Assembly: GCF_030936135.1 (NCBI RefSeq)
Contig: NC_082618.1
Location: 6,731,034-6,795,033 of the forward strand
Origin: Gavia stellata
Lineage: Eukaryota; Chordata; Aves; Gaviiformes; Gaviidae
Direction: 5' to 3'
DNA: 64,000 nucleotides
The position numbers were made by a program, and so were the translations under genes. How positions within the stretch are numbered: the stretch's first letter is position 1; each line of letters starts with the position of its first letter. The notes beneath the pieces were generated by a model, which saw only the letters and a list, made by a program, of their open reading frames with translations, searched no databases and had not been told where the DNA came from. Positions 1-64,000 of this stretch are shown here, in pieces.

Positions 1-1529
1 GAAACAAACAGAAGGAATTGCTTTTTCACCCAGCTCGCCCTGTCGAACGATGTTGAAGGGCGCAAAAGCCCAGAGAATTCAGAGAGGAATTAAGGACAGC
101 TTCATTGGTGGCCATCAAACACTGTAGTTTAGGCTCAACCTCTGGCCCAAGAAGTCTCTGAAGCATGGGAAGCTAGGTGGATTTCCCAGGGAGGAGTAAC
201 TGAATAAAGCTGTAGATCCTTTACCTAAACATTAACTAACATCCAGACACGGGATCTGGACTTGGCCTTGATGTGACCCAGAATGGTTATTCTTTTGCAT
301 TGATGCTCAGTAGCGTTAGTGCAGTGCGGAGGTGAGGTTTTCCCAGGGTCCGCAGCATCCTGCCGTTCACTTGGAACTGCAGAGCCTTGCTCCAGGCTGT
401 AATTCACCCAACGCATCCCTGCCCTTCTGCCTTGAGTTTTCTGCCCGCTTCTTCTGTCTCCAGCGGGACAGACCTATTTCTACTTGCTCGTGTGCTTTGG
501 AGAACCTCAACAGTTAAAAGTGCAGTCCTCAGAGGAAATCTCTGCCGAGACTGGCCTGAGACAGGATCCAGCCTGGGAAAAAAATGCCATTTAGATGCCC
601 TGCAGAGAGGAGAAGCGCTCCGAAGCCGATCGAGCCTGGGGTGTCATCCCTTGACATGTCAGTGCACATCAATCTGCTCTAGCTGGCAGGATGGCCTGTC
701 TTTCCCAGGGGAAGCCGAGAGGCTTGAAATGAAAATGCTGCGATGTTTGTTGTTGAATGTAAAGAGTCAGAGGCACTGGAATGACCTTTGGCGCGATGAA
801 AACAGGACTAAATGTCGAGCAAATTAAACGCCTGTTGTGGAGGGAAAGGTGAAGCACTGCAAATCCGGGGGAGCAAATATTTATGAAGGCTGTGATTAGG
901 AAATAATTCTGCAACGCGCTGTTTGTGGCAGTTAAAGAAGCTGCCATCCTGTTTGCTTTTTGCTGATATTCAGGGGAAATCTGATTTCTCCTGTGTCTGT
1001 CGGCGCGAGAGCTGTCCGGTCTGCTCCCCACGTTTGCTGGGACACGTGGGCATTTTGCACACCCCAAAACGCGCCAAACAGGGAGGATAAGCAGGGGGTG
1101 AAATCACCCATTTTGTTCTTCATTTCCACTGAGAGTTATCTGGCCACCAGATTGGCAAGTTTGGGGTGGAAATAAGTTATTTTTGCTGAATATTGCAGCA
1201 GCATCTGGAAGGTGGGACTGTTGCTGGGCACTGCCTGAAGTCTTCCCAGCCAGGGCTGCTCGCCGTGGGGCCCTGTTTGTGCAACAGGGATGAAAGCACT
1301 GGTTAAATTTCCCAGATGCTCAGTGAGTTGAAATAATCTGGCTGAAATCAGATAATACATCAAGCTGTTTATTGCAAGCCAGCGGGTTACTCATGGGCTG
1401 GCACAGCTCCGGAGAGCGCGGTGCTGCGACCTTACTGCCTGGGAGGGGTTTGCTGGGACAAGGCATGGCTGTCCCTACCTGTGTGCGTGAGCGAGGGATG
1501 CGGTGCTCTTTGGCACACCAGACCAGTGC

Positions 1530-1690
1530 ATTCAAACACTGGAACAGGCTTCCTAGAGAGGTGCTCGATGCCCCAAGCCTGTCAGTGTTTAAGAAACGTT
1601 TGGACAATGCCTTTAATAACAAGCTTTAACTTCTGGTCAGCCCTGAATTGGTCAGGCAGTTGGACTAGGTGGGTCCCTTCCAACTGAAAT
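1530..1690 (+). mobile_element. CR1 non-LTR retrotransposon 3' end fragment
   Basis: The sequence follows the 3' end of avian CR1 elements in forward orientation. It has the block 'cactggaacaggcttcct', then 'agagaggtgctcgatgcccc', a diverged middle, and 'gggtcccttccaactgaaat' immediately before a run of ATTCT units, the usual CR1 tail. The element is 5' truncated, as most genomic CR1 copies are. The left boundary is approximate. The subfamily was not determined. Confidence 0.85.
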
Positions 1691-1822
1691 ATTCTATTCT
1701 ATTCTACTCTACTCTACTCTACTCTACTCTACTCTACTCTACTCTTATTCTACTCTACTCCACTCTATTCTATTCCATTCCATCCCATTCCATCTCATTC
1801 CATCCCATTCCATCCTATCCTA
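1691..1822 (+). repeat. Pentanucleotide microsatellite (ATTCT/ACTCT/ATTCC)n grown from a CR1 tail
   Basis: About 130 bases of five-base units begin with ATTCT, change to a homogeneous block of ACTCT, and finish with diverged ATTCC/ATCCC units. It directly abuts the CR1 3' end, so it probably arose by expansion of the short CR1 terminal repeat. Confidence 0.9.
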
Positions 1823-4800
1823 TTGACATCTAATTGAGTTGTCTGAAGAAAGGTGCATCTCAGCTCCTGCACCGAGAGCGTTTATAGCATGTTCGTGCTT
1901 TGCAGCATCAAGCCTTAAGCTCCAGCAGCTGCAGCCGGCGCTGATACTGCTGATAAACCCCGAGAGGTACGAGGGCAGCCACGAGGTTTGATGTACGGGG
2001 TTGGTTTGCTGCCACCCTGGCACAGCTTCCTAAGCAGCGTGGGGTCGAGAGGGCCATGGGCAACCACAACCATGTTTCCCTTAAAATCTCCTGTGTGTTA
2101 GCAGCAAGCAGTGCTCTGCTGAAGCAAGGGAGTGGGGGAAAGCTGGGCATTCGCTTGCTGCTTTGGCTCTGATGATAGTTGGACCGATGAGATTTAGGGC
2201 AGATGACTCAGTGATTAGACAGGCCAAATCCCAACACTGCACGTCCAGAAAAGCCTTTTGGCAGCTGATGAGGAGGCACTGAGAGTGCTTCTGCTTGCAG
2301 AGGGCTCATAGCCATGGGAAGGGAGCACCGTGTCCTCGCTTTATCGGAAAGTACCGTGGCTGATTTGGGACTCTTTCAAAAGGACACAGGTATGCAAACA
2401 GATTATTAGGGGCTGAGCCTAGGCGTGAATTTGCAAGCTTTCAGCAAATCTGGGGAAAACAAAACGCAGGCAAGTGTGATGAAGCAGCACTCAGAGCACA
2501 CGAGCCAGAGACACCGGCTGCAAAGGAAGAGAGATCTTGTGCCACGCGAGGTGGGATGAGCATCTGTCTAATCCGAAGAAGTCAGCTCGAGGTTTGGGGC
2601 TGCCGGTCACTAGCGGGGAGGGGGAAGCAGTTGGGTTTGGACGTTTGGGAGAACGTGGCTCAGCAGCAAAGTCTGGTTCTGGCCTCTCGGGTGTGTGGGG
2701 TTAGAGTTGGTGTAATTTGACTTGGAAATAAGGAATTTGCCTAGGCCACCGAGAGCTCACTGCTGGAGGCAGTGCCCCTTTGCTTACCAACAGCAAGTGC
2801 CTCTTCAGAGGAATTTCTCCTGCCTGAAATAACTCCTGGCAGGATTGTTTTGAAAGAAGGCATCAGCCAGCCTTGATTTTGGCTGGGACACAGGTTTATG
2901 TGTCCGACACCAGCTGTAAAGCATCACTCGGGATGGTCAGAGTCGTGCCCTGCAGTAGGGCTCGATGCCCTTGGGTTGGTATCTCCTGGTCTTGGGTACT
3001 TTGCTGAGCAGCATTAGGGATCTCTCCTTTACAGCGTTATGGAGCGCGGGAAATGCAAACGTGTGGTGGTTATCCCTGCGACCATTCAGCACGTTCAAAT
3101 AAGACGTGTCGCAAATAAGGCTTCCCAGTTATGATCCAGGTTTCTGTCTTGTGTTGGTTCTGGTCTCTATTCCTGTGACACATCCAACCAACTAAACCTT
3201 TTGATGCGTAACCGGCTGCCTCCCTGGCTTCGTCCATGTCATCCAGCATCAGTGCATCTCGGCTTGGTCGGTCTGTCTCCCTCCTCTGTGCAGGTGAAGG
3301 GTAATTGCTGGCGAGCTGGGATGGATGGCATCTCATGCCTGTTGTATTGCTGGGGAAGAGGTTATCCCTTACAGCTACCTAATCGTGGTGGGGCTGCGGC
3401 TCCTTCCTGTGTGCCGTCCGAGCTGGCGTGCCAGCCCCACTGCGCCTTGCTCAGTCGGAAGGAGTTGGCGTTAGCAAAGACCTACTTTTTAAGCTGTTGC
3501 AGCTAAACTGTAAATAATGCATGCATATTGAAATGCCACCCAGGTAAGTGCTACAGGGCAAGCTGTCGCGTTGGAAGGGGCTTAAGGTTTTCCATTGTCT
3601 CACTCTGTAAAATGAGCCCTTACCCTGTTTGTTGCCCTCCACAAGTTGTCTGAGTTGCTCCAGAATTTAAAACAATTGAACCAAACTGTGGAGTCCCATT
3701 TTTTTTCCCTACTGATTAATATTGACCCTGATAAATGCTTGAATTGCCTTTGCTGTTCCCTCATTGAGCAAATGAACAGACAGCCAGAAGTACTAGAAAA
3801 TATCCTAAAGTAGAGAAAAAATCTGGCAGTGAGGCTGGGACGAGGTGACGTACAGCAGCAGGACATCCCTTCCTACCTGCTTGCTTTTCTGAGCTTCCTC
3901 TCACTCTTCAAGCTGTGCCACAGGCTTAAAAGCTTCAGGTAGTCATAGGCACTACCTGTGATTTAAAACCTTCATTTCGAGCCACCCTCCTCCTCCTCCT
4001 TCCTCTCCTCTCCTGCAACTGGACTAAGGAATAAGCCAGTAGTTTTCCTCCCCTTGGAGGGAACATCCATCCCGCCTCCTTGCATTGAGGCACTTGTGGT
4101 CCCCGAATAGGTTTTCTAGTTCCATGCCTGATTAGAAAAGGCCTTTGACTGTGAGAAGTGGGGGGGTGGGGGTGGGTTAATTTAGTTTTTTTTAATAATT
4201 GCTCCTCCTCCACTTCCTCTGCTTCTGGGGGAGTGGAAATGAGATTTGCTTTTGACACATGGCAGCGATTATTTAAGTCTATCCTCACAACTTGGGCTGC
4301 AGAGCGGGGAATCAACTAGTAGAAATTGTTATTAAATGAGGGAATCAGCTGGTGAAATAATTAATCCACACACACACGCGCTTCCTCCCCACCTTGGAAG
4401 TCCTCCAAACACCCTGTTATTTGTCTTGTCTAAAGCAGCCACTGCCGAGGTCCCTTTTTAGCCGGTGAGGGACAACTTGCTCCCTTGCCTGGGGCCCGGC
4501 TGCTGCTCCCGCAGCGGGCTGCTCTCCTGCCGCCGTGCAAGAAAGGCATCGCTCCCCCAAGCAGCGATGTCCATCTAATTAACAGCCAGCCCTGTCGTGG
4601 CTATCGCCCCTGGCTATACTTCCCAATTAGGAGAATCAAGCTTTATGATGAAGCTTTGATAGAAGCTTTTTAAAATTTTTTTCCAAGCCCTTTCACATTG
4701 TGCATCGTTAGCGGTGGTAAATGACGGTGTTTAGTGAGCTCATCCATCACTTCGACTCAGTGCTCGGACTTGCTTTCGGGGCAAGTTTCCACCTCCCGTG

Positions 4801-6642
4801 GCCACTGCTGCTCTCTTTGAATGAAAAGAATGCTTTAAAATAGCGGTGCAAAGGAGGACGGGGATAGGAGCGCTGGAAGCACCGCTGCTCCTTGCTGCTG
4901 TGGGGAGGAGAAGGGCTGGACCGAGGTTTTCAGCACGAAGGTTTTGGGTGGTGGCAGCTGGGCATCAAGCCTTTCGAAGGGACACCGAGGTGTATTTGCG
5001 CTGGAACTGGGTTGTTTCTTTTTTCTTGTGCATTGCTGTGGGGCTGGCAGGAGTGGGAGAGCCCACGTGGGGAGAGTTGGACCGGAGAAGGCTGCGAGCC
5101 GTGCACGAAGAGATGCGAGCAGCAGGGTGAAGGTCACAGCAGGGCTGCGATGAAGCGTGCAAGCACGCCGGCAGCCGGCATGGCTGGAGCTTTCTTGGCA
5201 TGGGCTCCTGCATCTCAAGCCCAGCCTACTTGCAGCCCCGGTTGCTCCAGTTGCTCATAACCAGGACTTTCTGTCTGTCCTCCGGGAGCCTGGCTGTGAG
5301 GTCCCTGCTCACCCCATGGGTGACCCAGACATAGACTTGACTCATCCCCTTCCAGTTTGACACTTCATCATTAGGCATGGTGCTGTCCCTTGGCTCGTGG
5401 GCGAATGGGTGGAGAAAAAAGCTCCCTTTGGCCCCGGGCCGAGCATCCTGCCAGCACTCAGGAAAGTACAGAAGGATCTTTTGCATCTCAAAAGGGGGTG
5501 GTTGACACCTCCAAGAAAAGGGAGACAAAATTATGGAGTGCAGACCCTGCCCATGTTCAGTTCTCAGCTGTGGCTTTTGCATGTCTTGCCAACACACGGC
5601 AGCCTGTGTTTTGACACATCCCAGTCCCCGAGAAACGGGGCATTCAGCCCCAAGACTGGTTTCTTTTGTCTAGCAACGTGTAGCCCAGGGTGGCAATATG
5701 CTCTTCCAGGTGTTTCACCCTCGCCTTGTCCCGGGTTAGCGCCAGACTGGGGAGCTGAGGTTGTTTTGGGGAGGAAGCCATCCTCGTGTGCTGGCCTCCC
5801 TGCGTGCTCAGTCTCTCATGAAGGTCACTTCTCACCTTGTTGGGGATGAGGATTATTCCTCGGCAGCATCTTGGCTAAAAGAAATGCGGATCTGGAGCGA
5901 GTCCTCTCCTGCGTTCCCCGGTTTAATCAGCTATTGGGTCGTGATGGCCACAGAGTGCTAAAATGTGGCTCATTATCCCGAAAATGACGGGTTGGAGACT
6001 TGGGAAAAAAAAATATATGTGTGTGTTCACATAATAGGGGCAAATTACTCACCTTGGGAGGATTTGTTGTTGGGCTGATCTCTCCAGCACCACTCGTTCC
6101 CCTCTAATAGCCAGCTCAGAGCACAGCGACACGAAACCTCATCACTGATGGGTACAGAAAACAGAGAAAATGGCAAAATGTTTGTGTTCTGAAAGCTGAA
6201 TGGGAGAGGGTGATGGGTGTGTAGTTTTATTGATACAGCTGATACCAGGGCCTGTCTTCTAGCAGAAAAGCACGTAGGTTACACAGCCAGTCAGGGAAAA
6301 TTTGGGGAAGGTTTTTGTGGTTTTCCTGCTTGTCCGGCAGAATTTGCAGTGCCGTGGGGACTCGGGGAGCTGGGCAGCACTGATGTTTTGCTGTAAAGAG
6401 CAGCATATCAAATGACTTCTCTGTTATGCCCAGCTGAAAAGGCAGTCTTGGCAGCCGGCTTCACCTCCGATATTAGCTCAGTTTTCATCTTTTTAAGGGA
6501 GATGAATGCTGAAATCCCCAACATCAGTGGGGAAATAATCTGCCAAAAGCAATGAAGTGCTGAGGGAAGAGGGGGTTTTCTTTGGGCAGTTAAAGACACT
6601 TCTTGTTGCCTGTTTGCTTTTGTTTGGCTTTGCAGCCCCAGG

Positions 6643-6708
6643 AATCATAGAACCGTTGAGGTTGGAAAAGACCTTTAAGATCATCAAGTCCAACCGTTAA
6701 TGGTAGCA
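6643..6708 (-). mobile_element. CR1 3' end fragment, reverse orientation
   Basis: The plus strand reads 'aatcatagaaccgttgaggt' and continues 'tggaaaagacctttaagatc', then 'atcaagtccaacc'. This is the reverse complement of the conserved CR1 3' terminus. Only the last 65 or so bases remain, typical of heavily 5'-truncated avian CR1 copies. Confidence 0.85.
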
Positions 6709-9700
6709 GCTGCTTTCTGCTGACCCTGGGCTCATGGACGGGGTCTATTAAAATGAAATAACTTGGTGAGTGGGTAGCAAAGCTGTGCGAGAAACGGTGC
6801 CCAGTAGGAAAAGGAACCTATGGGATGCAAACAAAGCAGGCTCAACCCCTGCTCCAGTGAGCAACTTTTTGCTGTACTTAGAAAGAGAGGAGGACAGGGG
6901 TACTATTAAATCTTCTCATTGGAACAGAATATGAAAAAACTACAAAAAACATCCCTTTTTCTTTTGAAGACACGAGCAGGGAATTAGTAGTGGATCAGGT
7001 TGTATTCTGTTACTCCTCATCTGATGAAAGCTGAGGTTACAATGGTTGCTCTGTTCTGCTGTGCTGAGTGGGACCCATTATTTTCTGTGCACGTTAATGT
7101 AAAGCAGATTTCATCTCCCAGCGCAGGGAGGGCTCGGGGAAGCAGTCACACACCGGTCAAGTCTCATTAGCTCAACTCTGCCTAATCCCCAGGGGTTTTG
7201 TCCCTCTGTGAGTATCGAATGCCCCTGCAGGAAAGCAGGACAGTGACAGTACAAGGGCTTTCTTGGCCGACGTAACATCTGTTTATTGAAAATCACACAG
7301 AACAGAATGGTTTTGGTTCGATAGATGTGCAAATTACAATTAAAAACCGATAGCAAGGCCAAACATCAGGTGAAAGGCATTCACCTTGGCTGTCTCAATT
7401 TGCCAGTCTCCTCTTCGTCTGGCAGACATTACTCTTGCAACCGAGACCTTCTCGCTGCGCGGCTCCCGCGGACATACCTGCCCGGGTGCCCTGTGGTCTG
7501 TCAGTAGGGTGCTCGCAATGAGAGCTGCGGGGCAGGCGGTCCTGACCCCCCAGACGTGGTTGGAGGACACCAGCCCCATAGCTCTGGGACGGCTGGAGGC
7601 TTGTCCGTCCTCTGCCCTGGGTGGGGGAAGCGGTACGTGTCTCCCCAAAAACCGGCTGTCTGGCTGAAACAGAAGTAGGTGGTTTCCCTTTGATCCATAT
7701 ACGAGAGCATCAGGACCCGTGTTGGGATTCAAACCCTCTCTTTGGACACCGGAGGTGTCGGGGTGGTGGTGGGAAGGGCAGGGGTTTGGCTTGAAATGGA
7801 AGATGTGCCAAGGATCGGGGGGGCAAGGGGTGATGCCGGCTCCTGGCCCTGGAGAAAACGTCTTCCCAAACAGCGTGAGGGACAAGCAGGGACTCTGGGA
7901 GCCGGGCTGGTGGCCACGTCTCGTGCTCTGGCTCTCGTCGGAGCAGCACAGGCCATAGGGGACCTCCGCCTGCCTAAACTCTTCCAAATGTGATCTGTGC
8001 TCCAATAAAATAAACAGTTTAGGGAAAGCGAAGCCCCAGGCACACACTTTGGCAGCTGATCCCTTCCTAATTGCAGGAAGAGCAGTTGGGAGAGGTTTTT
8101 TTTTCTTTGGGCTGGTTTCTGATGAGAAAACTGGGCTGGAGGATCAGAGTTGAAGCTTCTCTTCCCTCACCCCCACTGCCATTTCCCCCCCAGCAAAAAA
8201 TCCTGTTTTCTTCCCGTTTGCACTGATGGAATTAAGCCTATTTCAAGGAACAGGAAACACCAACAGCCTCTTCAAAGTGTGAACCTCAAATCTCCAGCGA
8301 AAGGCTGTTCGGTTTGATACATGCAGTTCTCTGCAAACTTTTCCTGGGCTTTTTTTGTTGTTTGGCAGCACCAGGGGCAGGTTTGAGGGTTGGGAGAGGA
8401 TTTTGGTGGGCAGAAGTAAACCAGAGCTGATGCCTCTCAAGCCACCCTGCCTGACTGTGTGTGTTCCCCCAGCCCAAAGCTCCCCGGGCCCCGGTTGCCT
8501 CCTGATGAAGAGAAAGGGATGGAGATAATTAACAGCAGCCCCTTTCATCTGTGAATAGACAAGATGTGTCAAAACTTCTTTTTCTCTAAAATTCGTGGCA
8601 AGGGGGACAGAGAGGGAGCAGCCACGTTGTCCCACCCTGCGTTGGGGGGTCACATCCAGCCTGCTTGCAGGGTCATTCCTTGCAACGACAAGACAAAGTG
8701 GTCACGAAACGAAAGGGAGAGGCTGAAATGAAGGATTTCAAGCAACCATCCATCCCAGTTTTGCAGATGGGGCTGGAGCCCCAGCCAGCACTGCCTTGCC
8801 GTGCTCCATCCATCCCCACGGGTCTCCCATCCCTTACCATCGGAGCCCCTTCCTCTTGCCCCCCCCTTTCCTTTTTCCTCCTCTTCCTTTCAAGTCCCTG
8901 GTTTAAAACTGTTTAAAACATATTGGCAGCAAACTGTATGTTTTTATGAGCAATTTACTAGTGATTTCTCTTCCTATGGCCTCTTTCCTTTGGACACTGA
9001 GGACTACAACCCAATTCAAAGGTCCTTTTCCCAGTCAAACCAGAGCACATCAGCTTCGCCTCTCCCTAGTGGGGAGTCACTCATGCAAATCCAATAGTTA
9101 CTTGGGTATTTTTAATATACTCAATCATAAAAGTCCCTTTCCAAGAGTCTTTTCAGCCTTTTTTTTTCCCCCTGAGTTAGGATTTAAAGAAAAATGTTGT
9201 TTATTTTATTGAAAACTATTGTTTGTTTTAATGCAAACTTGAACAATTTCTTATTCTGGTCCAGTTCTCTTCCAGGAGGTCATTTACAGAAGCAACAAGT
9301 CCAACATGTTGTTTTCTTTTAAATTCTTGATTGTTTTTCTGTTGGCACTTGCGCAAATTGCCTTTTCTGCAAATGCATGTTATTAATGGAGCATCAGCTG
9401 CAGTTTCTTATTACGCTGGAGTGAAGTTCGCTGGAAATATTCCAGCACCGTTTCTCTATAGGAAAATGCAGGTTTCTTGAGAGCAAAGTGTATCATAGGA
9501 GGGAGTATATAAATACATTTCATTTTGGGGAAGATGGGGAAAGAAAAATGCAGTATTCAAAAGCAGGATATTTACATATTTTTGCAATAAGTTAAATAGA
9601 GTTATAATTATAGCAAAGCATTTTGATGGATCCCAAATGCTTATTTTTAGAGTTTTGTGTAGCAGGAAATTAAAAACAAGTTGGGAAAAATCCCTGTTCT

Positions 9701-12700
9701 TGTAACACATAAATGGTGGTTCTCATCCAGAGCAAAAGACCATCGCTTCACTACGTATTTGAATCCAGCCTCCTCGGCTCTGCACCATGACACGGAGCTG
9801 GCAGCGCAGCATGCAAATGAGAGCTGTTCTTCTGCTTAATTATCCCTACTGGAGATATTTATCAAGTTCCTTCTTTGGATAACAGTACTTCATCTTCCAA
9901 GAAGCTTGTTGCTTTTAAAGGTTTAATTGGGTCCTTTTACTAAATACCACAGAGATACCATGAAATTATGACGCAGCAGTAGTCTCGCAGCTTTAGGCTG
10001 GTGAAAGCTGCAGGTAAGAGCGGTTTGCTGATGGAGCTTGCCCATGGAAGGCATGGGTGCTATTTTGGTCCATCCCAGACGTTTTGTTTGGTTTAACCTT
10101 ACCACTGGACCTTCTCTAGGGGTTACCATCATAGGGCCCCATCAGTGGCTATAGGTCTCCGAATATCCACCAAGTGCAGCTGCTTCTCTAGCAGCCTGGG
10201 CGTGAGCCCCAGCAATTGGACCCAGATGGACTTTCCTTGAGTTCCCAGGTAATGGACCTGTGACTTCCACTTGGCCAATGTCAGTGGGTCAAATTTATGA
10301 TGTGGTTTGGACAAAAAAATCAAAAACATTGCACATTTTTTCCCCCTTTTAAATTCATTTCGATGACTTGTTCAATGTGTCTGGTTCCTTTTCGTATACT
10401 GCTATTTTGCTCCTCAGCTTCCAAAATCAGTGCAGTCTTTGCACTTCCCGCAGCCCACGTGCCCATGAAAGACGGTGCAGAAGTCAGTCCCTGCCTGCAG
10501 TTTTTGCCCCCGCTGCCTGACCTTCTTTCCCCTTGCTTTCCCTTCTCCTCTGTGCTAGCACAAGGTTGAGACACATCAGCCTTAGAAAGGGACTAAATAT
10601 TGCATTGCCAAAATGCTTAATGCAAAGACAATTTCTGTGCTTTATTTCCCTTCCTCACAAAGATGCTCCAGGGTGGAATTAGAGGCATTTTGGGAGATGT
10701 TAAAGTAAATTAATCCACCCAGCCCCAAACAGAGAGTCTTCTCTGTTTCTTCTGTTCTCTTCTTCTGCGCTCTGTTTCTCCCCAAAGAGATGCTGCACCC
10801 CAAAATATCAGCTTCCTTCCTTCACACGCACGTTATTTTGAATATTAGGATGCTTAGGTGTGTTTATAGCCCAATCTGGGTCTTCGCAGTCTGAGTGCAG
10901 CTGTCCAAAGCCACCGTCAGGCCTCAGATAACTCAGCCCATAGGACATACCCAGCAGAAGAGCTGAGGGCTGTGCCGTGAGTAGGACATCTGATGGCACG
11001 GTGACATCTCATCCCTTCACCGCACCAGGGATGAAACAGCATCCCATCCCCTGCAAGGTGGCAACCCATCTGCAAGGTGCCGTTTGGGGGCTGCGTCCCT
11101 CCTGAGCTGGGTTTGGGGTGATGTGCTGGCTTTTAGGTGCCAAGGGCTGGGTGACACTGCTCTCTAGTGGATGGCTCTTCATCAGATGGGTCGAGATGAA
11201 GGAGTTGAGGCTGATGGAAATGGTCAGCACTTACCTGGGGATAAAAATGACTGTTTCTTGTTACTTGTATCACAAGCTTTTAGAATTTAATATGTGTCCT
11301 TGGAGACATGACATTGGCATGGAATAATTTAGTAAAGAAATATAACTCAAAGATGCTTGACTTTATCTCACCATGATGGGAAGGATTTTTTGATCAAGAT
11401 CTTTCTGATGCCAACAGTCCTCCCACTACCACACTGCAGCCAAAGCCACAAGACCAGTGTCAGTTCTCCTGATGCAGGGGATGCTTTTGGGTGCACAGAA
11501 GTTACTCTTTCCATCAAATATCCCATGCACTTACCAAGCTTTGTGCCTGGAATAGGGGAGGAACAAGGCTGTGTAGCTTGGTGAGGAGCCAAAGAAAATT
11601 CAGTGGGATTTGGAAAGGAAAGACGTATAAACAAAGAGCTATTCCTGGAGCAGCCCGTGCACTTGGGCACGCAGAGGAGTGCTGCAAGCATCACACACGC
11701 AGCGACCAGCAGCATGCAACGCTGAGGATCCTGCTGCAAGAGGAAAAGGCAGAGAAAATTTTAGCATTCCCTCCAGGTATGCTCTTAACAAGATGCTTAA
11801 ACAACGCTGTCCTGGATCCGAGAAATAGCCCAGTGTTTGGTCTTGCAATGGCAATAGGAGATCCTGTTTAGGGCTGCAATTCCCACAAACCATTCCCAGC
11901 AGCAACATTTATTTTATAAATGGCCATGGTAATGTTAATTTTGATGTCACACATCAGGGCCAAAATTAGGAGCAAAGCCCCCAGCTGATGAGCCCTGAGT
12001 TGATCTGCCCTTCCTACCCCCTCAAATCCAATGGCACTCGCTGGAGGAGCGGTCTGGGATTTTGATAGCGGGGAAGGAAGTTAACAACGGGGATGTCTAG
12101 ACTTTATGATGACATGAAAACTGCAAACCTTAGCAAAACTGGAAAGGTTCTTGGAACAAGAAGAGACCAAAATAACTAATCCCCACTGGTACTTTCCCTC
12201 TTAACAGCAAAGACTTAGGAATTTCTTATGTGTTTATTGGTAAGCTCTAAAGGGGCTTTAAAGTTACATATTTTTATATTTATGTATTTAAAAATCCTCT
12301 TTACCCTGAATCTCTCTTAAGAAGAGGGGAGAACTCTTTCCAAGCTATTCATTTGTAAAGGCAGTGAAAAACAGAGACTTTAAACTATGCTGTTAATAAT
12401 CCTCGAAACCTTTCTGAGGCAGTAAACAACGAGCTAAACCAGCTAATGACTAATCACACCAGCGCACACACATGCTGGAGTGTTGACGAGTGAAACTTAA
12501 GAATGAAGTAAAAGGTGAGCATAAGCTGTGGTGAGCCAATGTCTTCAAATTTTGGAGAATTTGGCAACTCCGGTTCTGAACTGGGCTCTGTCTACATTGT
12601 TTTTGGATTTCATCTTTCATGTCCTGATGCGTGTTGGGTTTTTTAAAACAAAAGTAATGAAAAAAAAGTAAAGTATTCAACCGGGCAGCATCACAAACCT

Positions 12701-12710
12701 GTTAAAAGGA

Positions 12711-12730
12711 TTTTTTTTTTTTTTTTTTTA
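12711..12730. repeat. Poly-T tract (20 nt)
   Basis: An uninterrupted run of T inside the presumed LRRC75A intron. No retroelement body was recognised beside it. Confidence 0.9.
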
Positions 12731-13074
12731 ACTTAACTTGGGAAACACAGTTCTTTCCTTTAGAAGCATTTTTGCTTTGGGACTGTAATGCCTCTCCTTA
12801 GTTTAAATAAGGAGCAGCTGCAAAACACACATACAGAGGCACATGTGTGTATATTTTTAAACCCCCACCCCCCCCTTACCCCCCACCCTCCTGACATAGC
12901 CTTTGGCTCAGCCTCGTGGGGTCCCACGGCCGTTGCTGTTCAGCAACAGGCTGCTCACATAGGATCAACCCATCCGTCCTTGTCCAGGCTCCTGGAAATG
13001 AAGCGAATGGGCCCCATATTGGTGAATTATAGAATTTCCAGTTACACTCCAGGACATAGACCCAGCCAATTTAA

Positions 13075-13094
13075 TTTTTTTTTTTTTTTTTTTT
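13075..13094. repeat. Poly-T tract (20 nt)
   Basis: A second uninterrupted T run about 350 bases from the previous one. If it were a retroelement tail the element would lie on the minus strand to its left, but that sequence was not recognised. Confidence 0.85.
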
Positions 13095-13342
13095 AAATCC
13101 TAACATGACTTTTGATGTTATCAGCCACAGCAATGCCGTGTCCGCTTTGGACCTCCCACAACGCCCTTGATCTCAGTGACATCCCGTGGCTGAAGCTAGG
13201 AGGTTAATTTGAGCTATGTGTATACTCTCCTTCCTTTTATCTACTGGGAGTTTAGTCTTTCAGCGTCAGTGGGTGTCCCTCAGCTCGTGCACTAAGAGAG
13301 GTGAAGAAAGAGCAGTCTATTCTCATCTTCTCTGTTTTATTC

Positions 13343-13404
13343 ATCTTTATTATAATATAAACATTATATAAAATACATAATATATTATTATATTATTATA
13401 TACA
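13343..13404. repeat. AT-rich low-complexity tract
   Basis: About 60 bases almost entirely of A and T built from TATTA and ATATA units, within a moderately GC-rich intron. No function is evident. Confidence 0.8.
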
Positions 13405-16400
13405 CCTCAGTCACATTCCTCATTTAAGCTAAGTAATTACCTTTTCTTGGCTCTGTTTCTCCTTTGAGGCTGGGGGAGCGTAACCCTTTGGTCAACATTG
13501 TTATGATGGAGTACATCATACATTTGTTTGTATTCCTTCCCTCCATTTCCAAAATATCTATTCCAGTGTTTGACTGCCATCATTTGAAGGAGGAGTAGGG
13601 ACTTTGAAAAAGCTATTTAATACTTATCTTTGATACCACCAGTATTTCAGGACAAGTCTTTTATCACAATACTTTACTTTTTTTCTAATGATTCATTGTG
13701 TTCAGTAATTTTTTGCTGATGTTTTCGTAAATAGTTCTCTCACCAGTGATATCACAAGTTTTGTACTGTAGTTCTTCGCTCTGTGGGGCTGCCTCTTCTT
13801 CATTTTTCTTGAGCTATTCCTTTGCCCTCCAAGGAAGTGGCTCGATAGCCCAATTATACTTTATTACGTGACACTTTGGCTTCTCATGTCCTGATTTGTG
13901 TGGTGCTTTAGAGAAATGTCATGAATTTAAAACAAGAGGAAATCCCTTTCTTTTAATTCTCTTTGATCTAAACATCAATATTCTTGTTGATGGGAACACT
14001 TTCTGATCTGGTCCAATGCTGCTCGCAAAATAGCTTTCAGTTCAGCACAGCATGAGTGGATATAAATCAGCATCCTGCCAAAGCATTATCGGGGTTTAGT
14101 GCGCGGTCGTATACCCAATCCTATCATTACATTGGGCAAAACCCCATATACTGTTTCCAGCTGGGAAGAAATCTGTGTCTTCCCCTATGGAATATCCTCA
14201 TAAAATGGGAGGATGAAACCAAGTGAGTGTAACTGATCCTCCACTAAAGCTCACAGGGATTTGTTTAATGGTAAGATCTTCCTACAGAGATTTGGGGCCA
14301 TTCTGTGGCAAACTTTATGGCAGGGATAAAAGTTTTTACAGCTGTTTGTTAACATAATATCCTCCTCATTTCCATGAGATGCTTCAGAACATCCACAGAA
14401 CTATTTTTATTAAATCATGTTTGGGGTTTGTTTGTTTCCCGAGGGACAGCTTGAGCGCAGGCTGCTGCCGAACAGCCAGCCATCCCCCAGCACAAGCACA
14501 AGGCTGCACTGACCCCGTGATTCGGGAGATTTCCTCTGCCTTTGATATAGACTGCAGATTTTCAGGGTGAAAAGGCTATTTGTACAAGATAATCAATCCG
14601 TTTCAGTAGGTATCAGCTAAATCCCTCTCAAGGGGAAAAGAATAGAGCCCTAGCGAGAAATTCGCTTTTACTCGCTGGCAGGAATTGTATGCACGCTCCA
14701 AGGGAAAAAAAATTGTGAAGCAATATTGAATGCAGCTCTAAACAAAAAAGAGCTGCCCTGAAGTCATCCCTATTCCCCTTTTGTTATCTTCTTGGTTTTG
14801 CTAAATGAAAGCCACACTAGAAGTCCCACAAGAAGTTACACGAAGGCAAGCGGGCAGCATCGCTCCACGCAGGGGATATCCATGCTGGATAAAACAAGGA
14901 TCAACCCGGGCGCTTATTTTAGCCATGCTTTTCAATGGTTATCACTTATTCGCAGGGATACTATGTGCTTTATCTGACAGCGAGTTCCTGCTATAACCAG
15001 CTTTGGTGCTCAAACACTGCAAGATAAGAGGAATTCAGGTTTTTTAGGTGGGAAGAGCTTGTTACTGAGGCATCGCCCTGGCCCCAACCTCACTACACCT
15101 CGCTCGCCGGGGCTGCTTCCAAAAAATGATGCAGCAGTACATATGGGAGAGAAGTCGCTGCCAACGTATGAACACCAATTTATTCTTTTTTAATAACAAA
15201 TATACTATTTCATTGGTTTCTTTCCCAGCATTGCCAAAAAATTACCAGTAGAGAGAACCACGTCACATTAACAGCTGTCTTTCTGCCCACATACAGGTTA
15301 AATGAGACCTTGTAAAGGGATAAGTATAGATCTTGTTAAATTGCTGTGGAGGTGTGCGTTTGAGGTTCCAGCTAATCCATCAAACCACGAACTGCCACTA
15401 ATAGAAGTGCCACCGCAGCAGTGAAATGGGTCTCCCAAGGCACAGGCGAGTTCAGTGAGAGTCCAGATGTGCTGAGCACCAGGACATTATTGACGTACCC
15501 ACTGGAGCTTGGCACGGATCAGTTAATAATAGTTTTTGCACTGTATGAGCTGTCTTGCCATAAGAAAAAAAACCACGCTCTTATATTAAACAAAGAAAAA
15601 CATCAGTAGTTTTGTAACTTTTTTTGAAAGCACTCTGGTTCTCCTGCTACCGAGGCGTGCTCGAGGACTGATCCCCCACCTAAGCAAATTATTTCTACCA
15701 GAGCTTCCAGACCTGTTTCCTCCTAGAAATTCTGAGCTATTTTCTTATGTTAAATAAGCATAAGACTAACCTAACACCGTTAAAGTGAGGGCCCAATGCT
15801 TTGGATGAATGACACTTAGATTCACCCTGGCAATTTTCATTTAAAACACATGCCTGTGGAAGAGCAGCTCAGGATCTTACCGAAGGCGAAGGGGATTTGC
15901 ATCAATTCATTGACGTAACTGTTCTCTGGCTGGTTTTAGGTTGGGTAGCTATTTGCCTACAGCTGCACCTGCATGAAAAACAAAGACCAAGTTAGTAATT
16001 GCCCTGGCTTAGACTGAGCAGCCTGGGCTACTGGAGTGAGCAAAACAGCTTTATGCCTTTGCCCCCTTGCGAAGCCAGGCTTAGTGCCGATGGCAGGGGA
16101 AGGGGATGAGGGAGCAAGCCCAAGCTCTGCCCCTTCCTCCAGCCCCTGCGTACGGTCCAGCTCACAGCGTGGAATAAATCCAATAACCAGTAGCATTATC
16201 TGTCACGCCCCTCTCCACTTTGCCGTGCAAGTTTGGTGACGCAGTTTTAAGGTGACGTAGAGGAGCGTAGCAGATGCATCCCAGCTTCACCGCGTCTTGC
16301 GGCTGAGAGGAGCCCAGATGGGAAAGTGCTAATTGCACCATGGCACCAAAATTAAAAAAAAAATTAAAATTACAGAAGTTGTCTGGCCAGCCTTTTGCTA

Positions 16401-19400
16401 AGCAGCCTGTGTGAATAATCTTTCCCAGGGCAAACCAGCAACTGAAACGTGCTGATAATAATAAACAGTAGCAGCAGCTCTCATTAGCCTTTCCTCCCAC
16501 CCCAACCCAACCGTTGGCTGATGTGTGTAATAAGTCACAGGCACACACTTAATGATCCAAGATTTGTTTACAAAAAAAGGTTTCCAGTCAGATTTGTGTG
16601 CCTTTGAATGGGCCTAAATCACCAGTTCAGAGCCTGCCGTGGGTGATCATAGACTGGGGCTTCTGTTTATCGGTAAAGCCCCAGCCCGCTTTTAGCCCAT
16701 AGTAAAAACACAGCGAAGGGCAGCTCAGCATCAGGCTGGTTTGGTTTCTTCTCTTCAGACCACAACTCTCTTGCTAGGGTGCCTGAAGCAAGTGCAGAGA
16801 CTTGGAGCACCCAGCTGTGCTTACGGTTCCCGCTGGATTGCCTGTGCCCATGTAGGGATGGTGTGTTTGAACCCAAAAATCCCACTCGGCTGCGTAGGAC
16901 CCTGCAGGGGCAGAGCTCTGTGCCAGGGCTTCACTTTCTATCAGCTAAAGCTGTTCCTGCAAAGCCAGAGGAATGACCCTCTTGGATTTCATCCGAGCTG
17001 GAAAAGCAAAACCACATATTAAATAAATAACACACCCATAAAAGCCCAGCGTGCTGCCGCTCTCCGGTTTCTCTGCTCCTGGTGCCATACGCAGAAGGAA
17101 ATGGCTTTCCCTCTGCCTCCAGCTGTTTTGGTTTTGCTCCTGTAGATCTTGCCCCTCCTGCAATCACCCACCTCCTCAGCGTCCTACCTGACCATGCTGG
17201 ATACATCCCTTTTCTCCTGATTTCTATTCTTGAGACTCCATTGTGGATTTTTTTCTTCCCCCCACCAATGGACAACACATTTCTCATGATCTGGCACAGC
17301 CTTGTAGGTAGGGCTACCTGTCAAATTAAGAAACGGGTGATATTTCTGTAAGATATCCCAGATGTTTGTCATTCTCCCCATCTCCCATGGCTTCCCATCG
17401 AGGTCCACTGGGTTTGCTGTGCAGCGATGAGCTCCCCCAGCCCAGGGCCTGACTGACCCTGCCCCAGCCTGTGGCACAAGGGTGGTCACAGCCGATAGCA
17501 CTTTCTGAGCTGCCCCAGCTCACTCGCCTGATGCTGTATCCCAACGCTTTCTTTATGCCCGGGCTGCAGTCAGGATGATGGATCAAAATCACCCTCGGGT
17601 CTCCCGGGTACTTAGAATTAGAAGGTTAATAAGAAGTAAGTCAATCACTCTTCTTAATGGTGGTAAAGAAATTGCCCAAGTGCTGAACAAACCCACATTT
17701 TTAAGGACGAGAAATTAATTCACACAGCTGCCATTTGGACTTGTGCCATTTGAGCATTTTTTTGGGAAGACTCGCTCTCTTCCTAGATCCTGCAATGTCC
17801 TTCCTGGTCTCTCCCCTCCCGCCTGGCTCGAGCCTGCTCCGGCCCGCAGCAATGCCCCCCCGGCAGCAGCGACCGCAGCCAGGACAAGCTCCTTCCTTCA
17901 AACATAAAATCCCTGAATAACATAAGCACAGCAGCTGAGCGGTTTCTGGGGCATGAAGGCGGGGGGGAATTGATTTCCTTAAGGAGACCTTAACATTGCA
18001 TAGCCTAGTTTAGGTGAAATTCAGTCATTTTGCTGGCAGCACGACAGGCAGGTGCCTTTCTGTTAGAGCAGGAGGGTTGCACTGGGCCACGGAGGGAACC
18101 ACAAATGAAAAAAAAACAAATTTAGTTCTTTCCTATGCTCCCTGAAAACAAACAGTTCATGTGAAACGACTGCGATCTGAGAGCCAGGTGATGATCAAGG
18201 CCTTTTGCACAGTTGTTGCATCCAGCTCCGATTTCGGCACCGGCTCGAGCCGAGGAGGCTGTGTGAAATTACCTCCCTTTCTGCCACGGTGCAATATCAG
18301 GAAGCCACAGCTTAAGTGCAAATTGAAACTGGGGAGAGAGCTTGTTTTCCTAGTGTTTAGCCAAGCCTCTAGATGGAAGTTGACTTTAATCCCAGTGCTT
18401 ATCTGCATCCATTTCTTCCTGGTAATAAGATCTTCAAAGGAGGAGTAAGAACAAAGTACTGCTAAACAGACCGTGGAGCATAATCCAGCATCACCAAGGG
18501 AACTCTAAAAGAGATCTTTCACCCCTCCCAGCCTCCCCATCACAATCTGGTCGGGATTTGTGTGATGTTTCTGGTCTAAAAACAGCACCCAGGAGTTTGC
18601 CTGCTCTCACCCCGGCTCGGCTGGGTCATAGCCAGGTCTCCATAGCCAACCTGCGGCCATGGGCACCCAGTACATGGCTGTTGTGCCATTCAAGAGAGCA
18701 GAAGAGTAGCTCTGGATTTGGAGAATCTCTTGTTAACCTTTGGAGTAAAGCTCTCATTTTACCCCTTGTTTGAAATAACAGTCAGCTCTCATGGGCAGCT
18801 TGGAAAAAACATGTCCAGAAGAGACAGCAGAGCCACGTCTTGGCCCCGAGTCCTCCACAGCATTACATTATCTGGCCAACAGCATAACCCCAAGTGCAAA
18901 TGCAGTTGCTTTCTCAACCGGTACACATGCATGTATCTGATGGCAGGCAGGACGTCAGGGCAGCCCTGCCACAGCTTCTTCTGTATTTGCTGCTAAAACC
19001 AACGTAAGTCCTGGTAAGAGAGCTGCCTGGCTGACTGCATCAGCTGCACTGCCCCACCAAACCAGGTGGCCTCCTGCGGTGATTTGCAAATCACTGCCTG
19101 TTGACTCAAATGCAGGCAGCTAATATTCCACAAGGTTGTGAAAGACAAGTAAGGCATTGCAAATAGCTCCGTACCCTTGGCAGAGTAGACATCCATGGCA
19201 GATCATCACCCACACATTCACAATACCTTGTACAACCCCTCATGCTCCCAAATCTCCTTGCCCTCCTGATGACTACAGATACTCAGTCAAACTAGAGCAC
19301 GTAGCTCATGCCCATGCACACATGCATCGCCAGTGCCATCCTTCATGGGGGGACACACCTCACAGCACGTCCCCTTCTGCTGCTGGGCTGATCCAGGCTT

Positions 19401-19542
19401 TCTGCTCTCCCTGTCCCTTTCCTAACACCTCGAGACAGGCTGGCTTGGAGCAAACTCTTTAACTGTAGGTTGTAGCACTTTCAGCCTTCCTGTGATTGTG
19501 ATTATTTAGGAAAGTTATTCTGGTGATGGTGATTTTGGAAAG

Positions 19543-19566
19543 TACACACACACATACACACACACC
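19543..19566. repeat. (CA)n microsatellite, interrupted
   Basis: Dinucleotide CA run with one TA interruption, ending in a C run. Confidence 0.85.
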
Positions 19567-20596
19567 CCCCATGCATTTTTTTGGGGTTTATTTCCATAGG
19601 AACTGCAGAAATTTCACTCTTCCTTGACTTGCAGGTCTCCATTATATCAAGTGGCTGGTGGCAGACTCCTCAGACCCCAGTGGTGAATGCAAGTATTGAT
19701 CAGTTAACAGTAACATGCTTTGGTACTTAGAAATAACCTTCATTTCCTTCCACTCTGCCTCTTTTCTAAGTTATTCCCCCAAAGTCTAGGGCGGGGAGCT
19801 CACAACACCTTGCAAAGTTTTCTGTCTATGGGCATTATTTACGAATTAAAGCTCAGCACAATTTACAACTCTAGCTGTGTTACTTCTGTAACTCCTCAGG
19901 GGAAAAGCTCAACACTTACCAGCTGCCTGCACCCACCCCCAGATCACAAACAGCTCACGGCTTGGGGCGCACATTGTAGGACTAGCTGTAAAACATCTTA
20001 CCGTGCCATGCAAGACAAATTTCAAACAAGGTGCATTGGCACCAGAGCAGATGCACTTGAGCATCTGCGCAGCGGAGGTGGTGGGCTTGCTCGGCGGTAA
20101 GCATTGCTTGGCGGCTAAGAAAAGCAGTGTTAGTGCTGGTTTGCATTTTCAGCTAGAAAAACCAACAGGTGCTGGGCAGAACCATTCCCCGTCTCAGGCT
20201 GTAATGAAAGGCAAAAGCATTTGCTAACACGTGTGCCACAACAGCAGATGAGACATGCAAGTTCACCAAGTTGACATATGCAATTAACATGCATGAGGCT
20301 CCTTCCACCTCCTAATTCACTCAGAATAATTCATTAGCAAAAAGTCCTCAGCAGCGCTAGTCTGCCAACAGGTCCTCATTGGAGATGTGTTCTTTGATTC
20401 GCTTTAGAAGATAAATTGACCTGTGAAACTCCAGTCTAGCTCGTGCTAATGAGTCTCTGTAGGGCCATCGTAAGAATTAATTTATCTAAGTATTTCTCCG
20501 TAGTGCTCATCTCCTCGGCAGCTACACTGAAGAAATGTAATAGGTGTAACACACTGGAAATACTACATCAAATCACCCAACCCTGGAGGTGTCTAT

Positions 20597-20668
20597 CCTA
20601 CATTTGCTGTCTTGGGCTAAAGTCATTCTGGCTTGGGGTCTCAGTTTCCCACCTGTACAGCCGAGAGG
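20597..20668 (+). mobile_element. Possible ancient MIR-family SINE fragment
   Basis: The plus strand carries, in order, TTTGCTGT, CTTGGGC, AAGTCA, then 'tctcagtttccc' and CCTGTA. This is the order and approximate spacing of the MIR core and 3' half, which runs from a TTGCTGTGTGACCTTGGGCAAG-like block to CTCAGTTTCC and CATCTGTAAA. MIRs are old amniote-wide SINEs, and decayed copies occur at low number in birds. The match is by eye from memory of the consensus, and boundaries are approximate. Confidence 0.5.
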
Positions 20669-21115
20669 ACAAACATGTGTCCTCCTGCTCAAAAAGCTTC
20701 ATAATCAGCAGCGTGAGAAGTGCTTCATCAGCACCAGCAATTCCTGTCCATCTAATCAAGGGCTTCCTCACCCTTTTTTGCACCTTTAAAAGCAGTGGGA
20801 TAGCCTCTTTATTCCAGGGTTTTGCAGTGGGCGTAGAAAAGAACTCTGCACTCTTTCTGAATTACGGTTTTTTAATATGGTCTCCTTGTTTCTGGCCATC
20901 TTCTATCAATAAACAGCCTTGAAATGTTTGTCTGCCTCCCAATTGCACAGACACACTCCTGGCCTCCACAGAAGAGATAGTTAGCCCCAGTTGAACATTC
21001 TACCTAAATAACTCATGTTCTTGCCCTCTCCGAAGCAGCCAGGGAGCCCAAAGCGATGCCACCAAGGAGAGACATCATCCCACATTAATGTCCCTCTCCT
21101 TTTCTTCCCCCGCAG

Positions 21116-21701
21116 CTTGAAAGCTGTCCTGATGGGGAAGCCTCAGGACAACACAGTGGACTTGTCGGGCATCCCGCTGACGCTGAAAGACTTGGACCGC
21201 GTCACGTCCTACCTCCAGCACAGTTCGGAGCACATTGACACGGTGGAGCTGTGCTTCACGGAGCTGACGGATGACATGCTGCTGCAGCTACTGCCGGCAC
21301 TCTGCGTGCTGCCCCACCTCACCACCCTCTCCCTCAACGGCAACTGGCTCACCAAAGCCATCCTACGGGACCTCACCGAAACCCTGAAAGACCCCAAGAA
21401 GTTCCCCAGCGTCACCTGGATCGACCTTGGCAACAACGTGGACATCTTCTCCTTGCCACAACCCTTCTTGGTCAGTCTAAAGAGACGATGCCCAAAGCAA
21501 GGCAATTTGCCAACCATTCTGGAGTTTGGCGAGGGTCAGGTAAGCGATTTGGAGAGCCAAGATGGCCTGGCCGAGAGCCAGGAGGACCTGCGAGCTGGAC
21601 CAGGCAAGACTGACAACATAGGCTTGCAGCAGATGGACAGAACAGTCGAGGCTGGGGAGCTCCCCAACTCGGAGCAAGGTGCTGCGGCACCGCAAACATG
21701 A
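21116..21701 (+). CDS. LRRC75A: LRRC75A, terminal coding exon (leucine-rich repeat-containing protein 75A, C-terminal 194 residues)
   Basis: The exon opens after a strong acceptor with one base completing a split codon (cysteine in mammals), then runs 194 codons to TGA. It is recognised from the motif LKAVL near its start, DNTVDLSGIPLT, DRVTSYLQ, the block TDDMLLQLLPALCVLPHLTT, the repeat core LSLNGNWLT, then VTWIDLGNNVDIFSLPQPFL and PKQGNLPTILEFGEG. These follow the mammalian LRRC75A (FAM211A) C-terminus closely, including a final QT. LxxLxLxxN-type leucine-rich repeats cover roughly exon residues 45 to 115, while the last 50 residues are acidic, low in complexity and poorly conserved. Human LRRC75A is about 344 residues, so some 150 N-terminal residues are encoded by exons outside the window. 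LRRs usually mediate protein binding, and the cellular role of this protein is not established. The paralogue LRRC75B is less likely because the flanking host gene is SNHG29. Confidence 0.95.
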
Positions 21702-23392
21702 TGTCCGGCTCCGTGGCTCTTGGGTGGGTGCATTGAGCAAGGATGACTTAAGACCAAGACCTCAGCATTGGAGGTCCTGGCAAAGGGTCGATTCACACGG
21801 TGGGATGCTTCGGGGGTCTGGACTGTTGCCTTCCTCCCGTATGATGAATGTCAACTTTTTTCTTTTCAAAGAAGACATAAAGGTGATAGCGTTGAATACT
21901 TGTATTTTATAAAAGCTGGCCAGGTATTTTTAAACATTAGTGACGTGCTATGCTTTTTAACCTCTCAAAAATGCATCTCCAAGGCGGTGTAATACGAGGC
22001 CCTTAGAAGAGCACAAAAGGGGAGAAGAAAGGTGCCCAGACTTTGCAGGGAAGGGCTCCCTTTCCTTAGCACTGGATCTAGCCAGACCCCAGCTGCCCTC
22101 CCACGCGTGACGGACAGACAGCAGTCACCCCAAAGAGGACTGCCGCCGAGATAAACCTTAAATCCTTTCCAATCCTGACTTCAGGAGTTGCTGATGAATG
22201 GCGTATCTGCTGAGATACAACAAAAGTCTGATCACACACCAACCTCTTAATTTTTTCTCTTAATATTTTGAGCCAGCCCAAAGGGAGAGCTTTGTTTTCC
22301 TGGTGCGGAGTTAAATCCCAGCCCACAGCGTGCCTGGATGCCACTCTCGTCCTCCAGCCTTACCGAAATCAGGTTGGCACTTGTGCCTGCCCAGTATTAT
22401 TTCAGATGTAGAATCCAGTTTCCCACCAGCTGGGCTGCTGGAATAACTCCAGAGCTCTTAATGTGGTACCTGGAGCTTGCACCAGCAATGCTGAGAGTAT
22501 TTGATCCATTTTGGGGAGCGATCCGCAAAATCTGGAGCCGGGGCTCAGCACAGGTTCATTGCTGTTGCTGACAAAAGACACAACAATAGTGAAGGTTTAT
22601 AAAAGAAAAAAATAATCCTGAGGTTCATCCCTGTATCACTGCCACTGAGGGCTGGGCTGGAGATGCAAAGCCTCAGAAAGGCTGTTGGGTCACTTGGCTG
22701 TGTCCATCGCCCCCCAGACCAGAAGTGCTTTGTTTCTAAAATGGTGTTTTGATTTTGTCTAAGAGACGGGGGGTTGATTTTATTTTATTTTTGATGGAAA
22801 ATGGATCATCCCAGAGCAGCAGCGCTGGAATGGGCACTTTGGCTTTTGAACCAGAATTTCGTTTGATCCTAAACCTGGGGGAGGGCAGGAAAGTGTGAAA
22901 AACTTCCTCTCCCTTACATTCAAAGGACCAAACATGACTCTCTTTGCTAAGAGGGAGCCCTTTTCTGTCTGTTCAAAGCCCATCCCTGACCAGCTTTACA
23001 GCATCGTTTTCCTGGCTCGCAGCAGTGACCCTCTGGCTTTGCTTCTTCTGGGTGCAAACACAGTCAGACTTTTTGGTCGTCTCTTTGGCTCCGTTCATTT
23101 AACACCACTGCACCGGGGAAGCTTTTTCCAGAAGGGCTTCATGCTGTCGGTTGTTGTTTCTCCTCCGTACGCAAGTAGGTAACTTAGAAGAAACTCTGCT
23201 ACTCTTTTTAATACATTTGGCAACGTTCAGTATGATTTGCATGTATTGAAGCCTTTTTCCTTTTTTTTAACGCTCTTTCCAACAGGCATGAAAAAACTTT
23301 GCAGTGAATAAACTGTTCTATTTGAAATAAAGGAGCTATCCATAATCAAAATAAATGACAATGTTTAATAAAGACCCAGTGTTGAATTTTTC
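21702..23392 (+). other. LRRC75A: LRRC75A 3' untranslated region (end inferred)
   Basis: About 1.7 kb from the LRRC75A stop to just past the first strong cluster of polyadenylation signals. No further coding frame was recognised. The end is inferred from the signals, not from transcript evidence. Confidence 0.6.
23307..23372 (+). terminator. Cluster of four AATAAA polyadenylation signals
   Basis: Four perfect AATAAA hexamers start at 23307, 23326, 23350 and 23367. They are the first such cluster downstream of the LRRC75A stop codon and the likely cleavage region for that transcript. Confidence 0.65.
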
Positions 23393-25990
23393 CTCCGTAC
23401 AGATGAAATGACAGCCGGCAGCCCGGAGCACCCCAGCAAAAAAACAGTGCTAAGGGCTGCAGGTCTGGGTTCTCCAGGGCGCTTAAAAAAAAGGGTCGCT
23501 GTAGCTGGCTGGAGAAATAAATAGCCCAGTTTATGGGCTGCAGGGTGGGCACAAGGTGGGCACAGAAGCATCATAAAATCATCCTTTACATTTTAAATGT
23601 CACCAGTGTGCAAAACTGCTGTGGAAGAAAGGAATACTGAGAATGGCATACTGCTCCAGAGGGTATTTCTCTCCAGCGATACAGTCTCAGTGCACTGAAG
23701 GAAATGCCTTTTTATTTGCAGCAAGGACTGTTTAGACGATGTTTGTTCCAGCACCCAAACCGTGGCAGGGGCTTGCACAGTGCATGGCAGCCAATGTGCT
23801 GGTGGGAGCAGGTTTGTCCTCACTCCCTGCAGCACTCGGGGACTACTTCCACCGTCACTACAACTTTAATAAGGTACCTTTAGCAGAGGTATAAATTAAT
23901 CAAGATGTGATACAGTAGCTTGGCCGGGTCTCAGCTGCATCCCTCACCATCAGCCCATCCTTGGGGGAGGCTGCACTTCTCCCCCTCCCCAGGAGTCACA
24001 TGCAGGGGTCTCCTTGCCTGGAGCAGGCTGCGGGATGGAGCCTATGGCACGTATATTTTGTTCGTATGGAAAGGCTGACAGGCAGCGTGTAAAGCCTGTG
24101 CATGCACCCAGGGCAGGCAATGAGACAGGGGCAGCAAATCATCACTACTTCATCCGCCATGGGCACACGTCACCCTGGCGTGCCAGTAATACATCCCCCA
24201 TGGAGATTTGTTAACTCAAAGTATGGGGATTTCATCAAGAACAAGATTTCTCCTTGAAAAAAAGATACACCAGCAATTTCTTCTAAAAGGTCAGGCACTG
24301 ATTTGCTCAGTACCTCAGTGCTCAACACCGGGCTCCCTTCCTTCCTGCGCATGGCTCAGGCCCCTCTGTCTGTTTAAATTATTTAAATCACGAGCTCCTT
24401 GCTGCAAGCTTTTTATTTTCTGCTAAGTATTTGCATAGGAGCCAGCCGTCCCGGCCCTCAGCATCCGTCTGGACCCCCAGTTTGGCCGTACAAATTCATA
24501 AACCAGAGGCACTTCTGCATTTAGAGCATTGCATCATTTATTGATGCTTTGCACGCTCAATTCCCTCACCAACACAAACCACCCAGGAGGTTGCTCCTGC
24601 CACATTTCCCCTCCAGCCAAGCTTCCACCTGCTGTGAAACACATTAATCAGCCAGGAGATATTTTGCATCTACCAGGCTCTTTCTGCAAGGGGCTGCTAG
24701 CAGCCCACCAGCTCAACTTTTGGCTGCAGAGGACTAAATACAAGGCTCTGTGCCCAATGCTGTCCCAGATTTGCTGCGAATCGGGAGCACCTCATCCCAG
24801 CCGTCCCTCCCTGCTGTGAAATACTGCGGTTGGGTCCCTCATGTGATCATCCAGGGCTGCGCTGCAAAGGACGAGCCTCCAGAGAAAGACCCCACATCCC
24901 TCAGCCCTTTGCCCCATGCAGACGTTGCACCCCTTGAGCATAGCTCTGCTCCACCAGTACAGACAGGCTGTGCCAGTATCTCTGTGAAAGTATCTCTGTG
25001 TGTCTTCTGAGAAAGCGAAATAACTAGAAAAGGCCTTTTATTGATATATTCGTGCATGCTGAAGCTTGCACCAAATTACTGACTTTCATAGGAAAAGAAA
25101 AAAAACCACAGGTCTAGTAGAGACAGTCATAAAAACAAGAGGGCTTTAGCTAATCAGTCTCTTCCTCACAGTGAGGATGAGGTCAATTAGCCATTTATTG
25201 CACTTCAGGATGACAATGATCCTGTGGGCTCGGTAAAGAGTGGTGGCTTTTTTTTAAGAAAGCAGCATGAGATCGCTTCCCTTCCCAGCCCATCAGCATC
25301 AAAACAAGCTTGGAGCTGACTCCATGTGTAATGAATGTTCCCTGTGCTACGGTGTTCTGGTCAGAAGCTTTAAATGGCCCTAGAAGGAGGATTCGAGTAC
25401 TGAAAATCACTGCTGTTAGAATATTAAAGTTGATTGAGGTCATTTGTTGTCAAAAGGGGGAGGAAAAGTCCACCATAAAATAAAAGAGTCCATAAAACAT
25501 CCAAGCCCGGCTTGGTTAGTTATCTCCAGTCAGCACCACGCAGCTCTGCCTGCGCATGAAAGAAACTAGTCTGGGGGAGAAGATTTATGCCTTCAGCAAC
25601 AAAAATGTAATTGGAAATCATTCTGCGCAGATTGAAGAGCCCACACCGAGGGGAATCAAAACAGTAGGCGAGGAACGAGAGAGGCACGAAAGGGCTGATG
25701 CCACGTGCTCCAGAGCGCTCGTTCCAGCTGGGTTATCTGGGAAAAGTTCGCACAAGCCCCGTTTGGTCTTTGAAGGTGATTATTCATTTAAAATGAGGGT
25801 TACACTCCTGGGGGGGTTGGGAGCCAACAAGAGGGCTGGTGATGGTCACCCCCAAGCAAGGGGCTGTGCTGGAAAGCCAGGAAGCCCCAGAAAGCACTGC
25901 TGAGGTCATAAAGAAGCTCAAAAACTCTTTGGCCAAAAGCATTGCTTGCTGCTCACCAGTCCTTCGGAGAGGAGCAGAAGACTGCAAACG

Positions 25991-26048
25991 CCCACCCAAA
26001 CCTGCCCAAACACCCACCCAAACCTACCCAAACACCCACCCAAACCTG
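25991..26048. repeat. 22-bp minisatellite, about 2.6 copies
   Basis: The unit 'cccacccaaacctgcccaaa' plus CA repeats 22 bases apart, at 25991, 26013 and 26035 (partial), with one G-to-A difference. The opposite strand is rich in GGGTGGG and TTTGGG runs. Confidence 0.85.
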
Positions 26049-29000
26049 CTGCGGAGGAGAGGCAAAAAAGTGACCCAAGGGACCGAGGGGACACCGGGGG
26101 AGGCGGCAGCAGCTGAGCCGGGGAGAGGGCTGCCCCAAGCAACGAAACCACACAGGGTTATCACACTGCGACTGACTTTGCACTCGGGCATGAACGATTC
26201 GGTGCTTTCCTATGGTTCAGCACCCCTCCTCTCAGCAGCAGGAGAGGAGGAAGCTCCCGAGCTCATGCAGGGACCACTTGTGTCCTCAGAAACACAAAGG
26301 CTCCCATGGGAGCGTGTCACCGGTAGCTGCTATTGCCAAGGAAACCGCTTGACCTTATTAGCACCATTCATGTATTGATGTTTACGAGGAAGGGAAAAAC
26401 AACTAACCTAACCTCTCCAGTGTAACGCACCGAGGTAAACAACAGATTTAATCTCTTCCCGACCTCTTTGGTACGCAGATGTCGTCCCGCAAACATCGCG
26501 CAGTGATCCCACTCTTCCTTCGCTCCAGGGGCAGTTGAGTTTTTATCTGCCTGGGGGCCATATTCCACCAGCAGATTATATACAGCAAGAGGAGATGAGC
26601 TTTCCAGCTCTATTAAATGTCTTTAGCATTAAATTCTGAAGGACAAACGGAAAACCAGATCCATCACTCACAGTCTTCTGACAGCCTCCAGCCATGCGAA
26701 TCTCACCGCTTCATACAAGCGGGCCCCGTCTTCAAGAAATATTCTCAAACGCTCAACAGTCATAAGCAAAAGAGCTGGCGGCCTTACAACACCAGAGCCT
26801 GCCGGGCTTTGGAGATTCAGCCTTTCCTTTCCATCCCTTGGGGGAATAGAGGTCTTCTAAGATAATGATGTGGCTTTAAAGGCTCGATGGGGATCGCTCC
26901 CCTCCCTTGCAGCACCCCACGACCGGCAACTGCAGGCTTTCAAGGCATGGGTTTGCACACCCCCAGGCAGCACATCATGACTGCTACTTATCACACAAAG
27001 CTAGCCAAAAAATAAGAAATACAACAGGTTTGGGTCCTACTGTGTATTTACACGTGTGTAGTCAAGGACAGCTTGTCCAGGGGGAAGGCAAAGCAAGGAG
27101 CAACCACCATCTCCCCGCACCGATTACAGCCACGTGCTCCACCTTGAGCCCAGTGCAACAGCCTGGGCAACGCCATGCTGAGCTGCAGACCCCACCAACT
27201 TTATCATAAATGCATCATAAATCATAAAGCTAGTGACTGCTTGCAGGCAGGAAGGTTCCCAGCTGGGAGATGGACAGAAGAGACAAGGGGAAATTTTAGT
27301 GCAGGGCTGGCTGCGGGGCTGCCCACTTACTTCACCGCGCTGCAGCCCGCGCTCTGCTTATACCAGAGAAGCTCCTCCAAATCCAACGCAGGTGCAATCC
27401 CTTCCCCACCAGGACCAAGCCCTGGGGAGGGGATCGAGGCCCCTCTCCCCGACGCATACAGCCCCAGGCATCCTTCGCTCTCACGTTCTCACCCATTTTA
27501 CTTACACCCATCGCACCCACCTTTAGGATAAATCATCTTTTTTTTCTTCCTCATCTTTCCCATTCTTTATTCAGAGGAAAAACTGAACACCAGGTACCTG
27601 GGGGGGGTCTGGGCAGGGCAGGCAAACGGGTTTGTCCGCCCTTGCTAAAGGACTGGGGTTTCCCCTGATGCAGCCTCCTCTCTGCCTTAGCAAAACCCAA
27701 CTTCAATTATATTTATTTTCATTCCCTTCCAAGCTGTAAGAAAGAAATATATATTTGTAGGGCTGCAGCGTGCGGAGGATTTCCCGTGGGCTCCCCAGGA
27801 AGGCACAGCACTGCAGGGGAGAACCGAAATAGTGATTAAACAGGAGGGGGTGGTGGGTACAGGCTGGGGTTTTCCTTACATCTGTATTTTGCAGCCTCTG
27901 GGTTGTAAAGAAGCAGGTTCATAGGAAATGGCTGATTATGGGGAATGGGTGAATGAAAAATAATCACAACTGCTGCAAAAGAAGGTGGCTTTTCAATGTG
28001 AAAAACATGTTTTTCAAAGAAGAAGAAGCTGACCTAGTTGAAAACCCAGACAGCAGCAGGTCAGCTGACTTCTCTTGTCATTAAAAGTATTTATTGGAAA
28101 ATCTTGTGGTTGAAGAGCACAAAGAGTGCTTCCACAGAGACCAAGCATTTCTACACTTGTCATGGTAGATGTCTAGTGCGTGCCCTCCTGAGCAGACGCT
28201 GCTGTTCCTGGGTGTGGAGGCAACCAAGCCCTTGAAGGCAGGAGTGCGCCGAGCTGCCCGGAGCGGAGCTACGTCTAAATCTCAATGGAAAGCCCAATAT
28301 CCAAAATTTAGGACTGCTGGGCTGCTGTTTTCCAGAGCAGACAGGTCCAGAGGAGAGCCACCAGCCCTACGTATGCCCCAGGGCGTCGCCTTCCAAAACC
28401 ACAAGTCAGACCACACGCAAAATCGGCCCTTTTCCACCTAAAACGTAACAGCCGAGGCGTGCTTCTGAAAGCTGTGAGCCAGGCCATAACAAAACCTATG
28501 TTATTGCGAGGAAAATAAACTCTTGCAAGAGTGCTTCAGCTGGTTAAATAGAGAAGAAACCAGATGGGAAGATGTTTGCAGGATGCGGTTTTCCCAGGGC
28601 GAAGGCGACTCTGGGAGGGTTGCAATACAGGACACAAGAAGGGAGAAGGGTGAGACCTAGGCAAATCTCGCCCACGATATCTGGGATTAAAAACCCCTCT
28701 GCATAAAAACCCAGGAAGAGGTTAGGCTAAAACTTTGAGCTGCTCCCATGCTATCTGAAGCCTGATATTTTTTACCCTTACTAATAGAAGGAAAAGTCCT
28801 AGCTAGGGGAATCTTTTGCATTATTTATTGGCAGCTTACGCTGGTGTGTTTAACACTGGCTCTGGAGATAGCAAATAGTCTGTTCGAGCCCAGCTGATAG
28901 GGGAAAATGTATATAGCAGCATCTGGAAAAGTAACTATTACCCCTCAAGGGCTACCTGTTTTACATGCAAAACACTGAGCAAGCAGTTAGAAACCAGAGG

Positions 29001-31168
29001 GGCTTTAGATCTTGCTGATCAAGGAACTCCGAACCAAAATTACATTGCAGTTCAGATGCGTGCAATTCTTGTTGGAATCATTTTCCTTGGTGGAATGGTA
29101 AGGCCAATGCCAAAATACCTCAGGGCCCAGGAAGAAGGTGCCAGGTGGCAAGTACTGAGCACTGGGGAGGACCAGCCTCCTGCGAGCAGGGCTGGATGGA
29201 TCTGGCTCCCCTCCCCTTCCAGCCCATCAATTATCTCCTACAAGTCACTGAGCAAATATTCCACTCAGTTGTGAAATTTCCCATTTACTACAATCACAAT
29301 AAAAAAAAAAAAATTGGATATATCCTATTGTTTTGGTGCTTATGACAATGCTACAGCTCTTGGCCAGGATCAGGGCTCTCTTGCAGCAGATGCAGGACAA
29401 CCACGACAGCCCCTGCCTGCCGTCCGCCCTGCCCACAGGCAGCGCAGCACCCTTCCACCACACACTCAAAGCTAACGACCAGCAAAAGTGACTCCCAAAT
29501 GACTTCTTTAAATAAGATGGATTTGAAGACCAGTTTTCCTAAACCTAATGCTGGCTTTGGAAACATCTCGCTGGTTTTGCTACGCGATCCGTGTGCCCCG
29601 CACTAGTAAGAGCGTCGAGGCAAACCCTGCAAGGCTCGCTTAGCAGCTCTTGGCCTCTGAGTATTAAGTTGGCAGATCAGCCTTCAGAGGTCACAGCCAA
29701 ATTGAGTAGATTTCATTGATTGCGCCATTAATTGCCTGCCCAGCAGAAAGCTGCTGCATGATGGACAACCAGTTAATTTACAACAGATTGGTCGTAGGAA
29801 GCTTTATTACGGAGAAAGGCGGTAGCAATTGGCCAGGCAGTAGCAACTACTGCTCTTCTGCCACCTTGTGAGATGGTCAAGCTTACAACCACCCTTACTG
29901 ACCTCCTTTTTCAGACATTGCAATAACCAATGTCTCCAAGCAACGTTGTAAAAGAATGGCAAAAAAGAGCTGTACATCCAAAATACACGATTTCTATTGA
30001 GCTGAGTGCTCGCTGGGAATAATCTGGGTGGTAGCTTATTTCTTTGAGCAACCATAGTCACTAAGCTGGCACGGAAAGAAAGTATTCAATCTACTTTGCT
30101 TGTACATTACCATTAAACAAATGCTAGTGCAGAATTTGTTTACAAGGACGAACTGCAAGGGCTGTGCTAACCGGAAAGGAGGGGAGGAACGCTGGCTCCC
30201 AAGCTGGCACCGCAGGACAGGTATTTAGGAACACAGTGCCAGCTTTTTACACGAAAACTGCCTAAGCCCATGGCTCAATTACTCCTGATCAATGGGGAAT
30301 TGGAGATGCTTTGTTTATAGTCCCTTCTGGCAGTTTTGGGCTTGCATTTTCTATCTTCTCTTCTGTAAATATACAGAGAAGACAGCTGGTTTTACCTCTG
30401 GCTTAGTTTATGGTTCTACTTAAAATTTAAAACCAGTTCTAATAAAGTCAGAAAAGATGCAACCTGTTCACCACCACCTTTAATTATTTGTGCAGATTTC
30501 TAAATTCATTGCCCAGGTTTTCTGCCTCCTAATAGCTTATTGATTCTGTGGCTTCTGGGCCTCTTTCCTTCTTCTTCGCTATTAATTCAATCTGAGGAGA
30601 AAATAAACCTGTGGAGTCTATATAGCATCCTTCAAGAAGGGTTCGCTTAGCTGCATCTGGCGGGTTGGCTGAGCAATCGGTTGCCAGCATGGCTCTTCAG
30701 TAACCCTGTTGCACGCTGCATCCCTCTGTGACTTGTTAGCGGAAGCAAAAATAAGAGTTTGAGGTTTACAAGAGAGAAGCATAGAGCCACTGCTTTGTGC
30801 TGTACCAAGAAGGGGAGAAAAATCAATATATAACTCACTGAAGATTTGGCCCATGCCTTTATCACTGTTTTTTTTCCAGGTGAGGCTGCTCTATTTCTGG
30901 CTCTCCCCATGTCTCGCTGTGTTACCTGTCAGCTGTGTCCTTCCCCAGAGGAAACCAGAGCTCCCCTTGGTTTGTGCAAGCGGCAGTGCTCCGTGATTAG
31001 GAATTCTGCATCGCAAGCAGCAGCCGAAGGTCTCCGCCACAAGTGACAGCCACGCTGAACACAACGTGAAAATCGCAGCTACGTGATTAGACCTCAAAGG
31101 GCTTTACTATAGGCATGCCTGTCCTACAGGTGTAAACTCCTGGAATAGAGATACAGAGACTCGGATGT

Positions 31169-31207
31169 ATATGGAAAACTACAAGAATTTATATGGAAAA
31201 CTACAAG
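31169..31207. repeat. 17-bp direct repeat, two copies
   Basis: The string 'atatggaaaactacaag' occurs at 31169-31185 and again at 31191-31207, separated by five bases. Confidence 0.9.
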
Positions 31208-34200
31208 GTAGAGGAAGGGGCCTTGGCTATAACAAATATGGAAGATCCAGCTGCATCACCATGGGAATGAGCCTCCCCTTTCTTCTTTGCCTCTTGCTAC
31301 TACCTCCAGGGAAGACCTGCAATTCCAGCTTGTTTTATACAGATGAAATATAAGACAGTAAAGAATCGCTCTCTGAGCACCGTGCACATCATGCCCTGGT
31401 ACCTGCTAAGGTGGCCCTTACCAAACTCCCGTTGAATCCTGCGTAAAGAGATGCAGGCAGAAAACGTCAGAGGCGGACAGAGTCTCAAATACACAAAATA
31501 AAAGGCACCTGCTTCAAACTGCGTGCCTTCACACATCACTTTCCCACAGGAAGAAAACATCACCATTACTTTTTTGTTTTATCGCCTTCACTGTACACAC
31601 CTGCTTGTTAAACTATGAATTTAAAGGCTAAGTATTTGTCCAACCGCTCTGGGGGAAGCTGCGCTTTCTCGCGCGCTCAGAGCTCCCCTCCACCACGTGC
31701 ACTGGGAACAGCACAGAGCTGCAGGCTAAAATGCAAAACTTCGCCTTTCTTTGCGCCCCTCACCTGCCGTCATTTGCCACGAAAACCTGCCAACGGGGTT
31801 CAGGCTCTTTGCAAGAGATGGAAAGCAAAAGATAATCAGGCAAATTATGAGGGGGAGATTTTCAAAAGAACAAAGCACCTACTTCTCCCTTCCAAGCAGC
31901 TGAAGAAGAGAGGCTTTGCAAGCGTGCTTAAAGCCAACTGGGTGATACGCATTTTCCCAACAACTGGCAAAAGTCACTGTAAAAATCGCTCCGTTGTTCA
32001 GCCAGGAAAAAACACACAAAGCAGCAGAACGGCTTAAAGCATTGCAACGCTCGGGAGATACGAGCTGTGTTTCACTACTGCTCATTTCTAGAGCGTAGGT
32101 CCAAAGCTCAGCTCCCATCAGCGGTACGTCAGGCCCGTTTGGTAAATTGGCGGCACGGGAAGATGTTTGCAATGCGCTAAATGAACCAAACCCCCGGCGT
32201 CGCTGGGAGAAAACCCAGCATCCCGTCTCAGAGGTAGTTAAATTCAGTCTTCCGCACAGCGCTCGCTGCTGAAACCGTCCTCGTTCTAGCTCATTAATCT
32301 GAGTGGATATTGCTTCTTTAAGCGATTATACTAATTAGGAAGTGGTAGAAGGCAAGAGCTATCTTCCCCACACCTACACAACACGCAGTACACACACAAC
32401 GGAACTGCAGCTTTAATTTAGGTGGTGCTTCTATAAACTACATCTTGCAGAGTGATCTTCACAGCTCAGGTTTGCGTGTCAGAAAAATAACCCACTCGAC
32501 GGGCAAAGTCTGCTCCAATTCCACGCGTGCTGAGCAAGCCTCACATAGAAGTTAGTCGCACACAAATTCACGTGAAAGGGGTTAAACCAGCATTCTCTGA
32601 TGATAACTGCCAAGCAAGAGTCAAGCAATTGGTCATACCTGATAGGAAATCGGCTGCGGACCAAGGCATTTCTGAAGCAATGCCATGTACTCACGAGAAA
32701 ACACGACCTGTGCTGTACAACTCTCACGTATTTAAGTGTCTAGAGGTCTCTGTTATCTTGTCCTTATTTTAATCTGAGTGTTCCTCCAAATCACCCGTTT
32801 CTTTTCCCTTTCCCTCCTACCCCACCAGAACTTCTTCCAAAGTAACAGACGCTGAGAGCCTCCCCTCAAAATCCCCCCCGTGCACCAGGATCAGTACTTC
32901 CCATGACCACCAATTATTTTCTTCTCCCTCCTTAATTTCTAGGAAAATGGGAAGGGTGTGATCAGACACCAGCTTCTCCGGGAAATCATAATTTTTCCTA
33001 CCTGCTTTGATTTCCTCTTCTAATGGATGTAGGTACCACCTCTTCTTCCTCTTGCAACTGTGAGACCTTCTGCCTGCTAGTCTACAACTTCAGAGGCTTC
33101 TTGCTTAATCATCGATCAGAAATGCAGCTTTCCCTCCCCATCTATCTACCTCCCAAACCACCCAGCCCTGCCCAGAAGTTTGCTGTTTCATCCTTGGAGT
33201 TTGCCACCGTGCAAGCAGCAGGAGAAATTAGATAAGCGTAGTATTATTTTTATAAAGTACTGGAGTCTGCTAAGAGAAGAAAGAAAATTTTTAAAAAAGC
33301 ACACAACAAAAAAAGCCCCAACAACTCTCACCCTGTGCCTGAGCTGTCGGGGGGAGCATTATATGCAGTTGGGTGTTTAACGTTAAATGGAGATAAACAG
33401 CCTCAGCTGTTTACCCCAACGAGCACCAGCTATTTAATCAACAAGGGTCAGCAAATGTCCTGACCTTGCTCAAGCCAAGCCCTGCATCAGTCTGCGAGCA
33501 GCCTTGAGGCTTTTAATGAGATTATTCAAGCTCTAACGTTGTTCAACACAGATTGGGCCACCCCTTCTCGCAATGACCTTGCTTTTCTACAGGTGATCAG
33601 GTTTTCAGGGGCTGGGGAGGGTGGGAAATTGCCAGGCTGACTGGATGCAATTTTAATGCCTCAGGTCAGGAATAAGACCTGACATGAAGGATGAATCTAT
33701 GGGCTTTGGTGAAAAAGTCTCTGCTGCATCTGACACTATAAATCTGATTTTGTAGTTACAAATACCCTCTCTGAAGTGACAAAAATCTGCACCCACAGTG
33801 AGTGGGCTCCTGAACGCGCTCTCCAGAGGTGCCGAGGCGGGAAAATGTTTCCCCCAAGTACAGTATAACTTTACTACCACTTTCTACTTTCTTTTTATCT
33901 GTTTCCTCTAACTTCAGCAATCTCACATTTCCTCCCTGTACTTTGCATGATTTTTGCAGCAAGCCCAAGCATCGTAACCTGCTGCTCGCTCGACGAGTGG
34001 AGTTTCCCTGGAAGCAGAGCAGCCTTCTCCACCTCCCTCTGTACCAGAAACTCTCCAGAGACACAAGCTAACAGGTTTTCACACAACCGCTAAGAGAAAC
34101 CGACCCCAAAAATGGGCTGAATTTTACCAAGAGCCACCCAGAGCAGGGGCAACCGTCAGACCAGGGCTGTCCCTTCATCTGCGTGAGCGGCTCCGGGTAT

Positions 34201-37200
34201 CCCATCAGTTCTTCGCACAGTTTTGGTGTCATTGCTGTTACCTCGGTCCTGCTCTCCTCCCCGAAACCCTTCGGTTTCCTCGGCTTTAGCCTCTGAGCTG
34301 CTGATACGCTGCCAAGTGACACAGCGTTGCTGTCATCTCCAAAGACCTTTTTGAAGCTTAAAAGCAGTAGCTTTGAAATGCTTTCTCCTTGATGTGGTCT
34401 CCGTTTTGGACTACCAAACAGCCTGGCACTGACACAAAAGCTTTATATTGCCTCCTGCAAACACAGAGCATCTTCCTCCCGCAGTACCGAAGCGTACAGG
34501 CTGGTTTAGGGAGATGGCTGGATGCATATTAAATCAAATTCAAAGTGCACGTACCTTCGTAGAGCGTCTTCCCATTACCTTCTGAAATCACCGTGCGTTT
34601 CAAAGCTCCCAGTTCGCACCTCGCTTTGAAACAATTCTCATCATCTTCCCAGCAGGTATCCTACAGATTTCACATCCCGAGGAGCACTCAGCACAAAGAT
34701 TTTATTATTTACTGCTGCAGTTGAAGGTAATAAATACCTGATTTGACACAGTTAAGTAAAATTGCTTTATCCAACAACTGACCAAATTGGCCTTCCCTTT
34801 ACTCACCGCAGCGAGGCTCTGATCTCCTTTCTTCAGCTGTAACACGGAGGTAATTCGGCTTCACAGGAGCGCTGGCAGACCATTTCAAGATCATCTGATG
34901 GAGGCACAAGAGATGTAAAGCATCGTATCAGGCATTTCATTTGCTGTCATGGGCCTTGTTAAATGACTGGCCGTGTTCATAGATCACCTGAACACCAGTT
35001 TTGTATTTGCTGTCAGGTAAGGGCCACAATAACCAAGTTACTATAGTAAGTATTCTGTACCACTGACACCTTGACCCAGGTATTTATTCATAAAGTTTAA
35101 GCTGTTCAGGAAAATTTATTGTCTGGGTGATAAGCTCAGACTTTGCCTCTTCGCTAGGAAATTTGTCTCTGAATGTGCTATCAAACCTCAAACCTATTCC
35201 ACCATTCAGTTAATGGCACCCAATACAAACGAATCATCACATGCAGTTAGCGTGCATACAGAATACGAGAAAAACAAAGACAACCAAACCTGAAGAAATG
35301 ATCCTCCTACAGGACCTGGAAAAGCACAAGCAAGGAATTCATTCAAAAATCTAGAAAATAAATTAAAATTATTAAAAAAACCAAGGACAGCCCACCAGAA
35401 AGCCATAGGCAGCTTTAGAAATACAGATCATTATTTCTTTTGTTTAGAGAGTTCATGTTGCAGCTGTGCCATGCAATTATTTTACCACAAACCATCACAA
35501 ATAAAAACCCTGTTACAAAAAAAAAGTATCTAAGTACTGACTTACAAAAACTAACAGGAGTCTGACAACAAAAAAAAGCACATACAGGAAAAGTCTTAAT
35601 TATCGGAGATGAAACTTTTAACATTTCAAGTTGATTAAAACAGCAGGGATTTCAAATTCAGTCTCCGTCGTAGAAATGATTTTCTCATTTCTATTTTCTT
35701 CGGGTTTTACAGCAGGTGCTGGGCTGTGAGGTGTTTATTGACTTCAGCCCAGCTGAAGCTCAACACCCGCCCAAGGAGACGCAGCGGGGCTCTGCTGCGG
35801 GAGCCACCGGCTTTAGCAAGCAGCCGGGCTTGCAAGTCCTGAGGCTGTACGCACCTGAGTGAAAGGTAATGAACAGCAAGTAATTCTTCACATAGTATTT
35901 TTATTTTTACAAAAGAAATTTTAACTCCTTTGGCTCCTCATCAAACTGTTTATTCACGCACTCGTGTCACTGCTGTCTGCTTAGACCAGAAACGCTGTGG
36001 GGCCGGGACCATTCCTGCAGCGGGTTTGCATAGCGGCAAAGAAAAGGGAGGCTCAGCCTTTGCTGGTCCTGCACTAAGAAACATTATTAACAGCCAATTA
36101 AAGAGTGATATTTTCACTGTGCGGGGGATTCTCCGCACCTTAATGAAAGTTGCAAATCTTATTAGACAACCGGGAAGGAACCAGCAGTAAAATCGTGTTT
36201 CCCAAAACAAGGCTCTTCCAAGGCTGCGAGGTCTCTTTCTCTACAATAAATGCTCTGAACTCGATCACTGCACCATCTTGTGGGCTCGAGTGTCGGGAGG
36301 TGAAACAGGGCAAGTGCTGCTCTCCCCATTCCTGGGTTAGAGCACAGGAGCGCAAAACTCTTACTGTTTTTTGAATATGTCCTTCCTGCGTGCTCTAAAT
36401 CAAATTCCACCTGTTAAATTCCTACCAATTTTGAGCAGTGTTAGGATTGGTTCCTAACATTTGGGCTAAAATTGATTTTAAGCATAAAATTGAGACAGTA
36501 AATTACACGAACTGACAAGATAAGGTGCGTGTTTGTCCTATCAGACCACTAAATGATGTGTCGACCTTGTCCTTCTGTACAGGAACACGTGACGTGCGAT
36601 AAAGCTTTGGCAGCACGAAGTCAATCAGACGCTACGAACACTGCTGAGCCCGAGCCCTGGGCGAGCGTGACAACAGCCAAACACCCCCCCGGCTATTTTA
36701 AGCCTTCGCTTTTTGCTCAGAGCAACTCAAGAGCCGCTGCCTGTAGCATCTCAGAAATTGTAACGGACAAAGTATTTGCTAATGGGGCAGTTGGAAGAAA
36801 ATAAACCCATAAGTTTTCCTTGCAAGACACTAGTATCATCTTAGTTGTTCCTTGCTAGAAAGCAGCAACTCCTTTGACAGTGCCTTGCTTCTCTTCCACT
36901 AATTTGAAACGAGGGAGAGAAGAGTTGAAAAATTAACTGCTGTTCCATCCGCCTTCAAGAGAAAAGGAGTGAAGTTTCAAAATTTAGGACCTATTTAATT
37001 CTGAAAAGGTAAGATAGGCAGTAGACCCCTTCCTCCCTTCTCATTAAGCGGATATAGCCAGCGAGAACTGACTCAGCTGAAACAGCAGCTAACAAGCCAA
37101 GAAAGAACACATCTTTAGGTTTTAGTTAATTGCTGGGATATATTAATTATAGTAATTTATTATTTGCTTGAGTGATTATTTTAATGCTGATGCAGACATG

Positions 37201-39133
37201 ATTGCTTTATAATACTAACCAAGAAATAATGATAACCAGCATTTATATGAAACGTGAAGCTTGTGATTTACGGAAACAGAGTACTCGCACGGCAGCCGTT
37301 TCCCCGCGTTAATTCTCCCCCCCGACGACAGGAGCCACACCATACTTGCTTTCCCGTCCTTCATCATTGGCAAGAGAGGATGAAACCAATGCACCTTCCC
37401 TGGCACATGCGAGGAAACCATTTGCACAACATCCATTCTAATTCGTTCTACCTCAAACGTGACACACGATGAGCTGCCCGCAGTTCAAGCCCCTTACCGT
37501 AGTCACGCGATGAATCCCCTGAAGAGAGATTACAGATTAGTCCCATCCCATCTTGCTTAGTGCCCCAGAGCCTGAGGATTTGAGCCTCGTTACTACTAAA
37601 TGCATATTCTCATCACAGAAGTGATTTTTGCAGTTGGCATCCTCCACACCATCTCAGGACAGAAGGAAAGACACAAACGGGAGGACTACTACCCAGAGCA
37701 GGCACTCTCCATCAGGTCAGCAGTCACAGCATGTATTTTGTGGCAAATACATAATCACTGTGTTCTCTCTCACAAATTAATTACTACCTGACATTGCCAT
37801 CTCTCTTATTGCTAAAAGCTGGCACTCAGCCATTCTTAGCTTCACTGCATTGTTTTTCTTTCTGCTTTAATCCTTTCACCTATTTCAGATTTATCCGCGG
37901 TTGTTGGCTGTTGTTAAGTGCCAGGGACTCCTGCCAACTGTTCTCTTAAACCTTTAGAAAAATCCAAAATAACTGCATTTTTAAATCAGGATTTTGTTCT
38001 GTTGCTTATTCCCCAACAGTGGAAAGTTGATGTGCTCCAAATGTAATCAAAACAGAATGATTTTATTTCCCCGCCCCCCAAGCACCGTAAGATAAATAGT
38101 AAATTTATATATGCTCCCATGTAAGATCACAGTAATACGTTTAGGGCACCTATTTTGTTCAAAAGGCACCATATTTTAATAGGAGTAACACTTGCCCATT
38201 CACTCATCTTAGCAAAAACCAGCCTGTTAAGAGGATCCCTGCTGAGGAACTTTGTTTTTGATGAAAACAATAAACAAGTAATACTAAAATGAAACTCATG
38301 AATAGTTAATTATAATGGGTATCACCAACTTGTAACCTCAATAAACCCAGATAAACTGTTTCCTGTTTACGTAAGTATTCCCAGATCAACTCTTCTCTAT
38401 TTTAATAAGGTAATTCTAATACATACCAGAAAGAACAATTACAAAAACAAGTCGCAGCAAACCTATCTTGAGCAAATTAAACAGCACATTAAAAACAGTC
38501 AATCAAAAATTCGCTGAGTTGTTTCCATTTACTGAGGGCATGTGGCTATGCTTACCTCCATCACCATTAATGGCATACAGATTCTCATTTAAAAAAGGTG
38601 GATTCCTTGTGCTCTTTCCGAAACCTTTAAAACCATTTTTATTTCCAATGCATATCATATCAGCTAAGAAATGTCTTCTGTCAACACGTTCTAATACACA
38701 AGCTCTTAAAATCAGGCAAAAATCATTTTGCTTCATTAAACACTTGGAACAGAATGTAATTCTACTTTCAAATCTTGATTAAAATAAACATTGGAGTAAC
38801 CTGATCTTCAGTCCTCAAATACATTCAGATAAAAAGAAATTAGTTCCAAACAAGTTTTGCATGCTCCATTACCCAGGTTGAAAGTTTACATTAAACCCTG
38901 CATGTATCACAGTAATGTTCCTAGGAACAATCCGGATTAATTCACCTGCACATTATAGTATCAGGCACTCTATTGCTTTTTGACATTTCTCTGAAAAATG
39001 TTAAACCTGTTCTTCCGTGATTCAAGTACATAACTCCGACTTTTCAATGAGAGAAACCTCTGTGAAATCACACATTTCATACAATTTACGCCCCAAGCAC
39101 AGACACACGGACTAGTTCCACTAGTTTCATAGC

Positions 39134-39168
39134 CATTGGACAGCGTGGCTCACCGGCGCTGTCCGATG
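39134..39168. repeat. Inverted repeat, 12-bp arms
   Basis: Arms 39134-39145 (CATTGGACAGCG) and 39157-39168 (CGCTGTCCGATG) pair except for one G-T position, around an 11-base loop. It sits in a locally GC-rich patch within AT-rich sequence. Confidence 0.8.
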
Positions 39169-39795
39169 GGGACAGAGGGACAGGGACACTGCCCCGTGAT
39201 GCCAGACGGGCAGCGACACGCCACAGCATCTTTTCTTTTGGGTAATCAGTCAGGAGGTGAAAAAGAGTCAAGAAAACAGATTCAGGTCTTTACCTAAACC
39301 ACACAGGGAAGTGCAGTCACAGCAGGGGCAGTCCAAGTCTTGCCTGTGACCCAGGACTGGAGCAACATTTACGCTCCACTGTCACCCTTTTCCCTTGTCC
39401 CCCCATCATGAAAATAAGCAAGCTTGCACGGTGACAGGGACTTTATACACTAGGAATCCCTGGGTAAAGCTCTATCCTGCTTTTCATTGTATGGCAACCG
39501 AGAACTGTTGACCCGAATTACTACAGTAAAAATACTACTAAGCACAAACAATTGGTTTTGACTGTTTTGTTGGCTGTTGCCTAGCCATACCCCCTCCGGC
39601 AAAATTTCCAAGTGGATGAAAGTTTCATCATTTTCAGCAGCAATACCAAGGTATCTTCTACTTGGAGCTGTACAGTTAACATTACCTTGGTTCTCGTTGG
39701 CACAGAATGAGCATGCGCTCACAAGGAATTAGTTTATTAATGATGTTTACCTATTTCAAAAAAAACAGACTAAAGAAGACTGTACTAAAATCTCT

Positions 39796-39814
39796 CACTT
39801 GGTGACACCAAGTG
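39796..39814. repeat. 19-bp palindrome
   Basis: CACTTGGTG and CACCAAGTG flank a single central A, giving perfect 9-bp half sites. It could be a dimeric protein-binding site, but no factor is assigned. Confidence 0.8.
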
Positions 39815-40519
39815 GGCAAAATGATCAGCAACACCTGCATTAAACCTGTCTCGGTGAACATGCTCAGTTGATCTAGGTTTGATGACACTCTTACATTCCA
39901 CGCCCCCTATAAATATGAAGAGCATTGAAGCATTACAGCCTGCCAGTTATACTGACATAATGAACCTAATTGGAAAGTTTCAGCCTCAGATGCCGTTTTT
40001 CTCATTTAAGCACCTCAAGTCCCCAAGATTCCCCCCAAATCCTTGGACTTCTGTTTATCAACCTCCCTGTAGACCAATCTTAGAACGAGTCATTATCACA
40101 AAAGCAGCCTTTTTTCCTCTTACTAGCAAGATTCAAGAATGCTGACAAGTTGCAGAGTACGAGTCTCTTTTCCCTTTTTCCACATCTAGCAGTTACTTTT
40201 AGATTTGCACATTTGGACCATTATTTAGAAGAGATGCAGAACCTTAGCTAGAATGCTATTGCTGCAGGAACAGATTCTGCTGCCTCTGTAGCAGACTTTA
40301 AGAAAGGCTGAGGCCAAAATAATGATGAAATAGCAAGCCTAAAACAAGCTACAGAAATAGTTGCATTTGCTCTTCTTGCTGTTAGGGGTATTTAAGGCCT
40401 AATCTCTCCAGTAATTACAGCAGCAGCAATAGTATCACACTGTTTCAAGCAAGTAAATTTCCAAATACCAGACAGAATGCTTACACAACCAAAACCCATT
40501 TACATTATCCGCAGTAATT

Positions 40520-40561
40520 ATACTGCAGTGTGTATACATCATACTGCAGTGTGTATACATC
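40520..40561. repeat. Perfect 21-bp tandem duplication
   Basis: The unit beginning ATACTGCAGTG and ending TATACATC is repeated exactly, at 40520-40540 and 40541-40561. It lies just beyond the inferred 3' end of the SNHG29 homologue. Confidence 0.9.
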
Positions 40562-40679
40562 TACTTTATCATATTATAGCAAATTATAGGAGTGCTCAGC
40601 ATGTTTATTAAAAATATGTTGCGTAACGGAAAGTCATTCCTTAATGCAGTGAAGTGACAAAACCAGAGCCAGTTGTTGG

Positions 40680-40855
40680 GGTTTTTTTGAGAGAGAATTT
40701 TAATACATGTATAAGCAAAAGAGTGTAACTGTTACTATTTCTTAACATCGTAGGGCAGAAAAATAGGTAGTCTTTACAAACGCTAGTCCCCAAGCTCACG
40801 CGCATGTTTTATCGGATTCCTTCTTCCTCAGACAAGATGTTTTCAGCATAAACAC
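40680..40855 (-). ncRNA. SNHG29: SNHG29 homologue exon 5 (terminal)
   Basis: The acceptor on the minus strand reads TTGTATTACAG followed by GTGTTTATGC. The exon ends shortly after an ATTAAA signal (40704-40699 on the minus strand). A further AATAAA lies about 100 bases beyond. The acceptor is about 70 bases downstream of the SNORD65 3' end, the spacing typical of efficiently processed vertebrate C/D snoRNAs. Confidence 0.65.
40699..40704 (-). terminator. ATTAAA polyadenylation signal for the SNHG29 homologue
   Basis: A common AATAAA variant on the minus strand, about 150 bases into the terminal exon. An alternative AATAAA lies further downstream near 40,605. Confidence 0.45.
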
Positions 40856-40923
40856 CTGTAATACAACAGCATAAATAAGTTAGCCATTCAACACTAAGTA
40901 TTAACCCATTTGTTAATGTAAAG

Positions 40924-41008
40924 GATATCATCAGAACAACCTTTGCTCACCACCAGTCAATCTGCCGGTAATTCCAGCAATTTTTGGTTAGTTTCATCAT
41001 ATGATATC
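40924..41008 (-). ncRNA. SNORD65: SNORD65 (C/D-box snoRNA, 18S rRNA methylation guide)
   Basis: On the minus strand a perfect C box ATGATGA (41000-40994) and D box CTGA (40934-40931) are closed by a perfect 7-bp terminal stem, GATATCA with TGATATC. The internal guide GCTGGAATTACCG is complementary over 13 nucleotides to the conserved 18S rRNA segment CGGTAATTCCAGC. That is the region where SNORD65 (HBII-135) directs 2'-O-methylation in human, reported at U627. The RNA would assemble with fibrillarin, NOP56, NOP58 and SNU13 in the nucleolus. It lies in the fourth intron of the host gene, about 70 bases upstream of the next acceptor, as expected for splicing-coupled release. The box D' is degenerate. 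The rRNA match is from memory of the vertebrate 18S sequence. Confidence 0.9.
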
Positions 41009-41290
41009 TTGAGGTAAATATATTTCTAGCAGAAGCAAGACCTTTATCCCTTGCTCTACAGTGCTGTCAGCAAAACCAGCGCAGAAGACAGCTGCTCTTA
41101 TACGTTTACTGCCCATATTTTAGTCTCAAAGTATTTTTTGGCCTAGAACTTCATTAATTATACTTTTAGAGCTAAGAATACACAGAAATAGAAACATAGC
41201 CAATGAGAATGTTGTCACTAGGTAATGTTTCTGAGACTGTATCCAAAAAACATCACGTTCAACTAACAGCACACCAAATACTAAACTCAC

Positions 41291-41347
41291 CCAGAAGAAT
41301 TCTCCTGCTCTTGCTGTCTCACTGCCTTCCACAGGACTTGTGAAGAT
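41291..41347 (-). ncRNA. SNHG29: SNHG29 homologue exon 4
   Basis: A 57-base exon on the minus strand, preceded by GATGTTAACAG and followed by the donor GTGAGT. It separates the hairpin-bearing third intron from the SNORD65 intron. The acceptor has a poor pyrimidine tract, so this exon is less certain than its neighbours. Confidence 0.55.
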
Positions 41348-41541
41348 CTGTTAACATCAGTTGGTAGACATTAGTAACAATGAGTACATGGCAGCCGAGA
41401 CCTACAAGCTATACCTAAACATAGTAATACCAGGAAATAAGTATCAGGTTTTAAATTTTGAGGAAGAGAGGAGGGAAAGCAGATTGATTCAAGCTAGGAA
41501 GTACAAACCGACAAAATATGCTTCTCGCATTTCTGGCAGCC

Positions 41542-41577
41542 TATAAAGCTCATTCATTCTCAACTTAGAGCTTTATA
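41542..41577. repeat. Perfect 10-bp inverted repeat in SNHG29 homologue intron 3
   Basis: TATAAAGCTC (41542-41551) and GAGCTTTATA (41568-41577) pair perfectly around a 16-base loop. No C or D box suits it as a third C/D snoRNA. Confidence 0.85.
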
Positions 41578-41618
41578 CCAGGTGGAATCTATGTGGTCCA
41601 GTGAAATTCATCACTTAC

Positions 41619-41695
41619 CTTCACATTAGGGCCATCTCCAAAGAGCGACCTGCTCCCACTCCTATTGTGTCACATTTATCCAGAAAGAGCAGGTT
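41619..41695 (-). ncRNA. SNHG29: SNHG29 homologue exon 3
   Basis: A 77-base exon with acceptor TTTATCTGCAG and donor GTAAGT on the minus strand. It lies immediately downstream of the SNORD49-bearing intron. Confidence 0.68.
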
Positions 41696-41836
41696 CTGCA
41701 GATAAAGTAAAACATATGGATGTGAAGCCATGTTAGGTATTACAAGAGCACTTTTCACAGAAAACATGTATAAATACAAGTCGCCCAAATAGTTCTAGAA
41801 AACAAATTTCTAGAACTCAAACTCTGCATGCATGTA

Positions 41837-41920
41837 GCTGTATTTCAGACAAATAAGAAGGTTATCGTCAGTTCTCGCATCTGACGGCACTTCCTATTCA
41901 GGGTTATCATCATCAACAGC
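41837..41920 (-). ncRNA. SNORD49: SNORD49 (U49 C/D-box snoRNA, 28S rRNA methylation guide)
   Basis: On the minus strand the C box ATGATGA (41913-41907), an internal CTGA and the D box CTGA (41848-41845) are closed by a GCTGT/ACAGC terminal stem. The core 'aataggaagtgccgtcagat' followed by GCGAGAACTGACGA is nearly identical to the human SNORD49A core, which makes the identification firm. U49 guides 2'-O-methylation of 28S rRNA (reported at C4426), and the stretch ATAGGAAG is complementary to CTTCCTAT in that 28S region. It lies in the second intron of the host gene, about 140 bases upstream of the next acceptor. Human carries two copies, 49A and 49B. I found only one here. Confidence 0.94.
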
Positions 41921-42214
41921 CAACAACTTTTGTATTTCATTACTTAAAACACAGTAATTGTTTCATCTTGAACCAACAGTTGTACGTTTTCCCCTTTGTT
42001 TACAAAAGGCATTAGCTCTGTTAGCTTAATGGTACGTAAAATTAGTTTTAATTAGTTCTTAAATAATTAACTTGCTTTAAGGTGTAATTGTTACAGGTTA
42101 TTTTCAACTAACCGTTCTGTATCTAACTGCTTTACATCATTAGCATGTAAGTAAAGGCCTGGAACTTTCTTAACAACTTTGCACACATTAGTACAAAATA
42201 AAACTTTAACTTAC

Positions 42215-42238
42215 TCTTTACTTCAAGACATCTTTCTG
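42215..42238 (-). ncRNA. SNHG29: SNHG29 homologue exon 2 (24-nt microexon)
   Basis: It is preceded by a strong acceptor, CTTTTATTCCCACAG, and followed by GTAAGT on the minus strand. In the frame opened by the ATG of exon 1 it supplies four codons and TGA. A weaker alternative donor GTAAAG lies within the exon. Confidence 0.62.
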
Positions 42239-42929
42239 CTGTGGGAATAAAAGCAAAAGAAGCATTATTACAATACTCTTCAGCATTCATTTTAGAAAAT
42301 TATAAAGGTTTATCCAGGAAAAAACAAACCAAACCCAGAACCTCACTGCCAACAGTCTGCTTGTAATTCCACCCATGTTTGTGTTGGTATCATGAATCAC
42401 TAAAATATTTATATCAGACATCTTTTAGTAGCCAACAATCCTCTCTGAAGTGTTTGCAGTCAGGAAACTGCAATCTCCCTTACACGGCTTGCCAGACTGC
42501 ATTTACCAAAAGGGCAATTTTGAAATTGAAATTCCACCCAACTCCAATTCTCAGGTTGTAAAGTTCATCGCGCAGAAAGGGTCTGGCACATTTAACAACC
42601 AAAGAAGTGACCTGTTTGCTAACAACAGCGCCATAAAAATAAAAATCCATAGAAAGCATACGACTGCCAAGCACTAACCACAGAAGCGTTCCCTCCACAG
42701 CCCCCGCAGAGCTCTGAGCTCGGCAGGGCCCTGTCCCAGCGGTACGTGACGCTGTCAGCAGCAAGGGACCAGCCTGAAAGCAGCCAGGAGGCTCGTGAGG
42801 AGGAAGTACCCCGAAGGGGAACAGGCTTCACCCTCACAGCCTTTCACTGCAGCTCCACGAGCCAGCCACGGGCAGCAGCACCCCGCCTGCAGCTGGGGCA
42901 GCAACCAGCAGCAATACCCGGCGTTACCT

Positions 42930-43480
42930 CACACACACAGCAAGCTCCCGGGCCTCCCAACCCGGCCCGGCCCCTTTTCACTTACCGGGGAGCCGTTTCA
43001 GCAGCCCCAGCGTAGTTCTGGGCCTCCCCGCGGGGTCGCGGCGACCGGGAGCGCCCGGTGCCCGCCGCCATGGCCGGCCTGCGGGGACAAGAGGAGTCAG
43101 GCGCCACATGCTCCGAGGCCACACCCCCTCCCCTGCGCGCGGCACTCGGGCCGCACGTCACGAGCGGCGCGCCCCCCCGCCCCGAATGGTCGGGCCCAGC
43201 CCGAGCGGCCCTGGGGACAGGGAGGCACGGCGGACGCCACCACTGCCGGGAGGTGGGGGCCTTCCTCTCAGCTCCGTGGCGGGAAGGCACCCGCTAAAAG
43301 ACAAGGGCATCTCGCTCCGCAAGCCGGGCCTCCGCCTCCTCCCTGCCCGCCTTACACAAGGCCCCACCGGCCCCAGCCCCGCGCAGGAGGCCCACACGCC
43401 TCACCTCACCCGCCGCTAGGCACGCAGGACGAAAGGGCGGGAAGAGCGGCGGCGGCCGCTTATGAAGGCTTGGGACGTAC
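42930..43480 (-). promoter_or_regulatory. CpG-island promoter of the SNHG29 homologue, with CRE-like site
   Basis: A sharp GC- and CpG-rich island in otherwise AT-rich sequence covers the first exon and about 380 bases upstream. On the minus strand TGACGT (43160-43155), a CREB/ATF-type core, lies about 60 bases upstream of the proposed TOP start. No TATA box was seen. Long plus-strand open frames across the island are a by-product of its base composition. Confidence 0.75.
42986..43096 (-). ncRNA. SNHG29: SNHG29 homologue exon 1, with possible short ORF
   Basis: The exon ends at the donor CCCCG|GTAAGT. The proposed start CTCCTCTTGTCCCC is a pyrimidine-rich 5'TOP-like sequence. An ATG in strong Kozak context (GGCCATGG) at 43071-43069 opens 28 full codons to the donor (first residues MAAGTGRSRSPRPRG), and the frame closes in exon 2 for about 33 residues. 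The stop lies well upstream of the last junctions, so the message would be an NMD substrate, as for other snoRNA host RNAs. A TCCCCGCAG string just upstream of the ATG resembles an acceptor, so an upstream first exon is an alternative. Confidence 0.65.
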
Positions 43481-46400
43481 CACCCCGCGGCGGGGGGGCG
43501 GGCCGTGCCACTGCTCCAGCAAGCCGGGGGTGGGCCGAAGCGTCCGTTTCCTGCCGTGCGGCGCGGGAGGGAGCCGGGCCCTCGGGCTTCTCTCAGCCTC
43601 GCTGGGCCGGCAGGACCCTAATTTTAGGCACATCTCTACTCGTCTGAAAGCAGGAAAGTGGGTTCATTAAACTTGGGCTGGGACAGGCTACACCTCGAAG
43701 CAGGGACCCTCACTTCGCCCCCAGGAAGGCACAAGCCCCGCTGCGGGCAGCCAAGGGAGCACCCCCGGGCCCTTCACCAGCGAGCAGCACTGTCCTTCAC
43801 GGTGTGTGTGCCAGCAACACTGGATAGGTCAGTCTGATTTCAGACCACTTCTATTTGAAATACAACAGCTGTTTAAATAAAAGTTCAATTATTTTCACAT
43901 TATAATGTTATCTTGAACTGAAAATAAGGGGGGTTTTGCTTTCCGTTTTCTCTGTTAAGCACATTGACCATCATATCAAAAAAACCCCTCACTTTCAAGC
44001 CTCACCAACGCCACACGTTCAGAATCTGCCTGAGGACTGCTGCAGGCACAGAGCCCGTAGCCCCCACGACGATTTCTTTTGCACAATGTAACAGGCGCCT
44101 GAACCATTTACCAAAAAAATACCTTTTTAAAACAGCAAAAACTTCCTAGAAGAAAGACCAGGGTGGTCCTGTAACGAGACACCTAAAATTCAGAACTATT
44201 TTTTCCTCTCAGGCATAGATCGTCCAGCAAAAGCCAAAGCCAAACTTCTCCTTCTTGCAAATTTTCAACATAAGTTCATTTTAATAAAATACATAGGTTG
44301 CACATCTCAGTATTAGAACTTTAATTTCTGCATCAAATTCCTTGAAGGTAATAACATCTATGAGTTCAGTGAAAAATCAAGAACGCATCAGCTAAGAGCA
44401 AAACAGCTGACCACAAAGAGAAGGGGACTTCAACAAAATTCTCTATGCAAGCTCTCTCTAGGTCAAATGGATTTAAGTTAACCATGTTGAGGAAAAAGCA
44501 TTCACTAAAGAGTCAGTGCTCATTTTTCATTATCAAAACCCAGCAGTTCATGTTCAGGTAACTAAGGAAGACCAAAGCTAGAATTCCTGACCACCAGCAA
44601 ACACTTTTCAAGGCATCTCTGTACATCATCAAAAATCAAAACCAGGCAAACACTCAATTACCAAAAAACCTCTCTGTAAGTCCCTTCAACAGTAAACCTC
44701 TATTTTGTTGCAGCTAAGCTACCATGGCCTCATTAACACACATAACCCTCCCCCCAAACCATAAACACAACGGACACCAAATAACATGGAGGCATTTGTA
44801 AAGGCATATTTATGGCTACCTGGAAGACAGAACCAGTGTTAAGGACGACTCCTCCTCAAACGCAAGCTTTTGCCTCGCTCTTCTTGATGCCACACATCCA
44901 TTAGTTCAGATCTTTTGTATCAGTTGAAGAGATTCTCTATTCCCATTCTGTCCTTCACCAGGCTCAAGTTATGAATATTTATGAAAAAATTACATAAGTT
45001 TATGAATATTTATGGCAACACAGTGGTTATCAGCAACGTTAACAGTAGAACACAACCAGCTGCTGAGCTTAAAAACATGCAAGGGTTCATAACAATGCAG
45101 AAGCCTGTCTTCATAGACCAGGTGCATGATTCATATCTACCATCTCCTTTCAGGAAAAAGAAAGGTCATAACGGATTCAAAGCAGTAATACAACACAAAG
45201 GTTTACTGGCAAAAAGACACTGGTTAAATAAATTTTATCAGGATCTTGAGAAACGGGTACGGTAGGGGTATGATTCCATCTGAAAGCTTTGGAAGGGATA
45301 TTAATGAAAGCACACGTTAAATGCATTATTACAGTGATCAGACGTTGCAGTCATTTACTCTCAACAGTCCTTTTATGAGACATATTTATATATTCAATAA
45401 TTAAATATAAAATCAAGGATGAGTGTCACAAAACAAGGAAATAATAGGGCTTGAAGCCCAGTCAGTCCCCAGATTACCCTTCTAGTCACTGTACCTTTCA
45501 TTTTTACCTTTAATTTTACATGCTGCTATTCTTACACATCATAAAGCAATACGAAAAGTTAATTGCAGATTCCTTGCTTTTGTGAAGCCTCAAACCTACT
45601 TCAACTCAGTACAAAAATAGGGGGAAAAAAGATAAAACATTGTTTGTTAAAAAGCAGAAAGGGGAAGAGAGATTCATAGACATTTGGGACTGACAGAACC
45701 TAGGAAATAGGAACAATGCAAACAAATTTTCAGACTATCAAAATGTAGCAGACAATGTTTTTGCTACCTGTTCTGTTTACCAGAATGCGATGTGCTAGCA
45801 TTATTCCTTATTTAGAATTATTGGCAATCAAAATAAATGCCATAGGCAACAAGAAGAAAAAATTGCAGTTGCACACGGATCAAACCTTTTTCCTACCTAG
45901 AGAGGGTATGCGGGTAAAAAAAGCTGAATGTAACAAGTCAACCATGTGCACATCCACATGTACTGTACAGTAAGAACATTCAAAAATATTGACATGAGAC
46001 AGCAATCCTATAGTTTTCCTTTTCTCTTTCAGTTATATATACATATATAGTTAAACAGCACATAGGAAAACACCACTATAGCTTTCACCGTGGCCAACAG
46101 GAAAATTCTCACAAATATAAAAGTGTATGTTTTTAAATTGTTAGATTCCTTCAAAACATAATACAGATGAAATGAAAGAAATAGAATTTCTCACCATGTA
46201 ACAAAAAAAAAAAATTAAACCCTCAGGAATTTACACAATTCTCAAACATTCAACTTCGCAGTCTTGAACATCTCAATCCCTGCTACAGCAGAACATAGCA
46301 TCACCAAAATAAATGAGCAGAATTCCTTGAGAGCAGTGATGCTACTCGGATACTATGTGAAATTTCACTGTACTAAAACATGTAACTTAGTTTTACATTC

Positions 46401-46939
46401 AGTATTTTGGAGGAAGGGAACATGATAGTCCCTTCAGGCTTCATCCTTGCTGGCTGCCTACCCAGGAAGCATTATTGTTACTACTTCAAGAGGAAAGGAA
46501 AGGTGCTGGTAAGAGCCAGAAGGGCAAGGCAATGACACTCATTATGAAATGCCCTGTTCTTTGGATGAACTGTGTAAAATATTTTGTTAAAAGGCTCCAT
46601 GTTAAAAATATTAAGAACAAAAAGGTCGTCTTAAAAATACAGAGCATTTCTGCCTCTTCTTTTAAGTTCAAAGCTTGGGGGAAAGTGTTTTGCTAGAATT
46701 AACTACAGGTTTGCTGTAATAAACATGTATGACAATGCCCTACATGACCCAGGGCCAACCACAGACTCCAGACAAACGTGATTGCTTTACGTTTCAAGTG
46801 GTATATCTCTATTTTTGTATAAAAGGAAGAGACACTTCTGGAACCTTCACTGCAGTCTTTGCCAGTGTCCAGCTTTTGGGCAAAGGAAATCTTGCCACAC
46901 TGCAGAGTCACAATCTTGAGGAACAGAATGTAAAACCAA
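43481..46939 (-). other. NCBP3: NCBP3 3' untranslated region and 3' flank
   Basis: AT-rich sequence following the NCBP3 stop on the minus strand, ending at the CpG island of the next gene. No protein or structured RNA was recognised. Candidate ATTAAA polyadenylation signals on the minus strand lie at 45514-45509, 44325-44320 and 44285-44280. No clear AATAAA was found, so the 3' UTR could be anywhere from about 1.4 to 2.7 kb. Confidence 0.5.
44970..45014. repeat. 14-bp direct repeat, two copies
   Basis: The string TATGAATATTTATG occurs at 44970-44983 and 45001-45014 in the NCBP3 3' flank. Confidence 0.85.
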
Positions 46940-47175
46940 TCATGATTCAGTGTCTGATCCAGAACTGCTTTCTCGGCTGATTTCAATTTGTAGAGATGGT
47001 AAATTATCCAATCGACTCTTTTTTTGCCGAGACTGTTCTTTTTCCTTAATGAGAGCACCCCAAACCCGCTGGAGCTCTGAATCATCTTCCTCTGGAGATG
47101 CCACAGAGTTTTCAGGTTTATCTGAAGTCTTTTCTTGTGTCTTCGGAGCAGACCCTAATCGGGTCCATAAATTAC
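46940..47175 (-). CDS. NCBP3: NCBP3 coding exon 13 (terminal)
   Basis: Encodes residues 527-604 and TGA: the GNLWTRLGSAPK block, the ELQRVWGALIKEKEQSRQKK helix, then SRLDNLPSLQIEISRESSSG and DTES. Acceptor CTGATCAG on the minus strand. The variable middle (SDKPENSVASPEED) differs from mammals, while both ends are conserved. Confidence 0.96.
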
Positions 47176-50100
47176 CTGATCAGATGAAAAACAAATATTT
47201 AAAAAAAAAAAGTCAGGACTAAGAGGAATTCTGGAGGAAGTTTGAAGAACTTAGTCTTAAATTCACTGCATGTCTTTAAACTCCTCGTACTACTCCCACC
47301 TTAATGTTTGGCACAGAACTTACTACGCTGTGAAGCAGTAGTTGAAATTAAAATACGGGAGGCTCAGCACAGTCCTGTCCACTGTTTCCCATTTGCAGAG
47401 AATGCTACACACAGGTCTGAAGTGCCATTGCATTCATGACACTTGGTTTAGTGCCCTGTTTTGACCACAGTTTTAAAGTAGTCCTCTACTTTTAAGCATA
47501 TAAAAATATTGCTTATAAAAATACTCAGCTCAACCTACGTACATGTATTTAGATTTCAAATCTCTGAACAAACATCTGCTAAGAACAAACATCTGCTAAT
47601 TCATCTCTAATTTCACTCAACTGAACATCCTTCATTATTTTCTCCTGAAATTTCTCTTATACTCTAAAATCAAAAGGCATTGCAGTATTACATTTTCTCC
47701 ATAAAACTAACCTGACTTCTTCTCTCTGGTATCAGAGTAGAGGCCTTTTACATCTTGCTTGGGGATTCCTAACCGACTGTGTACATCTGATATTGGTTCT
47801 CGACGAGGAGCAGAGGTACTACTTGGAGGTTTAATTTCTGGAGAATGTGGTCTTTTTCCCAGTCTTTGCCGCACATCTAGGGATATTTTCAGTGATTAAA
47901 ATGACAAAAATCATGTTGCATTTACTTTAGTTCTGCCAGCTAATTTTATGCTCATTGCACAATTTGAAGAACTTGAAACTAGACAGATTCTCTGGTTTTA
48001 TCTTTTCTGCAGTCTTTTCATTAAGTCTTTCATACTCAGATTTCAGTCCTGGCAATGTCTGCAATAAAATTTATCCAGATTTCATTTTTCTTTTTTTTTT
48101 TTTTTTTGGCAATAAATTTGACATGTAATGTTTTCAGGTTGCACTATGCCCAGAAGATCAAAAAGTAAGTTATTCCACGGCTTGCTGCATTGCTATTTTA
48201 GCAGCACAGTGTGCATGTATCCTGCATGAGGTATGATTATACAAGAAATTGGCATGCCTTCAATGATTCTTTTCAGATAACAGACACCTTGCTTTAGAAT
48301 TCTAATACTGCTTGATATTTTGCAGAATAAAATGAAAAACAGAATATAAGAATCCTAAATATATTGATACTTAACCCATGATACGTGTCTTACATTCTGA
48401 AGTTTGTCTGGTTTAGCTAGATATCCCTAGTCTTAAAGAGGGTTCGAACAAAAACATAAAGGCAAAGGAAGTTATAGGACAACTTGTCAGAGCCCCAAAA
48501 ATGTTGCAGGGGGGTAAAATATACTAACATAACTTCTACATTACATCAATACAAAAAGTATCTTTCACTCATCAGTCAATAATCCTCTGAATACTACATA
48601 TGTCAGAAGTAGCTGAAATTACACATACCTGAATCAAAAAGCAATAATTAAGACCAAAAATAAACCCTGCCAAGCGAAAAATACATCCATATTCATGTAA
48701 TACATGTTATTTCATGTAAGCAGCTAGTGTTTCACATTTCATTTTGTACGTGACCCCCCCCACATGCTATGTTTCTCAGAGTCATACAGAATCTCTGCCT
48801 CAAGGAGTAAGCAAATAAAAAAGGGCAAAGTGGGGTGAAATAGAAACAGGCAAATAAGTCGGAAAAAAATAAACATCACTCTTTCACTCAAATGTACTTC
48901 ATTTTTCCCCAAAGCAATCCCCAATTCAGTCTCTTAGCGAGGAAAAATTAACTGTATGGATAAAGAAACTGCTGCTGAACAGAATTCCCTCAGGTTTGTA
49001 AGCTGCGGTGGAGCGCAGATGTGAAATGAATATATCCATTTTAATGAGCCAGTCACAATTCTGCACAATGTAAGAGTTCAAAATTACCTGATTTTACAGT
49101 GCTGTTTGGCTGACGTGACCCAGTATTATTTTGACGTTTTTCTTCTAACAGTAGTCTTACATCTGCAACTTTCTCTGATGATCCTTTACTGCCAATCCGA
49201 TTTTTGATGTTGCTGGTTGCTATGCTATCTGCTCGCATGGAATTCCTAAATAAAATAATAATAGATTTAACATCCCTTAAATGAAATTACATCTAGAACA
49301 GTTCTTAAGTCTTGTCGTATGTAAAATTACGTAATAGAAAACAGTAGTATCAGGATTTCTCTACTGAGAAACAGGGGTAAAAACATTTCTTAGAAGAGCA
49401 CATGTTCCACTCAGAATCTTAAGTTTAGCAATAATCACATTAATACCTCAGTATCCATTTCAAGGCAGGTATTGAGTTTTTGACCCAGAGGCACAGCCTT
49501 AAGGAGACAATTCAGAGCAGATAAGCAACATCAGAATTGTTAAAGGACTTGACATTATAATGAAGTATAATCATACTACTGAAGGAATGCATGTTAAAGT
49601 TATTTTATTAATCTACAATATATGCGATTTTGGTTAATATGCCCATAATGAATGTAAATTCCTTTTTGTCATCAACACTAAAGGGCTGTTATTCTGAGAA
49701 AAGAGGAAGGCGTAAAAAAAAAAGAGGAGTTCTTTCTCCCTGGCCTAGCTATGAAGTGCAAGAAGTTAATTGTGCTTGCTTGCATAAATTTCTATTGATT
49801 CCACTTTGAGCTTCATTATTATCGATAAGGATGGTTACAGATATCTGCAAAGGAAGCTATTTTTAAAAAATGTTAATTGTAATTAAAAGCCTGTATCAGT
49901 GTTTTCAGTATTTTGTATTTATTTTTAAAATATCTACTACAAAATTACATTAAGAGTTGAAAAAGCAGCTTCAACAGTTTGTCTTTAAGCTTTGACAGCT
50001 CTGTCACTAATCAAAATTTAGAATGCCTCTTCACTGATAGTTTTAAAGAATACGAAACTTTTACCTAATATTTTTCAGTTGTGATTCCACCTCATCTGCA

Positions 50101-53100
50101 TACATTGTCATTTTCATGCTCTTTTTGGGAGAGGGTGTTGATATCATTTTCAGTTCAAGATCATAGTCCATTTCATCAGAATCAGATGCACTAGCACTCG
50201 ATCGTCTTGCTGCACTGCGGTCTCGGGACTGTTTGAAAGCTTGCAGTTCATCACGGTACTCTACTACAACCCTGTCATCTTCATCCATATCCTGATCTTC
50301 TTCCTCCTCTTCCTCCTCCTCAATAGGCTCCTCAGGAACATTTACTAAGCCTGTAACAAAACAAACCAATTCTGATAAACTGAAATTTATCACTCATATA
50401 AGGTACCTTAAAACCAAGGCAAAAAAAAAAAAAATCACTGTAATTAACGATCCACTACAAATGAGTAGTTCTCTAAGGCAGAGTATTCTAAGTGGAATCT
50501 ATATTACAAAATAGCCTAAGTGGAAGAAAATCACCACAGGAGAAAAAAAGTCCATGGTGTTCAGTATCTCAGAAGCCTGCTCAAGCTGGACTGAATATAT
50601 AAAGTACAACTGCCTCTTGTAGTAAGTGCAGTTCATACTTCCTGAACTAAGCATAACAATTCCTATGATCTTGTGGGCTTAATGTGACAACTGCTGGCTC
50701 CGCGATAATCCTTTCAAGTCCTGTAAGCACTAATGCCAAAAAGAACGCACCTATCATTAGCATGAATTTATCACATATACTGATTAAAATATAAATCAAC
50801 AACTCAAATTTAGTCATCAGCAGTGTGCAAGCGTCTTTTCAGAAAGCAGTACGTTATCAACACGCAAAATCTTCCATGAGATTTGATACATCCATAGCTG
50901 TATTTTTAACAGGCCACTCATATGAAACTTTGACACTGTATTTGTCTCACATCACAGATTTTTACACCAATTATTTTTCTAATGCACACCCCCTACACCT
51001 TAGGGAGTAGATGAATATATTTGAGCCTAATTAATAGAATTTTCTATCTTTATTGTTCTACATCTAGAGCTTGCTTTTTCACAGAACGGAGGAATTGACA
51101 TAGCAAGTATGACAAATTGCCAAGAAGTTTAAAGAAGTTATCTTTTTTTGCCCTTGATGCTATAGCCCCCGTGTCCTCTATCTGTAAAAGAAAAATATCA
51201 CATAAAAAGTAGCAGCTGTTTTGGTAAGCCAATGAGCAGCGTGAAGTTTCTGCCTCAGTTGTTCCCTGGTTTTTTTTAAAGTACACTTCACTTTCACACA
51301 CCGCAGGGGGTTATATGAGGCATTGTTTACGGTCCTTTCCAGCCCTCCATTCCCCAGTTGTGTTCTTACAGGGTCAACATAGTGGCATCAGTTACCTGAA
51401 TGACGATGTTTATAAGGAGGAGTCAAGCCAACATCGTCCCCAATAAGCGTCCTTTTCTTTATCACATCCCGATGGATTCGACGTGAATGGTATCTTCGTT
51501 TCCTGAAACACCATAAAAAGAATGACATTCCTGTCACAGAAAAGGCATCGTGAATGAGCCATATTCAGTCCTGGATTAAGCATATGCAATTATCACTCAC
51601 TTCAATAGCAGACATACATTTATGTCAGAGATTTGTTCTGAATGTTTCGAATATAAACATCCTTTATTTTCATGAGAAAATACTTCCCTTGCGAATTCAT
51701 TGTCGCATTGCAAAAATCTTACTTACACATAAGCAGCACGTACATAAACCGAAAAGAAAATAAAAAAATCAAAACAGTTTTAGACTATCTTGTCCAATTA
51801 CCTGCAACGTTCCAATTCCTCTGTCCAATACTCACCAAGAATTGCTAAGAATCCCCTTCATGCCTCCATAATTTGGATTGCCGTATTTCATGTAATACTG
51901 GCTTCGCCTTGCAGCTCCCAGCTCTTTTTTGTCATCTGAAAAAACATAAATTAAAGGAATATTTCCCTTTTAGAATACATCTTACAACACTAGCATAAAA
52001 ATAAATAACCAACTAGTCAAAGACACAGAGAGTGGAAGTAAGACTGAACATGTCTTACAGATCAGCATTACTTCAATCTCCTTCATGAAGGACACAATTT
52101 TGCTGACACCTCTGAAATTTCTCCTACTACCACAGTTTAACTTGTGTCTAGAAACTTAATTCTAGGGAGACTGAATTTCTGCCTATCAGCTTAACAGAGC
52201 ATTACATCCCACAGTAACTGCTGGAGGCTATACTTACCTTATTCATGACCTTTCTTTTCTTCATGGATGTGTCACTTCCCACATGGCCCAGAAATTATAT
52301 GGATTTTCATTTTACTCATAAATATAATTTAATATTTCAACTGTATTTAGCAATAATAATTTCCACTAATACCTCATCGGCATCTCAAATGATTTTCATG
52401 TTTATAAAACATGAAATTTACCTCTGTGGAGAAGGGCATCACAAAACCTATTCTATGGTATTGGGAAGAACGCCCTGAGCCCAAGATAAAATTTTTATGT
52501 ACAATAATTTTCATACAACTTGAACTGAATTTAATTCACACATTAAATGTGGATTTATTGCAAAATCTTAATACCTAATGATTAGCAAAAAACCTAACAA
52601 TTTTGCAAATTAAAATTAGGTACTTCAAGTCATTAATTAGTCAACAAGTAAGACTACAACAAGCGATTAGTTCATTATGCTTGTTAAGCTGTTCATTTAC
52701 CTTTAGTAGCAAATCTCATGAATAGCTTGTTTCCTTTAGCCAGTTTATTGGCAGGGCGAAGATCATTACGCAGGAGAGAATCCTCTTCTACCTGGGAGAG
52801 GGCATCCAACTTTGGGGGGCAAAAAAGGTATTTTGGACTCAAAAATAAAATTACTGTTGAACAAAAATGGATTGCTTACAGAGAAGCAATCAAGTGATTA
52901 TTAAGAAAGTTACTTTTCAAATAATGTTCAAGTGAACTCTGCTTTTTTTTTCTTGACAAACTAATGTGAATTTTTAAAGTAATTTGCCCTGAAGATTTAA
53001 AATATTTCCTTCTCTTCCTTCATAACATTATCTCAGATTATTAAAATTATTCAGATTATTCAAATTTTCAAATGACACTATACTACTGACTGAAATGCAG

Positions 53101-56100
53101 AAAATAAATAGCACAAGTTGGACACTGAAAAACAACTATTTGATTTCTTTGCATGTTTCATATCTGAATGGTTTTACTAACAGGTTCTCATGCCCTCACG
53201 CAATGACTAAAAAGCTTTTTTTTTAATTTATATCTGCTCTATAGAAACTAAAATTCAGACTTCCATGATGTTTGAGTGTTCACTGAGCCATTCCTAAAGA
53301 AAATACTAATCACAGCTATTATATACTGAGCCAGTGAAGATTAAATTACTTACAAAACATCAATGCGCATGCTGATTCCCACACATATCTATGGACAACC
53401 TAAATCCCATTTGTCTCTTTAAGCACTGCCTTCACTGCTGAAAGGCCATTGCCTTCCATTATTGTTCTTTCATTGCCTCCTCTCAGCAGAAAAAAGCAGC
53501 CAGGCTAGCTCTTACATGCTGTATGCCCTAGCACTCTTCAAAATCGACTTTCACAAAACACCAACAGCATATCTGCACTTCCTGTCATTTCCCCATCTAA
53601 TTTACTTTGATAATTAAATTGTGAATTGTAAATATGTATGGTTAAAACTATAATATTATGAAGCCTTTACACCAGTCAGAGCAAAACTTCCAGAATAGTG
53701 TTTTCACTTTCCTTCTGTACTGACCTCAACATCACTTGGATTGTCATCCTCAACCTCGCCTTCTTCTGTCTCATCATCAGAACTTTCCTCCTGTTTTTCT
53801 AAGAAGGAAAATAATTGGGGAAAAAAAATAACCTCCATTTTAGCGTGTCAGTCACATTTGATTATTATTACCTATGTTCTCTGAAATCAAACTGAAGGTG
53901 TTATCCTTTCTTCTACGCAGCCTAGAGAATAATCAAAACAGTAAACATCTACAGAAATTTGAAGCACGCATGAGCACAGAATAACATTAACTAGACAGCC
54001 TCTGTGCAGATAACTGCCTGCAGCAGCACACACGGATTATTAATTTAATTCTTTGAAAGCAAATGAAATTGCACAGCATTTCAGGGTATGACAGAGATCA
54101 GCAAGGCCAAGACTGTAAAAGCCATATAAAAGCCTATTTCCTTCAGCCTCCCTTTAAAATGCTGCAAGTACCTACAAGTATCCAATACAAACAATGTAAA
54201 ACAGGTTATTATTCAAAAGCTTAGAAGTTTTGAGAGAGAGAAAAAAAATCTTAGTCATTTAATTTTTAAGTGAAATAACTAACAGAAGAGCGCACGCTTC
54301 CAGAACTATTAAATGTATGAGATGCTTGCACAGATTTTTCAGGGTTGTTTTTAGCTCAGAGTAAGAAAATTGATATTGGAATTCTTCTTTCAAACAGTCC
54401 TCCAAAAAAAGTAGCAAATATGGCCAATTATCAACATATACCAGTAACATTTGCAAAGATCTCAAAGTACTTCATAGACATAAGACTAAAAAAAGTATTT
54501 CAGAGTTCCTGATCTTAATCTCATCCAACAATATACTTGAAAACTTAAAATAGAGAGCAGCAGCTGTTCAAAAGATCCTGAAAATATACCCAAGTTCAAA
54601 GAAAAGAGTAAAGCACAATTAACCAAACTGAAACCAAAGAGAGAATTTAGGTAAACAAATGAGCCAAATTCAAACCCGAATAATTAAGTTCCATCAGGGA
54701 CGGCATTCAAGCACTTTTTTCCTCCCAAATGATAAGCTTCTCACAGTAAAGTCTAGTCTCTTGCTTCCCTAAATGTCTAAATAGCCCTCAAATTCCTATC
54801 TAAAAAAGGAATGCAACTAAACCAGATCACTCCTGTGTATCTGTATGCACCTCACACCTTAAGATGTAATTGAACAGTTTGTACTTTATCTAATATCCCA
54901 CTTTTCCAGAAGAACAGGTGAATAAGTTTATATAGGAGTAATTTAGATGAGAGTTGATATTTTGAGATGTGGTGTAATGATGATGTAATACGTAATTTGT
55001 AGCTATCAAGATTAAAGTCATATATTTATGCTCCATTTATACAAGAGAGTCACTAATCTCCAGAATCTTCATAACAAGTCTTACTTGAAGCATTATCAAC
55101 ATTTGACCAAAAATTAAAGTCACATGGATGGTTGAGGAGCCACTGTATTGTGGAGAAAAGCAATAAGAAGAAAAAGGGATGAGTTAGAAGGATCCACAAG
55201 TTTAACAAAGCCCTAAACCCCAAACATTCTAGAAAGGCTTTTGGTAGCACTGCAAATACCTAATAGAGAGATTGGCTACTTGCATTTTGTTCATACAGCA
55301 TGGTTAGACAAAACCTATGGAAGAGTTAATAAATACTGCATCTCTCTGCTTCGTACCATGTGGTACAGTACTTTGAACCACAGCAATTTATCACACCAGC
55401 CTAACAGCAAAACTGTCCTAAGGTAGCAAAAGCCTGATTTTTAATTTACACCCATAAAAGTAAAATAAATCTACAATTAAGGCATTCAGGTACCAGATTT
55501 ATCACAACATTAAGATGTACTTTCACCGCTTTGCTCTTTTATAACTGACCTTTCAGTGTGCTTCTTTCTTGAAAGTAAAATGGCGATATTTAGAGATGAT
55601 ACACAGTGGTGAAGTGATACAATGTCACATCAGTGTGAAGGATATACTTAAAGGATGGTGGTGTATCAAGAAAGGAATCAACTGTGGTATTTCAAAAATA
55701 GGACATTTTCTTACACCTGCTTTTTCCACACTTAGAATCCATCCTTTTACTGCCTTTGTACGCACATGACACAGACTTATTTCTGTGCAACATGTACCAC
55801 TATAAATATTGTATCTGAATATGACCCTACATCTAACATGTTCAGTATTGACTGAATTACTGCTTTTGGTCTAGCTCCAACCCACCTTTTAAGAAGCAGC
55901 TTCTTCAAAAGGTTTCCAAGATGAAAGCCTTTTTTAAAGCGGCAGAATACATTTACCTGAAACTATATGATAGAAGCTCCTTCAGTAATTTAGATTATGC
56001 AGTACCCAAGCACAAGTTTAAAGTTTCATTGATTTAACCAGATGATGTCTATATAAGCATATCTCAATCTACCTTTCTTGGTTTTTTCAGCTGTCTTCTC

Positions 56101-59100
56101 CTCATTGTTTTCTCTGCTTTTTGTTTTCTCTTGATCAGGCAAGGAACTCATATTTATTAGAGCCCGTGTTGCTGTTACTTCATCAAGCCAGACCACATTA
56201 CCTATGACATATATAAACACACACAAAAACAAAATGCAGTTTGTATAATCAAGCAGTCACATACACTGCCTTACTGGAGGGAAATTACTAACAAAAGTTC
56301 AGAAACGTTCTTGTATAGTGACACGACAAAAAAGTAATCAGATATACCCCTTGCAGGGAAAGTCATATTTTTTAACACGCTTGATAAGCTGGGACACACA
56401 CAACTTTCATCACATTACAACAAACACACACAACAACTGATCAAAACCAAAATCACTGAATTGCACAACCATATATATTAAGAGACTGCTTCCCGGGCAC
56501 AGCAAATTAGGATATTGAATAAGGGTCACTGTATTTCATGAATGCGTGAAATTTCATTCATTTCATGACATGAATGTATGTCATGAGTCACACAAATGCA
56601 ATTAAGGGGCAGGGGAAGAAAGAAGCCTTGATTTTTTTTTTCCCCTTTGGCAATTTAACAGAACCTTGGACCTTACTGCAGAATTCTGTTAATCTTTTCC
56701 AAAAAGCAGGAAAATAGGGGAAAACAGGAGAGACTGCTCAAGCACTTTGCACAGATTATAGTGTACACAGGTTAACAATATGATTCAGTACATGCCTCAT
56801 ACGGGCCTTAAGTATCAGCAGATGGTACTAAAATACAACTTACTAAGCCAATTAAAAGTATTCATACATGTCAAAACTGAAAGAGCTAAAACTGCTTAGA
56901 AACAGGTTTTGAACAAAAGGTTTCTGCACGGATGCATTCATACAAATACAGCAACAAATGTCATTTACTGCTCTGCCATTAAGCAGAGTGTATTCAGATA
57001 TCAAGAAAACTATACAGTATCCCAAAAAAAAAGATTCTCTCTTAAATTACTTGAACAGACAAGATCTACAAGGTGAAGAACACCCAGGTACTAACTTCAG
57101 TGACTGGCTAATAACTTTTCATTTATGTATGCCTACCCGCTCTTCACATCTCCAAATTTTCAAAGCCTTTATCATTCTATATTCATCAGTGTGAAACACA
57201 GAACACTGTCTAAATTCACCTTTGCACTAAGACACCTTGAGATGTAATTCAGTTGGAAATGTTAAAATTTTTGCCATGCTGCGACACAAACCTATGCTGA
57301 AAAGACAATGCTTTTTCTTGATAATTTCACCAAGTGTAGTTGGCATGCTAACTCAGATAGAGCATGAAAATTAATCGCTAATAAGATGTATTTTAACTAT
57401 AATGGGGTGAAGTATTGTTACGACTCTGAAGCCTGCATTTTTGCACTGCAAGTTCACTCTGGTTCCACGCTTAAATTTACTCATGTAGCATTTAAGAAAA
57501 AGGATAATCAGACAATCTTAGAAATGCAGCCTCAGATACAGAGTTAAGCTGTGCACTTACTAGCTTATGCACCACCATGGGTTCATCTAGCAGCTCTTTA
57601 CTGCAATTGTCCACCCAGGGTGCACTGCGTTTCAAATTTTCTGTCAGCTTGTGGCAGTATATCAAGCTGTCATACACAGTGACTTCAAGGTTACCAATAT
57701 GTTTTAGCATACCATGTCTTTTGTCTTGTACTGGAACTAATTCCTTCAGGGTCATTCCAGGGAACCACGCTACTAATTCTCAGGTCTCAGCCACGCTTGT
57801 CAATAAACCAGTTTTCAGCAATCCAAATCCAACTGGGAAACCTGCACTGTCTCCTACTTCTTTTTATATGATTTCAGTTACAGGGTTTCTAGCCACATGA
57901 CAATCTCAGAATCTTCCAGTTCCATGACCCAGCGCCCAACTGTAGCAAAGAGCTCTTGTACAGTCTTTAGTATCACTGAAGAAAGCATGACTGTCAACAA
58001 CTTTGTATCTTTCTGGCAATCTCACTGCATAGTTATTCCCCAAAACAGCCCTTGCAATGTAAATTTACATTCCTTTTCCAATCTATGTAAATGACATTCA
58101 GCTGCTACCTTCTTCCACCCAGTAATTTCTCCTTGAGAATGCACTAAGCAAATATGGCAATAGGTCTGCTCCTTTGCAGCACAAAACCACACCAACCTGC
58201 CTAACTGCACACAGCTCAATAATCTTCTCTCAGAATGTCTTATTTTTTGACACTCACAAGCAAGTATATTATTTATGTCAAGATGTAAGCAGTACAAAAT
58301 TTTAAACCTTTTTCTTTTTCCACTTAGAGACCTGCAAGTTATTCTATGCTCTCTCTTTCCTGTAATAAATACTCAACCAGATACCAGGCTTGATTTTCAC
58401 CATATGCTATTAATTCTTTCCTTCTAAATCTCTCTTGACTAAGGCAAATGACAGGGAAACTGAGACAGACAAAGATTGGTGACTTTGAAAGCCACAAAGA
58501 CATCCGAAGTACAGCTATGACGAATATTAAAAAAAGAGTAAGAATTACGGACAAAAGACTCCATTTACTTACATGAGGTATCATCCAACCACTCAATATG
58601 AGCAGGAGGATACTCTTTGAAATAGGCAAAGATGTCCTGTGTACTCATCTCATCCACCCCACAAATGTAAATTGTGTCCAGTCTCACTTTAGGAATGGCT
58701 ATAAAGAGGAAGAGATACAAAACTGGCACTTATTTCTATAGAGCAAGCTTTTATATTAGTAATGTATGGGTTTATAAAGCAAACATATTAAATAAGCTAA
58801 AGGGAAGCTAATTAAAGCAAAGTATGATGTACACCATTCTAAAACACCATAACTTGAATTATTATTCCACAATGCAAAACTTTAATAAATTGAGAATTAA
58901 AAAGAGGTAACATTACAAGCATTAGTAGATGCATACTGCAGATAGATACTGCATAGCAATCAAACTGCCTTAAAAACTTTTTTTTTTAAATGCTGCCAAA
59001 GTACTACCATTAAGTACTGTAGAGCCAGAATACTAACGAGGCCTGTGACCAGGACGTGTACAAAGCACTTCCATTGTATCATCTCATGGAGAGCTGTTAT

Positions 59101-62100
59101 AGGCCACAGCTTAGGGCGTCCAAGCTGCCAGTTGGAAAAAAAGCCTTGAGAACTAACTGGATGCCAAAAGCACCAATCTGTTGGGCACACACCTCCCAGC
59201 TGATCTGCTTATATTCCAACGTGCCCAGTGTGCCATGTAAGAGCACGTGTGCAACCAGTGCAGCTTCACTGTGCGTACAGCACAGAATCCGATCTCACTG
59301 TGCATGGGACACAGAATCCTCCACTCATACACAGTGCTCAAGGTCTTTTCAAAGAATTTAAAGATTCTTAAAGCAGCAGTGATCCAGAAGATGAATCTTG
59401 GACATGTAGCACTAGCTGCTGTTGCCAAACAGTAAATAAGGTTACACAAAAAATGTTTTCTTCTTTCTGGGATTGGTAAAACAAGGAGAGAAATGATAAC
59501 TGTGAAGTAGTTTAAAAAGTTACGACATTAAAACAAAAATGTGGCAAAAAAAAAAAAGTTATTTCTTTTGGCAATGATCTGGGAGAGCCTCTGGGATGCA
59601 GGAAACATAGGATAAATCAAGTAAAGGAACTGTGAGGAAGTAAACAAAGGGAATTTTTCTTCTTGACGGTTGGATAAACTCGTACCTTTCTTCATCATGT
59701 CCCGATCCAGCGCCACATTCCTTTGGGCGAGATTCACTTCAGCTCGAAAATGAAAGCGTTTTGCTCTTTGTTCCTTTTTCTCAATTGCTTCCTGCAAAAT
59801 GCCAAACAATGCAGTCAAAACAGGAATCACAGCAGCATTCCCCAACAAGATATTTAAAATAAAATTTACCAGACAGCAACAATCTATATTAATAATGCTG
59901 TTAACTCTGAAGAGAACTGTATGTTTCAGAATACAGAATTAATTCACTGAAAAATTTCTGTGCTACGTAATAGTTTTAATGCAGGTCCAGTAACATAATG
60001 GGAATCAAGATGCATGGAAAACAAGCCGTCTCAGACAATGCTCAGTCTCCATGATGGAACAGTAACATAATCTTTTCCTTCCTAACAAATGCACAGAGGC
60101 TGTGGAAAAAAAAAAAAAAAAAAACCTCTCTTAAAACAAGCATTTCTACCACCTGGAAAATTTGTCTTTTAAGAGATTTTTCCCTATCTTTCTTTTAAAT
60201 ATGTACAAAATATGTACAAAAAGGTAAACTTGTCTCACTGATCATGAATTTACCAACACTAGCTGGAGTGCTGACTGCAGAGATTTTATTTAAAAGCAGC
60301 CTGAATTGCCAGTCTAAGTAGCTCATGAGCAACAGCTTACGTTCACCTTGTGCAATTTTTGAAACTGAGAAGCTCCTTATTCTACAGAACTTATTAGGAA
60401 GCATTATAGATTTTTGGACCTTACTAACCAAAGTCAGACTTGGAACACAAACTGCCACCAATGATACCCAAATAAACATGGGCTTTTTACTGGTTTTTAA
60501 AAGATTGCCAAACATCTTTGACCACATTTCTTAAAGTTTTTCAGAGTTGCATCATTAAGAACATAACAAAAGATGACAGCTTTCCCCCAACTAGGGGAAC
60601 TTCAAATTCTTTAACAAACTGCAATACACACAAGCCAGATACTGAAGCCAAAAAAGCTGATTTTCAGTCTTCATCTAGAATCCTTTTCGTGCTCTTTGAT
60701 AAGCACAATCTCCTGAGCTTCACTAATGAAAAATGGGAATAAACATCATTTGTCAACATACTGTTGTGGTGGGGATTTGTATTTGTTAGAACATGTAAAA
60801 TTGTATCAGTCCTATAAAGTATATGACTAAATGCTTTTTCTCCACTACCAAATGCTAGATATAGTGGTCAATTGTACAATATGAAATAACAGCCAATTCG
60901 ATATTAAATGTACAGAGATGAGCTGTAGGATTAAGTTTCCACAGAATTATGTAACTTTAAGTTATTTAAATGCAACAACTGTTCACATTCTTCAAACTAT
61001 GTCTTAAATAATTAAACAATAAGATGCCCTTGGAAGATACAAGGCAATGAAACTGGATTTTCCTGCCAAGCACTTGTTCTTCCTTCTGTCACTCACTTAA
61101 TAGGAAAACCTGCAGCTGACTTGTCTCAAAGTGCTTTGTTTTGCAATTTTGAGTGGCACCAAGGCACTTTCAACAGAAACATTTTCAGGTTTGTGCACAC
61201 ACATTTTTGTAATTTAACAATGCTAATTCTCACAGTTTACAAGAGATATCAGGTCCTGATGCAGGCCACAACCAACAAAAGGAGAATTACCTAGTTGTTG
61301 AAAAATGCCACCTATCTGAACATGAGGCTAAGCTTCGGTGTGTGTTGGGGAAGAAATAAATGAAACTGTCCCTCCTTTCCAGTAGCAATAATTAGAATAT
61401 GTTGAAGAACCATAGCACAAAAATTACCTTGGACGTTACATCTATTCCAGTAATGAAACTTCCAGCTTTGTTTTCATATCTCCTACTAGTGTCCTGAAAC
61501 AAAGAAAAATGATGATGAAATCTCAATGAACGCTGAAAGCAACATACTTGCTATGCTGAAAAAAAGTCTGGCCAGTTCTACAAGAAATACATCCTCTTTC
61601 CCTTGATCCTTACTCCAAGCTACATCCCTTGATAGACAGGTACACAAGCAACAACTCTTACTGATGTCAGTGAAAGTAGAAGCATATGAGCTGAACCAAA
61701 CTTCCTTTACTATAACGATTCTTTTCTTTGGCAAAATTTAGTTTCTGTGTCTGCTGCTGCTATGGTTTTTACTTACTCTCCCTCAGCAGTACAGAGGAAG
61801 TCATCAAACAGCTTTCCCAACTAAAATTTCCACAATTTTGGTTTCAGGTATAATTTCCTTGTAAAACATGAACAGATTTAACAGTTACACCTGTATCCTG
61901 AAGTGTCAATTTGCAACTTTTAGTCTCAAAAGTCAGAACACCAAGCCATATCCACAATTAAACAAATAACTTTTACCCCTATTCCTATCAATATTTCAAA
62001 CTCCACTTCCAAGTACCAGCAAGATGAAGCATTACTGCTTTGATACAACCCTCCAGATAAAGGGTGAAAATGGAGAATGATGCGGAAAAAAAAAAATTAC

Positions 62101-63397
62101 AAGTTTCATTTCCATCAATCAGGACTGCTGAATTCACAAGACTGCACTAAACCACACTGACCCTGGACCAATGACCCAATTCTGACCCTTCCATGGTTTG
62201 CATATGTAAAAATGGCACCTCTTCATTCTGGCACCCTCAGGACCATCACCTGGCAAAAGCCTGGAGCTGGAAGAACACATCTTGCTTTCTCTAGGGATAA
62301 ATGTGTTGTTTACACTTGTGCTGCAATAATGATTTTGGCTAAAGGACTTTTTCTAGAAAGTAGGCCAGTTTCAGTTTAGAAATACCAAAGTACACATAAT
62401 CTAACTGCTTTTCTTAGTAACAGTGTCAAAGTTTCTTTAAAGCTGCCAAATGTTTAGCGTTATTAAAAAGAAAAAGCAAAATAAGCATTATTTTTAAAGT
62501 TAAAGACCCCTACTGTCTAAGGCTGACGCATAAGAGCACAAGGAAATACAGTAGGGTGCTGTCTGTTAGGCCACATATTTGGGAGAAGCTCAAGCACGTT
62601 GGTAAATCAGCTAATTAGAGATTAGTTTCTGCAGTAATTTCCACACAGTTTTGAGAGCAAAAGACTACTTAGGAGGTTAGAAGAACTCTGACCCATTTTT
62701 ATGTATTAAACCTGATCCTACTAAAACTTATACAGGAACAATTAGCAAAAATGATGAAGTGGAAAGGAAAAAAAAAAAAGAAAACCATCAGAGCCCACAT
62801 CCCCAGCACCTCCAGCTCGGTTCTCCCACAGTCACCTCCCTGCTCCAGGTATCCCCTGTATTTCTTGCATCAAGCACTCCTTTTACACCCTCCCACCCAC
62901 AGCCTACAGTCCATCACTACACCCCAAATCCTCCTCCTCACCACCCCACCACCTCCTTTACTCCCTCGCTCCCAAACACATCCTGGCCGCTCCCTCTTAT
63001 AATTAGCCCCCAAACTCCCCTCAGACACCCCTAAGCCCCCTCATGGCCCCACTCCCCGCTCCTCCTCATGCACCTCCCACCCCATGTCGCCCCTTTTCCC
63101 ACCAGGGCACCTCCAATTGCCCTTACAGACCCCCGCCGATCCCCCCCGCCACCCTCAACCCCCTCTACCTACCCTGCCCCCCCCCCCCCAGGAGCTGGTC
63201 GCTCCTTGTCCCCCCTGCCCGTGACCCCACCGCACGCCCCTCACCGGAATGAGCTCCCGGAGCGAGCGCCTCACAGGGATGGTCTCCAGCTCGCCCTCTT
63301 CCACTTCCATAGGCTCAGGCTCCGGGCCGCGGGGCTCCGCCGTTGTAGCCGTTGCCTCCGCCTTCACCGAGATCCGCAGGCCCCGCACGGCCGCCAT
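46940..63397 (-). CDS. NCBP3: NCBP3, nuclear cap-binding protein subunit 3 (complete, 13 coding exons)
   Basis: NCBP3 (formerly C17orf85 / ELG) binds the 7-methylguanosine cap of nascent RNA polymerase II transcripts and, with NCBP1, forms an alternative nuclear cap-binding complex supporting mRNA export. The spliced minus-strand CDS is 1,815 nt, 604 residues plus stop, against about 620 in human. All 13 exons join in frame through GT/AG introns. The N-terminus MAAVRGLRISVKAEA and the acidic PMEVEEGELE match human. The RRM-like domain follows at roughly residues 109 to 175, with the cap-binding WLDD motif at 145-148. Next come the RRSQYYMKYGNPNYGGMKGIL segment, a glutamate run at 334-341, Ser-rich and KKSMKMTMYADEVESQ segments, and a Lys/Ser-rich tail ending GSDTES. 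The start ATG lies in strong Kozak context (GAGCCATGG) inside a CpG island. No damage was seen. Transcription proceeds toward the SNHG29 homologue on the same strand. Confidence 0.98.
47566..47599. repeat. Perfect 17-bp tandem duplication in NCBP3 intron 12
   Basis: GAACAAACATCTGCTAA is repeated head to tail without change, suggesting a recent duplication. Confidence 0.9.
47712..47876 (-). CDS. NCBP3: NCBP3 coding exon 12
   Basis: Encodes residues 472-526: VRQRLGKRPHSPE, a variable linker, then REPISDVHSRLGIPKQDVKG and LYSDTREKKS. It is in phase with exons 11 and 13. Acceptor ATATCCCTAG, donor GTTAGT. Confidence 0.96.
48091..48107. repeat. Poly-T tract (17 nt) in NCBP3 intron 11
   Basis: A homopolymer run, equivalent to poly-A on the NCBP3 transcript. 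No adjoining retroelement was recognised. Confidence 0.85.
49088..49245 (-). CDS. NCBP3: NCBP3 coding exon 11
   Basis: Encodes residues 419-471, starting in a split Arg codon: NSMRADSIATSNIKNRIGSK, then EKVADVRLLLEEKRQ and a variable NNTGSRQPNSTVKS. The mammalian ADVRHLLDEKRQ segment is recognisable. Confidence 0.96.
50065..50350 (-). CDS. NCBP3: NCBP3 coding exon 10 (acidic and Ser-rich region)
   Basis: The largest coding exon, residues 324-418. It encodes GLVNVPEEPI, eight glutamates in a row, then DQDMDEDDRVVVEY, a Ser/Arg-rich stretch, SDSDEMDYDLELKMISTPSP and KKSMKMTMYADEVESQLKNI. The glutamate run is shorter than the one I recall in human, consistent with a slippage-prone GAG/GAA tract. 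Confidence 0.97.
51396..51502 (-). CDS. NCBP3: NCBP3 coding exon 9
   Basis: Encodes residues 288-323: KRRYHSRRIHRDVIKKRTLI, then GDDVGLTPPYKHRHS. Two prolines replace the single serine of human at GLTSYKH. Donor GTAACT, acceptor TGTTTCAG. Confidence 0.97.
51836..51935 (-). CDS. NCBP3: NCBP3 coding exon 8
   Basis: Encodes residues 255-287 and part of Trp288: DDKKELGAARRSQYYMKYGN, then PNYGGMKGILSNS. This is one of the most conserved parts of the family. Donor GTGAGT. Confidence 0.97.
52701..52809 (-). CDS. NCBP3: NCBP3 coding exon 7
   Basis: Encodes residues 219-254: LDALSQVEEDSLLRNDLRPA, then NKLAKGNKLFMRFATK. The acceptor has an unusual tract, CCCCCCAAAG, instead of a clean polypyrimidine-CAG. 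The frame and homology leave no doubt about the boundary. Confidence 0.97.
53725..53798 (-). CDS. NCBP3: NCBP3 coding exon 6
   Basis: A 74-base exon, residues 194-218: EKQEESSDDETEEGEVEDDN, then PSDVE. It is acidic, matches the SSDDDEAEEGEVEDE segment of human NCBP3, and ends exactly on a codon boundary. Confidence 0.96.
56073..56201 (-). CDS. NCBP3: NCBP3 coding exon 5
   Basis: Encodes residues 151-193: it completes the split Cys codon, then NVVWLDEVTATRALINMSSL and a charged Lys/Glu-rich tail (QEKTKSRENNEEKTAEKTKK). It forms the second half of the RRM-like domain. Confidence 0.97.
57492..58297 (-). pseudogene. Unrecognised decayed reading frame in NCBP3 intron 4
   Basis: On the minus strand a 91-codon open frame (58297-58022) is followed, one frame over, by a long segment from about 58,064 to 57,492 (191 codons) interrupted by only three stops, the last part open for 87 codons from ATG. 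In AT-rich intron about ten stops would be expected over the second segment. Readable pieces include RLPERYKVVDSHAFFSD, GDSAGFPVGFGLLKTG and VTVYDSLIYCHKLTENLKR. I do not recognise the family. It could be a decayed transposon ORF or a frameshifted retrocopy, or the openness could be chance. It is unrelated to NCBP3 itself. Confidence 0.35.
58573..58698 (-). CDS. NCBP3: NCBP3 coding exon 4 (cap-binding WLDD motif)
   Basis: Encodes residues 109-150: AIPKVRLDTIYICGVDEMST, then QDIFAYFKEYPPAHIEWLDD and TS. The WLDD motif at residues 145-148 corresponds to the motif in human NCBP3 needed for cap binding. Donor GTAAGT. Confidence 0.98.
59040..59430. other. GC-richer insert of unknown origin in NCBP3 intron 3
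   Basis: A block distinctly less AT-rich than the surrounding intron, with open frames of about 100 codons on both strands (59056-59361 plus, 59449-59153 minus). It includes a near-repeat around ACAGCACAGAATCC and GGGACACAGAATCC. It may be an old interspersed element. No family was recognised. Confidence 0.3.
59686..59791 (-). CDS. NCBP3: NCBP3 coding exon 3
   Basis: Encodes residues 74-108 and the first base of 109: EAIEKKEQRAKRFHFRAEVN, then LAQRNVALDRDMMKK. Nearly identical to human. Acceptor TTTTGCAG, donor GTACGA. Confidence 0.97.
60106..60124. repeat. Poly-A tract (19 nt) in NCBP3 intron 2
   Basis: A homopolymer run on the plus strand. No adjoining retroelement was recognised. Confidence 0.9.
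61428..61493 (-). CDS. NCBP3: NCBP3 coding exon 2
   Basis: A 66-base exon in phase 0 at both ends, residues 52-73: DTSRRYENKAGSFITGID, then VTSK. Identical to the mammalian segment as I recall it. Acceptor GTTTCAG, donor GTAATT. Confidence 0.97.
61494..63244 (-). other. NCBP3: NCBP3 intron 1, with G-rich promoter-proximal part
   Basis: The half near exon 1 (about 62,820-63,240) is very C-rich on the plus strand, hence G-rich in the nascent NCBP3 RNA, including a run of 14 G (63190-63177). The rest is ordinary AT-rich intron without recognised genes. Confidence 0.8.
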
Positions 63398-63720
63398 GGC
63401 TCCGCCAGGCCCGCCCTCCGCCCGGCCAGCGAGACGGCACCGCCGCGGCACAGAGCGCCGCCGCCCAGAACCACCACCGAGACGTCAGGGCGGATAGAGC
63501 GCCACCCGAAGCTAGAGCCGGTTGGCGGTCAACACGCTCAGGCAGACAGCGCGGCCATAGAGACACGGGGGGAGCGCGGCGGCGCCGCCGGTCCTCCAGG
63601 ACTACGGAGAGCGAGAGGGCTGCACCGCCATTTTCCCCCGGCACCCCCGAGCCGCGCCGCGGGGCTCGGGGCCGCCTCACCGGGGAAGGATACACGGTGT
63701 GCGTGGAAGTACAGAACCAG
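63040..63720 (-). promoter_or_regulatory. CpG-island promoter of NCBP3
   Basis: A CpG-dense island spanning exon 1 and about 320 bases upstream. On the minus strand TGACGTC (63487-63481), a near-complete CRE, lies about 85 bases upstream of the start codon. No TATA box was seen. The island extends upstream enough that divergent plus-strand transcription is possible, but no plus-strand gene was recognised. Confidence 0.8.
63245..63397 (-). CDS. NCBP3: NCBP3 coding exon 1
   Basis: Encodes residues 1-51: MAAVRGLRISVKAEATATTA, then EPRGPEPEPMEVEEGELETI and PVRRSLRELIP. The Ala/Pro-rich linker after KAEA is about ten residues shorter than in human and accounts for most of the length difference. 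The ATG was chosen by homology and Kozak context. Donor CCG|GTGAGG. Confidence 0.97.
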
Positions 63721-64000
63721 ATGGAGGTGGGGGGTTGTGAGGTCCAGACCTCGTTACAGCAGGCTCTGCTTCCTACAGCGATTTTTTAAAAAGCGATCTG
63801 AGCTCTTGAAATGTTCTTTTTTTCCCCTCCCCTCCATACTGTAGGAAGAGCCCTCCGGAATTTTACATCTCTGATAAAATAAAATGAATTTTCAGCTTAC
63901 AGTTCTTTGTAGTAAGCCACTATCCTATTGTTCTTGGGCTCAGTTATTCTCTTTGTCAAGTACTGTTTTCCCACCCAAGGTGTTCAGGCTGTTTTGGGAG
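63721..64000. other. Upstream flank of NCBP3; nothing recognised
   Basis: Base composition returns to average beyond the CpG island. I see no exon, repeat or RNA gene in the last 280 bases. Confidence 0.6.

Follow-up and report, generated by a model that had tools for sequence, protein, structure and literature searches.

A probable SNHG29 orthologue hosting SNORD49 and SNORD65 in Gavia stellata, with a likely decayed SNORD65 duplicate

What kind of gene occupies the minus strand near 41 to 43 kb in the window (the whole stretch of Gavia stellata DNA that was analysed, 64,000 nucleotides), and where does it begin and end? A preliminary description, which gave outer limits alone (40680..43096), proposed a host gene of small nucleolar RNAs (snoRNAs) equivalent to mammalian SNHG29. 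The exon chain was rebuilt in this analysis. The locus is very likely the SNHG29 orthologue, which would be a spliced, polyadenylated, non-coding minus-strand host of SNORD49 and SNORD65; a third, SNORD65-like stretch in it is most likely a decayed duplicate.

The snoRNAs are the firmest part of the locus. Rfam, run over all 64 kb with default settings, gives two matches above gathering and no others:

40929..41002, minus strand, SNORD65 box C/D snoRNA with an 8-bp terminal stem (Rfam RF00571)
41843..41917, minus strand, SNORD49 box C/D snoRNA (Rfam RF00277)

The SNORD65 match reaches 69.6 bits against a gathering value of 41 and spans model positions 1-73 of 73; the SNORD49 match reaches 68.9 bits against 37 and spans positions 1-71 of 71. 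Both are thus full length and on the minus strand, as expected of the two intact C/D snoRNAs claimed before, and the scan with these two Rfam models that had been proposed as a check places both far above gathering. The statement that annotation would leave this locus blank is overstated, since a default scan flags both snoRNAs. When a second SNORD49 copy was sought, Rfam gave none in 3.4 kb even with E-values up to 10 allowed, and apart from the known copy the most SNORD49-like place scores 42.5, which is the noise level. Searches for relatives of the SNORD65 core gave no match in viral contigs and none in genome contigs, as expected for a vertebrate gene.

Each snoRNA carries an antisense element before box D'. 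In human numbering we take the targets to be 18S U627 for SNORD65 and 28S C4426 for SNORD49, and we assume that the guide called HBII-135 in chicken is SNORD65, an equivalence supported by their common 18S target. SNORD65 has 13 contiguous nucleotides complementary to 18S rRNA, and SNORD49 has eight contiguous nucleotides complementary to 28S rRNA. The SNORD49 pairing, extended by hand, covers 12 of 13 positions with one U-U mismatch. By the N+5 rule, the fifth nucleotide before D' is A in SNORD65 and G in SNORD49, which points to U627 and C4426, respectively. In chicken the guides are 13 nt (HBII-135) and 12 nt (U49) long, both before box D', and the target sites are listed as 18S U588 and 28S C3911 (PMC2653536, Table 1). 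SNORD65 would therefore guide 2'-O-methylation of 18S rRNA at the site numbered U627 in human and U588 in chicken, and SNORD49 that of 28S rRNA at C4426 in human and C3911 in chicken. The identity, strand, order and spacing of the two snoRNAs and their guide sequences are established.

The snoRNA pair would be the main product of the gene, released by splicing, debranching and exonuclease trimming. The optimal distance from a snoRNA to the branch site is 40-50 nt, and a terminal stem compensates when the branch site is farther away (literature quoted in PMC10234308). SNORD65 ends about 49 nt from its best branch site. SNORD49 ends 148 coordinates from its own acceptor and about 110 from the branch site; its distance to the acceptor exceeds the optimum and counts against the explanation given here. 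The terminal stems have energies of -9.0 (SNORD65) and -10.1 (SNORD49), values that are not rare, since -8 is reached by 26.6% and -10 by 11.7% of 1000 random places.

Splice sites were scored with weight matrices and ranked within 40600-43700. The following exons are proposed from the splice scores and the spliced model, the last also from poly(A) signals:

42986..43078, minus strand, exon with acceptor 43078 (CTGAC branch site, TCTTGTCCCCGCAG) and donor CCG/GTAAGT
42215..42238, minus strand, 24-nt exon with acceptor TTTTATTCCCACAG and donor AGA/GTAAGT
41619..41695, minus strand, exon with donor AAG/GTAAGT, the best of the region
41291..41347, minus strand, exon with a weak acceptor (3.4), donor TGG/GTGAGT and an uncertain 5' boundary
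40683..40855, minus strand, last exon with ATTAAA at 40704 and putative cleavage near 40683

In that region the donors 41619, 42986, 41291 and 42215 rank first, second, fifth and seventh among GT sites, and the acceptors 43078, 42238, 41695 and 40855 rank second, fourth, fifth and sixth. In this chain the SNORD49 and SNORD65 introns are separated by one snoRNA-free intron. The ranks support a minus-strand exon chain as a reading of the sequence. The earlier proposal of five exons joinable by consensus splice sites holds for the strand and for these high-ranked sites, with two weak points. At 41347, where the penultimate exon begins, the acceptor scores 3.4, its CTAAT branch site being 24 nt upstream; for 42238, the tested range contains no CTRAY branch site. 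Two poly(A) signals are present, ATTAAA at 40704 and AATAAA at 40609; the host transcript would be polyadenylated and its introns processed into snoRNAs. A short tandem duplication, gatgtatacacactgcagta in two copies, is found just past the proposed 3' end (40521-40560, minus strand).

The 5' end departs from the preliminary description, which placed a TOP-like start in a CpG-island promoter at 43096. The CpG-rich stretch is indeed there: in six 300-nt windows over 42901-43700, GC content is 0.67-0.77 and CpG observed/expected is 0.79-0.88. Both candidate starts (43096, and 43446 or 43437) fall inside it. Position 43096 does begin a TOP-like CTCCTCTT. This pyrimidine run, however, is the tract of acceptor 43078, which scores 9.9 and whose CTGAC branch site is found 19 nt upstream; over 64 kb, the minus strand has only three acceptors that reach 9.5 and also have a clean CTRAY branch site. 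The interval 42900-43600 contains 10 TOP-like runs, which makes a single one weak evidence. While 43096 has no A/T-rich element 15-40 nt upstream, the TOP-like runs beginning at 43446 and 43437 have TTCATAAG there, roughly where a TATA element would be expected, with donors following at 43410 (9.0) and 43405 (10.2). One further exon can thus be proposed from the sequence:

43410..43437, minus strand, proposed exon 1, starting at C43437 or C43446, with donor 43410 or 43405 and TTCATAAG upstream

Because the run at 43096 belongs to a strong acceptor and the 43446/43437 runs have both a TATA-like element and donors, the gene probably has a short upstream exon outside the reported interval, with 43446/43437 fitting better than 43096. 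Minus-strand transcription would then begin at a CpG-rich, TOP-type promoter near 43.44 kb, the position suggested by these sequence elements.

Published intron numbers bear on the choice between the two starts. The chicken transcript CR391615 has GGgCD65 (U49) in intron 2 and GGgCD16 (HBII-135) in intron 4, with one isoform each (2009 survey, PMC2653536, Table 1), and human SNORD49A and SNORD49B are both in the second intron of SNHG29 (PMC9622897). With six exons, SNORD49 would fall in intron 3 instead of intron 2 as in CR391615. The chicken numbers fit five exons, and both species agree with a gene that starts at 43096, in which the acceptor-like sequence at 43078 would be due to chance. A 5'-truncated cDNA, or skipping of the 93-nt exon, would give identical intron numbers and would reconcile the six-exon chain with chicken. 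Given the strength of that acceptor and its branch site, we regard the five-exon start as rather unlikely, though worth keeping in mind. Under the favoured upstream start, exon 42986..43078 may be a cassette exon, and the upstream exon may join 42238 directly; alternatively, the earlier start may be correct and 42986..43078 may be the first exon, as in the earlier model.

Does the spliced transcript encode a protein? In exon 42986-43078 of the spliced model, an ATG in strong context, GGCCATGG, opens a frame of 33 codons. The locus could on this account be a protein-coding gene that hosts snoRNAs incidentally, with this frame as its product. The frame is only 33 codons long and stops in the next model exon (42215-42238), about 140 nt before the last junction, an arrangement expected of a decay target. 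The conceptual translation of 42982-43293, the sole one reaching into the 33-codon frame, has no Pfam match. A protein-coding gene is therefore highly improbable. With its stop there, the host RNA would be a target of decay; in a non-coding host gene, the exons would probably be a by-product that leaves the nucleus, has its 33-codon frame translated and is then removed by nonsense-mediated decay. GAS5 and similar TOP-type host genes have intronic snoRNAs, a pyrimidine start and a short early frame. The present locus resembles them in its intronic snoRNAs and short early frame, and would do so in a pyrimidine start and presumably in decay; the gene and its snoRNAs are different.

The neighbouring genes were located by tblastn with human proteins as queries. 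NCBP3, found as 12 minus-strand pieces that run from 63397 to 46943, is upstream of the host gene on the same strand. LRRC75A is found as one piece (residues 165-325, plus strand, 21117-21602, E 6.5e-70), and the frame of its last exon ends at 21701, which leaves about 19 kb between it and the host gene's end. These pieces place the locus between LRRC75A and NCBP3. The description of the locus as tail to tail with LRRC75A is right in that the genes are on opposite strands and LRRC75A converges on the host gene; its coding part, however, ends about 19 kb off and does not overlap. Pfam at 0.01 flags no flanking-gene fragment in a run of eight proteins, and three flanking proteins run at E up to 1 give two sub-threshold matches with unrelated names. 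The names NCBP3 and LRRC75A rest on the human query proteins, since Pfam flagged no tested fragment. Pfam at 0.01 also has no match for 10 reading frames at 25.5-41.4 kb, a subset of those lying between LRRC75A and the host gene.

SNHG29 is recognised by one gene having both SNORD49 and SNORD65 in its introns and by convergence on LRRC75A. Both features are found here, the second with a human LRRC75A query. The assignment to SNHG29 is strengthened by chicken CR391615, which has the same snoRNA order with one snoRNA-free intron between, and by LRRC75A lying downstream on the opposite strand. The chicken transcript also agrees in guide lengths (12 and 13 nt) and in their location before D'. It differs in having one isoform of each snoRNA in Table 1, hence no second SNORD65 copy, a comparison made by table. 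Human SNHG29 (LRRC75A-AS1) likewise has LRRC75A as a neighbour and hosts SNORD49A, SNORD49B and SNORD65 (PMC13421336); its transcript is polyadenylated (PMC9622897). Human SNHG29 has two SNORD49 copies in one intron, whereas here there is one and a degenerate SNORD65-like stretch precedes it; at the present locus, moreover, about 19 kb separate the gene from the end of the LRRC75A coding part, and the neighbour upstream is NCBP3.

The novelty implied in the preliminary description does not hold, the chicken locus having been in print since 2009 (PMC2653536). Since that counterpart was published with the layout of the five-exon chain, the locus is not new: it is correctly identified but already known, and it matters little for novelty. 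It shows neatly how standard RNA models, combined with a reading of splice sites, recover a non-coding host gene.

Another SNORD65-like stretch, overlooked in the earlier account, is found in the intron preceding the SNORD49 intron (42985-42239):

42312..42398, minus strand, degenerate SNORD65-like stretch, probably a decayed intragenic duplicate (Rfam sub-threshold match, local alignment)

In a permissive Rfam scan it scores 26.7 bits against the SNORD65 model, below gathering (41), with an E-value of 0.21 for the 64-kb window and all families and of 0.011 for 40300-43700 (3.4 kb). The remaining sub-threshold Rfam matches in the window are far below gathering and are taken as chance. Chance resemblance would also account for the low bit score of this stretch and for its E-value over the whole window. 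Against that, its local alignment to SNORD65 scores 60.5, which none of 2000 dinucleotide shuffles reaches (maximum 45.0), and no other place in 64 kb on either strand, SNORD65 itself excepted, scores as high, the next best being at 43.5. It resembles a family hosted by the same gene, is intronic and on the right strand, and ends 74 coordinates before its own acceptor, the same spacing as SNORD65. The highest-ranking direct repeat within 40600-43700 (29 nt, 79%) is the one between this stretch and SNORD65. Mere chance is accordingly improbable, and 42312-42398 is most likely a decayed intragenic duplicate of SNORD65, as judged from these sequence comparisons.

Has this copy lost its function? 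Its boxes are degenerate, with CTGG aligned to box D and TCATGA to box C in place of canonical boxes. No terminal stem is found for it (energy -2.0, no pairs beside the boxes). Of the 18S guide it retains nine contiguous nucleotides, along with the fifth-position A. That the copy is a lineage-specific duplicate still yielding a small RNA despite non-canonical boxes, one that would pair with 18S near U627 or with another target, is quite improbable in our view; decay of the copy is the preferred reading. No second avian SNORD65 copy appears in the literature found or in Table 1 of the 2009 survey (PMC2653536). Intragenic duplication is the main source of chicken snoRNA paralogues according to the same survey (PMC2653536), and should other birds confirm the decayed SNORD65 copy, it would add a further case of intragenic snoRNA duplication and divergence.
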